Part shown: positions 1 to 64,000 of the stretch, in pieces
Numbering within the stretch: the stretch's first letter is position 1
Layout of the letters: each line of letters starts with the position of its first letter
Assembly (NCBI RefSeq): GCF_024746835.1
Contig: NZ_CP080531.1
Span: 4,112,001-4,176,000 of the forward strand
Reading direction: 5' to 3'
DNA: 64,000 bases
Source of the DNA: Mesorhizobium sp. AR02
GTDB taxonomy: Bacteria; Pseudomonadota; Alphaproteobacteria; Rhizobiales; Rhizobiaceae
Notes under the pieces: model-generated
Told to the model about the DNA's origin: nothing
Seen by the model: only the letters and a program-made list of their open reading frames with translations
Database searches by the model: none
Program-made: the position numbers and the translations under genes

Positions 1-1
1 C

Positions 2-2551
2 GTCGTCGAGACGCATGGCCGCAGGGAAACCCAGGCCCTGGTCGAAGGCTATGAAGTCATTCCCCGCCGCAAGGTCGACTACAAGGGGCGCATCCTCGAC
101 GAGATGGATATCGACGCCATCCTCGCCCGGCGCCCGGCGCTGGTTCTCGTCGATGAACTCGCCCACACCAATGCGCCCGGCAGCCGCCACCCCAAGCGCT
201 ATCTCGACGTCCAGGAAATCCTGACGCAAGGCATCGACGTCTACACGACGCTCAATGTCCAGCATGTCGAAAGCCTGAACGACGTCGTCGCCCAGATCAC
301 CAAGGTCAGGGTCCGCGAGACGGTTCCCGACTCCATCATCGACCAGGCTGACGATGTCGAGATCATTGATCTTACCCCCGACGACCTGATCAAGCGGCTC
401 GAGGAAGGCAAGGTCTACTTCCCCAACACCGCCCAGCGCGCCATCGAGAACTATTTTTCGCCCGGCAATCTGACGGCGCTCAGGGAACTGGCGCTGCGCC
501 GCACCGCGCAGCGCGTCGACGAGCAGTTGCTCAATCACATGCAGTCCCATGCCATCCAAGGCCCCTGGGCTGCCGGGGAAAGGGTCCTCGTCTGCCTCGA
601 CGCGCGCCCGGGCGGAGCGGCCCGCATCCGTTATGCGCGCCGGCTGGCCGACCGGCTCCGTGCCCCGTGGACGGCGCTGCATGTCGACAGTCCTCGCTCG
701 GCCAGCATGCCCGAGGAGGACAAGGACCGGCTTGCAAACAATTTGCGCCTCGCCCAGCAGCTCGGTGCCGAGGTGACGACCATCCCGGGTCAGAACGTGG
801 CGCAAGACATTGTGCGTTATGCGACGGCGAACAATTTTACCCATATCGTGGTCGGCCGGCCGACCCGCTCGCGCTGGCGCGAATTGATCGAGGGATCGCT
901 GACCTATGATCTCATCCGCAATGCCGGCGACATCAGCGTCCACGTCATTTCAGGGACCGAACGCAACGAGGCGGCGTCGAGAAGCGTCAAGCCGGCGGAT
1001 GAGCAATGGCAGTTCGAGATCTGGCCCTATCTCAAGGCCACGGCCTTTGTCGCCGGCTCGCTCGCCTTTGCCGTCCTGCTCGATCAGTTCCTCGACGTTC
1101 GCAACCTCGCGATCATCTTCCTCATCGGGGTCTTGGCGTCGGCCGTGACCGGCGGTCTCTGGCCTGCTCTGTACGCCTGTCTCGCCAGCGCCCTTGCCTT
1201 CAACTATTTCTTCCTGGAGCCGCGCTACACGCTGACGATCCGGGATCCGGAGAGCATTGTCGCGCTCGGCGTGTTCCTGGTCGTCGCCGTCATTGCCAGC
1301 AATCTGACGGTGCGCGTGCAGCGGCAGGCAGTTGCCGCCCGCTCGCGGGCGCGGGCCACGGAAGACATCTACCTCTTTTCAAAGAAGCTCGCCGGTGCCG
1401 GCACGCTCGACGACGTGCTGTGGGCAACCGCCTTCCAGATCGCCTCGATGCTGAAGCTGCGGGTTGTGTTGCTTCTGCCCGAAGACGGCACCATCACCGT
1501 CAAAGCCGGCTATCCGCCCGACGATACGCTGGCCGAAGCCGACATCGCCGCCGCCCGCTGGGCCTGGGAGCACAACCGCGCCGCCGGGCGCGGCGCCGAC
1601 ACGCTGCCTGGCGCAAAGCGCCTCTATCTTCCGTTGCGGACAGGACGTACGGCAATCGGTGTCGTCGGCCTCGACAATGACAAGCAGGGCCCGCTGCTGA
1701 CGCCGGAGCAGCAGCGCCTGCTCGACGCGCTGGCCGACCAGGCAGCGGTCGCCATCGAGCGCATCCAGCTCGTCGCCGATGTCGACCGGGCCAAGCTTTT
1801 GGCCGAGGCCGATCGGTTGCGCTCGGCGCTGCTGACCTCCATTTCGCATGATCTGAAGACGCCGCTCGCCGCTATCATGGGCGCGGCCGGCACGCTGCGG
1901 GAATTCGCGCCGGCACTTCCCGAAGAGGACCGGGCGGAATTGCTGACGACCGTGCTTGACGAATCCGAGCGGCTGAACCGCTTCATCGCCAACCTGCTCG
2001 ACATGACCAAGATCGAGTCCGGCGCAATGGAGCCGAACTTCGCTTTCCACTATGTCGGCGACATCGTCGGCTCCGCCCTGCAGAGGGCGAGGAAAATCAT
2101 CGGCGAGCACAAGACGGAGGTGGATATCCCCCCGGAGTTGCCGATGTTGAAAGTCGATCCCGTGCTGTTCGAGCAGGCGCTGTTCAATCTCCTCGACAAT
2201 GCGGCGAAATACGCGCCATCAGGCTCGACGATCCGCGTGCAGGGCTGGGCCGACAATGGTTCCGTCATCCTGCAGATCATGGATGAGGGGCCGGGCATTC
2301 CCCCCGGTGATCTGGAACGGATTTTCGACACGTTCTACCGGGTGCGCAAGCGCGACCAGGTTCGCGCCGGCACCGGGCTCGGCCTGTCGATCTGCCGCGG
2401 CTTCATCGAGGCGATGGGGGGGACGATCACTGCGGCTAACCGAACCGACCGTTCGGGCGCGGTTTTCACCATCAAGATGCCGAAGCCGACGAATCCGCCC
2501 GATCTCAGCGCCGCCACTACGGGCGACAATGATGTGGATGATTTGGCATGA
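2..2551 (+). CDS. kdpD: Sensor histidine kinase KdpD (5' end outside the window)
   Basis: Membrane sensor kinase of the KdpD/KdpE system, which induces the high-affinity K+ ATPase KdpFABC under K+ limitation. The frame is open from base 2 (849 residues visible); about 50 N-terminal residues, including the Walker A loop, lie outside. Visible in order: the rest of the KdpD N-terminal domain with DELAHTN near base 155, a Usp-like domain about bases 580-950, a four-helix DUF4118 segment about 1025-1320, a GAF-like region about 1370-1750, the phospho-acceptor histidine in SHDLKTP near base 1848, and the ATPase N box (NLLDNAAKYAP, about 2190) and G box (GTGLGLSI, about 2370). It overlaps kdpE by ATGA. 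kdpFABC presumably lies upstream. Identification is very secure. Confidence 0.96.
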   Translation, partial: VVETHGRRETQALVEGYEVIPRRKVDYKGRILDEMDIDAILARRPALVLVDELAHTNAPGSRHPKRYLDVQEILTQGIDVYTTLNVQHVESLNDVVAQITKVRVRETVPDSIIDQADDVEIIDLTPDDLIKRLEEGKVYFPNTAQRAIENYFSPGNLTALRELALRRTAQRVDEQLLNHMQSHAIQGPWAAGERVLVCLDARPGGAARIRYARRLADRLRAPWTALHVDSPRSASMPEEDKDRLANNLRLAQQLGAEVTTIPGQNVAQDIVRYATANNFTHIVVGRPTRSRWRELIEGSLTYDLIRNAGDISVHVISGTERNEAASRSVKPADEQWQFEIWPYLKATAFVAGSLAFAVLLDQFLDVRNLAIIFLIGVLASAVTGGLWPALYACLASALAFNYFFLEPRYTLTIRDPESIVALGVFLVVAVIASNLTVRVQRQAVAARSRARATEDIYLFSKKLAGAGTLDDVLWATAFQIASMLKLRVVLLLPEDGTITVKAGYPPDDTLAEADIAAARWAWEHNRAAGRGADTLPGAKRLYLPLRTGRTAIGVVGLDNDKQGPLLTPEQQRLLDALADQAAVAIERIQLVADVDRAKLLAEADRLRSALLTSISHDLKTPLAAIMGAAGTLREFAPALPEEDRAELLTTVLDESERLNRFIANLLDMTKIESGAMEPNFAFHYVGDIVGSALQRARKIIGEHKTEVDIPPELPMLKVDPVLFEQALFNLLDNAAKYAPSGSTIRVQGWADNGSVILQIMDEGPGIPPGDLERIFDTFYRVRKRDQVRAGTGLGLSICRGFIEAMGGTITAANRTDRSGAVFTIKMPKPTNPPDLSAATTGDNDVDDLA

Positions 2552-3240
2552 TGAACGCGAATGTCAGGATACTGGTCGTCGATGACGAGCCGCCGATCCG
2601 CAAGCTGCTTCGGGTCGGCCTTGGCAGCCAGGGCTATGCGGTCAGCGAGGCGCCGAATGCCAAGGCGGCGATCGAATTGATGGAACAGGAAAAGCCGGAC
2701 CTCGTGCTGCTCGATCTCGGCCTGCCCGGCATGAGCGGCCATGAGCTGCTGCGCAAATGGCGCGACGACGGCCTCGACATTCCCGTCGTCATCCTCTCCA
2801 GCCGCACCGACGAGGCCGGTATCGTCAATGCGCTCGAACTCGGCGCCGACGATTATGTCACCAAGCCGTTCGGCATGAACGAACTGGTGGCACGCATCCG
2901 CGTGGCGTTGCGGCACAAGTTCCAGCAGCAGGGCGAGAAGCCTGTATTCCAGAGCGGCGACCTCAGCGTCGATCTGGTCAAGCGCATCGTCAAGGTCGAG
3001 GGCAAGGAGATAAAGCTCTCGCCGAAGGAATACGACATATTGCGCATCCTGGTGCAGCATGCCGGCAAGGTGCTGACCCACCATTTCATCCTGAAGCAGA
3101 TCTGGGGTGACTCGACCGATGTGCAATATCTCAGGGTCTATGTCAGGCAGCTCAGGCAGAAGATCGAGAAGACCCCCGATCAGCCGCACCACATCACCAC
3201 CGAGACCGGTGTCGGCTATCGGCTGCGTGTGGTCGAGTGA
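2548..3240 (+). CDS. kdpE: Response regulator KdpE
   Basis: OmpR/PhoB-type DNA-binding response regulator of 230 residues, partner of KdpD. The receiver domain (about 1-120) shows the acidic pair D12/D13, the phospho-acceptor D56 in LLDLGLP and the conserved lysine K106 in VTKPFG. A winged-helix domain fills about 135-228 and ends in the usual GVGYRLRV. Its ATG lies inside the kdpD stop (ATGA), so the two are translationally coupled. A second ATG directly follows the first, so the exact start may be one codon later. Phosphorylated KdpE would activate kdpFABC, which is not in the window. Confidence 0.96.
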   Translation: MMNANVRILVVDDEPPIRKLLRVGLGSQGYAVSEAPNAKAAIELMEQEKPDLVLLDLGLPGMSGHELLRKWRDDGLDIPVVILSSRTDEAGIVNALELGADDYVTKPFGMNELVARIRVALRHKFQQQGEKPVFQSGDLSVDLVKRIVKVEGKEIKLSPKEYDILRILVQHAGKVLTHHFILKQIWGDSTDVQYLRVYVRQLRQKIEKTPDQPHHITTETGVGYRLRVVE

Positions 3241-3265
3241 GACAGCCATTTCGATTGAGGCTGCG

Positions 3266-4702
3266 TCAGCCGATGGCTTCCAGCGGCCGGTTCGCAGTCG
3301 ACGATGCCCGCAAGGCGGCGAAACAGCCGAGGATGCCGAGCGGCACGAAGGCGAGGAACAGCCAGCTCGCGACATTGGCCGCGGCGTCGTGGTTCAGCCC
3401 CTGCGAGAAACCGCTGGCATTGGCGACGATGCCGGCGAGGGCCGCGCCCACGGCATAGCCGATGCGCTGCATGGTCGGCACCGCGGCTGAGGCGATGGTC
3501 TGTTCGTCATCCGGTGCGGAGGCGACGATGACGCGGGTCAGGAACGGCCAGGCAATGCCGAAGCCGCCGCCCTGCAACAGGGCGCAGACCAGGATCAGCG
3601 GAATGGAACCCAGCGGTATCGTGTAGGCAAAGCCGGCAATGCCCGCCGCGATCATCAGCGCGCCGGCGACAATGATCAGCCGCTCGCGTTGCGGCGGTGC
3701 GTTGGCGACGAGGATCGACAGGATCGACCAGGCGATCGATTCGGCGGCGATGATGTAGCCGGTGGTCAAGAGCGGAATGTCGTGCAGGCTGGTCAAAAGC
3801 AGCGGTCCATAGACGCCGAAGGAGCAGGTCGCGACGGAAAAGGCCGCGACCATGGTCATGCCGGCGCCGACCGGCGTGCGCCACGAGAACAGCCGCGACG
3901 GGAAAAGCCGCGAGCGCGGCTTCAGCGCGTCGATGGCGAAGAACAGCGCCAGGCCGGCCAGACCCAGCACGATCAGCAGCGAGGAGCGCAGCACGGCGAT
4001 GTCGACGCCGGCCGAGGCGATCAGCACCACGGCGACGGCAAGGCAGCCAAGGGCGGCGAACGGGAAGGGCGGCACCTTGCCGGCGCTTGGGCTGGGTCGC
4101 GTCGCCTCCGGCGTGTTGAGCACGAGGAAGCTTGCCAGTGCCATGGCGGTGCCGCCGAGGGTGAAGACGCCGAAGGCCCAGCGCCACGACAGAAGTTCGG
4201 TCATGATCGCGCCCAGCAACGGGCCGCTGAACGCCGCGACGCCCCAGATCGCCGACATGATGCCGAAAAGCTGCGGCCAGATGGCGCGCGAAAACAGCCG
4301 CTCGACCGAGACGAAGGCCAGCGACACCAGCGCGCCGCCGCCCAGCCCCTCGATCAGGCGCCCGGCCAGGAACAATTGCATGGAAGGCGAGGTGGCGCAG
4401 ATCAGCGCCCCGGCCGCGTAGAGCAGGGCCGCGACCACCATATTGGTGCGCAAGGCCACATAGCTCACCAGCCGTCCGGCAGCAGCGCCGGCGACGATGG
4501 CGCCGAGCTCGTAGATCGCCAGCGACCAGCCGACGAGCTGCACGCCCGCCAGTTCGCCGACCATGGCCGGCATGACGGTCGCCACCATCGTCTCATTGGT
4601 GGCGTGCAGCAGGATGCCGAGGCTGATGAAGCAGAAACGCGCCAGGTCGCCGCTCGCCCACAAAGCGCGCCAGTCGACCCTGTTTGTGCTGATTTCAGTC
4701 AT
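3266..4702 (-). CDS. MFS transporter, drug-efflux type
   Basis: Polytopic inner-membrane transporter of 478 residues in the size range of 14-helix DHA2 (EmrB/QacA-like) proton-coupled exporters. Hydrophobic segments fill the whole length after a short N-terminal leader, and MVATVMPAMVGEL near the start resembles the helix-1 region of multidrug MFS proteins. The frame is open upstream to 4837, but the ATG at 4702 (MTEIS) follows a GGGG-rich stretch and gives the usual family N-terminus, so it was chosen. It converges with kdpE with a 25-bp gap. The substrate cannot be read from the sequence; drug or metabolite export is only the family prior. Confidence 0.8.
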   Translation of the reverse strand: MTEISTNRVDWRALWASGDLARFCFISLGILLHATNETMVATVMPAMVGELAGVQLVGWSLAIYELGAIVAGAAAGRLVSYVALRTNMVVAALLYAAGALICATSPSMQLFLAGRLIEGLGGGALVSLAFVSVERLFSRAIWPQLFGIMSAIWGVAAFSGPLLGAIMTELLSWRWAFGVFTLGGTAMALASFLVLNTPEATRPSPSAGKVPPFPFAALGCLAVAVVLIASAGVDIAVLRSSLLIVLGLAGLALFFAIDALKPRSRLFPSRLFSWRTPVGAGMTMVAAFSVATCSFGVYGPLLLTSLHDIPLLTTGYIIAAESIAWSILSILVANAPPQRERLIIVAGALMIAAGIAGFAYTIPLGSIPLILVCALLQGGGFGIAWPFLTRVIVASAPDDEQTIASAAVPTMQRIGYAVGAALAGIVANASGFSQGLNHDAAANVASWLFLAFVPLGILGCFAALRASSTANRPLEAIG

Positions 4703-4907
4703 GTCCACCCCGCCCCCTGCATATCTCAATGCCGGCGCATGACACCAGAAGCCAGCAAGGGTTTCCGGCAGGACCATGCGCATTGACAACGCCGCATCCA
4801 GGCGCTGCTCAGTCGGGGTGGGTTTGTAAGACCTCAACCACGGTTGAGCTCAAGCGGTTCATTTCGGTGGACCATCGCAACGTTCGAGATTGGCCGAAGC
4901 CTCTCAA

Positions 4908-5087
4908 CTTCGTCATCCCTGAGCGGAGCAGGAGCGAAGCTCCGTCGCGGAGACCCTGGGATCCATTCCGTGACCTTGGCCGAAGGGCGCAGCGGAGCAG
5001 AATTCTGCACCGTAGCAGCGTTCTGACGTCGCGGCATGGATCCTGGGGTCTGCGCCGCGTCGCTTCGCTCCTTGCTACCCCCAGGAT
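4908..5087. repeat. Rhizobial-type intergenic palindrome, interrupted by the IS110 element
   Basis: Long imperfect palindrome. The left arm starts CTTCGTCATC (4908-4917). The centre pairs GGATCCATTCCGTGAC with GTCGCGGCATGGATCC at two mismatches. A side hairpin has arms ATCCTGGGG (5040-5048) and CCCCAGGAT (5079-5087). The missing right terminus, GATGACGAAG, the exact complement of the left terminus, lies at 6239-6248 beyond the insertion. Without the insertion the repeat would be about 187 bp. Similar intergenic mosaic elements are frequent in rhizobial genomes. The rest of 4703-4907 holds the upstream region of the MFS gene and no convincing gene. Confidence 0.75.
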
Positions 5088-5111
5088 TGTTTGAGCAGGA
5101 TTGGGTAGTGT

Positions 5112-5280
5112 GGCGGCCGGGACTGCGGCCCATCACAACCGGCAGTCCCGGCGGCAGGCGACCGTCCCTGGGATCGGGCAACACCCGACGTCATCATGGT
5201 CCCTGCCGTCTTTGTCCGCCATCGCTTGGAGAGTTGATTGGCCGCTGGCTTGCGCCACGCCCGCAAACAATCCGAAGCCT
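5112..5280 (+). ncRNA. Candidate bridge RNA of the IS110 element
   Basis: The left-end non-coding region folds by eye into three hairpins. A 5' stem-loop has an 11-bp stem, 5116-5126 with 5142-5152. A target-binding hairpin is closed by GGCAGG/CCTGCC (5153-5158, 5202-5207). A donor-binding hairpin is closed by GCTT/AAGC (5224-5227, 5075 bases inside the element at 5275-5278). The target loop carries CCCTGGGAT (5166-5174), matching the left target CCCCAGGAT with two wobble-compatible changes, and CGTCATC (5189-5195), complementary to the right target GATGACG. The donor loop carries AGAGTTGAT (5230-5238), identical to the right element end, and CAAACAATCC (5264-5273), complementary to the left end GGATTGTTTG. 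This is the guide arrangement known for IS621. RNA ends are estimates. Confidence 0.8.
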
Positions 5281-5298
5281 TAGAAGGATACCACCAGC

Positions 5299-6240
5299 AT
5301 GGCCTTCTTGCATCAACAACCGAGCCTGTGCCTCGGCCTCGATATCGCCAAGGACACCATCACCGCCGCCGACGGCACCACCACCCAAGTCATCGACAAC
5401 CAGCGACGCACGATCCGCGCCTTCCTCAAGAGCCACAAACAGGCCGATCTCGTGGTCTGCGAACCGACCGGTGGCCATGAGAGCCTGCTGCTCGAAGAGT
5501 GCCTGCGCGCCGGCATCGCCTGCCATCGCGCCGACACGCTCAAGGTCAAGAGCTTCATCCGCTCCTACGGCACGCACGGTAAGAGCGATGCCATCGATGC
5601 CGCCATGTTGAGAGCCTACGGTCGCGAACGCTGGGAAAAGCTGACCCTTTGGCAAGCCCCGGACCCCGACGAGACCCGCTTGCGCGCCCTGGTGCGCCGC
5701 CGCCAGGAACTCATCGCCATCAAGATCGCAGAGAAGAACCGCGCCAAGGCACCTGGTGGCCGCGAGCTCGCTGCCTCCTTCGAGGCCGTGATCAAAGTCG
5801 TCGAGCGTCAGATCCAAGCCATCGATGCAGCCATGCGCGAGCTGATCGCCGGTAGCAGCGCCCTCAAGCATCGAGCCGCCATCTGCACGGCCATGGACAG
5901 TCTCGGCCCGATCGTGACCGCCAAGCTGCTGGCCATCTTGCCCGAGCTCGGCACCATGACACGCCGAAAGGCTGCAGCCCTTGCAGGGCTCGCGCCTCAT
6001 CCAAACGACAGCGGACAAAAGCAAGGCTACCGCAAAATCCGCGGCGGACGACCGGAAATCAGGAGCATCCTCTACATGCCCGCATTGCACGCCGCTGCCG
6101 GAAGGGGCGAGTTCGCCACCTTCTACAAACGCCTCATCACCAACGGCAAAAAGCCAATGGTGGCCATCGCTGCAGTCATGCGAAAAATCGTCGTCACCCT
6201 AAACGCCAGGCTCAGAGACGCCACCATTCCTCAGAGTTGA
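5299..6240 (+). CDS. IS110-family transposase (DEDD recombinase)
   Basis: Transposase of 313 residues with the RuvC-like N-terminal domain and C-terminal Tnp domain of IS110 proteins. Candidate catalytic residues are D15 (GLDIAKD), E55 (CEPTGGHE), D97 and D100 (GKSDAID). The C-terminal domain keeps the conserved serine S238 in APHPNDSGQ. The length is slightly short for the family (about 310-400) but no break is visible. AAGGA about 10 bases upstream supports the ATG. The stop codon TGA (6238-6240) lies at the right junction, so it is completed by the GAT core shared with the target. The protein should recombine element and target using the RNA encoded just upstream. Confidence 0.93.
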   Translation: MAFLHQQPSLCLGLDIAKDTITAADGTTTQVIDNQRRTIRAFLKSHKQADLVVCEPTGGHESLLLEECLRAGIACHRADTLKVKSFIRSYGTHGKSDAIDAAMLRAYGRERWEKLTLWQAPDPDETRLRALVRRRQELIAIKIAEKNRAKAPGGRELAASFEAVIKVVERQIQAIDAAMRELIAGSSALKHRAAICTAMDSLGPIVTAKLLAILPELGTMTRRKAAALAGLAPHPNDSGQKQGYRKIRGGRPEIRSILYMPALHAAAGRGEFATFYKRLITNGKKPMVAIAAVMRKIVVTLNARLRDATIPQS

Positions 6241-6273
6241 TGACGAAGCGGTAAGCGACTGCCCTCGACGCGA

Positions 6274-6759
6274 TCAGTTCTCGGTGCTTCGCAGCTGGAA
6301 CTGGCTGACGCCGATGGCGAGATTGATGCCGGTCTGCGTCTGCAGGCTGAGCGGCTGGAGTGTGAAGGCCTGCGAGGAGCCGCCGACCAGCAGATTGGCG
6401 CCGGCGCCAACGGCTGCCGTCACCTCGGCGCTGGCACCGATATAGTCGCCGGCCAGCGCACCGGGCGCGTAGATGTTCTTCAGCGGCGTCAGCACCAGCC
6501 ATCGCATCACCGCCTGCTTTGTCGTGCCGATGTCGAGGCCGTATTTGTTGACGGCGCCGAAATAGGCTTCCGGCGCGAAGCTCTTGTCGGTCGGCGTGAA
6601 GGTGCAGCTCAGATCCTTGGTCGAGCCGAAGATGAAGCCGGTGCCACCTGATATGGCGCATTCAAGCGTGCCGAGTTCTATGCCGCGGTCCTGCGCTTGC
6701 GCCTGTGGCGCGCCAAGCACGATTGCAATCACGGCAGCAGCGATGGCTGTCCTCGGCAT
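6274..6759 (-). CDS. DUF992 secreted protein (copy 1)
   Basis: Protein of 161 residues with a signal peptide (cleavage near AQA-QDRG, residue 22) followed by one DUF992 domain, a family found mainly in rhizobia and relatives with no known function. The domain starts with GTLECAISGGTGFI and ends with a repeated-glycine strand (GAGANLLVGGSSQAF). Two cysteines (about 34 and 52) could form a periplasmic disulfide. It is a paralogue of the next gene (6846-7322), with shared blocks GTL-C-I-GGT, YFGAV/YTGVI and ANLLVGG. Its 3' end is only 34 bp from the IS110 stop, so its own terminator region was displaced by the insertion. Confidence 0.8.
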   Translation of the reverse strand: MPRTAIAAAVIAIVLGAPQAQAQDRGIELGTLECAISGGTGFIFGSTKDLSCTFTPTDKSFAPEAYFGAVNKYGLDIGTTKQAVMRWLVLTPLKNIYAPGALAGDYIGASAEVTAAVGAGANLLVGGSSQAFTLQPLSLQTQTGINLAIGVSQFQLRSTEN

Positions 6760-6769
6760 GGCGGTCCCC

Positions 6770-6813
6770 TCAAAAACAAACGGCGCGGAACCATCCTATC
6801 CGGTTCCGCGCCG
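6770..6813 (-). terminator. Intrinsic terminator of DUF992 copy 2
   Basis: A perfect 12-bp stem, CGGCGCGGAACC (6781-6792) with GGTTCCGCGCCG (6802-6813), has a 9-base loop. On the minus strand it is followed by TTTGTTTTTG (6780-6771). It lies directly 3' of the DUF992 gene at 6846-7322 and upstream of the copy at 6274-6759, so the two copies are probably expressed separately or with strong attenuation. Confidence 0.85.
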
Positions 6814-6845
6814 CAGGGTAGAGAGGAGCGCATGGCTCCATGCAA

Positions 6846-7322
6846 TCACTTGAGCGAGTGGATCAGCTCAAGCGAGGTCACGGCCACGGCGAGATTGACG
6901 CCGGTCTGCGCCTGGACGCTGAGCGGCTCCAGCATGAAGGCGCTGTCGAAGCCGCCGACCAGCAGATTGGCGCCGCCGCCAGTGACGACGCTCGCCTCGG
7001 CGTTGACGCCATAATAGCTGCCGGCAAGGTCACCCGCATCGCGGTCGCGGGTCGCGGCAAAAACCGCCCAGACGAGCTGGCCCTGATGCGTCTGGCCGAG
7101 ATCGACACCGATCTTGGAGATGACGCCGGTGTAAATCTCCGACGGTCCATGGTGATAGGGACGGAAGACGCAGGACACGCCCTTGTTGGAAGCGACGATA
7201 TAGGCGGTGCCACCATCGATGGTGCAGTCGAGCGTGCCGAGCTGCAGCTTGCCGGCGCTGGCGGGGGCGGCAGCGAATACGGCCGTTGCAAGGGCAGCGG
7301 CGCAGACGAGTTTCTTGATCAT
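6846..7322 (-). CDS. DUF992 secreted protein (copy 2)
   Basis: Paralogue of the neighbouring DUF992 gene, 158 residues, with a clear signal peptide (MIKKLVCAAALAT..., cleavage after APASA near residue 23). The mature part carries the same cysteine pair and the GGGANLLVGG strand. The frame is open six codons further upstream, but the ATG at 7322 has AAAGGA seven bases before it and gives a canonical signal peptide, so it was chosen. Periplasmic or cell-surface location is likely; function is unknown. Upstream (7323-7545) there is no gene; the region holds two GGGTTAACG direct repeats 20 bp apart (7407, 7427) and a 9-bp hairpin (7469-7490). Confidence 0.85.
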   Translation of the reverse strand: MIKKLVCAAALATAVFAAAPASAGKLQLGTLDCTIDGGTAYIVASNKGVSCVFRPYHHGPSEIYTGVISKIGVDLGQTHQGQLVWAVFAATRDRDAGDLAGSYYGVNAEASVVTGGGANLLVGGFDSAFMLEPLSVQAQTGVNLAVAVTSLELIHSLK

Positions 7323-7545
7323 GGCAGGGTCCTTTCGCAAATCGCTTGGAAATAACGGCTTGAGTGGTCAGACCGTTCCGTCGAAAACTTGGCGTGAACA
7401 AGGCAAGGGTTAACGGCTTGCTGCAGGGGTTAACGCGCGGTTGCCGGATTGGCGGCGATCTTCGGCGTTGCGTGTCCTTTTGGACACGCAAACAACCGGC
7501 GGTGCTTAGCCGGATATGCCGAAGCCCGGATCTGCCAAAGCTATG

Positions 7546-8388
7546 TCAGCTGACGCGGGCGAGGCCGTCCTTGGCCGGCTGGTAGCTCGGGTTGAGGCGC
7601 ACGGCTTCGCGATAGGATTTCGCCGCCTTCGCCTTGTCGCCGCGCCGCTCGTAGATCAGCGCCTGGTTGGCCCAGGCCTCGGCGTTCTGGCCGTCGAGCT
7701 TGATGGCCATGTTGAAGTCGGAGAACGCATTGTCCTCGTCGCCCGTCGCCAGATAGGAGAGGCCACGGCCGTTGTAGGGCTCGGCGGCATCCGGCGCCAG
7801 CGAGATGGCGGTCGAGAAATCCTCGATGGCGAATTTGTGCTGGCCCTGGCTCTGATAGATCAGGCCGCGATTGTGGTAGGCGCGGGCGTCCGTGGTGTCG
7901 AGCTGGATCGCCTTCTGGAAATCGTTGAAGGCATCCTGGGTGCGGCCCGCCTTGCGGTAGAGATTGCCGCGGCCGATATAGGCGGCGTCATAATTGCCGT
8001 TGATCTGAATCGACTTGTTGTAGTCGTCGAGCGCGGCCGCCTGATTGCCAAGGAAGCGCTGGATAAGCGCCCGGTTCGAATAGGCCTGGTAGAAATTCGG
8101 ATTGAGCTGGATGGCCTGGTTGAAGTCCTTGAGCGCTGCCTGGTACTGGCCGCCACGGCCATAGGCCGAGCCGCGCACGTTGTAGCCTTCGGGATCCTGG
8201 GGATTGCGCTGGATCACCGCCGACAGCGAGGAGATGTTTTCGCTCGACCCTTGCGCCTTGTCGATGTTGTTGAACTCGCCGGTCGGACCCGATGTCTGGC
8301 AGCCGGCCAGCACCAGTCCGGAAAGCAGGGCGGCTGTCAGGGCGAAACCACGCAATGCGGTCCCGCGCTCCACGCTCGTTGCGTTCAT
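7546..8388 (-). CDS. TPR-repeat lipoprotein
   Basis: Protein of 280 residues with a lipoprotein signal: hydrophobic segment 12-26 and lipobox LAGC with C30 as the lipidated cysteine. From about residue 60 to the end there are about six consecutive tetratricopeptide repeats, visible as the recurring pattern A-NRG--Y---G----A--DF--AI-L-P. The family is common in rhizobia and is thought to scaffold envelope protein complexes; no enzyme motif is present. It lies downstream of rpsU but behind a strong terminator (8461-8496), so it should have its own promoter. The partner and exact role are unknown. Confidence 0.85.
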   Translation of the reverse strand: MNATSVERGTALRGFALTAALLSGLVLAGCQTSGPTGEFNNIDKAQGSSENISSLSAVIQRNPQDPEGYNVRGSAYGRGGQYQAALKDFNQAIQLNPNFYQAYSNRALIQRFLGNQAAALDDYNKSIQINGNYDAAYIGRGNLYRKAGRTQDAFNDFQKAIQLDTTDARAYHNRGLIYQSQGQHKFAIEDFSTAISLAPDAAEPYNGRGLSYLATGDEDNAFSDFNMAIKLDGQNAEAWANQALIYERRGDKAKAAKSYREAVRLNPSYQPAKDGLARVS

Positions 8389-8456
8389 GTCTGCCCTGTC
8401 CTCACTTCAAGCCGCGTCGCTCAGGTCCGGATCCCCCCTCCGGGCCGGGTCACAAT

Positions 8457-8496
8457 CAAAATAAAAAGGTGGCGGCGATTCCGCATCGCGCCACCT
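8457..8496 (-). terminator. Intrinsic terminator of rpsU
   Basis: Arms AGGTGGC (8467-8473) with GCCACCT (8490-8496) and GCGAT (8475-8479) with ATCGC (8485-8489) form a 12-bp stem with one bulged base and loop TCCGC. On the minus strand the stem is followed by a T-rich run (TTTTTATTTT). It sits 37 bp after the rpsU stop. Confidence 0.88.
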
Positions 8497-8532
8497 CAGT
8501 ATCCTTCGAAAAGGACGAAATATTGGCGATAA

Positions 8533-8799
8533 TCAGCGCGGCGGACGCGCTGCACCAGCAGCACCACCGGCAGGAACGGGACGCGGCGTCATCGGCAGCA
8601 GGCCTTCGCGCTGTGCACGCTTGCGGGCCAGCTTGCGGGCGCGGCGAACGGCTTCAGCCTTTTCACGGGCGCGCTTCTCGGAAGGCTTCTCGTAGTGGCC
8701 GCGCATCTTCATTTCGCGGAAAATGCCTTCGCGCTGCATCTTCTTCTTGAGCGCGCGAAGCGCCTGATCAACGTTATTGTCGCGGACGAGTACCTGCAC
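8533..8799 (-). CDS. rpsU: 30S ribosomal protein S21
   Basis: Small basic ribosomal protein of the 30S head and platform. The conserved S21 core ([19 protein letters not shown], then [20 protein letters not shown]) is followed by the long Ala/Pro/Gly/Arg tail typical of alphaproteobacteria. The frame can be opened at a TTG (8805), but there the AGGA Shine-Dalgarno abuts the start codon. The GTG at 8799 has AGGA at a normal distance of six bases and gives the usual [12 protein letters not shown]-terminus. The product is therefore called as 88 residues from a GTG start. A strong terminator follows. Confidence 0.93.
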
Positions 8800-8975
8800 G
8801 GGCAATCCTGTCTTTCGGGTTTGATATCAACAGGCAAGCGGCCATAGCCACTAGCCTCCGCGGCGGTCGACACCACGAATTGTGGCGGCTGATAGCAGAA
8901 TCAGGCCGCGCTGTCCACAGTCGAAATGAAGGACAACAGCCAAATTGCCACGGTAGGTGCGAGATAGGGCGCCAA

Positions 8976-9362
8976 TCACGCCGTGGCCAGATGCAGCCGT
9001 TCGAAATCCTCGAAGAATTCGCCGTAGTCGCAGGTGATCTCCTCGCCCGCGGCAATGTCGCGGGTCGCGGTCGCGCCGCCATATTGCGAAAAATCGGTGT
9101 TCGGCGTCGCCGAATGGTTCATGAAGCGGCCATTGTCGACCTCATAGACCATGAAACCCGGCCGATCCGGGCTCGGATAGGCATAGCGGTCGAGCAATTC
9201 CTTCAGAGGCTGCGGCGCGGCCTCGTATTTGTCCATCGGGATCAGCCGGTCGAAATCCGGATCGAGGCGCCAGATCGAGGTGCCTTTCCGGATCGGCTCG
9301 GCGGCGAACATGCCGACGCCCTCGATTGCGCTCGCGGCCACATAGGTTCGGATGAGCATCAT
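8976..9362 (-). CDS. SET-domain protein
   Basis: Compact SET-domain protein of 128 residues. The signature pieces of protein-lysine methyltransferases are present: GVGMFA (15-20), the cofactor-binding NHSATPN (82-88) and DYGE (112-115) near the end. There is no pre-SET or post-SET cysteine cluster, as usual for bacterial stand-alone SET proteins. Substrates of such bacterial proteins are mostly unknown; ribosomal or DNA-associated proteins are only possibilities. The frame extends upstream to 9419, but the ATG at 9362 gives the conserved N-terminus. It stands alone between rpsU and an SDR gene. Confidence 0.82.
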   Translation of the reverse strand: MMLIRTYVAASAIEGVGMFAAEPIRKGTSIWRLDPDFDRLIPMDKYEAAPQPLKELLDRYAYPSPDRPGFMVYEVDNGRFMNHSATPNTDFSQYGGATATRDIAAGEEITCDYGEFFEDFERLHLATA

Positions 9363-9472
9363 GGTTTCGGGACCCGTTTCGACAAGAAACGGAATCGCTA
9401 AATCGCGCGGAAAAAGCAAGACCGGCTGCCTGCGTCAAAGCGGCGAACCGGCCCCTTCGCCGCAAAAAACCT

Positions 9473-10231
9473 TCACGTCCGGTTGATCGAGACGCCGCCG
9501 TCGGCAAACAGCGCCGTTCCCGTGGTGAAGCTCGAGGCATCGGAGGCGAGATAAAGCGCCGAGCGGGCGATCTCCTCCGGCTGTGCCATGCGCTTCAAGG
9601 CGTGGATACCTTCGACGAAGGCGCGAGCCTCGGGCGTGGTCGTTGTCGCGCCGGGCGTATCGGTGCCGCCGGGCAGCAGCGCGTTGACGCGCAGGCCTTT
9701 CGGCCCGTATTCGGCGGCCAGAACCTGTGTCAGGCCGATGAGGCCGGCCTTGGCGGCGGCGTAGGCGGCCATGCCCGGCATGCCGGCAGTGTAGCCGACA
9801 AAACTCGACGTAAAGATCAGTGAGCCACCGCCGCGCTCCAGCATCGCTGGTATCTGGTACTTCGCACCGAGAAAGGCGCTGGTCAGGTTGATGTCCATCG
9901 TCTCGTGCCATGTCGCCGGCATCATGTCGGGCAGCGGTGCCATCAAGCCGACTGCGCCGGCATTGTTGAAGACAATGTCGAGGCCGCCGAAGCTTTCGAC
10001 CGCCAAATCGACAAGCGCTTTTGCATAGGCTTCGTCCCTGACGTCGCCGGCAAGGGCGACGGCCGTGCCCTCCGCGTCCGATATCTCGGCGACAAGCGTG
10101 TCGAGCTCTGCCTGGCGCCGGGCGGCGACGACGATCCTGGCGCCTTCCTCGGCGAAGAGTTTTGCCGTGGCGCGGCCGATGCCGGAACTGGCGCCGGTGA
10201 CGATGGCGATCTTGTTGGTGAGTGCGAGCAT
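9473..10231 (-). CDS. SDR family NAD(P)-dependent oxidoreductase
   Basis: Classical short-chain dehydrogenase of 252 residues. It has the cofactor motif TGASSGIG (12-19), NNAG (89-92), and the catalytic S143, Y157 and K161 (YAAAK). Of two in-frame ATGs, the one at 10231 (MLALT) was chosen because AGGG lies nine bases upstream; for the ATG at 10240 the same AGGG is directly adjacent. The C-terminus (SFTTGTALFADGGVSINRT) matches the FabG-like subgroup. The substrate is not evident. It appears monocistronic. Confidence 0.88.
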   Translation of the reverse strand: MLALTNKIAIVTGASSGIGRATAKLFAEEGARIVVAARRQAELDTLVAEISDAEGTAVALAGDVRDEAYAKALVDLAVESFGGLDIVFNNAGAVGLMAPLPDMMPATWHETMDINLTSAFLGAKYQIPAMLERGGGSLIFTSSFVGYTAGMPGMAAYAAAKAGLIGLTQVLAAEYGPKGLRVNALLPGGTDTPGATTTTPEARAFVEGIHALKRMAQPEEIARSALYLASDASSFTTGTALFADGGVSINRT

Positions 10232-10340
10232 GTTTTGCATCCCTGTTGTTCATGCCGGTCTCGCCGGCAATCGGGATGCTTGGTCGCAGACGGGGCAGGT
10301 CGGAGCCACCCGATACCTGCGAAGGCCGCGTCGTCCCGAA

Positions 10341-10709
10341 CTATTGCTTCAGCAGCCAACCGAGTCGGTCGAGCGAAAATGCGTAACTGATGGCGATGAG
10401 CAGGGCGACGATGAGGCCCGTGGTCGCGTAACCGGCGGCGTAGAATCCGGCAGCGCCGCCGAACAGGATGACCAGTTCGAGCGCCAGCCGTACCGCGCCC
10501 GGAACCGGGACGGGAGCCCGGCCCGACCGGCTTGGGTCGTTGAGCACGGCGAAGGTCCCCCACAGCACGGCCGCAATGAGCGGCAGGGCCAAAGCGAGGA
10601 CCCAGTGCCACCATCCCTCTGAGAGGTTCCAGCCGGCGACGCCGAGACCGAGCAAGGCGGCAAGCTCCAGCAGGAAGCGCAATGTCAGATTCCACCAGGC
10701 ATTGCCCAT
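10341..10709 (-). CDS. YrdB/DUF2568-family membrane protein
   Basis: Small membrane protein of 122 residues with four hydrophobic segments, starting MGNAWWNLTLRFLLELAALL and containing WGTFAVLNDPSRSG between helices 2 and 3, which fits the YrdB/DUF2568 family of unknown function. The frame runs open to 10892, but GGAGGA five to six bases before the ATG at 10709 fixes the start. The upstream 215 bp (10710-10924) separates it from the divergent soxB and contains a 7-bp hairpin (10865-10887) but no gene. Confidence 0.75.
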   Translation of the reverse strand: MGNAWWNLTLRFLLELAALLGLGVAGWNLSEGWWHWVLALALPLIAAVLWGTFAVLNDPSRSGRAPVPVPGAVRLALELVILFGGAAGFYAAGYATTGLIVALLIAISYAFSLDRLGWLLKQ

Positions 10710-10924
10710 ATTCGTCCTCCGCAGTTTCGTGACAGACAATGTGGCTGAAGGCTCGGATGGGAGCCAGCCCGCATGGGTCTTTTTCGTCGTGGCGCAAAAC
10801 GGCAAGCGCCGTCGCAAACAGCGCAAGGGTGGAAGCGCTGTTTCGCTAGTGATACACCTCGCGCGCCGGGCCGAACAAAAGCCCGGCTGCAATCCGCGAG
10901 ATCTGTTGGCGCGAGGCTGGGACG

Positions 10925-12178
10925 TTGAAAAAATATTCGGTATTCGCCATCGCCCGCGAGGCCATGCGCGGCCACAAGGGCTGGGAGGAGCAGTGGTCCT
11001 CGCCGGAGCCCAAAAAGGAATACGACGTCATCATCGTCGGCGCCGGCGGCCATGGCCTGGCCACCGCCTATTATCTCGCCACGGTGCACGGCATCACCAA
11101 TGTCGCGGTGCTGGAAAAGGGCTGGCTCGGCGGCGGCAACACCGGCCGCAACACCACCATCATCCGCTCCAACTATCTCTATGACGAGAGCGCAGGGATT
11201 TACGACCATGCGCTGAAGCTGTGGGATGGGCTCTCCCAGGAGCTCAACTACAACGTCATGTATTCGGCGCGCGGTGTCATGATGCTCGCGCATAATGTGC
11301 ACGACATCCAGGTGCTGAAGCGCCATGTCCACGCCAACCGGCTGAACGGTATCGACAATGAATGGCTGTCGCCGGAGCAAGCGAAGGAATTCTGCCCGCC
11401 GCTGAACATCTCCAGGGATGCGCGCTATCCGGTGGTCGGTGCTGCGCTGCAGCGACGCGGCGGCACGGCGCGCCACGATGCGGTGGCCTGGGGTTATGCG
11501 CGCGGCGCTTCGGCACGTGGCGTGCACATTATCCAGAATTGCGAGGTCACCGGCGTCAAGCGCGCGGCGAATGGCGCGGTCATGGGCGTCGACACGACGC
11601 GCGGCTTCATCGGCGCCAAGAAGGTCGGCGTCGTCGCCGCCGGTCATTCCTCGGTGATCATGAACATGGCCGGCGTGCGCATGCCGCTGGAAAGCTATCC
11701 GCTGCAGGCACTGGTGTCGGAGCCGATCAAGCCGGTGGTGCCTTGCGTGGTGATGTCGAACACGGTGCATGCCTATATCTCGCAGTCCGACAAGGGCGAA
11801 CTGGTGATCGGCGCCGGCACCGACCAGTATGTCTCCTATTCGCAGACCGGCGGCCTGCACATTCTGCAGCATACGCTCGATGCCATCTGCGAGATGTTCC
11901 CGATCTTCACGCGCATGAAGATGCTGCGTTCGTGGGGCGGCATTGTCGACGTCACGCCGGACCGCTCGCCGATCCTGGCCAAGACGCCGGTGCCCGGCCT
12001 GTACGTCAATTGCGGCTGGGGCACGGGCGGCTTCAAGGCGACGCCTGGCTCGGGCCATGTCTTTGCCCATACCATCGCCAAGGACGATCCGCATCCGATC
12101 AACGCGCCCTTCACCATCGAGCGCTTCCGCACCGGCCGGCTCATCGACGAGGCGGCGGCGGCGGCGGTGGCGCACTGA
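10925..12178 (+). CDS. soxB: Sarcosine oxidase subunit beta
   Basis: Flavoprotein subunit (417 residues) of heterotetrameric sarcosine oxidase, which oxidatively demethylates sarcosine to glycine with H2O2 and passes the one-carbon unit to tetrahydrofolate. It starts [12 protein letters not shown], as its homologues do, has the dinucleotide-binding motif VGAGGHG (about 38-44), then a DAO-type FAD domain ending in [13 protein letters not shown], the C-terminal flavin contact. The start codon is TTG at 10925 with GAGG about eight bases upstream. It is first in the operon soxB-orf-soxD-soxA-soxG. Confidence 0.96.
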
Positions 12179-12603
12179 TGATGATGGCCGAGATGGCTGT
12201 CGCGATGCCGCTGATGCTGGCGGGGGAACAGGGCCTGTTCCATATGCCGTCGGCTGAAGAGGTGCGGCTGCAGCCGATCACACGCGCCGGCAACGAGGCC
12301 GGGTGGCCGTTTTCGGTCGACGAGGGAACGCTGGCCTGCGTCTGGGGTGGCGGCCAGAAAGTTGTGATGTTCTTCGAAGGCCGGCCGAAGGGCCTGGACG
12401 AAGGCGAGGATTTCAAACCGCGTGGCGTCATCGTCACGACCGACCCGATGCAACTGACGCTCGGCAACATGGCCAACCGCGCCTTGTTTCGCGATTCTGC
12501 GAGTGTCGAGGAGCGGCTGCGGCTCGTCGCGCCGTTCGTGACCATGGGCCAGAAGCTTTGCGACCAACCCCCCGGCGCCCGCGTCGGCCACGGCGAATTG
12601 TAG
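12178..12603 (+). CDS. Uncharacterised protein encoded between soxB and soxD
   Basis: Protein of up to 141 residues whose ATG overlaps the soxB stop by one base (TGATG), so it is translationally coupled; two further ATGs follow in frame. No known domain was recognised. The sequence is rich in charged and polar residues, with recognisable stretches GWPFSVDEGTLACVWGGG and TLGNMANRALFRDSASVEER, no membrane segment after the first residues, and no signal peptide. The codon choice and tight spacing (11 bp before soxD) support a real gene. The usual sox order is BDAG, so this ORF is an insertion in the canonical operon. Confidence 0.7.
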   Translation: MMMAEMAVAMPLMLAGEQGLFHMPSAEEVRLQPITRAGNEAGWPFSVDEGTLACVWGGGQKVVMFFEGRPKGLDEGEDFKPRGVIVTTDPMQLTLGNMANRALFRDSASVEERLRLVAPFVTMGQKLCDQPPGARVGHGEL

Positions 12604-12614
12604 GAACGAACAGA

Positions 12615-12911
12615 ATGCTTCTCATCCGCTGCCCCTATTGCGAGGAAGAGCGCCCCGAACTCGAATTCCGCAACGCCGGCGAGGCGCATATTGCGCGCTC
12701 GGCCAACATTGCGGGCGAGAGCGACGACGATTTCGAAAAGTTCTTCTTCATCCGCTCCAATCCCAAGGGCATCATCTATGAGCGCTGGCGGCACATGCAT
12801 GGCTGCGCACGCTTCTTCAATGCGGTGCGCGACACCGTCACCGACAAGTTCGTCATGACCTACAAGGCCGGCGAACCCAAGCCCGCCAAGCTGCCGGGAG
12901 TTGCCAAATGA
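12615..12911 (+). CDS. soxD: Sarcosine oxidase subunit delta
   Basis: Small zinc-binding subunit (98 residues) of heterotetrameric sarcosine oxidase. It begins MLLIRCPYCEEERPELEF, with the CPYC pair (C6, C9), and has WRHMHGCARFFN in the middle, which supplies the other zinc ligands. The ATG at 12615 was chosen because it gives the exact family N-terminus; the same frame is open upstream only as a shadow of the preceding gene. It ends in an ATGA overlap with soxA. Confidence 0.95.
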   Translation: MLLIRCPYCEEERPELEFRNAGEAHIARSANIAGESDDDFEKFFFIRSNPKGIIYERWRHMHGCARFFNAVRDTVTDKFVMTYKAGEPKPAKLPGVAK

Positions 12912-15893
12912 GCGGCGCGTTCCGCATCCCGAGAGCCGGTCGCCTCAGCCAGGCCAAGACCGCGCGCTTCAGCTTCGACGGCCAGTCCTATACCGGCATC
13001 GAAGGCGACACGCTGGCGTCCGCACTGCTTGCCAACGGCGTGCATCTGGTCGGCCGCTCGTTCAAGTACCACCGTCCGCGCGGCTTCCTGTCGGCCGGCG
13101 CGGAAGAGCCCAACGCTTTGGTGCAGATCGTGCGCGACGATGCGCGCAAGACGCCCAATGTGCGCGCCACCGTGCAGGAGCTCTATGACGGGCTCGCCGC
13201 CAATTCGCAAAACCGCTGGCCGTCGCTGTCCTTCGATGTCGGCGCGGTCAACGACCTGGCATCGCCGATGTTTTCGGCCGGCTTCTACTACAAGACCTTC
13301 ATGTGGCCGAAGGCGGCGTGGAAGAGCCTGTACGAGCCCAAGATCCGCGAAGCCGCCGGCCTCGGCGTTTCTCCCGACAAGCCCGATCCCGACCATTATT
13401 CCTCGCGCTACGCGCATTGCGACGTGCTGGTGCTGGGTGGCGGTGCCGCCGGCATCGCGGCGGCATTGGCGGCGGCCGAGACCGGCGTGCGCGTCATCCT
13501 CGCCGACGAGCAGGTCGAATTCGGCGGCAGCCTGCGTTTCGAGACCGGGGCGAAGATCGACGGCCAGGACGGTTTTGCCTGGGCGCAAGCGGCGATCGCC
13601 AAGCTCGCCGCCATGGACAATGTCCGCGTACTGCCGCGCACGACCGCCTTTGGCTATTACGCGCAGAATTTCGTCGGCCTGGTCGAGCGCGTCAGCGATC
13701 ATCTGAGGGCCCCCGGCCATGATTTGCCGCGCGAGCGGCTGTGGCAGGTGCGCGCGAAGCGCGTTGTGCTGGCCTCCGGCGCCATCGAGCGCCACATGGT
13801 GTTCGCCAACAATGACCGGCCCGGCATCATGCTGGCGGGCGCGGCGCGCACCTTCCTCAACCATTATGGCGTGGCGGTCGGCAGGAATGTCGGCGTCTAC
13901 ACCGCCAATGATTCCGCTTACGCGGCGGCGATCGACCTGAAGAAGGCCGGCGTCAATGTCGCGGCGATCGTCGATTTGCGCGACAACCCGACTGGGCCGG
14001 TGATCGACGAGGCGCGGGCGCTCGGCATCGAGATCAATTTCGGCCGCGCGGTGATCCGCGCCGGCGGCAAGTTGCGGGTGTCCTCGATGACCGTGCAGCC
14101 GAAGAATGGCGGCGGCGAGCGCACCATTCCCGTCGATGCCATCCTGATGTCGGCCGGCTGGACGCCGTCGGTGCATCTGTTCTCGCAGTCGCGCGGCAAG
14201 GTCGCCTTCAACGACGAGACCAAGCGCTTCGTGCCGGGCACCTATGCACAGGACTGCGTCTCGGTCGGCGCCTGCAACGGCACCGATGGGCTGTCGGCGA
14301 CGGTGGACGAAGCCTATGCGGCTGGCGCCAAGGCAGCCAAAGATGCCGGCGCGAAAACCGCCAAGGGTGTGAAGCCTAAGGTCGATGCCTCGGAAAGCTG
14401 GTCGCGCGGCATGCTGGGCGCGGCGCCCGGCGCCGGGCCGGACACGACAGTGAAGGCGTTCGTCGATTTCCAGAACGACGTCACCGCCAAGGACATCCGC
14501 CAGGCGGTGCATGAGGGCATGCGCTCGATCGAGCACGTCAAGCGCTTCACCACCAATGGCATGGCGACCGACCAGGGCAAGACCTCCAACATGCACGGCC
14601 TGGCGATTGCCGCCGAGACGCTGGGCAAGCCGATCCCGGAAGTCGGGCTCACCACCTTCCGCGCGCCCTACACGCCGGTCACCTTTGGCGCGATCGTCAG
14701 CCATGCGCGCGGGCCGCTGTTCGACCCGACACGCAGAACCGCGATCCATCCCTGGGCCGAAGCGCAAGGTGCCGTGTTCGAGGATGTCGGCCAGTGGAAG
14801 CGCGCCTGGTATTTCCCGAAAGCCGGTGAAGACATGCACGCGGCGGTCGACCGCGAATGCGTCGCGGTTCGCACCAATGCCGGCCTGTTCGACGCCTCGA
14901 CGCTGGGCAAGATCGAGGTGGTCGGGCCTGATGCGGCCAAGTTCATGGAACTGCTCTACACCAATCCGTGGGAGAAGCTGGAGCCGGGCCGCTGCCGCTA
15001 CGGCATCATGTTGCGCGAGGACGGCTTCATCTATGATGACGGCGTCGTCGGCAGGCTGGCGCCGGATCGCTTCCATGTGACGACGACGACCGGCGGCGCG
15101 CCGCGCGTCATGAACCATATGGAGGATTATCTCCAGACCGAGTTCCCGCATCTCAATGTCTGGCTGACCTCGATCACCGAGCAGTGGGCGGTCATCGCGG
15201 TGCAAGGGCCGAAGTCGCGCGACATCATCGCGCCGCTGGTCGAAGGAATCGACATGTCCGACGAGGCGTTGCCGCATATGTCGGTGCGCGAAGGCAAGAT
15301 CTGCGGCGTGCCGACAAGGCTGTTCCGCATGTCGTTCACCGGTGAGCGCGGCTTCGAGGTCAATGTGCCGGCCGACTACGGCCAGGCCGTCTGGGAAGCG
15401 CTGTGGGCCGAGGGCCAGAAGCATGGTGCGGCCGCCTACGGCACCGAGGCGATGCACGTGCTGCGCGCCGAGAAGGGCTACATCATCGTCGGCCAGGACA
15501 CTGACGGCACGGTGACGCCGAACGACGCCGGACTGGACTGGGCGGTCGGCAAGAAGAAGACCGACTTCGTCGGTATCAGGGGCATGGCGCGGCTGGACCT
15601 GGTCGCCAAGGGCCGCAAGCAACTGGTGGGTCTCAAGACCAAGGACCCGAAGGTGGTGCTGGAAGAGGGCGCGCAGATCGTCGAGGATCCCAAGCAAGCG
15701 ATCCCGATGAAGATGATCGGCCATGTCACCTCGAGCTACTGGTCGCAGAATTGCGGCCGTTCCATTGCGCTGGCGCTGGTCGCCGGCGGCCGCGACCGGA
15801 TGGGCGACACGCTCTATGTGCCGATGCCGAACGGGGTGATCGAAGTGGAGGTTACCGGCATGGTGTTCTTCGACGAGACGGGAGGGCGCCTCA

Positions 15894-15901
<8 letters not shown>
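12908..15901 (+). CDS. soxA: Sarcosine oxidase subunit alpha
   Basis: Large subunit (997 residues). An N-terminal 2Fe-2S-like fold (about 20-105, with SFKYHRPRG) is followed by an NAD-binding pyridine-nucleotide oxidoreductase domain with VLGGGAAGIAAALAAA (about 175-190), then a C-terminal aminomethyltransferase (GCV_T-like) domain from about 600 to 990 that binds folate. Length and domain order match the family. The start is coupled to soxD (ATGA), and the 3' end overlaps soxG by 8 bp. The open frame on the opposite strand across this gene is an artefact of high GC. Confidence 0.96.
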
Positions 15902-16768
<867 letters not shown>

Positions 16769-16824
16769 TTTTCCGCAATTTTGGTTGAAAGGCATCTTCC
16801 CAAGGCATCGCCAGTTGAGATATT

Positions 16825-16836
16825 CAAAGCGCTTTG
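16825..16836. promoter_or_regulatory. LacI-family-like operator before thuA
   Basis: CAAAGCGCTTTG is a perfect 12-bp palindrome ten bases before the thuA start, of the AAAGCGCTTT type recognised by many LacI/GalR repressors. ThuR, the known regulator of rhizobial thu genes, is a LacI-family protein. No lacI gene lies in the window. Confidence 0.5.
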
Positions 16837-16846
16837 GAGAGGAAAA

Positions 16847-17632
16847 ATGCCGATAAAAGCTGTTGTCTGGGGCGAGAACGTCCATGAGCAGACCAATGCC
16901 GCCGTGCGTGACCTCTATCCCTTGACCATGCATGGTACCATCGCGGCCGCGCTCAACCAGGACAAGGGCATCGAGGCGACCACCGCCACCTTGCAGGAGC
17001 CCGAGCACGGCCTGAGCGAGAAGCGCCTGGCCGCCACCGATGTGCTGCTGTGGTGGGGCCATGCGGCGCATGGCGAGGTCAAGGACGAGATCGTCGAGCG
17101 CGTGCAGAAGCGGGTCTGGGAAGGCATGGGGCTGATCGTGCTGCATTCCGGCCATTACTCGAAGATCTTCAAGCGGCTGATGGGCACGCCCTGTTCGCTG
17201 AAGTGGCGCGAGGCGGGCGAGCGCGAGCGTGTCTGGGCGATCAACCGCAGCCATCCGATCGCGCAAGGCATCGGCGAATGCCTGGAAATCGGCGAGACGG
17301 AAATGTATGGCGAACCGTTTGCGGTGCCGGAGCCGCTGGAGACGGTGTTTGTCTCCTGGTACGAGGGCGGCGAGGTGTTCCGCTCGGGGCTGACCTACCA
17401 GCGCGGCGCAGGCCGCATCTTCTATTTCTCACCCGGCCACGAGACCTATCCGATCTATCACAATGCGGGCGTGCAGCAGGTGCTGCGCAACGCCGTGCAC
17501 TGGGCGCACAATCCGGCACCCGCATGGTCCGGCATCACCAATGCGCCGAACGTGCCGACGGACAAGGCCAAGGAGAAGATCGTCCAGAAGGGCCTGCGCC
17601 TGCATGCCGACGGCGACAAGGGATTGAGTTGA
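16847..17632 (+). CDS. thuA: ThuA-like trehalose utilisation protein
   Basis: ThuA family protein of 261 residues with a class-I glutamine-amidotransferase-like fold. In Sinorhizobium, ThuA and ThuB catabolise trehalose and maltitol through 3-keto-trehalose. The family pattern is clear: [11 protein letters not shown] at the start, [26 protein letters not shown], and [17 protein letters not shown] toward the end. The ATG at 16847 follows GAGAGGAAAA. A palindromic operator lies just upstream. A Gfo/Idh/MocA dehydrogenase follows at 16 bp, as in thuAB operons, but the thuEFGK transporter is absent here. Confidence 0.88.
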
Positions 17633-17648
17633 TGGGGGACCTGATCTG

Positions 17649-18698
17649 ATGCATCGCCTGCTCTTGCTCGGCACCGGCTGGATCGCCGGACATCATATCG
17701 AAGAGTTCGCAAAGGTTCCTGGCTGCAGCATCGTCGCCTGTGTCGATCAACTGCCTGGCCGCGCGGCGGCGTTTGCCGCTGCCAACGAGATCGGCGTTTC
17801 TTTCGAGAGCCTTGAAGCGGCGATCGCCTGGGGCGATTTCGACGCCGCCATCAACGCGACGCCGGACGGTGTGCACAAGGCGACGACGTTGGCGCTGCTT
17901 GCCGCGGGAAAACATGTCTTTTGTGAAAAGCCGCTGGCGCCGAACCATGCCGATGCGCTTGCCATGACCGAAGCGGCCGAGGCCGCCGGCCTCGTCAACA
18001 TGGTCAATCTCACCTACCGCAATTCACCGGCGATCCAGGAAGCACGGCGTCTGGTGTTGGCGGGCGCGATCGGCGAATTGCGCCATGTCGAGGCGAGCTA
18101 CAAGCAGAGCTGGCTGGTCAGCAAATCCTGGGGTGACTGGCGCGTCGAGGACAAATGGCTGTGGCGCCTGTCGAGCCGGCACGGTTCGACGGGGGTTCTG
18201 GGCGATGTCGGCATCCACATCCTGGACTTCGCCACCTATGGAGCGGCCCAGGACATCGTCAGCCTGCACGCCGATCTGGTGACGTTTCCGAAGGCCGAGG
18301 GCGATCGGATCGGCGACTATGTGCTGGACGCCAATGACAGTGTGGCGATGACGGCACGGCTGACATCCGGCGCGTTGGCGACGATCATGGCGAGCCGCTA
18401 CACAACCGGCCATGGCAATGATTTGTCGCTGACGCTGCATGGCACCAAAGGAGCGCTCAAGGTCGAGACCGATGGCAAGGCAGCGCGGCTGTCGGCGTGC
18501 CTGGGAGAGGACGTCGATGTTCAGCTCTGGCGGGAGCTAGCCCTGCCGGATGTCAAGCGCAACGCCCAGCGTTTTGTCGACTCGCTGGATGCCGGGCAGA
18601 ACGGCGACCCGTCCTTCCGGCGCGCCGCCGACATGCAGAGGCTGATCGACGCGGCCTTTGAAAGTTCAGCGGCCAGACTGCCGGTCTCGATCGGCTGA
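17649..18698 (+). CDS. Gfo/Idh/MocA family oxidoreductase (ThuB-like)
   Basis: NAD(P)-dependent sugar or polyol dehydrogenase of 349 residues. The Rossmann motif GTGWIAGHH sits at 8-16 and the family-defining EKP at 93-95. The C-terminal half is the usual alpha/beta domain with GSTGVLGDVGIHILDF. Its place directly after thuA (16-bp gap, same strand) suggests the role of ThuB, oxidation of a disaccharide to its 3-keto form, but other members of this family act on inositols or sugar acids, so the substrate is inferred from context only. Confidence 0.85.
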   Translation: MHRLLLLGTGWIAGHHIEEFAKVPGCSIVACVDQLPGRAAAFAAANEIGVSFESLEAAIAWGDFDAAINATPDGVHKATTLALLAAGKHVFCEKPLAPNHADALAMTEAAEAAGLVNMVNLTYRNSPAIQEARRLVLAGAIGELRHVEASYKQSWLVSKSWGDWRVEDKWLWRLSSRHGSTGVLGDVGIHILDFATYGAAQDIVSLHADLVTFPKAEGDRIGDYVLDANDSVAMTARLTSGALATIMASRYTTGHGNDLSLTLHGTKGALKVETDGKAARLSACLGEDVDVQLWRELALPDVKRNAQRFVDSLDAGQNGDPSFRRAADMQRLIDAAFESSAARLPVSIG

Positions 18699-18741
18699 CA
18701 TCTGGCCACCGCAGCGATTTGGCGGCCTCGGCGGACGGCGA

Positions 18742-19590
18742 TCAGCCAGGATTGCCGTCGCGCCACGCGGTCTGCCCCATCAACCGGTTCATGGTCGACA
18801 GATATTCGTCTTCCGAGGTCGACCAGCGCAGTCTTGCCATCTCCTCCGTATCCGGGCCGGCGAGATAGCGCAGGCGGTGTGATGGGTCGGTTGCCGCTGC
18901 GTAGATCGTCGCAACGACCTGCTGCTCGTCGGCATCCGGGAGCGGGTAGTTCATCATCGATTGCATCATGTGGTCGAAGTAGGGCTTGTATGTCGCCGGG
19001 ACTGAAACGGCCTGTGATGCCGCCATGGTGTTGGCGGTGAAACTGGTGGTGCGCATGGCGCCGGGTTCGACCAGCTTGACCAGGATGTTCTGCGATTCAA
19101 GTTCGTAGGACAGCGATTCCGACAGGCCTTCGACGGCATGCTTGGTCGCGGTGTACAGCGCCAGCAGCGGTACAGCCGCCAGGCCGACGCCGGAGGTGAT
19201 GTTGATGATCGTGCCGCCGCCATGATCACGCAGATGCGGGATGACGGCCTGCATGACATTCATCGTCCCGAAGACGTTGGCCTCGAAGATGCCACGGATC
19301 GTCTCCTTCGCGGTCGCCTCGAAGATCGAAACGACGCTGATGCCGGCATTGTTGACAACGGTGTCGATATGGCCAAAGCGCCCGATGCCGGCGGCAATGG
19401 CGGTCTCGATGCTGACGGCATTGGTGACGTCGAGGGGCAGGACAAGCATTTGATCGGGATAGTCGGCGGCGAGGCTCTGGTCCGGCTTGCGCATTGTCGC
19501 AATGACGTTCCAGCCTTGGGCGGCGAAATGCATCGCCGTGGTCTTGCCCAGTCCTGACGAACAGCCGGTGATGAGGACGGTCTTGGTCAT
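18742..19590 (-). CDS. SDR family oxidoreductase
   Basis: Short-chain dehydrogenase of 282 residues, longer than the classical type. It carries TGCSSGLG (9-16), NNAG (80-83) and the catalytic S133, Y146 and K150. The C-terminal extension and YELESQNILVKLVEPGAMRT are typical of the subgroup seen beside AraC regulators. AAGGAG eight bases before the ATG is a strong ribosome site. It is divergent from the AraC gene at 19685 with 94 bp between, so the regulator probably controls it. Confidence 0.88.
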   Translation of the reverse strand: MTKTVLITGCSSGLGKTTAMHFAAQGWNVIATMRKPDQSLAADYPDQMLVLPLDVTNAVSIETAIAAGIGRFGHIDTVVNNAGISVVSIFEATAKETIRGIFEANVFGTMNVMQAVIPHLRDHGGGTIINITSGVGLAAVPLLALYTATKHAVEGLSESLSYELESQNILVKLVEPGAMRTTSFTANTMAASQAVSVPATYKPYFDHMMQSMMNYPLPDADEQQVVATIYAAATDPSHRLRYLAGPDTEEMARLRWSTSEDEYLSTMNRLMGQTAWRDGNPG

Positions 19591-19684
19591 TCACATAACT
19601 CCTTGAGGTTATGCGGCTGATCTAGGTAAAAGTTCTGGCCTGATCTATAATGAAAAGTGTCAATTTGATTACGGATCGTCTCGT

Positions 19685-20602
19685 TTGGACCCTTTGACCG
19701 ATATCATCGCCCTGTTGCGCCCAAGGACGCTGCTGCTTGGCAATCTCGCGGCAACCGGTGAGTGGGGTATCCGCTCGCCATACCAGACCGACCCCACCTT
19801 CTATCTGGTGACCGAAGGCGAGTGCTGGTTTGAGCCGGGTGACACCGATGCGGTGCAGCTGTGCGCGGGCGACTACCTGCTGGCCGCTCAGCCGTCGTCG
19901 CCGTGCTTCGTCAGCCGGCCAGGCGCGAAGCTTGTGCTGTCCGACGCCGAATTCAAGGAGCGTAACACGGTCGACAATGAACTGCGGGTCGGCTGGGGGG
20001 AAGGCCCGACGACGCGCATCCTTGGCGGCCTGATCCTCTGCGATCCGGCCAACGCCGATCTTTTGTTCGGTCTGTTGCCACGCTTCACCCATATCCGGGC
20101 GAGGGAGGATGTCGGGGAAAGGCTTGGAAGCCTGATGCGGATCATCGTCGACGAAACGCGTGCTGCCAGGCCGGCAAGGGACATGGTGCTGGCGCGGCTG
20201 ATCGAGGTGATGCTGATCGAAACGCTGCGGCGGGATGGCGCGCGGCGCGCAGCGCCACAAGGTCTGCTCGGTGCCCTTGCCGACCCGCAACTGGCGAGAG
20301 CCTTGACCCACATCCATTCCGATGTCGGCAGAGCGTGGACGATTGCAGAACTGGCAAAAAGTGTGGGAATGTCGCGCTCCCGCTTTGCCCGGCGCTTCGT
20401 CGATGTCGTGGGGGCGGCACCGGTCGAATATCTGCTGGCATGGCGCATGGCACTGGCCAAGGACGCATTGCTGCACAGCCAAAAACCGCTCAGCCAGATC
20501 GCTGGGGAGGTTGGCTATCAATCGGCAAGTGCCTTCAGCACTGCCTTCAGCGGCAAGGTCGGTTGCGCGCCAACTCAATATCAGGCGCAAGGCCGGGGCT
20601 AG
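19685..20602 (+). CDS. AraC family transcriptional regulator with cupin domain
   Basis: Regulator of 305 residues. The N-terminal half is a cupin of the AraC-associated type (about 10-190, with TEGECWFEPG and LCAGDYLL). The C-terminal third (about 205-300) is the double helix-turn-helix domain, with MSRSRFARRFVDVVG and the signature IAGEVGYQSASAFSTAFS. The start codon is TTG at 19685 and the ribosome site is weak; a good TATAAT (19646-19651) lies 34 bp upstream without a matching -35. It is divergent from an SDR gene, a common arrangement in which the regulator responds to a small substrate of the dehydrogenase. Confidence 0.88.
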   Translation: MDPLTDIIALLRPRTLLLGNLAATGEWGIRSPYQTDPTFYLVTEGECWFEPGDTDAVQLCAGDYLLAAQPSSPCFVSRPGAKLVLSDAEFKERNTVDNELRVGWGEGPTTRILGGLILCDPANADLLFGLLPRFTHIRAREDVGERLGSLMRIIVDETRAARPARDMVLARLIEVMLIETLRRDGARRAAPQGLLGALADPQLARALTHIHSDVGRAWTIAELAKSVGMSRSRFARRFVDVVGAAPVEYLLAWRMALAKDALLHSQKPLSQIAGEVGYQSASAFSTAFSGKVGCAPTQYQAQGRG

Positions 20603-20615
20603 GGATCTCGCCCGT

Positions 20616-20634
20616 GCCCGGGGAATCCCCGGGC
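20616..20634. terminator. Hairpin between convergent genes
   Basis: GCCCGGGG (20616-20623) and CCCCGGGC (20627-20634) form a perfect 8-bp stem with loop AAT between the convergent araC-type gene and the small secreted-protein gene. There is no T tract on either side, so it is a terminator candidate only. Confidence 0.45.
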
Positions 20635-20651
20635 GGACATGCAGTCAAATC

Positions 20652-20900
20652 TCAGAACGCGCTCGGCACGATCCAGGGATTGATGCTGATGCCGAGGCGC
20701 GGACCCTTGCCTTCAGCGGTGTTTTCCGCGGCGCCCTTCTTCTCGACCGACCCGGTCGAGGCGCAATCGAGCTTCACATTGGTCTTGGTGTCGACGCAAG
20801 TCGCGGCAGGCGCGTGCTTGACCGGGTGAGCGGTGTTGGCGGCGAAGGCCGAGCCGGAAAGTGCCAGCACGGCGGCGAGGGTGAGGAGTGTCTTTTTCAT
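20652..20900 (-). CDS. Small secreted protein of unknown function
   Basis: Protein of 82 residues with a textbook signal peptide (MKKTLLTLAAVLALSGSAFA, cleavage near residue 20). The mature part is about 60 residues, mostly polar, with two cysteines (CVDTKTNVKLDC) 12 apart that could form a disulfide. The ATG at 20900 is preceded by GGAGA; the frame further upstream has no support. Two copies of a palindromic operator lie upstream, matching the operator in the tetR promoter, so it is probably a target of that regulator. No family was recognised. Confidence 0.75.
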   Translation of the reverse strand: MKKTLLTLAAVLALSGSAFAANTAHPVKHAPAATCVDTKTNVKLDCASTGSVEKKGAAENTAEGKGPRLGISINPWIVPSAF

Positions 20901-20933
20901 TGTCAGTCTCCGTTTTCGACGGGTGAATTTTTT

Positions 20934-20946
20934 CCGTACATGTACG
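20934..20946 (-). promoter_or_regulatory. TetR-type operator copy 1
   Basis: CCGTACATGTACG contains the perfect 12-bp palindrome CGTACATGTACG (20935-20946). Read on the minus strand it is CGTACATGTACGG followed by A-rich sequence. It lies just downstream of a possible promoter (TTGAAC, 17 bp, TATCTG) for the secreted-protein gene, overlapping the expected transcription start. Confidence 0.6.
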
Positions 20947-20993
20947 TTACTGCGCACAGATACGTCTGCCGATCGCGAAGTTCAAGCCAAAAT

Positions 20994-21006
20994 CGTACGT
21001 GTACGG
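20994..21006 (+). promoter_or_regulatory. TetR-type operator copy 2
   Basis: CGTACGTGTACGG matches copy 1 at 12 of 13 bases but in the opposite orientation, about 60 bp away, between the secreted-protein gene and the tetR 3' end. The two copies flank the putative promoter of the secreted-protein gene. Confidence 0.6.
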
Positions 21007-21088
21007 TAATTTTTTGTTAACCAAGAAATTCGCCCCCGGTTGGCCGGGGAAGGTCACGAGGAAGTATGGAAACGAAAGGAGTTGGCGT

Positions 21089-21733
21089 TCAGCAGTTGAC
21101 CGGTGTCTCGGTCAGGGGCGGCACGTTCTGCGTGCTGAGTGCGGCCAGTTGGAAATCGCACATCCGTTTCACGAAGGCATATGGGTCGCCGAAGGGGTAG
21201 AACGGAAAGGTGATCAGCAGCGAGATCGTGCCGTGGCCGACCGCCCACAGCATGGTGGCGATGGCGCGCGGATCGCCTTGCAATTTTCCGGCGGCGACGC
21301 AGGCTTCGACCCGGGTGATCAGCGCCGTCATCGCCGGGTTTGCCTCGTGCATTTCTTGAAAACTCCGGCCTTCCGGCGGCCTGGTCTTTTCGGTCATGAA
21401 GACGGTGCGATATTCATTGGGATTGCCGAGGCCGAAGGCGGCATATTCGGTCATCACCGCCTGCAAAGCCTCGATCGGATCGTCGGACGGATGCTCCTCG
21501 ATACGGCGGGCAAGGTTTTCGAAGGCATCTTCGGCGAGCGCGAACAGGATGTCCTGCTTGTCGGCGAAATAGGAATAGACCGACATCGGCGCGTAGCCGA
21601 CCCGCTTGGCCAACTTGCGGATGGTCAGGCCCTCATAGCCTTCTTCCTGGACGAGCTTGTGCGCGGCTTCGACCAGTTCGGAACGCAGTTCGGCCTTCTG
21701 TTTTTCGCGGCGTTTCTGGACGCTCAGCGGCAA
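21089..21733 (-). CDS. TetR family transcriptional regulator
   Basis: One-component repressor of 214 residues. The N-terminal helix-turn-helix (about 18-65) shows LTIRKLAKRVGYAPMSVYSYFADKQDIL in pieces typical of the family; the rest is an all-helical ligand-binding and dimer domain. The start is TTG at 21733 with AAAGG nearby. Its own promoter (21780-21807) contains a palindrome related to two sites upstream of the next gene, so autoregulation is likely. It is flanked by a set of CoA-type catabolic genes on the same strand, which suggests an acyl-CoA or fatty-acid-like ligand, but this is inference. Confidence 0.9.
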   Translation of the reverse strand: MPLSVQKRREKQKAELRSELVEAAHKLVQEEGYEGLTIRKLAKRVGYAPMSVYSYFADKQDILFALAEDAFENLARRIEEHPSDDPIEALQAVMTEYAAFGLGNPNEYRTVFMTEKTRPPEGRSFQEMHEANPAMTALITRVEACVAAGKLQGDPRAIATMLWAVGHGTISLLITFPFYPFGDPYAFVKRMCDFQLAALSTQNVPPLTETPVNC

Positions 21734-21779
21734 GTCTGGTGCCTTTCGGTGGGTGTCTGGGTGGTTGGTGCGTGGCTAA

Positions 21780-21807
21780 ATTATATACGCTGTACGGAAA
21801 CGGACAA
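21780..21807 (-). promoter_or_regulatory. Promoter of tetR with internal operator
   Basis: On the minus strand TTGTCC (-35, 21807-21802), a 16-bp spacer and TATAAT (-10, 21785-21780) form a near-consensus sigma-70 promoter 46 bp before the tetR start. The spacer contains CCGTACAGCGTA, a degenerate copy of the palindromes at 20934 and 20994, so a bound repressor would block polymerase. Confidence 0.65.
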
Positions 21808-21851
21808 GGGCGCGGGAAGTTCCCAAGCGGCATGGGAGTGAGATCGCGGGG

Positions 21852-22631
21852 TCAGATGGCGCCGACGCCGCCATCGATGGCCAGCGCGTGGCCGGTCATG
21901 AAGGAATTGGTCGGGTCGGCGGCGAACAGGATGGCGGTGGTGATTTCATCGACTTCGGCCACGCGTTTCATCGGCACGCCGCGTGTCAGTTCAGCCAGCG
22001 CTTCCGCCTCCGGTGCGCCGGAGGCGCGCACGAAGCTGTCGACCATCGCTGTCCTGGTGTGGGCAGGGCAGATGGCGTTGATGCGCAGGCCCTTGCTGGC
22101 GTATTCGGCCGCCGCCGATTTCGTCAACCCGACGACGCCATGCTTAGCTGCTGCGTAGACCGAGAGCTTCGGCGCGCCGACCAGCCCGGCAACCGAGGCG
22201 ATGTTGACGATGGCGCCGCCCTTGGCCGTAGCCTTGAACTGTCGCTCCATCTGCGGGATCTGGTGCTTCATGGCATAGAAGACGCCGAGCAGATCGATCT
22301 CCAGGATGCGGCGGGCCTCGTCCGACGGCACCTGCGGCAGGCGCACGAAACTCTGGACGATGCCGGCATTGTTGATGGCGACATCCAGCCGGCCGAATTT
22401 TTCGACCGCCAGCCTGACCAGATCCTCGGACAGTTTCTCGTCGGCGATGTTGCCGGCCAGGATCGCCGTTTCGGCCGGCAAGGTCGCGGCAAGATCGGCG
22501 AGCGCCTTTTCGTCGATGTCCGACAGCACCAGCCGCGCGCCTTCGGCAGCAAAGCCTTTCGCGGCACCACGGCCGAGACCGCCTGCGGCACCCGTGATCA
22601 GCACCGTTGCTCCGTCAAAACGGCCCATCAT
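21852..22631 (-). CDS. SDR family oxidoreductase
   Basis: Classical short-chain dehydrogenase of 259 residues with TGAAGGLG (14-21), NNAG (87-90) and the triad S146, Y159, K163 (YAAAK). The C-terminus FMTGHALAIDGG is the usual FabG-like end. It follows the APH-like gene in what looks like one operon (APH, MaoC and a second SDR upstream), so it may act as a 3-hydroxyacyl-CoA or alcohol dehydrogenase in the same pathway. The start lies inside a short tandem repeat that offers several in-register ATG and GGGG elements, and the ATG at 22628 is an equal alternative. Confidence 0.88.
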   Translation of the reverse strand: MMGRFDGATVLITGAAGGLGRGAAKGFAAEGARLVLSDIDEKALADLAATLPAETAILAGNIADEKLSEDLVRLAVEKFGRLDVAINNAGIVQSFVRLPQVPSDEARRILEIDLLGVFYAMKHQIPQMERQFKATAKGGAIVNIASVAGLVGAPKLSVYAAAKHGVVGLTKSAAAEYASKGLRINAICPAHTRTAMVDSFVRASGAPEAEALAELTRGVPMKRVAEVDEITTAILFAADPTNSFMTGHALAIDGGVGAI

Positions 22632-22680
22632 GTCTCCCCGTCATGTCTGCCCCATCATGTTTGCCCCATCATGTTTGCCT
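22626..22680 (-). repeat. Short tandem repeat carrying start codons
   Basis: On the minus strand about four units of a 14-base motif related to GGGGCAAACATGAT run from the end of the APH-like gene to the start of the SDR gene. Each unit carries a purine-rich GGGG and an ATG, so the repeat forms the intercistronic ribosome-binding region. Confidence 0.6.
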
Positions 22681-23703
22681 GTCGATCAGTTTGGCAGCGA
22701 GATGCGAAAGCAGCTTCACCGCCTCGCCATAGGTTCTGGCCTTTTCGGGATTGGAGGCGTTGCCATCCAGCGCGCGCTTGTAGACGCCTTGGCAGATCGC
22801 CGCCAACCGGAAGAAGGAGAAGGCGAGGAAGAACGTCCAGTTGCCGATGCCGCTGAGCCCGCGCCGCCGGCAATAGGCGGCGACATAGTCTTCTTCCGAG
22901 GGCAGGCCCAGCGCGGCGCGGTCGATGCCGCCCAGGCCGCGAAAGCCGGAGGCATGCGGCAGGCGCCATTGCATGCACTGATAGGCGATGTCGGCAAAGG
23001 GGTGGCCTGATGTCGACAGTTCCCAGTCGAGCACCGCGATGACCTTTGGCTGGTCCGGCGCGAAGATCAGATTGTCCAGCCGGTAGTCGCCATGCACCAG
23101 CGATATCAGGCCGTCGTCTGCGGGCATATGCGTTTCCAGCCAGGCGATCAGCTGGTCCATGTCGGCAATGCTGCCGGTTTCCGAGGCGCGGTACTGGCTG
23201 GTCCAGCGCGCCAGCTGCCGCTCGAAATAATTGCCTGGCCGGCCGAAATCGCCGAGACCCACGGCCTCGACATCGACGTCGTGCAGGGCGGCCAGCGTGG
23301 CGTTCATGGCGTCGTAGATTGCGGCGCGTTCATCGTTGTCGCGTGCTTCCGGCAGCGCCGGATCCCAGAAGATGCGGCCGTCGAGGAAATCCATGACATA
23401 GAACATGCGGCCGATCGGCGAGTCCTCCGCCGACAGATGCAGCATTTCGGGCACCGGCACGGCGGAGCCGGCAAGCGCCTTCATCACCCGGAATTCGCGG
23501 TCGACCTGATGCGCCGATTTCAGCAATTGCCCGGGCGGCTTGGCACGCAGCACATAGCGGCCGCTGGCCGCCGTCAGGAGATAGGTCGGGTTCGATTGGC
23601 CGGATTTGAATTTTTCGATTGCAGCGAGCCCGGAAAAACCCGGGATTTCCGCCTCGAGGTAAGGCGCAAGCGCTGCCTGGTCGAGCGCGTAGGCGTCGCT
23701 CAT
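22669..23703 (-). CDS. APH-family phosphotransferase (ACAD10/11-type kinase)
   Basis: Protein of 344 residues with the aminoglycoside-phosphotransferase/choline-kinase fold. The catalytic loop HGDYRLDN is at 204-211, the metal-binding D226 in VLDWELS, and the nucleotide lysine is probably K55. This subgroup sits next to acyl-CoA dehydrogenases and resembles the kinase domain of mammalian ACAD10/11, which phosphorylates 4-hydroxyacyl-CoA. The context here (MaoC overlapping by 4 bp, SDRs, an acyl-CoA dehydrogenase 1.5 kb away) fits that role better than antibiotic resistance. Substrate not proven. Confidence 0.85.
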   Translation of the reverse strand: MSDAYALDQAALAPYLEAEIPGFSGLAAIEKFKSGQSNPTYLLTAASGRYVLRAKPPGQLLKSAHQVDREFRVMKALAGSAVPVPEMLHLSAEDSPIGRMFYVMDFLDGRIFWDPALPEARDNDERAAIYDAMNATLAALHDVDVEAVGLGDFGRPGNYFERQLARWTSQYRASETGSIADMDQLIAWLETHMPADDGLISLVHGDYRLDNLIFAPDQPKVIAVLDWELSTSGHPFADIAYQCMQWRLPHASGFRGLGGIDRAALGLPSEEDYVAAYCRRRGLSGIGNWTFFLAFSFFRLAAICQGVYKRALDGNASNPEKARTYGEAVKLLSHLAAKLIDRQT

Positions 23704-24185
23704 GCGGTCTCGGGCTGGCGTTCGATCAGGGTCAGCGTCAGCCAGCGGGCGGTCAGCGCCGGTTTCTTCGAGCCCTCGATCTCGATCGTCACGTCATGCG
23801 CCGTCTGCACCCAGCCCGATGGCCTGACCTTGACGTCGGCCAGTACGAAACGGGTGCGGATGCGCGCGCCGGTCTTCACCGGCGCCAGGAAGCGCAGCGA
23901 ATCGAAGCCATGGTTGACGCCCATCTTGCCGTTTTCCAGCGGCGGCATGGTTTCGAAGGTCATTGCCGACAGCAGCGACAGCGACAGAAAGCCATGCGCG
24001 ATGGTGCCGCCGAACGGCGTCTCGCGCTTGGCCCGCTCGGGGTCGCAGTGGATGAACTGGTGGTCGTCGGTGGCGTCGGCGAACTGGTCGATCATGCGCT
24101 GCGTGACCACCCGCCACGGTGAGACACCAACCTCCTTGCCGACACTGGCCAGAAGCACATCGAGACTGATCGGTTCCACGCTCAT
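23700..24185 (-). CDS. MaoC-like dehydratase
   Basis: Hot-dog-fold (R)-specific enoyl-CoA hydratase family protein of 161 residues. The hydratase motif is visible as FADATDDHQFIHCD, with D41 and H46 as the likely catalytic pair, followed by GGTIAHGFLSLSL. It ends in a 4-bp overlap with the APH-like gene and starts 39 bp after the SDR gene upstream, so the three form an operon. It would hydrate a trans-2-enoyl-CoA to the 3-hydroxyacyl-CoA that the SDR could oxidise. Confidence 0.9.
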   Translation of the reverse strand: MSVEPISLDVLLASVGKEVGVSPWRVVTQRMIDQFADATDDHQFIHCDPERAKRETPFGGTIAHGFLSLSLLSAMTFETMPPLENGKMGVNHGFDSLRFLAPVKTGARIRTRFVLADVKVRPSGWVQTAHDVTIEIEGSKKPALTARWLTLTLIERQPETA

Positions 24186-24224
24186 GTCCTCCAGTTCACC
24201 TCCGGCTTCTACGGCCGGAAAATG

Positions 24225-25040
24225 TCATTCCTTGAACAAGGTCAATCCATGCTGCACCGACTGCCCGCCGTCGATCGGCAGGATGGCGCCGGTGACATAA
24301 CTGCCTGCACGGCTGCACAAATAGAGCGTTGCGCCGGCAATGTCATCCGCTGCGCCGATACGGCCGATCGGAACATGGCTGCCAACATGTTTGGCCTGCT
24401 CATCCGTACCGGTGGCAAAGGCCGTCATCCGGCTCTGGAAAGGGCCGGGAGCGAAGGCGTTGACTGTGATGCGGCGAGCCGCGAATTCGAGCGCGAGCGT
24501 GCGCGTCAGATGATGCACCGCGGCCTTGGACGCCGTGTAGGAATAGGCATCGTCGGCCAGCGGCTGCGTGCCCATCACCGAGCCCAGATTGATCACCCGG
24601 GCCGGATCGCCGTCGCTGGCGGCGGCCTCGAGCAGCGGCAGCAATTCGCGCGTCAGGTGGAAGACCGCGGTGACATTGACGCCGAGCACCTTGGCCCATG
24701 CCGAATAGGGGAAGTTCTCCAGCGGCGCGCCCCAGGAAACGCCGGCATTGTTGATCAGAATATCGAGTTTTTCGGTCCGCGCCTTCACCTCGGCGACGAG
24801 TGCGGCAATGCCGGCCTCGCTGGAGACGTCGCCGGCAAAGCCCTCGGCCCGGCCAGGGGCGCCGAGCCCGTTCAACGCATTGGCGACCTTGACGCAATCC
24901 TCGCCCTTGCGCGAAGCGATCATGACGCTGGCGCCGGCCTTGACCAGCGCGGTCGCCGCCATGCGGCCGATGCCGGTTGCCGCTCCCGTCACCAGCGCGA
25001 TCTTGCCGGCGACCGAAAACAGCTCGTCGAGATAGGCCAT
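24225..25040 (-). CDS. SDR family oxidoreductase
   Basis: Short-chain dehydrogenase of 271 residues. It has TGAATGIG (18-25), NNAG (97-100), S154 and Y168/K172 (YTASK). The frame is open to 25145, but GGAGG with a six-base spacer before the ATG at 25040 sets the start. It is the first gene of the minus-strand operon SDR-MaoC-APH-SDR and is divergent from the acyl-CoA dehydrogenase gene, with 121 bp between for both promoters. Rhamnolipid/3-oxoacyl reductase-like members of this subgroup act on CoA or ACP thioesters. Confidence 0.88.
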   Translation of the reverse strand: MAYLDELFSVAGKIALVTGAATGIGRMAATALVKAGASVMIASRKGEDCVKVANALNGLGAPGRAEGFAGDVSSEAGIAALVAEVKARTEKLDILINNAGVSWGAPLENFPYSAWAKVLGVNVTAVFHLTRELLPLLEAAASDGDPARVINLGSVMGTQPLADDAYSYTASKAAVHHLTRTLALEFAARRITVNAFAPGPFQSRMTAFATGTDEQAKHVGSHVPIGRIGAADDIAGATLYLCSRAGSYVTGAILPIDGGQSVQHGLTLFKE

Positions 25041-25161
25041 TCCAATCCTCCGCGCTTTGCCTCGACATGCGGGCAAACAGTTCGCGTTGACAAGGCTATC
25101 CGAAGTACGGTCATCCTTGCCACGGGTAAAATGCCCGGCCTGCATGAAGGGTTAGCGACCG

Positions 25162-26403
25162 ATGACGGAGATGAATCTCGGCATGACCGAGCGGCTGAAG
25201 CCGATCCACGCGCGCGTCGCGACCATGGTGCGTGACGAGATCATGCCACTCGACAAGGAATTTTTGGGCGAGGTGGGCAAGGCCGGCGATCGCTGGGTCT
25301 ACAGCGCGCGCCAGAGTGAGATCCTCGAAGGGCTGAAGAAAACTGCCAGGGAGCGCGGCCTGTGGAACTTCTGGCTGACCGGTTCGGAACGCGGCTACGG
25401 CCTGTCCACCGTCGAATACGCCTATCTCGCCGAGGAGATGGGCAAGGCGCATCTCGGCGCCGAGACCTTCAACTGCTCGGCGCCCGACACCGGGAACATG
25501 GAGGTTCTGGAGCGCTATGGCTCGGCCGACCACAAGAAAACATGGCTTGAACCGCTGCTCGACGGCAAGATCCGCTCGGCCTATCTGATGACCGAGCCGG
25601 ATGTTGCCTCGTCCGACGCCACCAACATCGCGATGCGCTGCGAGCGGCAAGGCGACGACTATGTGCTCAATGGCGAGAAATGGTGGGCCTCGGGCGCCGG
25701 TGATCCGCGCTGCGCCATCTATATCGTCATGGTGCGGACCGGCGGCGACGGAGAGCCGCAGCACCGCCGCCATTCGATGATCCTGGTGCCGTCGGACACA
25801 AAGGGTGTGACCAAGGTGCGCGCCATGCAGGTCTATGGCGACGATGACGCGCCGCATGGCCATATGCACCTTCGCTTCGACAATGTCAGGGTAGCGGCCT
25901 CGAACCTGATCCTCGGCGAGGGCAGGGGGTTCGAGATCGCGCAAGGGCGGCTTGGCCCCGGTCGCATCCATCACTGCATGCGCGCCATCGGCCAGGCCGA
26001 GATGGCACTGGAACTGCTGTGCCAGCGTTCGGTGCGCCGGGAAGCCTTCGGCCAGCCCCTGGCGAAACTCGGTGCCAATTTCGACATCATCGCCGAATGC
26101 CGGATGGAGATCGAGATGGCCCGGCTGCTGTGTCTCAAGGCGGCCTGGATGATCGATCAGGGCGATGCGCGCGCCGCGGCCCCTTGGATCAGCCAGATCA
26201 AGGTCATCGCGCCGCGCGTCGCGCTCAGGATCACCGACGAAGCGGTGCAGATGTTCGGCGCGCAAGGCATCAGCCAGGACACGCCGCTGGCGCGCTCGTG
26301 GACGCATCTGAGGACATTGCGCCTCGCCGACGGACCCGATGCCGTGCATCGCCGCCAGGTGGCGCGGACGGAGCTGAAGAAATACACGCAAGAGAAAGTC
26401 TGA
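25162..26403 (+). CDS. Acyl-CoA dehydrogenase
   Basis: Flavoprotein of 413 residues of the acyl-CoA dehydrogenase family, closest in style to the ACAD10/11-like group. It introduces a trans-2 double bond and passes electrons to ETF. Recognisable are LMTEPDVASSDATNI (FAD and substrate region), NGEKWWASGAGD, and the C-terminal GPGRIHHCMRAIG and MFGAQGIS blocks. It lies divergent from the SDR-MaoC-APH-SDR operon and 56 bp before an MDR reductase. Together these genes give the steps of a beta-oxidation-like route for an unusual, possibly hydroxylated acyl chain. Confidence 0.92.
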   Translation: MTEMNLGMTERLKPIHARVATMVRDEIMPLDKEFLGEVGKAGDRWVYSARQSEILEGLKKTARERGLWNFWLTGSERGYGLSTVEYAYLAEEMGKAHLGAETFNCSAPDTGNMEVLERYGSADHKKTWLEPLLDGKIRSAYLMTEPDVASSDATNIAMRCERQGDDYVLNGEKWWASGAGDPRCAIYIVMVRTGGDGEPQHRRHSMILVPSDTKGVTKVRAMQVYGDDDAPHGHMHLRFDNVRVAASNLILGEGRGFEIAQGRLGPGRIHHCMRAIGQAEMALELLCQRSVRREAFGQPLAKLGANFDIIAECRMEIEMARLLCLKAAWMIDQGDARAAAPWISQIKVIAPRVALRITDEAVQMFGAQGISQDTPLARSWTHLRTLRLADGPDAVHRRQVARTELKKYTQEKV

Positions 26404-26459
26404 GCAGCAGCTCGGCCCGCCGCATACGGTCTTTTCGCCGCAACCAAGGAGTGTCACCG

Positions 26460-27500
26460 ATGACCATCCCCTCCGAAATGAAGGCGTTGCTCCTGGTCGG
26501 CGACGGCTACACCAAGACGCCGAGCGGCAGTCTGCTCGAGGCGATGGAGCCCTATCTCGAGCCGGGCAGCATCGCGGTGCCGGCGCCTGGACCGACACAG
26601 GTGCTGATCAAGGTCAACCTGGCCTCGATCAATCCGTCCGATGTCGCCTTCATCAAAGGCCAGTACGGGCAGCCGCGCGCCAAGGGCCGGCCGGCCGGCT
26701 TCGAGGGCGTTGGCACCGTCGTCGCCGGCGGCGACGAGCCCTATCCCAAAAGCCTCGTCGGCAAGCGCGTCGCCTTCGCCACCGGCCTCAGCAACAACTG
26801 GGGCTCGTGGGCTGAATTTGCCGTCGCCGAGGCGGCGGCCTGCATTCCGCTGCTCGACACGGTTCGTGACGAGGATGGTGCTGCGATGATCGTCAATCCG
26901 CTCACCGCGATCGCCATGTTCGACATCGTCAAGCAGGAGGGCGAAAAGGCCTTCGTGATGACCGCCGGCGCCAGCCAACTCTGCAAGCTGATTATCGGCC
27001 TGGCCAAGGAAGAGGGCTTTCGGCCAATCGTCACCGTGCGCCGCGATGAGCAGATCGCGCTTCTGAAAGAGATCGGCGCTGCCCATGTGCTCAACGAGAA
27101 GGCGCCGGATTTCGAGGCCACGCTGCGCGAGGTGATGAAGGCCGAACAACCGCGCATCTTCCTCGACGCGGTCACCGGGCCGCTGGCTTCGGCCATCTTC
27201 TATGCGATGCCGAAACGGGCGCGCTGGATCATCTATGGCCGGCTCGACACGGACGCCACCATCATCCGCGAGCCCGGCCAGCTGATCTTCCAGCACAAGC
27301 ATATCGAAGGCTTCTGGCTGAGCGAATGGATGCGGCAGTTCCGCGACCGCCGCGGCCCGGCGATCCTGGAAGCGCAGAAGCGTTTCTCCGACGGGCGCTG
27401 GTCGACCGACGTGACGGCGGTCGTGCCGCTCGCCGAGGCGATCGCGCGGGTGCCGGTGGAACTGGCCAAGCCCAACGGCAAGGTTTTCATCAGGCCTTAA
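26460..27500 (+). CDS. Zinc-independent MDR quinone/enoyl reductase-like protein
   Basis: Medium-chain dehydrogenase/reductase of 346 residues without the catalytic zinc ligands, so of the quinone-oxidoreductase or enoyl-reductase type. The N-terminal GroES-like domain (about 25-140) shows NPSDVAFIKGQYG and PAGFEGVGTV; the NADPH-binding Rossmann domain follows, with MTAGASQLCKLIIGLAKEEG about 165-185. AAGGAG nine bases before the ATG fixes the start. It probably shares a transcript with the acyl-CoA dehydrogenase. Substrate unknown. Confidence 0.85.
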   Translation: MTIPSEMKALLLVGDGYTKTPSGSLLEAMEPYLEPGSIAVPAPGPTQVLIKVNLASINPSDVAFIKGQYGQPRAKGRPAGFEGVGTVVAGGDEPYPKSLVGKRVAFATGLSNNWGSWAEFAVAEAAACIPLLDTVRDEDGAAMIVNPLTAIAMFDIVKQEGEKAFVMTAGASQLCKLIIGLAKEEGFRPIVTVRRDEQIALLKEIGAAHVLNEKAPDFEATLREVMKAEQPRIFLDAVTGPLASAIFYAMPKRARWIIYGRLDTDATIIREPGQLIFQHKHIEGFWLSEWMRQFRDRRGPAILEAQKRFSDGRWSTDVTAVVPLAEAIARVPVELAKPNGKVFIRP

Positions 27501-27560
27501 TGCTATTCGGAGCGGCGCCGGAAGCACGAATACGAGGCTTTCGGAGTGTCTTTCCGGTTA

Positions 27561-27576
27561 GGACGCCCGGGCGTCC
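27561..27576. repeat. Perfect 16-bp palindrome
   Basis: GGACGCCCGGGCGTCC is fully self-complementary without a loop. It lies in the 218-bp gap between the MDR gene and the GT87 gene. It could be an operator or part of a terminator; no T tract follows. Nothing else was recognised in the gap. Confidence 0.4.
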
Positions 27577-27718
27577 AGCCATCCGCAGCGGCCCGCCGAG
27601 ATCATAAGCGCGTCCTTCAGCCCCCTATGCCACGCCGCTTTGTCCGTGATATGCCGCCGCCATCGAATGCCGGGACAGTGCTGGACTGAGCCTGTTCCGG
27701 GTGTTGTGGGGTGTCTTG

Positions 27719-28915
27719 ATGACGATGTCCAAGCCGGTTTTCGACCGTTTGGGACTTGGCCTGTGGATCGGAGCGTTCCTGGTCGTTCTTGTCCTCGTCC
27801 TGTTGGCTCCCGACACGCGCAGCGTGCTGTCGGCCTACAGATATGGCAGCCAGGAATTTCTGGCCGGCCGGCCGCTCTACAATCTCCAGTCCGAGATGGG
27901 GTATCTCTACGCGCCGGCCTTTGCCGCGCTCTATGTCCCGCTGTTCAAGCTCGGCCCGTCTCTGGGTGGCCTGGTGTGGCATATTATCGGCTTCGCGGTG
28001 CTGACCTTCGCCGCGATGCGGCAGGTGCGCAAGCTCGGCGGTGGGGAATTGCCGTGGCTGCTTTCCTTCGGACTGTTCCTTGCCCTGCCGATGGCGCTGG
28101 GGGCGATCCGCAACGGCCAGGCGACGATCCTTCTGACCGGTGCCTGCTGGCTTCTCACCCTGTCAGCGCTCGAAGGGCGGCGCGCCGAAACCTTCTTCTG
28201 GGCTTCGGTCGCCATCATCGCCAAGCCGACCGCGATCATCATGCTGTTGTTGGTGGGCGCCCTGCGCCTGCGGCTGATACCGGTGCTGGTGCTGGCGGTG
28301 CTGTTCGTGCTCGCTTTACCCTACGCTTTCGCTCCCGCAAGCTATCTCAACGACCAGTATCGTGTTTTTGGCCAGATGCTGACCTCTATGGCCGTCGACA
28401 ACACCAGCCATTTCGTTCCCACCGATTTCACGGCGCCGTTTACCAAAATGGGGCTGCCCATCCCGGAATTCGGCGCCACGATCGTGCGCATCGTCATGGC
28501 CCTGTTTACGCTTTCAGCCGTCATCTGGTTCGACCGCAAGCTCAAACGCGGAACGGCTGATCTCGCCATCTTCCTGACGGCCACGTTCTACATGTGCGTC
28601 TTCAACCCGCGCGTCGAGCCCAACACCTATGCCATGATCGCCGTGCCCGCCGGTCTCGCTATCGCCTTGTTGTGGCGCGAGGAACGAGGCGGTGTTCTGG
28701 CGTCGGTGCTGGCGGTGACCCTGTTCCTTACAGGGCTAACCGGCGTCGAGCGCCATATCCAGGATCTCACGTACCCCTGGTTCCGGCCAATCGCGGTCAC
28801 CGTCATTGCCGGTTCCCTGATCTGGTGGTTCTGGGCGAAAGCAGGAGACAAGGGGGCACGAGACAAGGTGACGCGAGACAAGGTGATCAATGAAAGGCCT
28901 GTCGCAAATGGCTGA
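27719..28915 (+). CDS. GT87-family polytopic membrane glycosyltransferase
   Basis: Integral membrane protein of about 398 residues with around ten hydrophobic segments, of the DUF2029/GT87 (GT-C fold) family; such enzymes transfer sugars from polyprenyl-phosphate donors on the periplasmic side. Before the first loop there is APDTRSVLSAYRYGSQEFLAG, and GRPLYNLQSEMGYLYAPAF is the usual extracytoplasmic loop with the candidate acidic residues. The frame can start at GTG 27701 or ATG 27719; the latter is preceded by GTGGGGTG. The 3' end overlaps the GT2 gene by 26 bp, so the four genes to 31113 form one operon. Confidence 0.8.
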   Translation: MTMSKPVFDRLGLGLWIGAFLVVLVLVLLAPDTRSVLSAYRYGSQEFLAGRPLYNLQSEMGYLYAPAFAALYVPLFKLGPSLGGLVWHIIGFAVLTFAAMRQVRKLGGGELPWLLSFGLFLALPMALGAIRNGQATILLTGACWLLTLSALEGRRAETFFWASVAIIAKPTAIIMLLLVGALRLRLIPVLVLAVLFVLALPYAFAPASYLNDQYRVFGQMLTSMAVDNTSHFVPTDFTAPFTKMGLPIPEFGATIVRIVMALFTLSAVIWFDRKLKRGTADLAIFLTATFYMCVFNPRVEPNTYAMIAVPAGLAIALLWREERGGVLASVLAVTLFLTGLTGVERHIQDLTYPWFRPIAVTVIAGSLIWWFWAKAGDKGARDKVTRDKVINERPVANG

Positions 28916-29891
28916 GTCGCGGCCCGTTCTCGATATCGTCGCGCCGTTCTTCAACGAGGCGCCATCGGCATCGGCCTTTGCCGCATTGCTCGACAAGCTC
29001 GAAGCCGAGGTGTCGCAGCGTTTCGGCATGGAAGTCCACAAGATCCTGGTCGATGATGGCAGCCGCGACGATGGTGCCGAGCGGTTTTCCCGGGCGCTGT
29101 CGGGTTCCTGGGAGATCGTGCGGCTCAGCCGCAATTTCGGCAAGGAGGTCGCGGTGCTCGCCGGCCTCGACCAGTCGCGCGGCGACATGGCGCTGGTCAT
29201 GGATGCCGACCTCCAGCATTCGATGGACACCAGCCTGAAGATGGTCGCCGAGCTGGTGGAAAACCCGGATATCGATGTCGTCTACGCGCAGAACGACCGC
29301 CGCGAGGCCAGCTGGCGGCGCAGCCAGCTGGCGCGGCTTTTCTACAGCCTGATCAACAGCAGCCAGCGTTTCGACATTCCGGAGAACGCGGGTGATTTTC
29401 GCGTCATGCGTGGTGCCGTAGTGCGCGCGCTGACGAGCCTGCGAGACAAGCGGCGCTTCAACAAGGGCCTGTTCGCCTGGGCCGGCTTCCGCCAGAAAGC
29501 CATACAATATTCGCCGGAGAACCGTGCCACTGGCACGTCGAAATGGAGCCGGCTCAACCTGATCGCCTTCTCGCTGGAAGGGTTCACGTCCTTTTCCGTC
29601 ATCCCGTTGCGCATCATCAGCCTGAGCGGGATGCTGGCGGCGTTGGCGGGCGTCGTCTACGGCGCCAAAGTGTTCTTCGAGGTGATGTTCTACGGCATCG
29701 CCGTCCCCGGCTATCCCAGCCTCATGGTCGCCGTCGTCCTGCTCGGCGGCCTCAACCTCACCTTGCTTGGCCTGATCGGCGAATATGTCTGGGTCACGCT
29801 TTCGGAAAGCAAGGATCGGCCGGTGTATATCGTGCGCGATGTCGTGCGCGCCGACGTTTCGGGCAGGCCGCCAGGCGCGCCCGGCGCATGA
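28890..29891 (+). CDS. Polyprenyl-phosphate glycosyltransferase (GT2, GtrB/ArnC-like)
   Basis: Membrane-anchored family-2 glycosyltransferase of 333 residues that loads a sugar from a nucleotide donor onto undecaprenyl phosphate. The catalytic domain (about 12-230) has DDG at 55-57 and the DxD-type DADLQH at 105-110. Two C-terminal transmembrane helices (about 240-260 and 275-300) match GtrB/ArnC/DPM1-like enzymes. It overlaps the genes on both sides (26 bp and ATGA). With GT87, a ChbG/HpnK deacetylase and GtrA it would supply the lipid-linked sugar. Confidence 0.9.
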   Translation: MKGLSQMAESRPVLDIVAPFFNEAPSASAFAALLDKLEAEVSQRFGMEVHKILVDDGSRDDGAERFSRALSGSWEIVRLSRNFGKEVAVLAGLDQSRGDMALVMDADLQHSMDTSLKMVAELVENPDIDVVYAQNDRREASWRRSQLARLFYSLINSSQRFDIPENAGDFRVMRGAVVRALTSLRDKRRFNKGLFAWAGFRQKAIQYSPENRATGTSKWSRLNLIAFSLEGFTSFSVIPLRIISLSGMLAALAGVVYGAKVFFEVMFYGIAVPGYPSLMVAVVLLGGLNLTLLGLIGEYVWVTLSESKDRPVYIVRDVVRADVSGRPPGAPGA

Positions 29892-30706
29892 CGCGGCGCA
29901 TCCGCCTGATCGCCGATGACTACGGCCTGGCGCCCGGCGTTTCCGCCGGGATTCTCGACCTGCTCGATCGCGGCCGCCTGACCGGCACCAGTTGCATGAC
30001 CGGCTTTCCGGAATGGCCTGATGCGGCGGCGCGGATAAAGCCGCTGTGTGGCCGTAAGGCGGTCGGGCTGCACCTGACCCTGACGGACCAATCGGCTGTC
30101 ACCGGCCGATCGAGCCTGGCGCCGGAGGGCCGGTTGCCGCCACTGCGTTCGCTGGCACTGCCGGTCCTGCGCGGCAGCATTGACGAGCGGGATGTTCATG
30201 CCGAGCTCGACGCGCAGTACAGCCGCTTCGTCGAGGCGCTTGGCCGCCAACCTGCCTTCATCGACGGGCACCAGCACGTGCATTTCCTGCCTGTCGTGCG
30301 CAAATGGCTGCGGGTGCATTTTTCCGAAACTGGCGGCAGGCCGGCGCTGCGCGGTGCGCCGGCGCTAGGCAATGCCGTGGTGGCGCCGAAGGTCGCGGCA
30401 ATCGCTGCCGTGGCCGCCGGCTTCAACCGGTCGATGGTACGCGCCGGCTTTACCCTTTTCCAGCCGCTCGCCGGCATCTATGACTGGCGGCAACCCGAAA
30501 GATTTGCGCCGGTCCTGCAGGCCGCCGTCGAAGCACTGCCGGAACGTGGCCTGTTCATGTGCCATCCCGGCCATGTCGACGAGATGCTGCGGGCGCGCGA
30601 CCCGATGCAAGGCGTGCGCGAGGTGGAATTCGCGGTCCTGGCCTCGGACGATTTCGGCGCGAGCCTGGCCCGCGCCAATGTCGAGATCATGGACGGCAAG
30701 GGATGA
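29888..30706 (+). CDS. ChbG/HpnK (YdjC) family carbohydrate deacetylase
   Basis: Metal-dependent deacetylase of 272 residues. The N-terminal ADDYG (9-13) supplies the catalytic and metal-binding aspartates, GLHLTLTD holds a histidine ligand, and DGHQHVHFLP carries the next histidines; CHPGHVDE near the C-terminus is the last conserved block. Known members remove N-acetyl groups from chitooligosaccharides (ChbG), hopanoids (HpnK) or, in Francisella NaxD, from undecaprenyl-phosphate-GalNAc. The ATGA overlap with the polyprenyl-phosphate glycosyltransferase suggests a NaxD-like substrate. No signal peptide, so it acts on the cytoplasmic side. Confidence 0.88.
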   Translation: MTRRIRLIADDYGLAPGVSAGILDLLDRGRLTGTSCMTGFPEWPDAAARIKPLCGRKAVGLHLTLTDQSAVTGRSSLAPEGRLPPLRSLALPVLRGSIDERDVHAELDAQYSRFVEALGRQPAFIDGHQHVHFLPVVRKWLRVHFSETGGRPALRGAPALGNAVVAPKVAAIAAVAAGFNRSMVRAGFTLFQPLAGIYDWRQPERFAPVLQAAVEALPERGLFMCHPGHVDEMLRARDPMQGVREVEFAVLASDDFGASLARANVEIMDGKG

Positions 30707-31113
30707 GCGGCGCGGATCAGCCCCGACGTTCGACCGGCAGCAAGATCCTCCGCTTTGCCATCGTCGGACTGGTCAACACGGCCATCGACCTTGCTGGCTT
30801 CTTCGTGCTGCTCAAGCTGCATGTCCCGCCGCTCCCGGCCAATGTCACCTCCTGGTTCATTGCCGTCATCTTCTCTTTCACGGCCAACAGTTTGTGGTCG
30901 TTCGAGCGCAACCAGGCCATCCGGCTGCATGATGCCTTCCTGCGTTTCGTCTCGCTTGGGGCGCTGATTTCGCTCGGTGTCTCCAGCCTGTCGATCGCGC
31001 TTTTCGCCGGTATCGCCGGCGTCTGGCCGGCAAAGATCGGCGGTGTCATCGTGGCGGCGGTGCTGAATTTCCTTGCCGCGCGCTGGTCGATCGAAGGCCG
31101 GCTGCTGAAATAG
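30703..31113 (+). CDS. GtrA family membrane protein
   Basis: Small membrane protein of 136 residues with four predicted helices, starting KILRFAIVGLVNTAIDLAGFF after a polar leader and containing SFTANSLWSFER between helices 2 and 3, the GtrA signature region. GtrA proteins are believed to flip polyprenyl-phosphate-linked sugars. It overlaps the deacetylase gene by ATGA and ends the operon. It converges with the RND pump gene at 31174, with a GCGAGC/GCTCGC inverted repeat in the 60-bp gap. Confidence 0.9.
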   Translation: MSGADQPRRSTGSKILRFAIVGLVNTAIDLAGFFVLLKLHVPPLPANVTSWFIAVIFSFTANSLWSFERNQAIRLHDAFLRFVSLGALISLGVSSLSIALFAGIAGVWPAKIGGVIVAAVLNFLAARWSIEGRLLK

Positions 31114-31173
31114 CGGCGTCATCTTTCACAAAATTGCGAGCCGGAAAACAGCCGCTCGCATTCCGGACATTAC

Positions 31174-34100
31174 CTACTCCGCCGGCTCCATATTGGTGTA
31201 GGCAGCTTCCTCCAGCTCGCGCTTCAGCCGCGCTTCCTCGTGGGTCTTCGGGGTGACGAAGCGGCCAAGCAGGAGATAGGCGACCGGCGTCAGGAACAGT
31301 GTCGAGATGGTGGCCAGCCCCAGCCCGCCGACGATCACCCAGCCGAGCGCCACGCGTGCCTCGGCACCCGCGCCCGCCGCCAGCACCAGCGGCACGCCGC
31401 CAAGTATGGTGCAGATCATCGTCATCATCACCGGCCGCAGGCGGATGGTCGAGGCCTGCTCGATCGCCTCGCGCACGCCTAGCCCGCGGTCGCGCAACTG
31501 GTTGGCGAATTCGACGATCAGGATGCCGTTCTTGGCCATGACGCCGACCAGAAGCACCAGGCCGATCTGGCTGTAGGCGTTGAGGCTGATGCCGGAGAGC
31601 AGCAGCGCGAAGATGGCGCAGGCCAGCCCAAGCGGCACCGTCGCCATGATGATGACCGCACTGACGAAGCTCTCGAACTGGGCGGCCAGCACCAGGAGGA
31701 TGATGACCAGCGCGAAGCCGAAGATGGTGACCATGGCGCTGTTGGTCTCGCCCAGCGTCGCGGCCTCGGCCAGCGGCAGGATGCGGCTGCCCGGCGGCAG
31801 CAGCGGCGTGGCGATCTCCTCGGCTTGGCTCAGCGCGTCGCCAAGCGCGAAATTGCCTGAGAGGTTGGAGGTGATGGCCACCGATGGCTGCTGCTGCTCG
31901 CGCGACAACGACGGCGGCACCGCGCGTTCGGTCAGCGTGGCGATGGTCGACATCGGCACGAAGCGGCCGTCGGCCGTCTTCAGGAAGACATTTTCCAGAT
32001 CGGTCGGATCGTTGATCGGATTGGTGGTGGAAACCAGCTTCACGCCATAGCTGCGGTCGGCGATGTAGACGTCGACGACATCGTTGCCGTCGAGCATGGC
32101 CTGCATGGTGTTGGCGAGGCCTGATATGTCGATGCCGAGGTCGGAAGCGCGCTCGCGGTCGATGGCGACGGCCAGCTGCGGCTGCGTCGGGTCGATCGAC
32201 AGGCGCGGCGTCTGGAAGCGCGGGTCCTTTTGCATCTCGGCGATGATCTTCACCGCCGCGTCACCAAGCGCCTTACGGTCATTGCCGACCAGCGCGAATT
32301 GCAGGCCGTTGCCAGCGCCGCGGATGCCAAGGCTGTTGGGCTGCACCGGGAAAATGCGCACGCTCGGCACCTGCTTGGTCAGCTGGCTGATCTCGGCCAT
32401 GATCTCCTGCTGGCTGCGGCTGCGCTCGTTCCAGGGCGCCAGCGTCATCACCATGAAGCCGGAATTGTAGGAGCCATTCTGGCCGGCATTCTCGAAGGTC
32501 GAACGGATCTCGCCGGAATCACGCATGGGCTGGATCAGTTTCTCGATCTTCTGCATCTGCTGCGTCGTGTAATCGAGGCTGACGCCTTGCGGGGCATTGA
32601 TGCGCAACAGCACGGCGGCGCGGTCCTCGGTCGGCGTCAGTTCCTGGCGGATCGTGCCGAACAGGCTGAAGGCGGTGCCAGCAAACAGCACCGCGACCAG
32701 AACCACGATCCACGGCGCGTCGAGGCAAGCGTGCAGGGCCCGCTTGTAGGCGGTATTCAACGCGCCGCCGATCCGGGCGCCGATGCCGTGACCGCCTTCA
32801 TGGTGAAGCGAGGCGCTGGTCAGCATGCGCGAGGCGAGCATCGGGCAAAGTGTCAGCGCCACCACGCAGGACAGCAGCACAGACATGGCAAGCACAAAGC
32901 CGAATTCGCGGAGCAGGCCGCCGGTCTGGCCGGGCAGGAACGAGATCGGCACGAAGACGGCGACCAGCGTCAGCGTCGTGGCGACGACGGCGAAGAACAC
33001 TTCCTGCGCGCCGAGCACGGCAGCCGCACGCGGCCCCATGCCTTCATTGCGCCGTCGCACGATGTTTTCCAAGACGACGATGGCGTCGTCGACAACAAGG
33101 CCCGTGGCCAGCACCATGGCCAGCAGCGTCAGGATGTTGACCGAGAAGCCGGCGAGATAGATGGCGGCAATGGTGCCGATCATGGCGACCGGCATCGACA
33201 GGCCGGGGATCAGCGTGGCGCGCCAGTCGAGCAGGAAGATGTAGATGACGATCAGCACCATGGTGACCGACAGGCCGAGCGCGATCTCGACCTCATGCAC
33301 GGCGCCCTTGACGAAGACGGCGTCATCGCTGGTGATCTTGATCGCCATGCCCTTGGGCAGGTTTTCCTGCAGTTTGGCGACGGCGGCCTGAACACCGGTC
33401 GAAATGTCCAAAGTGTTCGATTCCGCCTGACGGATGATGCCGATGCCGATGCCGATGCCGGTCTTGCCGTCCGAGCGCAGCGTGGTCTGGCCGACATCGG
33501 GGCCGAGCGTGACGGTGGCGACATCGCGGATGCGCGTCGTGCCGCCGATGATGATGTTCTCGAATTCCTCGGGCGTGGTCACATCCGCGGTCGTGCGGAC
33601 GATGAGGTCCTGGTTGGTGGTGGTGATCGACCCGGCCGGGGAATCGAAGGCGACCGAGGCAAGGGCCGCCCTGAGGTCCGCGACGGTGAAGCCGAGGCTG
33701 GCGAGCTTGTTCTGGTCGACATCGATGCGGAAGATCTTGTCGCGGTCGCCATAGACCTGGACGTCGGCAACGCCAGGCACGGCGGCCAGTTCGTCCTCGA
33801 TCTGATCCTGGACCACGACCGTCATGTCCTGGATCGACATGTTGTCGGAGGTCACCGCCAGCCGCATCACCGCGTCGGAATTGGCATCGGCCTTGACGAT
33901 GCGCGGCGGATCGGCGGTGTCCGGCATCTGGTTGGCGACGCGGCCGACGGCATCGCGCACATCGGAGGCGGCGACATTGAGGTCGACACCGTCGTTGAAC
34001 TCGATGGTGACGCGGCTCGAGCCGAAGGAAGAGGAAGACGAGATCGACTTGACGCCGGAGACTCGGGCGACGGCGCCCTCGATCGTGTCGGTCAGTTCGC

Positions 34101-34311
34101 GGTCGACGGTTTCGGCCGCCGCGCCCTCGAAGGTGGTCGAGACCGTGACCACGGCACGGTCGACGTCGGGCAATTCGCGGATCTCGACGCCGTAGAAGGC
34201 TGCGAGGCCGGCAACCGCGATGAGGACGTTGAGCACGAAGGCCATGACCGGCCTGCGGATGAACAGGGCGGTGAAGCCGGTATCGCTGGCGGCGTTGACG
34301 GGTCCGGTCAT
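31174..34311 (-). CDS. RND efflux pump, inner-membrane permease
   Basis: Proton-driven permease of 1045 residues of the HAE1/AcrB-like RND family. It begins with one helix after an N-terminal loop (FIRRPVMAFVLNVLIAVAGLAAF), has two large periplasmic porter regions and helices 2-6 and 8-12. The helix-4 segment LVVDDAIVVLENIVRR carries the acidic residues of the proton relay. The start at 34311 overlaps the adaptor stop (ATGA); the frame upstream is a shadow of the adaptor gene. No outer-membrane TolC-type gene or local regulator is adjacent. Substrate not readable. Confidence 0.93.
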   Translation of the reverse strand: MTGPVNAASDTGFTALFIRRPVMAFVLNVLIAVAGLAAFYGVEIRELPDVDRAVVTVSTTFEGAAAETVDRELTDTIEGAVARVSGVKSISSSSSFGSSRVTIEFNDGVDLNVAASDVRDAVGRVANQMPDTADPPRIVKADANSDAVMRLAVTSDNMSIQDMTVVVQDQIEDELAAVPGVADVQVYGDRDKIFRIDVDQNKLASLGFTVADLRAALASVAFDSPAGSITTTNQDLIVRTTADVTTPEEFENIIIGGTTRIRDVATVTLGPDVGQTTLRSDGKTGIGIGIGIIRQAESNTLDISTGVQAAVAKLQENLPKGMAIKITSDDAVFVKGAVHEVEIALGLSVTMVLIVIYIFLLDWRATLIPGLSMPVAMIGTIAAIYLAGFSVNILTLLAMVLATGLVVDDAIVVLENIVRRRNEGMGPRAAAVLGAQEVFFAVVATTLTLVAVFVPISFLPGQTGGLLREFGFVLAMSVLLSCVVALTLCPMLASRMLTSASLHHEGGHGIGARIGGALNTAYKRALHACLDAPWIVVLVAVLFAGTAFSLFGTIRQELTPTEDRAAVLLRINAPQGVSLDYTTQQMQKIEKLIQPMRDSGEIRSTFENAGQNGSYNSGFMVMTLAPWNERSRSQQEIMAEISQLTKQVPSVRIFPVQPNSLGIRGAGNGLQFALVGNDRKALGDAAVKIIAEMQKDPRFQTPRLSIDPTQPQLAVAIDRERASDLGIDISGLANTMQAMLDGNDVVDVYIADRSYGVKLVSTTNPINDPTDLENVFLKTADGRFVPMSTIATLTERAVPPSLSREQQQPSVAITSNLSGNFALGDALSQAEEIATPLLPPGSRILPLAEAATLGETNSAMVTIFGFALVIILLVLAAQFESFVSAVIIMATVPLGLACAIFALLLSGISLNAYSQIGLVLLVGVMAKNGILIVEFANQLRDRGLGVREAIEQASTIRLRPVMMTMICTILGGVPLVLAAGAGAEARVALGWVIVGGLGLATISTLFLTPVAYLLLGRFVTPKTHEEARLKRELEEAAYTNMEPAE

Positions 34312-35465
34312 GAGCCTTCGGCGGCGTTGGCGGCACGGGGTTCCTGGCCGGCGATGCGGACTTCGCCGCCTTCGCTGACGCTCTGCGTGCCTTCGGTGAC
34401 CACCATGTCGCCGCTGTCGATCTCGGCGTCGATCAGCACGGTCTCGGTGTTGCGCTGGATGATGCGTACCGGCACGCGCTTGGCCTTGCCGTCCTCGATC
34501 TGCCAGACATAGGCGCCGTCCGAGCCCCACAGGATCGCCAGCGGGCTGACGGCTGGATAGCTCTCACCGGGGAATTTCATGGTGATGGAGAACGACATGC
34601 CGGCGCGCAGCGAATCTGCCGGGTTGGCGATCTTGGCCTTGACCAGCAGCGTGCGGCTCTTTTCGTCGATGTGGTTGTCGATCGCCGAGACCGTGCCGGT
34701 ATAGGCGTTGCTGGGATTGGCGATCGGCGTTGCCGTCAATTGCCCGCCGACCTTGACGGCGGCGGCGAAGCGCTCGGGCACCTGGAAATCGACGAGGATC
34801 GAGGAGCGATCATCAAGCGTGGCGATCGCCGACTGGTTGGTCACGTAGTTGCCGGCCGAGATCGGCAGGATGCCGACGGTGCCAGCGATCGGAGCCAGAA
34901 TGGAGCGGCGCTGCAGCGCAAGCTCGGCATCCTGGAGCGCCAGCTTCGCGCCTGCCAGCACCACTTCGGCATCGGCCACGGCCACCGGCGTCGCGGCATT
35001 GGAAGCGCGCAGCGATTTTACGCGGTCGAGCTTGGACTGAGCATCCTGCAAAGCGAGCTTGGCCCGATCCTGCGCGATGATCTCGGTCTCGGAATCGAGC
35101 GTCGCGATGATCTGTCCCTTGTCGACATGACTGCCGGATTCGACCAGCAGTTCGGCAAGACGGCCGGAGCTGTAGGGATTGACGGTCACCGAGGCGTTGG
35201 CGCGGCCGGTGCCGATCGCCTGGAGACGATCGTTGATAACAGCCGAGGCGGCCGGCGATGCGACGATGGTGGCAATCTGGGCGCCGCTGCGTCCCGCCTG
35301 CCGGGCGCCAGCCGCCGTTTCTTTCGTTGGAGGTGTCGCGCCATAGGCCCAGTCGATGCCCCAGCGCGCCAGCACTTCGGGAGCGCCGGGGTAGAAGCGC
35401 GCCCACGCGGCCGCGGCGGCGACCACGACGACAAGCGCAAGGACAATCTGTTTCCAACTAGACAT
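34308..35465 (-). CDS. RND efflux pump, periplasmic adaptor subunit
   Basis: Membrane-fusion protein of 385 residues that links the RND permease to an outer-membrane channel. An N-terminal anchor helix (about 5-22) is followed by a lipoyl/barrel-sandwich half (VNPYSSGRLAELLVESGSHV), a long alpha-helical hairpin (about 115-165) and the second lipoyl half (RRSILAPIAGTVGI), then beta-barrel and membrane-proximal domains. GGAG before the ATG at 35465 sets the start. It is the first gene of the pump operon. Confidence 0.9.
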   Translation of the reverse strand: MSSWKQIVLALVVVVAAAAAWARFYPGAPEVLARWGIDWAYGATPPTKETAAGARQAGRSGAQIATIVASPAASAVINDRLQAIGTGRANASVTVNPYSSGRLAELLVESGSHVDKGQIIATLDSETEIIAQDRAKLALQDAQSKLDRVKSLRASNAATPVAVADAEVVLAGAKLALQDAELALQRRSILAPIAGTVGILPISAGNYVTNQSAIATLDDRSSILVDFQVPERFAAAVKVGGQLTATPIANPSNAYTGTVSAIDNHIDEKSRTLLVKAKIANPADSLRAGMSFSITMKFPGESYPAVSPLAILWGSDGAYVWQIEDGKAKRVPVRIIQRNTETVLIDAEIDSGDMVVTEGTQSVSEGGEVRIAGQEPRAANAAEGS

Positions 35466-35667
35466 CGGCACTCCAGCGGCAAAAATCGTTCTGCCGGTTC
35501 CAAGTGGAAGCGGATGCAGCGACGACAAGGGCTGGGACCAAAACCGGCCACCCCCACTCCCGATATCATCGGTTTATGGCAATTATCACGCAATCGTGCA
35601 CATTAAATCTCGGTAACGTGATGTCTGCACGCTTGACTAGGGGCGGAGGCGACTGCCCGGAGCTCGC

Positions 35668-36495
35668 TTAACGCAGCCCTTCCATTTCCCGAATACGCCG
35701 CGCGCCGTCGGCCTCGAGTTGCCTGGTGACGGCGCCGATCAGCGTTTCGGCGACGACGAAAAGCGCGGCCGAGGAATCCCATGCGGACGGCACCGCGGTT
35801 CGTCCGGCGATGACGTGACGGGCAAAACGGGCGATCGGCGACAGCCACTGGTCGGTGAACAGCACGATCTGGACGCCGCGCTGATGCGCCTTCTCGGCGA
35901 AGCGCACGAGGCTGTCCTGGTAGCGCCTGATGTCGAAGATCACCAGCACGTCGCGCTTGCCCATGTCGATCAGCCTGTCGCGCCACATGCTCTCCTGGCC
36001 GGCAAGGTGAAAGACATCGGGCTGGATGACGGCGAGGTGGGCGGCCATGTAGCGCGCCAGCGGGTCGGTGAAGCGGCCGCCGATGAGGAATGTCTTGCCA
36101 CGCCGGTCGGCAAGCCGTGCGGCGATGTCGGCAAGCTGCTTGTCGGAGAGGTGGCGGAAGGTTTCGCGCATATTGTCGAGCGTAGCTTCGAGCATCGGCG
36201 AGACCGTGCCGCCGCCGGGCGAGGGCGGGTTGAGCGTCCGTATCGCCGGCGACTGCAGCTGTGCCGCCAGTTCGTCCTGCAGGCTCGACTGGAATTCCGG
36301 ATAGTTCTGGAAGCCGAGCCGGGCCACGAAACGCAGGATGGTCGGCGAGGAGACGCCGGCCGCGGTCGAGAATTCGGCGACCGTCTTCAGGCCGATCATC
36401 GGATAGCTGGCGATCAGCGTCTGGGCCGCGCGCCGTTCGCTGGCCGGCATCGTGCCGATGCGGTCGGCGATCAGTTCGGCAATGCTGGAAATCAT
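35668..36495 (-). CDS. MurR/RpiR family transcriptional regulator
   Basis: Regulator of 275 residues with an N-terminal RpiR helix-turn-helix (about 1-80, including TVAEFSTAAGVSSPTILRFV) and a C-terminal SIS domain (about 115-260, with GKTFLIGGRFTDP and VLVIFDIRRYQDS) that binds a phosphorylated sugar or another small ligand. The ATG at 36495 follows a GGGGG stretch and gives the family length; the frame is open to 36687. It is divergent from the gamma-glutamyl pathway genes starting at 36632 and is the obvious candidate for their control. Homologues beside similar genes are known in rhizobia, but the ligand is unknown. Confidence 0.88.
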   Translation of the reverse strand: MISSIAELIADRIGTMPASERRAAQTLIASYPMIGLKTVAEFSTAAGVSSPTILRFVARLGFQNYPEFQSSLQDELAAQLQSPAIRTLNPPSPGGGTVSPMLEATLDNMRETFRHLSDKQLADIAARLADRRGKTFLIGGRFTDPLARYMAAHLAVIQPDVFHLAGQESMWRDRLIDMGKRDVLVIFDIRRYQDSLVRFAEKAHQRGVQIVLFTDQWLSPIARFARHVIAGRTAVPSAWDSSAALFVVAETLIGAVTRQLEADGARRIREMEGLR

Positions 36496-36631
36496 CTTTT
36501 CCCCCACCCCTTGGCCTTGCCCATGAGATCGCATTTGACAAAGCCGGGTAAACTGTATGAAATCATCCATAGGGACGCAATGAGGCAAAATACGTAACAT
36601 ACGATACAGCGCTCCCCGGGGACCGCAGACT

Positions 36632-37450
36632 ATGGAGAAAGCACGGCCCGCCAGCCTTGCATCGTCTGAGACCGTGGGGGTGACCAACCCTGGCGGATCA
36701 AGCCCTTTCGTGCTGACCTGCGATCACGCTTCCAATTTCCTGCCCACCGAATTCGGCACGCTCGGCCTTGCCGCCGAGGACCTGTCGCGCCACATCGCCT
36801 GGGACCCGGGTGCGCTGCCGGTGGCGCTGCGCATGGCCCAAGCCCTCGATGCGACGCTGGTCGAAACCCGCATTTCGCGCCTCGTCATCGACTGCAACCG
36901 GCCGCTCGACGCGCCGGACCTGGTGCCGCCGGTCAGCGAGACCACGGCGATACCGGGCAATACCGGCCTGACGGAAAAGCAGCGCGCCGAGCGGGTCGCC
37001 CTGTCATGGCAGCCGTTTCACAGCACCATCGAGCAGATTGTCGAAGACAGGCTGGCGCGTGGCCAGGAGACCCGGCTGGTTTCCGTGCATTCCTTCACGC
37101 CGGTCTACAAGGGCCGTAACCGGCCGTGGCATATCGGCATCATCCATGATGAGGACCGCCGGCTGGCGTCACCGCTGATATCGGCGCTCAAGCGGCTTGC
37201 CGGCATCACCGTCGGCGTCAACGAACCCTATTCGCCTGCCGACCGCGTCTATTTCACGCTGGAACGGCATGCACGCTCGCGCGGGCTGCCCTGCGCGATG
37301 ATCGAAATCCGCAACGATGAAATCTCCGGCGAGACCGGGCAGCGGAAATGGGCGGATCTGCTCACGGGCATTTTTTCGAATCTGGAGCCCGTGGAGGCCA
37401 GGGGCTCCCGACAACGCGCAATGGGAAAGTCAGTACAATCGGCCAGCTAA
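36632..37450 (+). CDS. N-formylglutamate amidohydrolase family protein
   Basis: Hydrolase of 272 residues of the FGase family, zinc-dependent enzymes that split N-acyl or related amides of glutamate. Conserved blocks are LTCDHASNFLP (about 28-38), SRLVIDCNRPLDAP, VSVHSFTPVYKGRNRPW and MIEIRNDEI. Classical members end histidine degradation, but no hut gene is present. It is instead the first gene before two APC permeases and a glutamine-synthetase-like ligase, 22 bp from the first permease. A role in releasing glutamate from a gamma-glutamyl intermediate is therefore suggested, by context only. Confidence 0.85.
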   Translation: MEKARPASLASSETVGVTNPGGSSPFVLTCDHASNFLPTEFGTLGLAAEDLSRHIAWDPGALPVALRMAQALDATLVETRISRLVIDCNRPLDAPDLVPPVSETTAIPGNTGLTEKQRAERVALSWQPFHSTIEQIVEDRLARGQETRLVSVHSFTPVYKGRNRPWHIGIIHDEDRRLASPLISALKRLAGITVGVNEPYSPADRVYFTLERHARSRGLPCAMIEIRNDEISGETGQRKWADLLTGIFSNLEPVEARGSRQRAMGKSVQSAS

Positions 37451-37472
37451 GAACCATAAGGGGAACTCCAGC

Positions 37473-39011
37473 ATGACAACGGATCACACAGAGAAATCGG
37501 AGGACGTAAAGATCCTTCACAGTATGGGCTACGCCCAGGAACTGGCCCGCCGCATGAGCGGCTTCTCCAACTTCGCCATATCCTTCTCGATCATTTGCAT
37601 TCTGGCCGGTGGCATCACCTCATTTCCGCTGGCCATGGGCACCGGCAGCGGTTTCGAGGCGACCGTTGGCTGGGTCATCGGCGGTGTCTTCGCTCTTGTC
37701 GTCGCGGCCTCGCTTGGCCAGATCGGCTCGGCCTATCCTACCGCCGGCGGCCTCTATCACTGGTCGTCGATTCTCGGCGGGCGCGGCTGGGGCTGGGCAA
37801 CGGCCTGGATCAACCTGCTTGGCCTGATCTTCGTCGTGGCTTCGGTGAACGTCGGCGTCTATCTGCTATTTCAAGGGCTCGTCGCGGGTCCGATCTTCGG
37901 ATGGGACACATCGACCTGGGGCTTCTGGCAGCAGACGGCGGCAGTCGTCTTGATTACCGTCACCCAAGGCCTCTTCAATCATCTCGGCATCAAGACGACG
38001 ACGATGTTGACCGACTTTTCCGGCTACCTCATCCTCGTTGTTGCGGTCGTACTGACGCTGACCTTCCTGATCTGGGGCGCGCATGGTTTCGATCTTGCGC
38101 GGCTGACGACGTTCGTCAACACGACCGGCGACCCCGGTGGCGGCTATGTTCCGACGGCCCGCACCGCCCTCGTGGCCTTCCTGATCGGCCTTCTCTACCC
38201 GCTTTACACGATCACCGGCTTCGACGCCTCGGCCCATACCGCCGAGGAAACGCACAATGCCCGCATTGCTGTGCCCAGAGGCATGATCCACGCGGTCCTC
38301 TGGTCTCTCGTCTTCGGATTCGTCATGGCGGTCTCCTTCGTCCTCGCCAGCCCCGATCTCGTCGCGACCGCCAAGGACGGCGGCAATGCCTGGTTCAACC
38401 TGTTCAACAATCTGCCGGCGCCAACATGGCTCAAGGCTCTGCTCGGCATCGCCATCGTGCTGTCGAACTATCTGTGCGCGCTGGCCGGGCTCACTTCGAC
38501 CTCGCGGATGATCTTCGCCTTTTCGCGTGACGGAGGTCTGCCTGGGTCGTCCTTGTGGAAGCAGGTTTCGCCGACTTGGCGCACGCCGGTGCCTGCCATC
38601 TGGCTCGGCGTGGTGCTCTCGATCGCCGCCACGCTCTATTCGCCGGCTTTTGCGGCGCTCGCTGCTGGTTGCGCTCTCTTCCTTTACGTCTCCTATGCCA
38701 TGCCGATCGCAGCCGGACTTCTTGCGGAAGGCAAGAGCTGGACTGAGTTCGGTCCGTTCCGTCTCGGCGTCTGGTCAAAGCCTTTCGCCGTCATCACCGT
38801 GCTCGGTGTCCTGGTGCTGATGTATGCTGGCATCCAGCCTCCCTTCGACATCCTGATCAACTACGCCATCGGACTGATCATTCTGCTCGTGGTTCTATGG
38901 TTCGGTATAGAATCGCGCCGCTTCAAGGGGCCGCCGATCGGTGCCGACATTGCTCGTCGCGCGGCGGAGATCGCGGCTGCGGAAAAAGCGGTCGGCCAGA
39001 CAGCCGGCTGA
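37473..39011 (+). CDS. APC family amino acid/amine permease (copy 1)
   Basis: Polytopic permease of 512 residues with about twelve helices, of the amino acid-polyamine-organocation family. It starts with a polar leader, then GYAQELARRMSGFSNFAISF leading into helix 1 (CILAGGITSFPLAMGTG), and has the family block AYPTAGGLYHW in helix 2-3. AAGGGGA before the ATG at 37473 supports the start. It is a close paralogue of the permease at 39220: the first 30 residues and even the mRNA leader (AACCATAAGGGGAACTCCA versus AACCATAGGGGAATTCCA) are nearly the same. Likely imports the amine substrate of the downstream ligase. Confidence 0.9.
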   Translation: MTTDHTEKSEDVKILHSMGYAQELARRMSGFSNFAISFSIICILAGGITSFPLAMGTGSGFEATVGWVIGGVFALVVAASLGQIGSAYPTAGGLYHWSSILGGRGWGWATAWINLLGLIFVVASVNVGVYLLFQGLVAGPIFGWDTSTWGFWQQTAAVVLITVTQGLFNHLGIKTTTMLTDFSGYLILVVAVVLTLTFLIWGAHGFDLARLTTFVNTTGDPGGGYVPTARTALVAFLIGLLYPLYTITGFDASAHTAEETHNARIAVPRGMIHAVLWSLVFGFVMAVSFVLASPDLVATAKDGGNAWFNLFNNLPAPTWLKALLGIAIVLSNYLCALAGLTSTSRMIFAFSRDGGLPGSSLWKQVSPTWRTPVPAIWLGVVLSIAATLYSPAFAALAAGCALFLYVSYAMPIAAGLLAEGKSWTEFGPFRLGVWSKPFAVITVLGVLVLMYAGIQPPFDILINYAIGLIILLVVLWFGIESRRFKGPPIGADIARRAAEIAAAEKAVGQTAG

Positions 39012-39026
39012 CGGCAAGGCAATATC

Positions 39027-39052
39027 GCCCGATCGGCTCAGGCCGATCGGGC
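39027..39052 (+). terminator. Hairpin after permease copy 1
   Basis: GCCCGATCGGC (39027-39037) and GCCGATCGGGC (39042-39052) form a perfect 11-bp stem with loop TCAG, 15 bp after the permease stop. No T run follows, so it may attenuate or stabilise the message rather than stop transcription fully. Confidence 0.55.
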
Positions 39053-39094
39053 ACCCCGTCGACCATCAGTTTTCAGTTTGAAGGATGTTATCAA

Positions 39095-39189
39095 GTGGCC
39101 GGGAATTTCTTGTCCGATCCGTTGAAGAAGAAGTTTCCGGCGACGGGATTTACGCCGCGCTGGCCTGCATCGTCGGTATGCAGGACCGG
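39095..39189 (+). pseudogene. 5' remnant of a second glutamine-synthetase-like gene
   Basis: This stretch aligns with the first 95 bases of the ligase gene at 40863: GTGGCCGGGAATTTCTTG corresponds to ATGGCCGGAAATTTCTCG, and CTGGCCTGCATCGTCGGTATG to CTGGCCTGCATCGTCGACATG. By hand about three quarters of the bases agree, with one single-base deletion near 39131 that breaks the frame. After CAGGACCGG the similarity stops and the leader of permease copy 2 begins. It retains a GTG and an AAGGA ribosome site. It shows that a permease-ligase unit was duplicated and that one ligase copy was later deleted. Confidence 0.8.
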
Positions 39190-39219
39190 TCCAGCCAAAA
39201 ACCATAGGGGAATTCCAAG

Positions 39220-40776
39220 ATGACAACACCGGGTTATACAGATTCAGACAAGGCGGAGGACGTAAAGGCCCTCCACAGCATGGGCTACGCCCAGGAACTG
39301 GAGCGGCGCCTCAGTCGCTTTTCGAATTTCGCGGTTTCCTTCTCCATCATCTGCATCCTGTCGGGCGGCATCAATTCGCTGGCCCAAGGCACGTCAGGCG
39401 CCGGCGGCATCGGCATCGGCGTCGGCTGGCTGGTCGGCTGCTTCGTGTCGCTGACCTTCGCGGTGGCCATGTCGCAGATCAGCTCGGCCTATCCAACGGC
39501 CGGCGGCCTCTATCACTGGGGCTCGATCCTCGGCAATCGCGGCACCGGCTGGGTCACGGCCTGGCTCAACCTGCTCGGCCTGATCACCGTGCTCGGTGCC
39601 ATCAATGTCGGCACCTGGACGTTCTTCGTCGGCGCCTTCGGGCCAGCGCTCGGAATTGACGGTTCGCTGACCAACCAGATGATCTTTCTGGTCGTCATCA
39701 CCGGTCTCCAGGCGCTGATCAACCATCTCGGCATCAAGCTGACCGCGAAGCTGACCGATTTCTCGGGCTATCTGATCTTCTTCGGCGCCATCCTGATCGC
39801 CGTGGTTTGCCTGATTTTCGCCGAGCATTGGGATGTCAGCCGTCTCTTCACCTTCCACAATTATTCGGGTGATGCAGGCGGCGGTGTGTGGCCGTCGGTT
39901 TCGAATGCCTGGGTGTTCGCGCTCGGCCTGTTGCTGCCGATCTATACGATCACCGGCTACGACGCTTCCGCGCACACATCGGAAGAAACCATCAAGGCGG
40001 CCTCTTCCGTGCCGCGCGCCATGGTGATGTCGGTCGTCTGGTCGGCTTTGTTCGGCTATCTGTTCCTCGCAGCCTTCGTGCTGATGATCCCGAACATGGA
40101 CGACGCCGCCAAGCAGGGCTGGAACGTGTTCTTCTGGGCCTTCGACCAGCGCGTTCCCTCCGGCATCAAGGAGTTCGTCTATCTCGTCGTGTTCGTCTCG
40201 CAGTTGCTCTGCGGTCTGGCGACCGTCACCTCCGCTTCGCGCATGATCTTTGCCTTCTCGCGTGACGGCGGTCTGCCCGGCTCGGCGGCGCTGGCCAAGG
40301 TCAGCCCGACCTATCGCACGCCGGTGGCGGCGATCTGGACGGCGTCGATCCTGTCGGTGCTGTTCGTCTGGGGTTCGACCCTGGTCTCGGTTGCTGGTAC
40401 CTCGGCCTATACCATCGTGGTGTCCTGCACCGTCATCTTCCTGTTCCTCTCCTTCACCGTGCCGATCGTGCTCGGCATGCTGGCCTGGGGCACACCGAAA
40501 TGGGACAAGATGGGGCCATGGAACATGGGGCGCGGCGTGTTCATGCTGTTCGCCGTCCTGTCGATCGTGTCGATGATCCTGATCTTCATCATCGGCATCC
40601 AGCCACCGAACGACTGGGCGCTCTACATCACCGTCGGCTTCTTCATCCTGACGGCGATCGTCTGGTTCGCCTTCGAGCGCAACCGCTTCCAGGGCCCGCC
40701 GCTCGGTGACATCATCGCGGCGCGTCAGGCCGCGATCAAGGCTGCCGAACAGGCGGTTGGCGAAACCGGCCACTGA
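39220..40776 (+). CDS. APC family amino acid/amine permease (copy 2)
   Basis: Twelve-helix APC permease of 518 residues, paralogue of the permease at 37473 with the same N-terminal layout (GYAQELERRLSRFSNFAVSF, then CILSGGINSLAQGTS), the same SAYPTAGGLYHW block and the same DASAHTSEET/DASAHTAEET loop. The two differ over helices 9-12 and may have different substrate ranges. The leader with AGGGGAA is shared with copy 1. It precedes the ligase gene by 86 bp, with a strong hairpin in the gap. Confidence 0.9.
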   Translation: MTTPGYTDSDKAEDVKALHSMGYAQELERRLSRFSNFAVSFSIICILSGGINSLAQGTSGAGGIGIGVGWLVGCFVSLTFAVAMSQISSAYPTAGGLYHWGSILGNRGTGWVTAWLNLLGLITVLGAINVGTWTFFVGAFGPALGIDGSLTNQMIFLVVITGLQALINHLGIKLTAKLTDFSGYLIFFGAILIAVVCLIFAEHWDVSRLFTFHNYSGDAGGGVWPSVSNAWVFALGLLLPIYTITGYDASAHTSEETIKAASSVPRAMVMSVVWSALFGYLFLAAFVLMIPNMDDAAKQGWNVFFWAFDQRVPSGIKEFVYLVVFVSQLLCGLATVTSASRMIFAFSRDGGLPGSAALAKVSPTYRTPVAAIWTASILSVLFVWGSTLVSVAGTSAYTIVVSCTVIFLFLSFTVPIVLGMLAWGTPKWDKMGPWNMGRGVFMLFAVLSIVSMILIFIIGIQPPNDWALYITVGFFILTAIVWFAFERNRFQGPPLGDIIAARQAAIKAAEQAVGETGH

Positions 40777-40791
40777 CATCGACCATCAAGG

Positions 40792-40826
40792 CCATGGCCG
40801 GCATCGTGCCGGCCATGGTTTCGTTT
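40792..40826 (+). terminator. Terminator or attenuator between permease copy 2 and the ligase gene
   Basis: CCATGGCCGGCA (40792-40803) and TGCCGGCCATGG (40807-40818) form a perfect 12-bp stem with loop TCG, followed by TTTCGTTTA. It probably limits read-through from the permease into the ligase gene. Confidence 0.7.
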
Positions 40827-40862
40827 ATCCCTTTCAATGACCAGCGCTGGAGTGCCAAAGGA

Positions 40863-42233
40863 ATGGCCGGAAATTTCTCGTTCGATCAGTTGAAGAAAGC
40901 GGTCTCCAGCGGTGAGATCGACACGGTGCTGGCCTGCATCGTCGACATGCAGGGGCGGCTGGCGGGAAAGCGTTTCCTGGCGCAGTACTTCGTCGATTCC
41001 GCCCACGACGAAACGCATGGCTGCAACTATCTCCTGGCCGCCGACATCGATATGGAACCGGTGCCGGGCTACAAGGCGGCAAGCTGGTCGAAGGGCTATG
41101 GCGACTTCGTCATGAAGCCGGACCTTGGCACGCTGCGACGCATTCCGTGGCTGGAAAAGACCGCCCTGGTGGTCTGTGATGTGCTCGACCACCACACCCA
41201 TGACGATCTCCCGCATTCGCCGCGCGCTATCCTGAAGAAGCAGGTCAAGCGGCTCACTGACCGCGGCTATATCGGCTATTTCGCTTCCGAGCTCGAATTC
41301 TATCTGTTCAACGAGACCTACGATTCCGCCCGCAAGAAGCACTGGCAGGGCCTCGATACCGCCTCGCCCTATATCGGCGACTACCAGATCGGCATCACCA
41401 CCAAGGAAGAAGGCGTCATGCGCCGGCTTCGCAACGAGATGGAAGCGGCCGGCATCCCGATCGAGAACTCCAAGGGCGAGTGGGGTCCGGGCCAGGAAGA
41501 GATCAATGTGCGCTATGCCGAAGCGCTCGACATGGCCGACCGCCACGTCATCCTGAAGAACGGCGCCAAGGAAATCGCTGAGTCCGAGGGCAAGGCGATC
41601 TCGTTCATGTCGAAATACAATTACGGGCTCGCCGGCAACTCCAGCCATATCCACAATTCGCTGTGGAGCGCCGACGGCAAGACGCCTTTGTTCTTCGACA
41701 AGAAGGCCGACTGGACGCTATCCACCCTTGGCCAGCAATGGGCCGCCGGACAGCTCAAATATGCCAAGGAGTTCACCTGGTTCCTGGCCCCCTACATCAA
41801 CTCCTACAAGCGCTTTCAGGCCGGCACTTTCGCGCCGACCAAGATCATGTGGAGCGAGGACAACCGCACCGCCGGCTTCCGCCTGTGCGGTGAGGGCACC
41901 AAGGGCATCCGCATGGAATGCCGCATCGGCGGTGCCGACCTAAACCCCTATCTCGCCTTCGCGGCGCTGATCGCCGCCGGCCTTGCCGGCATCGACGAGA
42001 AGCTTGAACTGCAGAAGCCGTTCGTCGGCGATGCCTATCAGGCATCTCGTTTGCCGGAGATCCCGAAGACCTTGCGTGACGCCACCGAGACGTTGGCCAA
42101 GTCGAAGATGCTGAAGCAGGCGCTCGGCGAGGACGTGCTCGAACATTATGTCCACACCGCCAAGTGGGAGCAGTTCGAATACGACCGCCGGATTACGGAT
42201 TGGGAACTGCACAGGGGTTTCGAGCGGTACTAA
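40863..42233 (+). CDS. Glutamine-synthetase-like gamma-glutamyl-amine ligase
   Basis: ATP-dependent ligase of 456 residues of the glutamine synthetase superfamily. The N-terminal beta-grasp part (MAGNFSFDQLKKAVSSGEID, MQGRLAGKRF) is of the PuuA-like type. The catalytic domain has ASELEFYLF (metal-binding glutamate), NSSHIHNSLW in place of the classical GxxHxHxS region, and the arginine-bearing ECRIGGADLNPYLAFAA. The frame is open to 40794, but the start at 40863 matches the homologous remnant at 39095. Neighbouring permeases, aldehyde and alcohol dehydrogenases argue for gamma-glutamylation of an amine or amino alcohol rather than ammonia assimilation. Confidence 0.88.
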   Translation: MAGNFSFDQLKKAVSSGEIDTVLACIVDMQGRLAGKRFLAQYFVDSAHDETHGCNYLLAADIDMEPVPGYKAASWSKGYGDFVMKPDLGTLRRIPWLEKTALVVCDVLDHHTHDDLPHSPRAILKKQVKRLTDRGYIGYFASELEFYLFNETYDSARKKHWQGLDTASPYIGDYQIGITTKEEGVMRRLRNEMEAAGIPIENSKGEWGPGQEEINVRYAEALDMADRHVILKNGAKEIAESEGKAISFMSKYNYGLAGNSSHIHNSLWSADGKTPLFFDKKADWTLSTLGQQWAAGQLKYAKEFTWFLAPYINSYKRFQAGTFAPTKIMWSEDNRTAGFRLCGEGTKGIRMECRIGGADLNPYLAFAALIAAGLAGIDEKLELQKPFVGDAYQASRLPEIPKTLRDATETLAKSKMLKQALGEDVLEHYVHTAKWEQFEYDRRITDWELHRGFERY

Positions 42234-42321
42234 ACTATGTCGGCGTCGCCCTCCCTTAGCCATCGTCTGAATGGCGGGCGACGTCAAAATCAAGATTTCA
42301 TGAAGTGCGAGGACTGAAGGA

Positions 42322-43710
42322 ATGACCGAAACGGTCAAGTTGATATCCCCCATCGACGGCTCGATCTATGCCGAGCGGCCCGTGGCTACAGACCAGGCGA
42401 TCAATGCCGCGGTCGAGCGCGCCAAGGCGGCGCAGGAGAAGTGGGCTGAGACGCCGACCGTCGAGCGCGGCAAGTACATGCTGGCGATGCTCGAAGCGCT
42501 GGTGGCGATGACCGACGAGATCGTGCCGGAGATCGCTTGGCAGATGGGGCGGCCGGTGCGCTATGGCGGCGAGTTCGGCGGCGTCAGGGAACGCACCAAT
42601 TACATGGTCGAGATCGCCGAGCAGGCGCTCAAGTCCATACCAGCCTCCAATCCCAAGGACGGCTTCCGGCGCTACGTGAAAAAAGATCCGCTCGGCGTGG
42701 TCATGGTGATCGCGCCCTGGAACTATCCCTATCTGACCGCCGTCAACACCATCGTGCCGGCGCTGATGGCCGGCAACGCCGTCATCCTCAAGCATGCGGC
42801 GCAGACGCTGCTGGTCGGCGAGCGTTTTCAGCAGGCTTTCGACAAGGTCGGCCTGCCCAAGGGCGTGTTCCAGAATGTCGTGCTCAACCATGCCCAGACC
42901 GAGAAGCTGCTCGGCTCGGGCAAGATCGACCATGTCAATTTCACCGGTTCGGTCGGCGGCGGCCGTGCCATCGAAAAGGCGGCGGCCGGCACCTTCATGA
43001 CGCTCGGCCTCGAGCTTGGCGGCAAGGATCCGGCCTATGTGCTGCCCGACGCCAAGATGGACCATGCGGTCGCCAATCTGGTCGACGGTGCCTTCTACAA
43101 CTCCGGTCAGTGCTGCTGCGGCATCGAACGCGTCTATGTCCACGAAAAGATCTATGACGAGTTCGTCGAGGGCTTCATCGCCGAGACGAAGAACTATGTC
43201 GTCGGCAATCCGCTGGACCAGACGACGACAATGGGGCCGATGGCGCAGGCGCGTTTCGCCGACTTGATCCGCGAGCAGAAAGCCGAAGCGCTGCGCAAGG
43301 GCGCCAAGGCGCACATCAACATGAAGGTGGCCAATGACAAGGCGGGCTCGCCCTATCTGGCGCCGGAAGTGCTGACTGATGTCGACCACCAGATGAGCGT
43401 CATGCGCGAGGAAAGCTTCGGCCCGATCGTCGGCATCATGAAGGTGCGCAATGACGAAGAGGCGATAGCGCTGATGAACGACAGCGCCTATGGCCTGACG
43501 GCCTCGATCTGGACGCGCGATACCGAGCATGCGGTGGCGATCGGCAACCGCATCGAGACCGGTACGGTGTTCATGAACCGCTGCGACTATCTCGATCCAG
43601 CGCTGGTCTGGACCGGTGTCAAGGACACCGGCAAGGGCGCGGGACTATCGGCCATCGGCTACGATAATCTGACCCGACCGAAATCCTTCCACCTGCGCGA
43701 AGCCATCTGA
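42322..43710 (+). CDS. Aldehyde dehydrogenase
   Basis: NAD(P)-dependent aldehyde dehydrogenase of 462 residues. The cofactor region APWNYPYLTAVN is about 131-142, the general-base glutamate is E231 in ELGGKDP, and the catalytic cysteine is probably C265 in SGQCCCG. The C-terminus (GLSAIGYDNLTRPKSFHLR) is typical of the family. It lies 88 bp after the ligase gene and 19 bp before the Fe-alcohol dehydrogenase. Its most likely substrate is the gamma-glutamyl-aldehyde made by that dehydrogenase. Confidence 0.92.
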   Translation: MTETVKLISPIDGSIYAERPVATDQAINAAVERAKAAQEKWAETPTVERGKYMLAMLEALVAMTDEIVPEIAWQMGRPVRYGGEFGGVRERTNYMVEIAEQALKSIPASNPKDGFRRYVKKDPLGVVMVIAPWNYPYLTAVNTIVPALMAGNAVILKHAAQTLLVGERFQQAFDKVGLPKGVFQNVVLNHAQTEKLLGSGKIDHVNFTGSVGGGRAIEKAAAGTFMTLGLELGGKDPAYVLPDAKMDHAVANLVDGAFYNSGQCCCGIERVYVHEKIYDEFVEGFIAETKNYVVGNPLDQTTTMGPMAQARFADLIREQKAEALRKGAKAHINMKVANDKAGSPYLAPEVLTDVDHQMSVMREESFGPIVGIMKVRNDEEAIALMNDSAYGLTASIWTRDTEHAVAIGNRIETGTVFMNRCDYLDPALVWTGVKDTGKGAGLSAIGYDNLTRPKSFHLREAI

Positions 43711-43729
43711 TTTTTTCGAAAGACCAAAA

Positions 43730-44902
43730 ATGTCCAAGCTCATCTCCAAATGGAACTACCCCACCACCGTCCGCTTCGGCGCCGGGCGCATCAAGGAATT
43801 GCCCGAGGTTTTGGCGGCCACCGGCATCAAGCGGCCGCTGTTCGTCACCGATCCGGGGCTGGCGAAACTGCCGGTCGTCGCTTCGACGCTGAAGATCCTC
43901 GACGACGCCAAGGTGCCCTACGGCGTGTTTTCCGAGGTGAAGCCGAACCCGGTCGATTCCAATCTCACTGCCGGCATCGCCGTGTTCAAGAAGGGCAAGC
44001 ATGACGGCGTCATCGCCTTCGGCGGCGGCTCGGCGCTCGATCTCGGCAAGCTGATCGCCTTCCAGGCGGGTCAGACGCGGCCGGTGTGGGATTTCGAGGA
44101 TGTCGGCGACTGGTGGACGCGCGCCAATTCGGACGCGATCGCCCCGATCATCGCCGTGCCGACCACCGCCGGCACCGGCTCGGAAGTCGGCCGCGCCGGC
44201 GTCATCACCAATGAGGAGACGCACACCAAGAAGGTCATCTTCCATCCGAAACTCTTGCCGGCGATCGTGATCGCCGATCCGGAACTGTCGGTCGGCATGC
44301 CCGCCTTCATCACCGCCGGCACCGGTATGGACGCGCTTGCCCACTGCCTCGAAGCCTATTGCGCGCCGGGCTATCACCCGATGGCGGACGGTATCGCCGT
44401 CGAGGGTGTCCGGCTGGTGTTCGAGAACCTGCCAAAGGCCTATGCCAACGGCAAGGACCTTGTCGCGCGCGCCCATATGATGAGTGCGGCCGCCATGGGC
44501 GCCGCCGCCTTCCAGAAGGGGCTCGGCGCCATCCACTCGCTATCGCACCCGATCGGCGCGCTCTACGACACCCATCACGGCATGACCAACGCCGTGTTCA
44601 TGCCCTATGTGCTCGCCTTCAACCGTGACTCCATCGAGGAGCGTATTGCCCGGCTCGCCGCCTATTGCGGCATCAAGGGCGGCTTTGACGGCTTCGCCAA
44701 GGCGATCATCAAGCTGCGCAAGGAGTTGAAGGTGCCGCACGCGCTGCCCGGCCTGATCAAGGGGCTCGACATGGACAAGAAGCGCAAGGCACTGATCGCG
44801 GATATGGCGGTGGTCGATCCGACCGCGGGCGGCAACCCGGTCAAGCTGACCAAGAAGGCGGCGCTTACGCTGCTGGAAAACGCTATCGCCGGCACGATCT
44901 GA
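43730..44902 (+). CDS. Iron-containing alcohol dehydrogenase
   Basis: Group III alcohol dehydrogenase of 390 residues. The NAD-binding GGGSALDLGK lies near residue 102, followed by PTTAGTGSEVGRAGVI. The metal ligands come from the D-x-x-x-H pair in GMDALAHCLEAY, and the two histidines of HSLSHPIGALYDTHHGMTNAVFMP. With the aldehyde dehydrogenase it would convert a primary alcohol to a carboxylate. This is the enzyme expected if the ligase substrate is an amino alcohol such as ethanolamine, and it replaces the flavin oxidase (PuuB) of the putrescine pathway. Confidence 0.93.
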   Translation: MSKLISKWNYPTTVRFGAGRIKELPEVLAATGIKRPLFVTDPGLAKLPVVASTLKILDDAKVPYGVFSEVKPNPVDSNLTAGIAVFKKGKHDGVIAFGGGSALDLGKLIAFQAGQTRPVWDFEDVGDWWTRANSDAIAPIIAVPTTAGTGSEVGRAGVITNEETHTKKVIFHPKLLPAIVIADPELSVGMPAFITAGTGMDALAHCLEAYCAPGYHPMADGIAVEGVRLVFENLPKAYANGKDLVARAHMMSAAAMGAAAFQKGLGAIHSLSHPIGALYDTHHGMTNAVFMPYVLAFNRDSIEERIARLAAYCGIKGGFDGFAKAIIKLRKELKVPHALPGLIKGLDMDKKRKALIADMAVVDPTAGGNPVKLTKKAALTLLENAIAGTI

Positions 44903-45059
44903 CGGCATCACCGTTGCCGGAAATTGATCTGGAAAATCAGGGCAAACCAAGGGGGAAAGGATGAAATGCAAGGCGGAAAGTGATTAGCCGGAAAAATAAG
45001 TGATGGCTAATTGCTACAGCCCGTTAAAAAGAGTTAACTTTTTCTGCTGCCGGCCAATG

Positions 45060-45088
45060 GTTTCATAAAGCTTTCATCTGGCTGTCAC
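45060..45088 (+). promoter_or_regulatory. Pho box (PhoB binding site)
   Basis: Three heptamers spaced exactly 11 bp: GTTTCAT (45060), CTTTCAT (45071) and CTGTCAC (45082), separated by AAAG and CTGG. The last two give CTTTCAT-N4-CTGTCAC, close to the consensus CTGTCAT-N4-CTGTCAT. The site is 58 bp before the start of the ABC-transporter operon, at the position of a -35 region. The rest of 44903-45145 holds an AAAAAG/CTTTTT inverted repeat (45026-45043) and no gene. Confidence 0.72.
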
Positions 45089-45145
45089 ATGAAAACGATA
45101 CCGCATCGCAGGCGTCCAACGGCGTCAGTTCAACGGAGAGAACAC

Positions 45146-46252
45146 ATGTTCAAATTCACGGGGAAGGTGCTTTCCCTTTCGGCCGCGACCCTTATGGTGT
45201 CGTCGGTGATTTCGTCCGCGGCTTCGCTGGATGATCTCGTCAAGGCCGCGAAGGCCGAGGGCCAGCTCACCACCATCGCGCTGCCGCATGACTGGTGCGG
45301 TTACGGCGACGTCATCGCCGGCTTCAAGGCGAAGTATCCGGAAATCACCATCAACGAGCTCAACCCCGATGCCGGCTCCGGCGACGAGGTCGAGGCGATC
45401 AAGGCCAACAAGGACAACAAGGGCCCGCAGGCTCCCGATGTCATCGACGTCGGCCTGTCCTTCGGTCCGTCCGCCAAGAAGGACGGTCTGATCCAGGCTT
45501 ACAAGGTATCGACCTGGGACTCGATCCCCGACAGCGCCAAGGATGCCGACGGCTTCTGGACCGGCGACTATTACGGCGTGCTTTCCTTCCAGGTGAACAA
45601 GGACCTGGTGAAGGTATCGCCGACGGACTGGGCCGACCTGCTGAAGCCGGAATTCGCCAACTCGGTGGCTCTTGCCGGTGATCCGCGCGCCTCGAACCAG
45701 GCCATCCAGGCGGTTTATGCCGCCGGCCTGTCGTCGGGTGCGGCTGCTGGCGAAGCCGCCGGCACCGCTGGCCTCGACTTCTTCAAGAAGCTCAACGCCG
45801 CCGGCAATTTCGTGCCGGTCATCGGCAAGGCCGCGACGCTCGCCCAGGGTCAGACCCCGATCCTCGTCACCTGGGATTACAACGCGCTCGCTGGCCGCGA
45901 CACGCTGAAGGGCAACCCGCCCGTCGACGTCGTCGTGCCGAAGACCGGTGTCGTCGCCGGTGTCTACGTGCAGGCGATCAGCGCATACGCGCCGCATCCG
46001 AACGCGGCCAAGCTCTGGCTGGAATACCTGTACTCCGACGAAGGCCAGATCGCCTGGCTGAAGGGCTATTGCCATCCGATCCGCTTCAACGATCTCGCCA
46101 AGAACGGCAAGATCCCGGCGGACGTGCTGGCCAAGCTGCCGCCGGCTGAGTCCTATGCGGCCGCGGTGTTCCCGACGCTCGACGAGCAGGGCAAGGCCAA
46201 GGAAGCCATCACCAAGAACTGGGACGCCGTTGTCGGCGCCAACGTCAAGTAA
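45146..46252 (+). CDS. ABC transporter periplasmic substrate-binding protein
   Basis: Secreted binding protein of 368 residues of the iron/polyamine-type cluster (COG1840-like). A signal peptide ends near residue 27 (SSAAS). Mature blocks are WCGYGDVIAGFKAKYPEI, APDVIDVGLSFG and GDYYGVLSFQVNKDL; the C-terminal hinge has PVDVVVPKTGVVAGVYVQ. The start at 45146 follows CGGAGAG. It leads an operon with two permeases and an ATPase. The Pho box upstream suggests induction under phosphate starvation, so a phosphorus-containing solute such as a phosphonate or phosphodiester is possible, but a polyamine cannot be excluded. Confidence 0.88.
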   Translation: MFKFTGKVLSLSAATLMVSSVISSAASLDDLVKAAKAEGQLTTIALPHDWCGYGDVIAGFKAKYPEITINELNPDAGSGDEVEAIKANKDNKGPQAPDVIDVGLSFGPSAKKDGLIQAYKVSTWDSIPDSAKDADGFWTGDYYGVLSFQVNKDLVKVSPTDWADLLKPEFANSVALAGDPRASNQAIQAVYAAGLSSGAAAGEAAGTAGLDFFKKLNAAGNFVPVIGKAATLAQGQTPILVTWDYNALAGRDTLKGNPPVDVVVPKTGVVAGVYVQAISAYAPHPNAAKLWLEYLYSDEGQIAWLKGYCHPIRFNDLAKNGKIPADVLAKLPPAESYAAAVFPTLDEQGKAKEAITKNWDAVVGANVK

Positions 46253-46265
46253 CACTTGAAATCCA

Positions 46266-46289
46266 CCGGGCGGTCGCGAGGCCGCCCGG
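46266..46289 (+). other. Intercistronic hairpin after the binding-protein gene
   Basis: CCGGGCGG (46266-46273) and CCGCCCGG (46282-46289) form an 8-bp stem with an 8-base loop in the 64-bp gap between the binding-protein and first permease genes. Such hairpins usually protect the binding-protein message from 3' decay and raise its ratio over the membrane subunits. Confidence 0.6.
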
Positions 46290-46316
46290 CCCTCCCTCGA
46301 AGACGGTAGCCGGCGC

Positions 46317-47231
46317 ATGACCGATCTCTCATTTTCCGATCACGCTGTTGCCGGCAAGACCGCGCCTCCCGCCGAGGCGCGCAGCCTGAGGCTGCCGACG
46401 CAATGGCTCGGTGTCGCGCCATTCTTCATCTTCGCCATCATGTTCCTGATCCTGCCCACGCTCTACCTGATGCTGGGCGCGTTCCAGAACGATGCTGGCG
46501 AATTCACACTCGAAAACATAGTTGCATTGGCGCAGCCGTCGATCGTTGCCGCCTACTGGATTTCGATCAAGGTCAGCCTTGCTTCATCGCTGATTGGCGC
46601 TTTCGCGGGGCTGGCGATTGCCATCGCCATCGTGCGCGGCGGCCTGCCAGACTGGATACGCTCGGCGACACTGACGTTTTCCGGCGTCGCCTCGAATTTT
46701 GCCGGCGTCCCGCTGGCCTTCGCCTTCCTCGCCACACTTGGCCGGCTTGGCCTTGCGACGGTGATTCTGAACACGCTGTTCGGCCTCAACATCTATGCGC
46801 ACGGTTTCAACATCCTGTCGTTCTGGGGCCTAACGCTGACCTATGTCTATTTCCAGATTCCGCTGATGGTGGTCATCATCGTGCCGGCCATCGACGGGCT
46901 GAAGAAGGAATGGGGCGAGGCCGCCGCAACGCTGGGCGCAACCATGGCGCAGTATTGGCGCATGGTCGTCATTCCGGTGATCTGGCCGAGCTTCCTCGGC
47001 ACCGTGATCCTGTTGTTCGCCAATGCCTTTGGCGCCATCGCCACCGCCTATGCGCTGACCGGTTCGTCGCTCAACATCGTGCCGATCCTGCTCTATGCCC
47101 AGATCCGTGGCGACGTGCTGCACAATGCCCATCTTGGCTATGCCATCGCCTTCGGCATGATCCTCATTACCGGTCTTGCCAATGTCTTCTACATCTGGTT
47201 CCGCACCCGTTCCGAGAGGTGGCTCAAATGA
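46317..47231 (+). CDS. ABC transporter permease 1
   Basis: Inner-membrane permease of 304 residues with six main helices after a 30-residue cytoplasmic leader. The coupling-loop EAA motif is visible as EWGEAAATLGATMAQYWRMV, about 200-220. It is of the type found with spermidine/putrescine and iron importers (PotB-like). It overlaps the second permease by ATGA and forms a heterodimer with it. Confidence 0.92.
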   Translation: MTDLSFSDHAVAGKTAPPAEARSLRLPTQWLGVAPFFIFAIMFLILPTLYLMLGAFQNDAGEFTLENIVALAQPSIVAAYWISIKVSLASSLIGAFAGLAIAIAIVRGGLPDWIRSATLTFSGVASNFAGVPLAFAFLATLGRLGLATVILNTLFGLNIYAHGFNILSFWGLTLTYVYFQIPLMVVIIVPAIDGLKKEWGEAAATLGATMAQYWRMVVIPVIWPSFLGTVILLFANAFGAIATAYALTGSSLNIVPILLYAQIRGDVLHNAHLGYAIAFGMILITGLANVFYIWFRTRSERWLK

Positions 47232-48019
47232 AGGCTGGCAGGTTCTGGGCCTGGGTCGTCTTCGCGCTGGGCGCGGCCTATTTCTTCATCCCGCTGATCG
47301 CGACGGTGGAGTTCTCCATGCGCATGCGGCGCGGGGCCTATTCCTTTGATGCCTACAAGGTCGTGCTGGGTGACGCACGCTTTCAGGCGACGTTCGGCTA
47401 TTCGGTGCTTGCCGCGGTCTTCACCATCATTCTTGGCGTGCTGATCGTGGTGCCGGCTGCGTACTGGATCCGGCTGCGCCTGCCGCAGTTGCGGCCGATC
47501 GTCGAGTTCATCACCTTGCTGCCGCTGGTCATCCCGGCCATCGTCATCGTGTTCGGCTACATCAGAATGTATGGCTCGAATTCGCCGTTGCCGTTCCTGG
47601 CGACCGACACCGGCACCAATACCTTGCTGGTCATCGGCTATGCGACACTGTCGTTGCCCTATATGTACCGTGCCGTCGACACCGGGCTTCGCACCATCGA
47701 TGTGCGTACGCTGACGGAAGCGGCGCAGATCCTGGGCGCCGGCTGGTCGACGATCATCACTCGGGTTATCCTGCCCAATGTGCTGATCGCGGTGCTGTCG
47801 GGTGCGTTCCTGACCTTCGCGATCGTCATTGGCGAGTTCACCATGGCAAGCCTGCTCAACCGGCCGGCCTTCGGCCCCTATCTGCAGAACATTGGCGCCA
47901 ACCGCGCCTATGAGCCGGCAGCACTTGCCATCATTGCCTTCGCCATCACCTGGGGTTGCATGTCGCTCATCCAGATCCTGTCCCGCTTCGCGCCGAAATC
48001 GGCGAACCGACCGAACTGA
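47228..48019 (+). CDS. ABC transporter permease 2
   Basis: Second inner-membrane permease, 263 residues and six helices (PotC-like). The EAA loop is TEAAQILGAGWSTIITRVILP, about 158-178. The ATG at 47228 overlaps the first permease stop; longer readings of this frame are antisense-free shadows of the first permease. It is followed 16 bp later by the ATPase. Confidence 0.92.
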   Translation: MKAGRFWAWVVFALGAAYFFIPLIATVEFSMRMRRGAYSFDAYKVVLGDARFQATFGYSVLAAVFTIILGVLIVVPAAYWIRLRLPQLRPIVEFITLLPLVIPAIVIVFGYIRMYGSNSPLPFLATDTGTNTLLVIGYATLSLPYMYRAVDTGLRTIDVRTLTEAAQILGAGWSTIITRVILPNVLIAVLSGAFLTFAIVIGEFTMASLLNRPAFGPYLQNIGANRAYEPAALAIIAFAITWGCMSLIQILSRFAPKSANRPN

Positions 48020-48035
48020 TCGAAAGAACAACACC

Positions 48036-49100
48036 ATGGCCGACCCGTTCCTCTCCATCCAGCATGTTCGAAAATCCTTCGGCGCCACCACGGTGGTGGA
48101 GGACTTCAACCTCGACGTCGAGCGTGGCGAATTCGTCTCTTTCCTCGGGCCATCCGGCTGTGGCAAGACAACGGTGCTGCGCATGGTCGCCGGCTTCGAG
48201 GAGCCGAGCGCCGGCAAGATCGTCGTTGGCGGCAAGGACATCACGCGGCTGAAGCCCAACCAGCGCAATGTCGGCATGGTGTTCCAGGCCTATGCGCTGT
48301 TTCCGAACCTGACCGTGGCGCAGAACATCGGCTTCGGCCTGAAGGTCGCCGGCATGCCCAAGGCGGACATCGACGCCCGCGTGGCCGAGATGCTCGGCAT
48401 CATCAAGCTGCCGCAGATGGCGGACCGCTATCCCTACCAGCTCTCCGGTGGCCAGCAGCAGCGCATCGCGCTGGCGCGGGCGATCGCGCCGAAGCCTAAG
48501 CTGCTTTTGCTCGACGAGCCGCTGTCGGCGCTGGATGCCAAGGTGCGCGTGTCGCTGCGCGAGGAAATCCGTTCGATCCAGAAGAAGCTCGGCATCACCA
48601 CCATCTTCGTCACGCATGACCAGGAAGAGGCGCTGTCGATCTCCGACCGCATCGCCGTCATGTATGGCGGCAAGGCCGAACAGGTCGGCACGCCGTTCGA
48701 GATCTACAACCGCCCGGCAACCAAATTCGTCGCCAATTTCGTCGGCACGCTGAATGTGCTCGAAGGCAAGGTCACCGATGCCGCGGCCGGCACGGTTCAG
48801 GTCAACACGCAGGAAGTCTCGCTCAAGGGCAAGCTCAACGGCTCGAAATCCGGCGACACGCTGTCGCTGGCGCTGCGGCCCGAGGCGATTTCACTTGGTC
48901 GCCAGCCGGGCCGTGACTCCAGCCTGACCGGGGAGATTTCCGAAGTGCACTTCCTCGGTTCGGTGATCCGTGTCCGCGTCGGCATCGGCGGCAACACGGT
49001 ATCGCTCGATACGTTCAACAGCCCGGCGACACCGCCGCCCGCCGTCGGCGAGAAGGCCGAGATTTCGTTCTCGTCGGGCGATATGCTGGTGCTGCACTGA
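48036..49100 (+). CDS. ABC transporter ATP-binding protein
   Basis: ATPase of 354 residues energising the importer. Walker A GPSGCGKTT is at 38-46, signature LSGGQQQR and Walker B LLLLDEP follow in order, then the switch histidine in VTHDQEEA. The C-terminal third is a TOBE-type regulatory domain (about 275-350, with RPEAISLGR). The ATG at 48036 gives MADPFLSIQHV; the ribosome site is weak (AAAGAA). It closes the Pho-box operon. Confidence 0.94.
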   Translation: MADPFLSIQHVRKSFGATTVVEDFNLDVERGEFVSFLGPSGCGKTTVLRMVAGFEEPSAGKIVVGGKDITRLKPNQRNVGMVFQAYALFPNLTVAQNIGFGLKVAGMPKADIDARVAEMLGIIKLPQMADRYPYQLSGGQQQRIALARAIAPKPKLLLLDEPLSALDAKVRVSLREEIRSIQKKLGITTIFVTHDQEEALSISDRIAVMYGGKAEQVGTPFEIYNRPATKFVANFVGTLNVLEGKVTDAAAGTVQVNTQEVSLKGKLNGSKSGDTLSLALRPEAISLGRQPGRDSSLTGEISEVHFLGSVIRVRVGIGGNTVSLDTFNSPATPPPAVGEKAEISFSSGDMLVLH

Positions 49101-49153
49101 TCTCGCTGGCGGCGAGTTCAGTGTTGGAATTTCAACGGTAGCGTCGTCAGGAA

Positions 49154-49323
49154 TTAGCGATGCTGTTGCAGCCAGTTGGGGTGTTCGGTTGCGACGATCC
49201 CGACGCACAGCTGGACGCATTCGTTGCAAATGAAGGCTTCGGGACCAGCAATTGCAACACGTCTGCCCGGGGTTTCCCACAGAACGAGCAGTTCAGGTTC
49301 GGTACCCCAAGCTTCGATGCCAT
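49154..49323 (-). pseudogene. Frameshifted ClpX-type C4 zinc-finger protein gene
   Basis: From the ATG at 49323 the frame reads MASKLGVPNLNCSFCGKPRADV, the first half of a ClpX-type zinc-binding domain (C12, C15). It then loses register within CAATTGCTGG near 49250; another frame continues with IAGPEAFICNECVQLC, the second cysteine pair, and ends at a TAA (49154). Joined, the pieces give about 57 residues with C-x2-C...C-x2-C spacing. Stand-alone small proteins of this kind occur in rhizobia. Either a real pseudogene or a one-base sequence error; the ribosome site AAGGG is nine bases before the ATG. Confidence 0.75.
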
Positions 49324-49383
49324 GGCGCGCGCCCTTCAAACCTCAGTAGAGGTAGGAAAGTCCCGGCAGGCATCAAGAAGGCC

Positions 49384-50010
49384 TCAAGCCGGTGCGATGA
49401 AGGCCTGCGATATCTCTTGAAAGACCGCCAGGGCTTCCATCCGCGTGGCGTGCGCGTCGAGCGCCGGAAAGTCGGTCAGCGATACGAGCCCCGGATGCGC
49501 CTCGCCGATGAAACGCAGCACGGCAGCAACCGCGATGTCGGCGTGGCCGATGTGGTCGCCAAACCAATACGGTGTCGACCGTTCGGCGCGATCGGCTTCC
49601 AGTACTGCAAGCACGGCCTCGATCTGCGTGCGGCAGCGCCCGGCCCAGAGGTCGGAGACTTTCTCGTGCAGCCGCTTCTCGTAAAACAGGCTCACCGCCT
49701 TGTCGCCGAGCCCCGTGGCCAGAGCCGAAACTTTCAGCGCCTGGTGGCGCGCGGGCTCCGTCGTCGGAAACATGCTTCGATCGGCCGGGACCAAACTGTC
49801 GAGATAGTCGAGCATCAAATGGCTTTCGATCAGCACCTCGCCATTGTCCAGCACCAGCGTCGGCACCCGTGTCAGCGGGTTATAGGGCCGAATCTTGTCG
49901 GCATCGCCGAAAGCCGACCACGGACGGTGCTCGAAGGCTATGCCATAGAGGGTCAGCGCGATGCCGACGCGGCGAACGAAAGGCGAGTCATATTGGCCAA
50001 TGAGGATCAT
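49384..50010 (-). CDS. Glutathione S-transferase
   Basis: GST of 208 residues. The N-terminal thioredoxin-like domain has QYDSPFVRRVGIALTLYG (S9 or Y7 as candidate catalytic residue), cis-proline VPTLVLDNGEVLIES (E and S bind the glutathione gamma-glutamyl group), and the C-terminal helical domain carries HADIAVAAVLRFI. The ATG at 50010 was chosen for the family N-terminus although its ribosome site is poor; the frame is open to 50151, across the divergent antiporter start. Endogenous substrate unknown. Confidence 0.88.
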   Translation of the reverse strand: MILIGQYDSPFVRRVGIALTLYGIAFEHRPWSAFGDADKIRPYNPLTRVPTLVLDNGEVLIESHLMLDYLDSLVPADRSMFPTTEPARHQALKVSALATGLGDKAVSLFYEKRLHEKVSDLWAGRCRTQIEAVLAVLEADRAERSTPYWFGDHIGHADIAVAAVLRFIGEAHPGLVSLTDFPALDAHATRMEALAVFQEISQAFIAPA

Positions 50011-50131
50011 GCCAGTCTTGTAGGACAGCAGGAGGTTTGAGGCGTACTGCCAGAGGGCTTGAGTTTGATAGCCAATCAACCGCATTCTGCATGCTTGCGC
50101 AGGCAATCCCGTCTCACTGAAGTAACCGCCC

Positions 50132-51685
50132 ATGGCCCTTTTCGAACTCACCCTTGTCCTGCTTTTGACGGCCGTTGCGTTGACGGCGCTGTCGCGACAG
50201 CTGGAGATCCCCTATCCGTCCCTGCTGGCCTTGGCCGGGGCAGGGATTGCCTTCGTGCCTGGCGCGCCAATGATCGAGATCGATCCGGAGCTGGCGCTTG
50301 CCCTGTTCATCGCGCCGGTGCTTCTCGACGCCGCCTATGACACCTCGCTGCGCGACCTGAAGCGCTACCGGCTGTCGCTGCTGCTGCTGGCGCTTGGTGC
50401 CGTCGTCTTCACCACTGTCGTGGTTGCCTTCGTCGGCTGGAAGATGGCGGGTCTGCCGATTGCGGCGGCGATCGCGCTCGGCGCCATCGTCGCGCCGCCG
50501 GATGCGGTGGCGGCAAGCGCTGTGCTCAGCCAGTTCAAGGTGCCGCACCGCATCACCGCCATCCTGCAGGGCGAGAGCCTGCTCAACGACGCCACCGCGC
50601 TGCTGATCTATCGCCTGGCGGTTTCGGCGGCGCTCGGCTCGATCATGCTGAGCAACGCCATTCCGACAATCCTGTTGTCGACCATAGGCAGCCTGATCGC
50701 CGGCTATGTGCTTGGCCGCTTCTCGCTGCTGACGCTCGCAAGGATTGAGGACGCGGCGAGCAGCACGGTGGTGCAATTCGCTGGAACTTTCGGGGTCTGG
50801 ATCCTGGCGGACAGGTTGGGCCTTTCGGCCATCATCACCATCGTCGCCTACGCCATGACCCTCGCGCGCCGGGCGCCACGCCACATGTCGGCAAGGCGGC
50901 GCGTCAGCACCTATTCGGTCTGGGAGACGGCGGTGTTCGTGCTCAACGTGCTGGCTTTCGTGCTGATGGGCCTGCAGGCACGATCGATCGTCGGCCGGCT
51001 TTCGGGCGAAAGGCAAGGCCAAGCCTTTCTCTTTGCCGCCACGGTGCTGGTCGTCGTCATCGTGGCACGGCTCGTCTGGGTGGCGAGTTACGTTGCGATC
51101 ATACGATGGTTTGCCCGCTTCGGTGGCGAAGACAGAAGGCGGGATGTGCCGACATTTGGCGGTGCCGTGCTCGTCGGCTGGTGCGGCATGCGGGGGCTGG
51201 TGACGCTGGTGGTGGCCATTGCCCTGCCGGCCGGCTTTCCCGGCCGCGACCCGATCGTGCTTGCCGCGTTCGCTGTGGTTCTGGGCACGCTGGTGCTGCA
51301 GGGGATGACGTTGAAGCCTTTGCTGCGGATACTCAATTTCGAGCGGGATACGACTGTTGATCGCGAGGTGGCACAGGCGCGCGTTGCCATCATGCAGGCC
51401 GCACTCGACGTGCTGAGCCGCAAGACGTCAGCCGCCGCGGCTGTCGTGCGCGAGCAGTACGAGGCCCAGCGTGTGATCGCGCAAAATCCGGAGGACGCAC
51501 AGGCGGCAACCGAATACGACCGGCTGCGCCTCTACGCGATCAACCGCCAGCGCGACACGCTGGAGGAATTGCGCCGCAATGGCACAATCGGCGATGAAGC
51601 CTATCACCGGCTCGAGGAAGAGATCGACTGGGCGGAGCTGGCGGCATCGCCCGCCGGACGGTTCCAGCCGTTGACGACGTATTAG
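50132..51685 (+). CDS. Na+/H+ antiporter, CPA1 family
   Basis: Cation/proton antiporter of 517 residues. The first about 400 residues hold 10-12 helices, with the family blocks APPDAVAASAVLSQFKVP and LQGESLLNDATALLIYRL (ion-binding aspartate in NDA), then GWCGMRGLVTLVVAIALP. The C-terminal about 110 residues are cytoplasmic and helical, rich in charged residues. Typical role is pH and sodium homeostasis. It is divergent from the GST gene and stands alone. Confidence 0.92.
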   Translation: MALFELTLVLLLTAVALTALSRQLEIPYPSLLALAGAGIAFVPGAPMIEIDPELALALFIAPVLLDAAYDTSLRDLKRYRLSLLLLALGAVVFTTVVVAFVGWKMAGLPIAAAIALGAIVAPPDAVAASAVLSQFKVPHRITAILQGESLLNDATALLIYRLAVSAALGSIMLSNAIPTILLSTIGSLIAGYVLGRFSLLTLARIEDAASSTVVQFAGTFGVWILADRLGLSAIITIVAYAMTLARRAPRHMSARRRVSTYSVWETAVFVLNVLAFVLMGLQARSIVGRLSGERQGQAFLFAATVLVVVIVARLVWVASYVAIIRWFARFGGEDRRRDVPTFGGAVLVGWCGMRGLVTLVVAIALPAGFPGRDPIVLAAFAVVLGTLVLQGMTLKPLLRILNFERDTTVDREVAQARVAIMQAALDVLSRKTSAAAAVVREQYEAQRVIAQNPEDAQAATEYDRLRLYAINRQRDTLEELRRNGTIGDEAYHRLEEEIDWAELAASPAGRFQPLTTY

Positions 51686-51897
51686 GACGGTTCACCGCCA
51701 GACCTGACCCACTTGTGTTCGCGAGAAACTCGCGGCGTTTTCAGGCGCGCGGAGGATACCGAAGTGGCGCGGAATCGGTGCATGATCGCGCAGCAGGGGC
51801 AGGGAGGCTTCTGGCACAAGCCGCTTCCATTCCCCTGCACATTGCAACCAATCCATTGAACCGCTACTGCCATCACCGAAAGTGAGCCGGATAAGCA

Positions 51898-52806
51898 ATG
51901 AAGCTGGTCAGCTACAACATCCAGTACGGGTTCGGCAGCGACGGTCGCTATGATCTTTCGCGCGCGGCGCGGATCGTTGATGGCGCCGACATCATTGCGC
52001 TGCAGGAGGTCGAGCGGCACTGGCAGCGCAGCCATTTCGACGACCAGCCGGAGCTGCTGTCGCGCCTGCTGCCCGACTATCACTGGGTTTACGGGCCGGC
52101 CTTCGACATGGATGCCAGCGAGCGGCGCAACGGCCGCCTGGTCAACCGGCGCCGGCAGTTCGGCACCATGGTGCTGTCGAAACTGCCGATCGTCTGGTCG
52201 CGGCTGCATGCACTGCCGATGCGCCGCACGCTGCGGCCGCTCAACACCCGCAACGCGGCACTTGAATGCATGATCCGCACGCCTGCCGGCCCGGTGCGGG
52301 TACTGTCGCTGCATCTCGCGCATATCGCGGCCGACGAGCGGCTGGAGCAGATCGACTATCTGCTCGCCCAACACCGCCGCGCGCCGTCCGAGGGCGGACC
52401 GTGGAGCGGCACTGATGACGAGCCTTCGCGCAACTGGACCAGCGGCGAGACCGAGCCGGAAAATCCGCAGGCGGCGATCTGGATGGGCGATTTCAACATG
52501 GAGCCGGGCAGCGTCGAATATCGCCGCATCGTCGGCAACACGCCCTATCATCGGGGTGCTGCCTATCTCGACGGCTTCGTCGATGCCGCCGCGGTGGCGA
52601 TTGAACCGGCTGATGCCTTCCACACCCATGAGAAGATCATCGACGGCAGACTGGCGAAGCGCCGGCTCGACCACTGTTTCGTAGGCGGCATGTTTGCCGG
52701 GCGGGTGCGCTCGGTCGGATCTGATATAGGCGAGGTGGCGTCCGACCACTTCCCGGTTCGGATCGATATCGATCTCGAGACGCCCTTCGGCTTGGGAGGT
52801 CGATAA
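51898..52806 (+). CDS. Endonuclease/exonuclease/phosphatase family protein
   Basis: EEP-superfamily hydrolase of 302 residues. The catalytic pieces are all present: SYNIQYG (N7), LQEVE with the metal glutamate (about 38), HLAHIAADER, GDFNMEPG (about 197) and SDHFPVRID near the C-terminus. There is no signal peptide, so it is cytoplasmic. Members cleave DNA, RNA, phosphoinositides or other phosphodiesters; the substrate cannot be told. The ATG lies after AAAGTGAG. It is followed by an EamA transporter at 7 bp, suggesting cotranscription. Confidence 0.88.
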   Translation: MKLVSYNIQYGFGSDGRYDLSRAARIVDGADIIALQEVERHWQRSHFDDQPELLSRLLPDYHWVYGPAFDMDASERRNGRLVNRRRQFGTMVLSKLPIVWSRLHALPMRRTLRPLNTRNAALECMIRTPAGPVRVLSLHLAHIAADERLEQIDYLLAQHRRAPSEGGPWSGTDDEPSRNWTSGETEPENPQAAIWMGDFNMEPGSVEYRRIVGNTPYHRGAAYLDGFVDAAAVAIEPADAFHTHEKIIDGRLAKRRLDHCFVGGMFAGRVRSVGSDIGEVASDHFPVRIDIDLETPFGLGGR

Positions 52807-52813
52807 GGCCGAA

Positions 52814-53659
52814 ATGACGCTTTTCGTCTTCTTTGCGGTGCTTGCCGCCGCCGCCATGCATGCGATCTGGAACGCGCTGGTCAAGGTCCACCTCGACCGC
52901 TTCCTGTCGATCACGCTGATGACGCTCGGCATGGGCGCGGCCGCACTCGTGGTGCTGCCCTTTGTCGAGGTGCCGAAAGCGGAGGTGTGGCCTTACATCA
53001 TCGCTTCGGTGATCTTCCACATGGGCTACCGCACCTTCCTGATCGGCGCCTACCAGGCCGGCGATTTCGCCCAGACCTATCCGCTGGCGCGCGGCACAGC
53101 GCCTTTGCTGGCGGCGATCGGCGGCATGTTCGTCGTCGCCGAAGTGCCGGCGCCGCTTGCCATTGTCGGCATACTGCTTTTGTCAGCCGGCACGCTGGTG
53201 ATGTCGTTTCGCGGCGGCGCGCATCTGGAGAAGCTCAACCTGCGCGCGGTCGGCTTTGCCTTCGGCACCTCGGTGTTCATCGCCAGCTACACACTGTCCG
53301 ACGGCAGCGGCGCGCGGCTGGCGGCAACGGCGCAGAGCTATGCCGCCTGGCTGTTTATCTGCGATGCGTTTGGGGCGCTGGTGCTGTGCCTCATCTTCCG
53401 CGGGCCCAAGGCGCTTCCGGTTCTGGCGCGTGACTGGAAGACCGGGCTGTTCACCGGCGTGCTCAGCGGTGCGGCCTACTGGATCGTGATGTGGGCGATG
53501 ACCAAGGCGCCGATCGCCTCGGTGGCGTCGCTGCGCGAGACCTCGATCCTGTTCGCCATGCTGATCTCGGTCTATGCGCTCGGCGAGAAGATGACGGGCT
53601 GGCGCGGCGCCGCCGCGCTCAGCATTGTCGCCGGGGTTATTGCGCTCCGGCTTGGTTAG
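52814..53659 (+). CDS. EamA/DMT family transporter
   Basis: Membrane protein of 281 residues with ten helices in two homologous EamA halves (about 1-135 and 145-280). It begins FFAVLAAAAMHAIWNALVK and has TYPLARGTAPLLAAIGG at the end of helix 3-4 and SLRETSILFAMLISVYALGEK in the second half, the usual DMT signature places. Likely a metabolite exporter or importer. It sits 7 bp after the EEP hydrolase gene and converges with the MFS gene. Confidence 0.88.
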   Translation: MTLFVFFAVLAAAAMHAIWNALVKVHLDRFLSITLMTLGMGAAALVVLPFVEVPKAEVWPYIIASVIFHMGYRTFLIGAYQAGDFAQTYPLARGTAPLLAAIGGMFVVAEVPAPLAIVGILLLSAGTLVMSFRGGAHLEKLNLRAVGFAFGTSVFIASYTLSDGSGARLAATAQSYAAWLFICDAFGALVLCLIFRGPKALPVLARDWKTGLFTGVLSGAAYWIVMWAMTKAPIASVASLRETSILFAMLISVYALGEKMTGWRGAAALSIVAGVIALRLG

Positions 53660-53666
53660 CTGCCTC

Positions 53667-54884
53667 TCAACCCAAAACGGTCATCACTTGGCCGCGCCGT
53701 TCAGGACTGAAGCGGATGACGACGATGATGCAGACGGCGACCACGCCGGCAAAAAGCGCCAGCGCATAGCCGTAGCTGCCTCCGGCGCTTTCCGCGATCC
53801 CAGCCTGATAGGGCCCGCCATAGGACGCGGCGAGATTGCCGGCCTGATAGATGAAGCCGGGCAAGGTGGCGCGCACCGCGCCGGGTGACAGTTCATTGAG
53901 GTGCACTGGGATGACGCCCCAGGCGCCCTGGACCGCGATCTGCATGACAAAGGCACCGACGGCGAGCATGAAGGGCGTCGAGCTGTAGGCCCATAGCGGG
54001 ATTGCTGGCAGAGCGATTATGCAGGCTAGCGTGATGGCGTTGACGCGGCCGATCTTCTCCGACAGCGCGCCGAACGTCAGGCCGCCGACGATGGCGCCGA
54101 GATTGGCGACGATGGTGATCCAGCTCACCGTATGCGGATCGAAGCCATGCTGCTTCTTCAGGAAGGTCGGATAGAGGTCCTGCGTGCCATGGCTGAAGAA
54201 GTTGAAGAACATCATCAGCACGACGGCATAGAGCGCGACGCCCCAATGCTTCTGCAGCGTTTCCAGCAGGCCAGGCCTGGGTGCCTTCTGCGCCTCGACG
54301 AAGGCGGGTGATTCCGGCACGTGCGAGCGGATGAAGAGCACGATCAGCGCCGGCACAAAGGAGAGCAGGAACATGGCGCGCCAGCCGACCGTGTAGCCGC
54401 CGATCGTCTGCTGATAGAGCAGGCCGTAGACCACCGCCGCCAGGAGGTAGCCGGCCGGGTAGCCGCATTGCAGGATGCCCGAGACAATGCCGCGCGCGCT
54501 CGGCGGGACGGATTCCATTGCGAGCGAACTGCCGAGCCCCCATTCGCCGCCCATGGCGATGCCGAACAGCGCGCGCAGGGCCAGGAAAATGCCGAGATTG
54601 GGCGAGAAGGCGGCGAGAGCGCCGATCACCGAATAGCTGACGATGTTGAGCATCAGGATGGGCTTGCGCCCATATTTGTCGGCGAGCATGCCAAAGAAAA
54701 ACGCGCCGATGAAGCGCGTTGCCAAGGTCAGGAACAGTGCCTTGGAGACTGCCGGGACATCTGTGTGGAATTCACTGGCAATATCGGTGAGCAGGAATGT
54801 CAGAAGGAAGAAATCAAAAGCGTCGAGCGTCCAGCCCAGGAATGAGGCCAGAACGGTTTTCTTCTGCTCGGCAGTGAGATTCAA
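53667..54884 (-). CDS. MFS transporter, organic acid/sialic-acid-like importer
   Basis: Twelve-helix MFS permease of 405 residues. The loop 2-3 motif is GMLADKYGRKP and the first helix reads GWTLDAFDFFLLTFLL, a pattern shared by aromatic-acid:H+ and sialate:H+ symporters. A TTG at 54884 is taken as the start because AAGGAGG lies just upstream at proper spacing, whereas longer readings to 54935 would place that site inside the gene. No regulator or catabolic gene adjoins it except the Dabb gene 90 bp upstream, so the substrate is open. Confidence 0.87.
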   Translation of the reverse strand: MNLTAEQKKTVLASFLGWTLDAFDFFLLTFLLTDIASEFHTDVPAVSKALFLTLATRFIGAFFFGMLADKYGRKPILMLNIVSYSVIGALAAFSPNLGIFLALRALFGIAMGGEWGLGSSLAMESVPPSARGIVSGILQCGYPAGYLLAAVVYGLLYQQTIGGYTVGWRAMFLLSFVPALIVLFIRSHVPESPAFVEAQKAPRPGLLETLQKHWGVALYAVVLMMFFNFFSHGTQDLYPTFLKKQHGFDPHTVSWITIVANLGAIVGGLTFGALSEKIGRVNAITLACIIALPAIPLWAYSSTPFMLAVGAFVMQIAVQGAWGVIPVHLNELSPGAVRATLPGFIYQAGNLAASYGGPYQAGIAESAGGSYGYALALFAGVVAVCIIVVIRFSPERRGQVMTVLG

Positions 54885-54974
54885 GACGTCCTCCTTTGGC
54901 TCCCCCAAAGGAACGATATGTCGCCCTGCTCGCAAAAGAGAACAGCGATCAGCCGGCTTTCGAAGAACCGACGG

Positions 54975-55292
54975 TCACTTTTTCGTAAGATCGAGGTCGA
55001 AGACCATCAATCCATCGGTGCTGCCTTCGAGCGCCGCGACCAGCCGGGCGCCGGCGCGCTGATGGGCCTCATGCACCAGATAGGCGTCGCGCGCTGCGGC
55101 ATCGCGGAAATCGATGGTGAAGCCGTGTGTGAAGCCGCGCGCGAAGGGTTCAGGGCTGACATTGGCACTGAAGTTCACGGTGTCCATGCCTTCGACCACC
55201 TGCCGCAACGCCTCGAGATCGGCGTGGATCGCCGTTCGTTCGACGTCGGTGACATCGCTGCGGAAGCGGACGAAAACACAGTGCCTGATCAT
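54975..55292 (-). CDS. Dabb-family stress-responsive alpha/beta-barrel protein
   Basis: Small protein of 105 residues with one dimeric alpha/beta barrel domain. It starts MIRHCVFVRFRSDV, has NFSANVSPEPFARGFTHGFTI and ends in a strand before LDLTKK, all typical of Dabb proteins. The family includes stress proteins and small cyclases or decarboxylases of catabolic clusters. It follows the GMC oxidoreductase gene by 9 bp, so it belongs to the minus-strand catabolic operon, possibly in handling a reactive intermediate. Confidence 0.85.
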   Translation of the reverse strand: MIRHCVFVRFRSDVTDVERTAIHADLEALRQVVEGMDTVNFSANVSPEPFARGFTHGFTIDFRDAAARDAYLVHEAHQRAGARLVAALEGSTDGLMVFDLDLTKK

Positions 55293-55301
55293 CTTTCGCT
55301 C

Positions 55302-56930
55302 CTAAGCAGCCCGGTTCCCGGAAAACACAGCCGGCGGCAGCGGCTCACGACCGAGGATCAGGTCGGCGCCCTTTTCACCGACCATGATGGTCGGTGCATT
55401 GGTGTTGGAGGAGGGTACGCGCGGCATCACCGAGGCATCGCAGACGCGCAAGGCTTCGATGCCGCGCAGCCGCAGGTCCGGGGTCACGACGGCCATCTCG
55501 TCATGGCCCATGCGGCAGGTGCCGACAGGATGGTGGTCGGTCTTGGAGGTGCGGCAGGCGTAGTCGAAGAGTTCGTCATCGGTTGCCAGCGATGGACCAG
55601 GCAGCACCTCGCGCAGCACGTAGGGGGCAAGCGCCTTCTGCCGCATGATCTCGCGCGCCAGCCGCAGCCCCTTGATCGACATGGCGCGGTCATAGGGATC
55701 GGACCAGTAGTTCGGATCGATCAGCGGATGGTCGGCCGGATCGGCGCTCTTCAGGCGCACCGTGCCGCGCGAGCGCGGCCGCAGGAAGGCCGAGTTCAAG
55801 GTGACGCCGGGATTGTTCAGCTTCTCGACGCCGGCCTCGATGCCGGAGCCCAGGCCGAGATGGAACTGGATGTCGGGCGAGGCGGCGGTCGGGTCTGCGT
55901 ACCAGAAGCCGCCGGTCTCGAACAGGCTGGAGGCCACCGGTCCCTTCTTCAGCAAGAGATATTGCAGGCCGGCCCAGGCCGTTCGATGCAGCTTGGCGTA
56001 GTTGTCGTAAGTGTGATCGCCGGTGCACTCGGCGATGACGAACAAATCGAGATGGTCCTGCATGTTGGAGCCGACGCCGGGCAGGTCGTGCACCGGTGTG
56101 ACGCCCACCGATTTCAGATGATCAGCTGGGCCGATGCCCGACTGCATCAGCAGTTTCGGCGAGCCGATGGCGCCGGACGAGACGATCACCTCGCGCTCGG
56201 CGCGCAGGATTTTTGTCTCACCGCCGGGTCTGTCGACGATTTCGACGCCGATGGCGCGGCCCTTTTCGACGACGATACGGGTCACCAGTACATCGGTCCT
56301 GATGGTCAGGTTCTTGCGGGCGCGGATCGGTCGGAGATAGGCGACCGAAGCGGAGGAGCGCCGGGCATCCTTCTGGGTCAGCTGGTAGTAGCCGACGCCT
56401 TCCTGGTTGGCGCCGTTGAAGTCCGGGTTGAAGGGAATGCCCATCTCCTGGCCGGCACGGAAATAGGCCTCGCAGATCGGCAGCGGCGAAATCGGGTTTG
56501 ACACGCCGAGCGGTCCCTGGTCGCCATGAAAGTCGTTGGCATAGCGCTGGTTGTTCTCGGCGCGCTTGAAATAGGGCAGCACGTCGCGGTAGCCCCAGCC
56601 GGTCAGCCCCTCTTCCTTCTCCCACGCGTCATAGTCGCGGGCGTTGCCGCGCGTGTAGATCTGGGCGTTGATGGAGGAGCCGCCGCCGACCACCTTGGCC
56701 TGCGTGTACCAGAAGACGCGGTCCTTCATGTGCTTCTGCGGCACGGTCGACCAGCCCCAGGAAGCGATGCCCTTGGTCATCTTGGCAAAGCCCGCCGGCA
56801 TATGGATGTAGGGGTGCCAGTCCTTGCCGCCGGCTTCCAGCAGCAGCACTGAATTCGAGGGATCGTCGCTCAGCCGGTTGGCCAGAACACAGCCGGCCGG
56901 ACCGGCGCCCACGATGATGTAGTCGGTCAT
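55302..56930 (-). CDS. GMC family FAD-dependent oxidoreductase (choline dehydrogenase-like)
   Basis: Flavoprotein dehydrogenase of 542 residues. The N-terminal ADP-binding motif is IVGAGPAGCVLANRL (5-19), GMC signature 2 is SSGAIGSPKLLMQSGIGP (about 250-267), and the active-site histidine is in HPVGTCRMG with a second conserved residue in SNTNAPT near the end. Family members oxidise primary or secondary alcohols, for instance choline, polyols or L-sorbose. The ATG at 56930 starts 12 bp after the SDR stop. With an SDR and a second GMC gene it is part of a transporter-linked catabolic operon. Confidence 0.93.
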   Translation of the reverse strand: MTDYIIVGAGPAGCVLANRLSDDPSNSVLLLEAGGKDWHPYIHMPAGFAKMTKGIASWGWSTVPQKHMKDRVFWYTQAKVVGGGSSINAQIYTRGNARDYDAWEKEEGLTGWGYRDVLPYFKRAENNQRYANDFHGDQGPLGVSNPISPLPICEAYFRAGQEMGIPFNPDFNGANQEGVGYYQLTQKDARRSSASVAYLRPIRARKNLTIRTDVLVTRIVVEKGRAIGVEIVDRPGGETKILRAEREVIVSSGAIGSPKLLMQSGIGPADHLKSVGVTPVHDLPGVGSNMQDHLDLFVIAECTGDHTYDNYAKLHRTAWAGLQYLLLKKGPVASSLFETGGFWYADPTAASPDIQFHLGLGSGIEAGVEKLNNPGVTLNSAFLRPRSRGTVRLKSADPADHPLIDPNYWSDPYDRAMSIKGLRLAREIMRQKALAPYVLREVLPGPSLATDDELFDYACRTSKTDHHPVGTCRMGHDEMAVVTPDLRLRGIEALRVCDASVMPRVPSSNTNAPTIMVGEKGADLILGREPLPPAVFSGNRAA

Positions 56931-56942
56931 GACACTGTCCAC

Positions 56943-57704
56943 TTACAGTCGCGGCACGGAGAGCGCGCCGTCGACATTGATGATCGAGCCGGTCGAAAAG
57001 CCGAGCTTGCCGGCGGCTAGCGTCGCCACCACCGCGCCGATGTCGGATGCCTCACCCCAGCGTTTGGCCGGCACCAACCCGCTATCGATCAAAGCATCGT
57101 ATTTGGCGGTCACGCCTGCCGTCATATCGGTGCGGATGATGCCGGGCCGTACTTCGAAGACGCCGATGTTTTCCGGGGCGAGCCGCAGTGCCAGGTTCTT
57201 CACCCACATCGAAAGCCCTGCCTTCGAGACGCAGTATTCGGAGCGCTCCGGCGAGGCCATCTCGGCGCTGACCGAGGTGACGGTGATGATCGATCTTGTG
57301 TGGTCGCCAGGGGTGGCCAGCATCGCCTTGGCGACGGCCTGGCTGAGGAAGACGGTGCCACGCAGATTGATGCTGATTGCGTGGTCGAAATTCTCGGGCT
57401 TGAGCTCCAGCAGGTCGCCGCGCACGACGGCGCCGACGCCGGCATTGTTGACGAGACAGTCGATGCGGCCGAAGGCGCGGATGGCGGTATCGACAAGTGC
57501 GGCGTGGCTGTCGAGATCGGCGATGTCACAGCTGCTATAGGCGAATTTCGCGCCACGCGCTGTGATGTTGGCGGCGAGCCCATCTGGCGCCTGTTCGACA
57601 AGGTCGGCGACCAGAATGTCGAAGCCGGCATCGGTCAATGCCTCCGCGCAAGCCAGCCCAATGCCGCGTGCGCCGCCGGTGACGATGGCCGCGGGGCGGG
57701 TCAT
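56943..57704 (-). CDS. SDR family oxidoreductase (FabG-like)
   Basis: Classical short-chain dehydrogenase of 253 residues: TGGARGIG (9-16), NNAG (86-89), catalytic S144, Y157 and K161 (YCVSK). It overlaps the second GMC gene by ATGA and is followed at 12 bp by the first GMC gene. In related operons enzymes of this type are annotated as 3-ketoacyl-ACP reductase, but the context points to oxidation or reduction of a sugar-derived keto group. Confidence 0.9.
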   Translation of the reverse strand: MTRPAAIVTGGARGIGLACAEALTDAGFDILVADLVEQAPDGLAANITARGAKFAYSSCDIADLDSHAALVDTAIRAFGRIDCLVNNAGVGAVVRGDLLELKPENFDHAISINLRGTVFLSQAVAKAMLATPGDHTRSIITVTSVSAEMASPERSEYCVSKAGLSMWVKNLALRLAPENIGVFEVRPGIIRTDMTAGVTAKYDALIDSGLVPAKRWGEASDIGAVVATLAAGKLGFSTGSIINVDGALSVPRL

Positions 57705-59218
57705 GCGGCAAGCTCCACCTTGCGGATATGGTCCGCCACGCGAAGCGCTTGCGCGGCGATCGACAGCGCGGGATTTACGGCAGCCGAGTTCGGCAAAAAA
57801 CTGCCGTCGACGACGAACAGATTCTGGTGGTCGAACGAGCGGCAGAAGGGATCGAGCGGCGCGGTGGCCGGATCATCGCCCATCTTCACCGTGCCGCACT
57901 GGTGCGACGGCGTGCGCTTGTCGAAGGGCCGCGACAGCACGAGGGGATAACCGCAGGCGCGGAAGTTTTCGCGCATCACCTTGGTCAACCCGTCGAGCGA
58001 CTGCATGTTGGAGCGTCGCCACTGCATGACGATGTCCTTGCCGTCGACCATGATGCGGCTTTCGGGGTCGGGCAGGTCCTCGCACATCAGGTACCAGTCG
58101 ACGGCATGGCCGGCCATGAAATCGAGCGCGAATCTCGGCACGTATTTCACATTGGCCCTCAGCATGTTGCCGTCGATCTTGCCGAGCAGTTGGACGTTGC
58201 CGAGCGGTTTGCCGCCCTTGCCGTCGGTGAGATAATAGTCGTTCAGCATCAGCGTCTTCTGGTAGACGGCATCGTTCCTGCGGCGTGGATCGATAGCCAG
58301 CATGGCGCTGGAATTGTGGTTCATGAAATTGCGACCGACCTGGTCGGAGCGGTTGGCGAGGCCCTTGCCGCCTCCCTTGCCATTGGCGGCTGAAGGCGAG
58401 CGCAGCAGGATGACGGCCGAATTGACGGCGCCGGCGGAGAGGATGACCAGCTTCGGCGAGACTTTCTTCGCCTCGCCGTTCTGCCGGTAGTGGATGGCTG
58501 ATATGGTTTTGCCGTCGGGCGATGCCTCCAAGTACTCGACATAGCAGCCGGTTTCGAGCTGGATGTTGCTGTCCTTGAGCGCTGCCGTCAGCGGTCCTGT
58601 CTGCGCGTCGACCTTACCCTGACCGGTGTTCGGGAAAGCATCCCAGCCGGTTTTTCCCTCCTTCAGCCACGTGTCGATGTCGACGCCGAGCGGCAGCGAG
58701 GCCGGATGCAGGCCGAGGCCCTTGAGCTCGGCGCGCGCGCGCGCGATCGGCGCCTCGTCGGGTACTGGCTTGAAGGCATAGGGGATCGAGTGGAAGGGTT
58801 CGGTCGGATCCTCGCCCAGCGTGCCGCGCACGCGAAACAGCTGCTCGGCTCTGGAATACCAAGGCTCGAACTCATCATAGGAAAAGGGCCATGCCGGCGA
58901 AACGCCGCCAAAGTGTTCCATGGCCGAAAAGTCTTCCTTGCGGTAACGGATCAGCACCGCGCCGTAGAATTTCGAATTGCCGCCGACATAGTAGTAATTG
59001 CCGGGGTTGAAGGCGGCACCGCCGGCCTCGCGCCACATCTCCTTTGGCCGGTAGTGACCATCGACGAAGATGGAGCGCGTGTTGCGCGCATGCGGCGTTG
59101 CTGGCAGGGGCTCGCCGCGCTCCAGCATCAGGATCGAGGCGCCGCTGCCGGCCAGACCGGAGGCGATCGTGGCGCCGCCGATGCCGGAGCCGATGATGAC
59201 GATGTCCGGATTTGTCAT
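57701..59218 (-). CDS. GMC family oxidoreductase, short form
   Basis: Second GMC flavoprotein, 505 residues and distinct from the first. The N-terminal motif is IIGSGIGGATIASGLAGSG (8-26); the substrate domain starts with YYVGGNSKFYGAVLIRYRKEDF, and HQCGTVKMGDDP holds the catalytic histidine. This subgroup resembles glucose-fructose-type and membrane-bound sugar/polyol dehydrogenases more than choline dehydrogenase. The SDR overlap (ATGA) and the ABC ATPase ending 5 bp upstream make the operon continuous from the transporter to the enzymes. Confidence 0.9.
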   Translation of the reverse strand: MTNPDIVIIGSGIGGATIASGLAGSGASILMLERGEPLPATPHARNTRSIFVDGHYRPKEMWREAGGAAFNPGNYYYVGGNSKFYGAVLIRYRKEDFSAMEHFGGVSPAWPFSYDEFEPWYSRAEQLFRVRGTLGEDPTEPFHSIPYAFKPVPDEAPIARARAELKGLGLHPASLPLGVDIDTWLKEGKTGWDAFPNTGQGKVDAQTGPLTAALKDSNIQLETGCYVEYLEASPDGKTISAIHYRQNGEAKKVSPKLVILSAGAVNSAVILLRSPSAANGKGGGKGLANRSDQVGRNFMNHNSSAMLAIDPRRRNDAVYQKTLMLNDYYLTDGKGGKPLGNVQLLGKIDGNMLRANVKYVPRFALDFMAGHAVDWYLMCEDLPDPESRIMVDGKDIVMQWRRSNMQSLDGLTKVMRENFRACGYPLVLSRPFDKRTPSHQCGTVKMGDDPATAPLDPFCRSFDHQNLFVVDGSFLPNSAAVNPALSIAAQALRVADHIRKVELAA

Positions 59219-59223
59219 AGCCG

Positions 59224-60339
59224 TCAGCGAATGCGGTTCTCGGTCGCCGGATCGAAGAACACCGCCTTGGTCAGGTTGAAGGCGAGCGGCGTGCTGGTGC
59301 CCGGCTGGATGTTGGCGTCGGCGCGCAGCCGCGCCACAACGGGCTTGCCGCCGAGATTGGTGACCGCGAAGGTATCGGATCCCGCCGGCTCGACCACTTC
59401 GATATGCAGGTCGGCGGTGGCGATGTTCGAGGCGTTGCGTTCGGCACCCTCCGGGTCGGTCAGCGCTTCCGGCCGCACGCCGAAGATGATCGGCTTGCCC
59501 TGGAATGCCGAGAGACCCGCTGGCGCATTGGCCATCGGCAGCGTGATCGGCTCGCGCGCCTCGCGCTGCAGCACGACGGACAGCGCATTGCCAGAGGTGG
59601 CGATGGTGGCCGGGATCAGGTTCATGGCCGGCGAGCCCATGAAGTCGGCGACGAACAGGTTGGTGGGGTTGTTGTAGATCTCGGCCGGGGTGCCGAACTG
59701 CTGCACCTCGCCGTCGCGCATGACGGCGATCTTGGTGGCCAGCGTCATCGCCTCGATCTGGTCGTGGGTGACGTAGACGATTGTTGTGCCTGTCGTGGCG
59801 TGCAGGCGCTTGATCTCGATGCGCATGTCGACGCGCAGCTTGGCGTCGAGGTTGGACAGCGGTTCGTCGAACAGGAACAGTTTGGGGTCGCGCACCAGCG
59901 CCCGGCCCATGGCGACGCGCTGGCGCTGGCCGCCGGAGAGCTGGCTCGGCTTGCGCTGCAGCAAGTGGCCGATCTGCAGGACCTTCGCCACCTTGTCGAT
60001 CGCCTTCTGGCGCTCGTCCGCCGGCACACCGCGCATCTCCATGCCGAAGGAGATGTTCCCGGCGACCGTCATGTTCGGGTAGAGCGCATAGCTCTGGAAC
60101 ACCATGGCAATGTCGCGCTTCGAAGGATGCAGATCGTTGATGGCGCGGCCGTCGACGCGGATCTCGCCATCGGTAATCTGCTCCAGCCCGGCGATGGTGT
60201 TGAGCAGAGTGGACTTGCCGCAGCCAGACGGGCCGACCAGCACCAGGAAGCCGCCCTTTTCGAGCTCGACATCGATGCCCTTCAGGATCTCAACATTCCC
60301 GAAGCGCTTCTTCAGCCCATCAATTTCCAGAAAAGCCAT
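59224..60339 (-). CDS. Sugar ABC transporter ATP-binding protein (UgpC/MsmK-like)
   Basis: ATPase of 371 residues. Walker A GPSGCGKST is at 36-44, the signature LSGGQRQR and Walker B LFLFDEPLSNLDAKLR follow, then VTHDQIEAMT. The C-terminal about 120 residues form the OB/TOBE domain typical of carbohydrate importers. AAGGA seven bases before the ATG (60339) sets the start; the frame open upstream to 61095 is a shadow of the permease gene. It energises the permease pair upstream. Confidence 0.94.
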   Translation of the reverse strand: MAFLEIDGLKKRFGNVEILKGIDVELEKGGFLVLVGPSGCGKSTLLNTIAGLEQITDGEIRVDGRAINDLHPSKRDIAMVFQSYALYPNMTVAGNISFGMEMRGVPADERQKAIDKVAKVLQIGHLLQRKPSQLSGGQRQRVAMGRALVRDPKLFLFDEPLSNLDAKLRVDMRIEIKRLHATTGTTIVYVTHDQIEAMTLATKIAVMRDGEVQQFGTPAEIYNNPTNLFVADFMGSPAMNLIPATIATSGNALSVVLQREAREPITLPMANAPAGLSAFQGKPIIFGVRPEALTDPEGAERNASNIATADLHIEVVEPAGSDTFAVTNLGGKPVVARLRADANIQPGTSTPLAFNLTKAVFFDPATENRIR

Positions 60340-60359
60340 GGTCGTTCCTTCTGAATTGG

Positions 60360-61304
60360 TCAGCCTTTGACCGCGCCAGCCATCAGCCCGCGCACGAAAT
60401 AGCGGCCGGCGACGACATAGACGATCAGAGTGGGCAGAGCCGCGATCATCGCGGCCGCCATGTTGACGTTGTATTCGACGACGCCGGTCGAGGTGTTGAC
60501 GACGTTGTTGAGCGCCACCGTCATCGGCATGGCGTCGCCGGTGCCGGCATAGGCGGAGGCGAACAGGAAGTCGTTCCAGATGTTGGTGAACTGGTAGATC
60601 ACGGTGACGACGAAGATCGGCATTGAGTTCGGCAGCATGATGCGGCGGAAGATCTGGAAGAAGGAGGCGCCGTCGACCTGTGCGGCCTTGATCAGCTCGG
60701 TCGGGAAGGCCTCGTAATAGTTGCGGAAGAACAGCGTGGTGAAGCCGATGCCGTAGACGACGTGGACGAAGACGAGATTGACCGTTGAATTGCCGAGACC
60801 GAAGCTTGTTCCGACCGAGTTCTGCAGCGTCACGCCGAAACGGCCGACGCTGCCGAGGATCGTCGCCATCGGCAGCAGCACCGACTGGAACGGGATGAAG
60901 CAGGCAAACAGCATCAGGCCGAACACCAGCGTTGCGCCGCGAAAGCGCCATTTGGTCAGCACGTAGCCGTTGAGCGCGCCGAGCATGGTCGAGATCAGAA
61001 CGGCGGGAACCACCATCTTGATGGAGTTCCAGAAATAACCCTTGATGCCGGCGCAGGTGAGGCCGACGCAGGTCTCGCCCCAGGCCTTCAGCCACGGGTC
61101 GAAGGTCGGCGCCTTGGGCAGTGCCAGCATGTTGCCGTTCTGGATCTCGTCCATGGTCTTGAACGAGGTGACCAGCATGACGAACAGCGGCATGAGGTAG
61201 AACAGCGCAAACAGCGCTAAGAGCCCATAGATGACGACGCGGTTGACGATCCTGGTGTTGACGCCGCCGGAGGCCTGGCGGGCAGGGGTGGCGACGGCGC
61301 TCAT
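60360..61304 (-). CDS. Carbohydrate ABC transporter permease 2
   Basis: Inner-membrane permease of 314 residues with six helices (MalG-like, CUT1 type). A polar leader precedes VIYGLLALFALFYLMPLFVMLVTSF; the EAA loop is ELIKAAQVDGASFFQIFRRIMLPNS in two pieces about 205-230. It overlaps permease 1 by ATGA and precedes the ATPase by 20 bp. Confidence 0.93.
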   Translation of the reverse strand: MSAVATPARQASGGVNTRIVNRVVIYGLLALFALFYLMPLFVMLVTSFKTMDEIQNGNMLALPKAPTFDPWLKAWGETCVGLTCAGIKGYFWNSIKMVVPAVLISTMLGALNGYVLTKWRFRGATLVFGLMLFACFIPFQSVLLPMATILGSVGRFGVTLQNSVGTSFGLGNSTVNLVFVHVVYGIGFTTLFFRNYYEAFPTELIKAAQVDGASFFQIFRRIMLPNSMPIFVVTVIYQFTNIWNDFLFASAYAGTGDAMPMTVALNNVVNTSTGVVEYNVNMAAAMIAALPTLIVYVVAGRYFVRGLMAGAVKG

Positions 61305-62251
61305 CGCGGCTTCTCCCGCAGTTCCGAATAGAGATAGGGCACGATGATGGCGACGATGGTCATCAGCATGATCACCGCACTGGCCGAGCCGACGGCCATC
61401 TCGTTGCGCTTGAACGTGTACTCGTACATGAAGTTGGATGGCAGCCAGGCCGAGCCGCCCGGCCCGCCGCTGGTCAGCGCCACGACAAGGTCATAGGACT
61501 TGATGGCGAGGTGCGCGAGCACGATGAAGGCTGACAGGAAGATTGGCCGCAGCAGTGGAATGACGATGCGGCGATAGAGCTGGAAGGTGGTGGCGCCATC
61601 GATCTGCGCCGCCTTCATGATCTCGCCGTCAATACCGCGCAGGCCGGCCAGGAACATCGCCATGATGAAGCCGGAGGCCTGCCAGACGCCGGCTATGACC
61701 ACCGTGTAGATGACGAAGTCCTTGTTCTTGATCCAGTCGAAATGGAAGCTCGTCCAGCCCCATTGGTGCAGCGTCTGTTCGAGGCCGAGACCGGGATCAA
61801 GGAACCATTTCCAGGCGACGCCGGTGACGATGAAGGACAGCGCCATGGGATAGAGGTAGATCGGGCGCAGCACGCCTTCGCCGCGGATCTTCTGGTCGAG
61901 CAGGATGGCCAGGAACAGGCCGAGCGCCAGGCAGATGGCGATGTAGAGAAAGCCGAAAATGCCCATATTGGTGATCGACGTGTACCAGCTCGAGGGCGGG
62001 TCGGTGTCGAAGGTCCAGCCCCACAGCCGCTGATAGGCGCGTGAGCCGGTGATGACATAGGACGGGAAGGTCTTGGAATTGGTGAAGGACAGATAGATCG
62101 TCCACAGGATGAAGCCGTAGACGAAGACGATGGTGATGGCGAAGCTCGGCGCCAGCACGATCTTCGGCAACGCGTCTTGCAGGCGTGAGCGCACAGAGGG
62201 GCGTGACCGCTCCGGCGTCAGCTTGATCTGGCTTGTTGCTACAGTGCTCAT
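61301..62251 (-). CDS. Carbohydrate ABC transporter permease 1
   Basis: Inner-membrane permease of 316 residues (MalF-like but without the large periplasmic loop). The leader of about 35 residues is followed by six helices; the EAA loop is EIMKAAQIDGATTFQLYRR, about 225-243. GGGAGGAG before the ATG at 62251 fixes the start. It pairs with the permease encoded next. Confidence 0.93.
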   Translation of the reverse strand: MSTVATSQIKLTPERSRPSVRSRLQDALPKIVLAPSFAITIVFVYGFILWTIYLSFTNSKTFPSYVITGSRAYQRLWGWTFDTDPPSSWYTSITNMGIFGFLYIAICLALGLFLAILLDQKIRGEGVLRPIYLYPMALSFIVTGVAWKWFLDPGLGLEQTLHQWGWTSFHFDWIKNKDFVIYTVVIAGVWQASGFIMAMFLAGLRGIDGEIMKAAQIDGATTFQLYRRIVIPLLRPIFLSAFIVLAHLAIKSYDLVVALTSGGPGGSAWLPSNFMYEYTFKRNEMAVGSASAVIMLMTIVAIIVPYLYSELREKPR

Positions 62252-62356
62252 GAGCTCCTCCCGTTTCGGGTCGTCCGTGCTCTGCCTCAGGCGGCAAGGC
62301 GGCCCGTGCATACGGGTCTTTGGTCGGCAGGTGTCGGAGGCCGGCCAATCGTTGAG

Positions 62357-62386
62357 ATAAAACCTCCCCCGCCGAAGCGGGGAAGG
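62357..62386 (-). terminator. Attenuator between the binding-protein and permease genes
   Basis: On the minus strand CCTTCCCCGC (62386-62377) and GCGGGGGAGG (62372-62363) pair around loop TTCG, followed by TTTTAT (62362-62357). It lies 19 bp after the binding-protein stop and 106 bp before the permease start, and would let only part of the transcripts continue into the membrane and ATPase genes. Confidence 0.78.
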
Positions 62387-62404
62387 TGTTTTCAGGCTTG
62401 ACGC

Positions 62405-63658
62405 TTACTTGGCGTCGTCGATCGCCTTGACCAGCTCGGTCACGGCTTCGTCCGAGGTCTTGATCTGACCATGGACGAACTTCGAGACGACATCCTTGTA
62501 GGCATTGGCGACCGCCGGAGGCGCGCCATAGCCCTGGGCCAAGGAGCCGAACAGCGTGCCGCCGTCGTTGGCCTTCTTCAGGTCGGCGATGCCCTTCTTG
62601 CCGCAAGCGTCGAAGTCGGTGTCCGGAACGTCGGTACGGGCCGGAACCGAACCCTTGACGACGTTGAAGGCCGACTGGAAGCTCTTCGACAGGGTGGCGG
62701 TGGCCAGTGCGACCTGGGCGCCCTTGCGGTCGTCCGGAACGTTGAACATGCCGAACATGTCGGAGTTGTAGATCACGGAGCCGTCAGTGCCCGGGAAGCG
62801 ATAGCACAGGAAGTCCGTGCCCGGGGTCTTCTTGGCGGCGTGGAACTCACCCTTGGCCCAGTCACCCATGACCTGCACCAGGGCATCGCCCTTGATGACC
62901 ATGGCGGTGGCAAGGTTCCAGTCGCGGCCCGAGAAGTTCGGGTCGACATAGGTGACGAGCTTGGCGAGGTTGTCGAACGACTTCTTCATCGTGTCGGACT
63001 TGAGCGACGCGTCGTCGAGGTCGTTGAAGGCCTTCTTGTAGAACTCAGGTCCGCCGGTCGACAGCACGACCGAGTCGAACATGGTGGCTTCCTGCCAGTT
63101 CTGGCCGCCGAGAGCGAGCGGGATCACGCCTGCCGCCTTGGCCTTGTCGAGCAGGGCAACGAAGTCGTCGAAGGTCTTCGGCTCGGTGCCGCCGATCTTG
63201 TCCATGACGGCCTTGTTGATCCACAGCCAGTTGACCGAGTGGACGTTGACCGGAGCCGCGACCCACTTGCCTTCATAGACCGAGAATTTCTGCAGGGCCG
63301 CCGGAACCGACTTGTCCCAACCTTCCTTCTTCGCCGTCTCGGTCAGGTCGCCCATCACGCCGGCCGCCGCATAGTCGAGCACGGTGTAGCCGAGCATCTG
63401 CGAGGCGGTCGGATAGTTGCCGGCCGCGACCATCGCCTTCAGCGCGGTCATGGCGGCGTCGCCGCCACCGCCGGCCACCGGCACGTCCTTCCAGGCATAG
63501 CCTTCCTTGGCCAGATCGCCCTTGAGGACGTTGAGGGCAGCCGCTTCGCCGCCCGATGTCCACCAATGCAGCATCTGCACTTCCTTGACGTCCGCGGCAT
63601 GCGCCGAGAACGCAAAGCTCGTCGCGAGAGCCGTTCCGATAAGCAGTTTGCGCAACAT
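62405..63658 (-). CDS. Carbohydrate ABC transporter substrate-binding protein
   Basis: Secreted solute-binding protein of 417 residues of the sugar-binding family 1 (CUT1). The signal peptide [21 protein letters not shown] ends near residue 21-22. The mature part begins [15 protein letters not shown], typical of glucose/mannose- or polyol-binding members, and has [15 protein letters not shown] in the first lobe. GGGAGG before the ATG (63658) supports the start. It follows the aldehyde dehydrogenase gene by 58 bp and is separated from its permeases by an attenuator hairpin. Confidence 0.93.
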
Positions 63659-63686
63659 GTACTTCCTCCCTTGTTGCATTACACGA

Positions 63687-63704
63687 CCGGTGGAAGCCCA
63701 CCGG
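63687..63704. other. Hairpin between the aldehyde dehydrogenase and binding-protein genes
   Basis: CCGGTGG (63687-63693) and CCACCGG (63698-63704) form a 7-bp stem with a four-base loop in the 58-bp gap. There is no T run in the direction of transcription, so it may be a processing or stabilising element rather than a terminator. Confidence 0.4.
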
Positions 63705-63716
63705 GTTCTTCCAAAC

Positions 63717-64000
63717 TCAGCCGACCCACCATCCGGTGCGCTGGCCGCGATGAAACTGGATTGTCTTTTCCTCGGTATAATCCTCGACGGCGCGCTTGCC
63801 GAGTTCGCGTCCGAGACCGGACTGCTTGTAGCCTCCGAAAGGCAGCTCAGGATAACCTTCCATGAATGTGTTCACCCAAACCGTCCCCGAACGCACCCCA
63901 CGCGCCACCGACATGCAAGTGTCGATGCTGGCGCTCCACACGCCTGCAGACAGACCATAGGGCGTGTTGTTGGCGATGTGCAACGCCTTTTCAATCGTTT
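63717..64000 (-). CDS. Aldehyde dehydrogenase, C-terminal part (5' end outside the window)
   Basis: The frame runs off the window edge; about 94 C-terminal residues are visible. They read [20 protein letters not shown], then [21 protein letters not shown] and [20 protein letters not shown], the standard end of betaine-aldehyde and gamma-aminobutyraldehyde-type dehydrogenases. The catalytic cysteine and glutamate lie outside. It is the first visible gene of the minus-strand operon and probably oxidises an aldehyde formed by one of the GMC enzymes. Confidence 0.9.

Follow-up and report, generated by a model that had tools for sequence, protein, structure and literature searches.

An IS110-family element of Mesorhizobium sp. 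AR02 with an IS621-type bridge RNA layout at the end of a palindromic repeat

The locus, its recombinase and relatives

The stretch of DNA considered here, further called the window, covers 64,000 nucleotides of Mesorhizobium sp. AR02 (contig NZ_CP080531.1, positions 4,112,001 to 4,176,000), whose genome of 8.9 Mb is assembled in four contigs. It contains an IS110-family element of 1.16 kb (5086-6241), flanked by an MFS transporter gene on one side and two DUF992 genes on the other. The two DUF992 genes adjoin each other directly next to the insertion (6274-7340) and are perhaps the result of a tandem duplication. The features of the element and its flanks are collected in Table 1.

The recombinase has the domain composition of the IS110 group, with a DEDD (RuvC-like) domain at the N-terminus and a Tnp domain (Transposase_20) at the C-terminus, and its stop codon (TGA, 6238-6240) falls within the left donor and the first core base. 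By sequence it is homologous to two solved relatives, the recombinases of IS621 (E 1.4e-27) and of ISCro4 (PDB 9t56; E 4.2e-26), the likeness to the latter being one of recombinase sequence alone. Positions matching D11, E60, D102 and S241 are retained in 18 of 18 relatives, and D105 in 17 of 18. Of these, E60, D102, D105 and S241 were placed by alignment to IS621 with an offset of two residues, and the D11 position is the one which we take to correspond by its motif. Locus L009 carries N at the D105 position, in a reading frame that is otherwise open and with matching guides. As is usual for the IS110 group, the element has a long non-coding region upstream of the tnp gene and lacks subterminal inverted repeats, none of 8 or more matching bases with no more than one mismatch being present between the outer 60 bp.

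The scan of genome contigs for relatives yielded 19 loci. Matches were found in 9 of 146 genomes of the genus (E 1e-60) and in 8 of 397 genomes of the order (E 1e-50), the host genome being included in both sets, and no relative was present in the plasmid collection at E 1e-60. The recombinase identity among the relatives ranges from about 47 to 100%. The loop pattern described below is present in the distinct loci except L006, which is a remnant, and L048; in L010, the left end and the 5′ stem are lost.

Table 1. Positions of the element's features and flanking sequences in the window
Feature	Positions	Strand	Basis or comment
Left part of interrupted palindromic repeat, opens CTTCGTCATCC	4908..5087		continues past the element to 6248, ATGACGAAG
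Left target (LT) CCCCAGG, positions 1-7	5079..5085	+	sequence; comparison of guide and target pairing
Left copy of proposed AT core, positions 8-9	5086..5087	+	suggested by IS621 numbering (available text of PMC11208158)
Right donor (RD) TGTTTG, left element end	5088..5093	+	sequence
-10-like TAGTGT	5106..5111	+	17 nt after junction-spanning TTGATT in the excised circle
5′ stem-loop of predicted bridge RNA, arms 5116-5126 and 5142-5152	5116..5152	+	element-by-element pairing check
Target-binding loop, closing stem GGCAGG/CCTGCC (5153-5158/5202-5207), inner hairpin 5175-5178/5184-5187	5153..5207	+	fold, alignment, sequence
Left target guide (LTG) CCCUGGGAU	5166..5174	+	pairs positions 1-9, wobbles at 4 and 5
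Right target guide (RTG) CGUCAU, positions 13-8	5189..5194	+	sequence, comparison
Proposed handshake guide CA	5195..5196	+	C fits G7 of donor and target; A fits donor T6 only
Donor-binding loop, closing stem GCTTGG/CCGAAGC (5224-5229/5272-5278)	5224..5278	+	sequence; absent from predicted folds
Left donor guide (LDG) AGAGUUGAU	5230..5238	+	sequence, comparison
Right donor guide (RDG) CAAACAAU	5264..5271	+	covariation with left element end
Proposed handshake guide CC	5272..5273	+	fits target G6 and G7; by analogy
IS110 recombinase, 313 aa	5299..6240	+	Pfam domains DEDD_Tnp_IS110, Transposase_20
Left donor (LD) AGAGTTG, right element end	6233..6239	+	sequence
Right copy of proposed AT core	6240..6241	+	sequence
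Right target (RT) GACG, then AAG of repeat end	6242..6245	+	sequence

Guide segments and the predicted RNA

A preliminary description of this DNA placed four short guide segments in the non-coding left end of the element, opposite both targets and both element ends. The positions of these segments turned out to be exact: CCCTGGGAT lies at 5166-5174, CGTCATC at 5189-5195, AGAGTTGAT at 5230-5238 and again at 6233-6241, CAAACAATCC at 5264-5273, GGATTGTTTG at 5084-5093 and the left-target stretch CCCCAGGAT at 5079-5087. The proposed pairing held as well, as an ordered search for four guides with the partners LT, RT, LD and RD paired 34 of 34 positions, G-U pairs being allowed. In 300 dinucleotide shuffles of the non-coding region, with G-U again scored as paired, the mean was 27.2 paired positions and the maximum 30. 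The guides follow the order LTG, RTG, LDG, RDG in two loops, which is the IS621-like organisation claimed earlier, and the 5′ and 3′ sides of the loops pair with the target and donor strands. The bounds of the segments can be refined, C5195 and C5272-5273, present at the given coordinates, falling on the positions proposed for handshake guides. In the available text on the IS621 structure (PMC11208158), position 7 is engaged by handshake guides located in the other loop. By analogy, the bases following the RTG (C, A) may fit G7 and T6 of the donor, and those following the RDG (C, C) may fit G7 and G6 of the target.

The single-sequence fold of the RNA is modestly stable (z -1.94), with 9 of 200 shuffles being equally or more stable. 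It reproduces the target-loop stem of the preliminary description, together with the 5′ hairpin, but not the donor loop as drawn there. The donor-loop stem is missing from both the single-sequence and the alignment-based predictions, and neither the single-sequence fold nor RNAalifold on the MAFFT alignment draws both loops; in the predicted folds, the element end pairs in cis with the right donor guide. Because the MAFFT alignment offsets the 5′ stem by one base between lineages, this stem was examined element by element. With G-T allowed, each of the 14 elements forms 11-15 pairs here, the arm sequences differing among lineages, and the stem is thus a conserved secondary structure with compensated changes in all 14. 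The target-loop stem is mostly invariant and therefore says little about conservation. The search of Rfam (E up to 1, positions 4000-7500) gave no match for the RNA, the one hit being a microRNA model that scored far under its gathering threshold.

The expression of such an RNA may depend on the excision of the element. By analogy with IS621, the formation of the excision circle would bring TTGATT, which spans the circle junction (6237-6241 plus 5088), and TAGTGT together at a spacing of 17 nt and in this way create a promoter; the predicted junction reads AGAGTTGATTGTTTG. Both boxes match the consensus weakly (4/6 to TTGACA and 3/6 to TATAAT). The trinucleotide TAA or TAG is located 21 nt from GAT in 9 and 22 nt in 2 of the 11 elements viewed. 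In the linear sequence, a simple scan for sigma-70 sites gave none between 4900 and 6400, in keeping with a promoter that would form only in the circle. The resulting transcript, composed of the 5′ stem-loop, the target loop and the donor loop, would bind the DEDD/serine recombinase, again as in IS621. The donor loop would then pair with AGAGTTG-AT-TGTTTG and the target loop with CCNNNGG-AT-GACG, so that the insertion target read by the guides would be CCCCAGGATGACG, and the recombinase would exchange the strands at the AT core. The G and U at guide positions 4-5 may let one guide read several variants of the repeat end by wobble pairing. Wobbles in the LTG have a precedent, since the LTG duplex of the IS621 structure includes a non-canonical G-T pair, according to the available text (PMC11208158). 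Transcription and activity of the bridge RNA are expected from the same analogy.

Copies at the repeat ends and the choice of sites

The element targets one end of a palindromic repeat dispersed in Mesorhizobium genomes, and its two flanks are the two sides of that end; this identity was absent from the preliminary description and is added here. The sequence GGATGACGAAG occurs 93 times in the genome, versus 4 times for the reversed control, and often in inverted pairs about 45 or 170-200 bp apart. In the window, the repeat occupies 4908-5087 and 6240-6248, with inverted CTTCGTCATCC ends, and nine Mesorhizobium genomes hold between 23 and 183 ends of the CCNNNGGATGACGA form each.

The host genome (G000) contains five copies of the element, all inserted at the same repeat end and in the same register. 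In all five, the left flank ends with CCNNNGGAT and the right flank begins with GATGACGA. The uninterrupted CCCCAGGATGACGA is found four further times in the genome, and therefore gives the appearance of the empty site. One copy, L004, has a one-base frameshift in the recombinase (L004:2119-2121) and intact guides. A right-end remnant of 28 bp, fused to the other arm of the repeat (L006:1501-1528; G000:C2:3434318-3434345), is probably the scar of a deleted sixth copy.

The condition of these copies bears on the question whether the locus still functions. That the bridge RNA locus is now inactive, and that its copies are fossils spread earlier or by recombination between repeats, would agree with the frameshift in one of the five genome copies, with the loss seen in the L006 remnant and with the altered D105 position of L009. 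This reading is unlikely, as three copies in the genome, each at a site of its own, have the same guides and encode intact recombinases that are 100% identical, and five copies of the CCTAAGGAC type occupy five sites in another Mesorhizobium genome, G047.

The choice of sites among the repeat ends is not random. In 18 insertions from 9 genomes, 7 mismatches (wobbles free) were counted between guide and site, where random repeat ends from the same genomes would give 21.9 (P about 1e-5). The 14 distinct combinations of genome, guide and site gave 7 mismatches against 16.5 expected (P 0.0016), and the removal of ends with GT at positions 4-5 gave 7 against 15.2 (P 0.003). The background for this test consisted of the first 100 of 120 sites in G047 and the first 100 of 183 in G100; L020 and L025, which have no background list, were left out, and the site of L008 is itself off the background pattern (GACGC, not GACGA). 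In several genomes, CCCGT outnumbers every other end (29 of 78 in G000 and 40 among the 100 G047 ends listed), and 0 of the 18 insertions are located at such ends (P 0.0013). At L033, the used end pairs less well than random repeat ends do on average. When the used end was compared with the opposite end of the same repeat, it paired better at 10, equally at 1 and worse at 0 of the 11 loci testable among 20 (sign test 0.001), the remaining 9 having no recognisable opposite end. If L014 and L025, where the opposite end is degenerate, are set aside, the used end was better in 8 cases, tied in 1 and worse in none.

These results describe a preference, and the extent to which it belongs to each guide is a separate matter. 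Permutation of the guides among the 11 Mesorhizobium element lineages gave P 0.02 with free wobbles, 0.09 with wobbles at half cost and 0.25 under strict pairing. A single guide for all Mesorhizobium sites does as well as the actual guides if wobbles are free (8 vs 8), and the single guide CCCTA beats them when wobbles carry a cost (14.5 vs 15.5, and 16 vs 23). The signal within the genus is therefore mostly a common preference joined with avoidance, and the strong test is the one between lineages. The tuning of individual guides to their own sites within Mesorhizobium is weakly supported at best.

Core assignment and covariation between lineages

The preliminary description took GAT as the core. 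GAT is common to both junctions, but it is better read as G7 followed by an AT core when the numbering of IS621 is applied. According to the available text on IS621 (PMC11208158), its LTG spans positions 1-9, of which 8-9 are the core; T9 hardly varies and is contacted by G63, and IS621 is reported to work with other first core bases too. On this numbering, LT would be CCCCAGG, LD would be AGAGTTG and the core AT, with G7 common to donor and target. A CT core of the IS621 type was not observed, all 31 tabulated insertions for which there is a right flank having GAT at the right junction. Since IS621 reportedly accepts other first core bases, such a non-CT core is compatible with membership in the IS110 group. 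In the alignment to IS621 (two-residue offset), G63 is retained, A61 is replaced by P and N84 by D in 18 of 18 relatives, which form one clade, and P and D at these positions would fit a changed first core base.

The alternative of a three-base GAT core, with the exchange possible anywhere within the shared triplet, has in its favour that GAT stands at both junctions in the 31 insertions with a known right flank (the left GAT having been a search key), and since the triplet is shared, the crossover cannot be placed from sequence alone. It is nevertheless improbable: the IS621 numbering divides the 9-nt LTG into 7+2, T9 is near-invariant among the IS621 relatives in the available text, and its contact G63 is kept in 18 of 18 recombinases here. 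L057 has GGTTGTT instead of GATTGTT at its left junction and GAT at the right one, which would fit a variable first core base and may equally be a mutation.

As the preliminary description required of its reading, the insertion sites of the other copies are compatible with their guides, some with one or two mismatches. With G-U counted as paired, the LTG pairs 225 of 245 positions over 35 insertions, of which 18 are fully paired, 14 have one mismatch and 3 (L017, L024 and L059) have two; the RTG pairs 182 of 186 positions in the 31 insertions with a known right flank. The tabulation skipped L026-L028, L030, L032 and L034-L044, which are second fetches of loci already included, and the pairing count omitted L045, L046, L050 and L053 (the same loci as L015, L017, L016 and L021), L010, L021 and L057 (no GATTGTT left end found), the remnant L006, and L048. 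The last of these was missed by the search pattern and was read by hand, giving 5/7 for the LTG, 6/6 for the RTG and a broken RDG/LE pair. The left GAT and parts of the LDG, RDG and RTG (including GAGTTGA) served as search keys, and hence their constancy is not independent evidence.

Between lineages, target guides and targets change together. For 10 LTG haplotypes at positions 1-5, the cognate pairing is 44.4 of 50, versus 26.9 after permutation, and 0 of 20,000 permutations reached the cognate value, the haplotypes being not fully independent by descent. The RTG and RT change jointly: compared with the reference target GATGACG, L020 has CCTCATC/GATGAGG, and L015-L017 have TGTCATC/GATGACA. 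Four tabulated copies of G288 mismatch RT position 13, and in L025 the core base of the RTG is altered. Of the expected agreement between element ends and donor guides, one RDG/LE position stood (alignment columns 8 and 213), being U-A in 12 of 20 and C-G in 8 of 20, but other donor changes are uncompensated. L048 breaks the RDG/LE pair, with the left end GATTGTTAG and a guide for GATTGTTTG, and both G288 and L048 have T at donor position 1 of the right end with the guide still A. The LDG shows no covariation, its other positions being constant, partly by construction of the search pattern. The covariation thus concerns the target guides between lineages and one donor position, and is weak within Mesorhizobium.

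A rival reading, in which the recognition of repeat end and element ends lies with the recombinase protein and the RNA-like matches are remnants of same-family sequence or chance, is highly improbable: it would suit the much-alike targets of the tabulated Mesorhizobium copies, which one consensus explains about equally well, and the donor positions without covariation in G288 and L048, but the ordered four-guide match exceeds all 300 shuffles, target guides and targets change jointly between lineages down to the single-base RTG changes of L020 and L015-L017, and the RDG changes with the left end in 8 of 20.

The element is almost certainly an IS110-group insertion sequence with the bridge RNA layout of the IS621 type, i.e., four guides, their loops, a repeat-end target and a probable AT core, and the interpretation given in the preliminary description is correct in substance. 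It resembles IS621 of E. coli, as described in the available text of PMC11208160 and PMC11208158 (both Nature 2024), in the predicted upstream non-coding RNA with a 5′ stem-loop, target loop and donor loop, in the pairing of the LTG and LDG with the bottom strand and of the RTG and RDG with the top strand, and in the REP-type target; the junction promoter of IS621 may have a counterpart here. It differs in the proposed AT core instead of CT, in the G7 common to donor and target, and in the guides, host and repeat, and its activity is expected by analogy. The seekRNA of IS1111/IS110, in the available text of PMC11187229, is likewise a non-coding RNA that matches both target strands and is naturally redirected by guide changes; IS1111 has subterminal inverted repeats and the reverse guide order, and no such repeats were found in the present element. 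ISRm19 of Sinorhizobium meliloti, also an IS110 element of a rhizobium located in palindromic repeats, is similar by description: the available text of PMC1525189, from 2006 and thus before the bridge RNA papers of 2024, places 4 of 4 copies in REPs. The bridge RNA principle, large-scale covariation and REP targeting by IS110 elements are already published, as far as the available texts go (PMC11208160, PMC11208158, PMC11187229, PMC1525189), and the element is a well-supported addition to the known systems; no title among the matches listed from the open-access literature was recognised as describing it. Its value is that a predicted bridge RNA of rhizobia can be read here in full, that related recombinases offer a series of naturally changed guides, that the core is probably AT, with changes at two residues located at the core in IS621, and that the target is a repeat of the host. 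Together, the elements form a naturally occurring panel on which the tolerance of wobbles, the choice of core and the pairing of handshake guides could be studied, in an enzyme family that attracts interest as a tool.

Some relatives differ from IS621 in a mismatch of the LTG with the core. In nine copies (L008, L011, two in L012, L013, L014, L018, L029 and L031), the LTG ends with GGAC and thus mismatches core T9, and the core remains AT in all nine. The mismatch did not stop the spread, because the CCTAAGGAC element has its five copies in G047. In the recombinase tree, L031 (CCCTGGGAC) groups with the CCTTAGGAC and CCTAAGGAC elements (support 89/96 and 94/97), and therefore the LTG has changed at positions 3-5 and retained its C at position 9. 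A possible, though doubtful, wider reading is an AT-core IS110 subfamily in which the LTG is degenerate by design, its U/G at positions 4-5 reading the variants of the host repeat by wobble, the guide drifts with the host repeat population while the recombinase changes little, and LTG pairing at core T9 is dispensable. At L012, the two CCTAAGGAC copies lie within 6 kb of each other, in opposite orientation and at different repeat ends.
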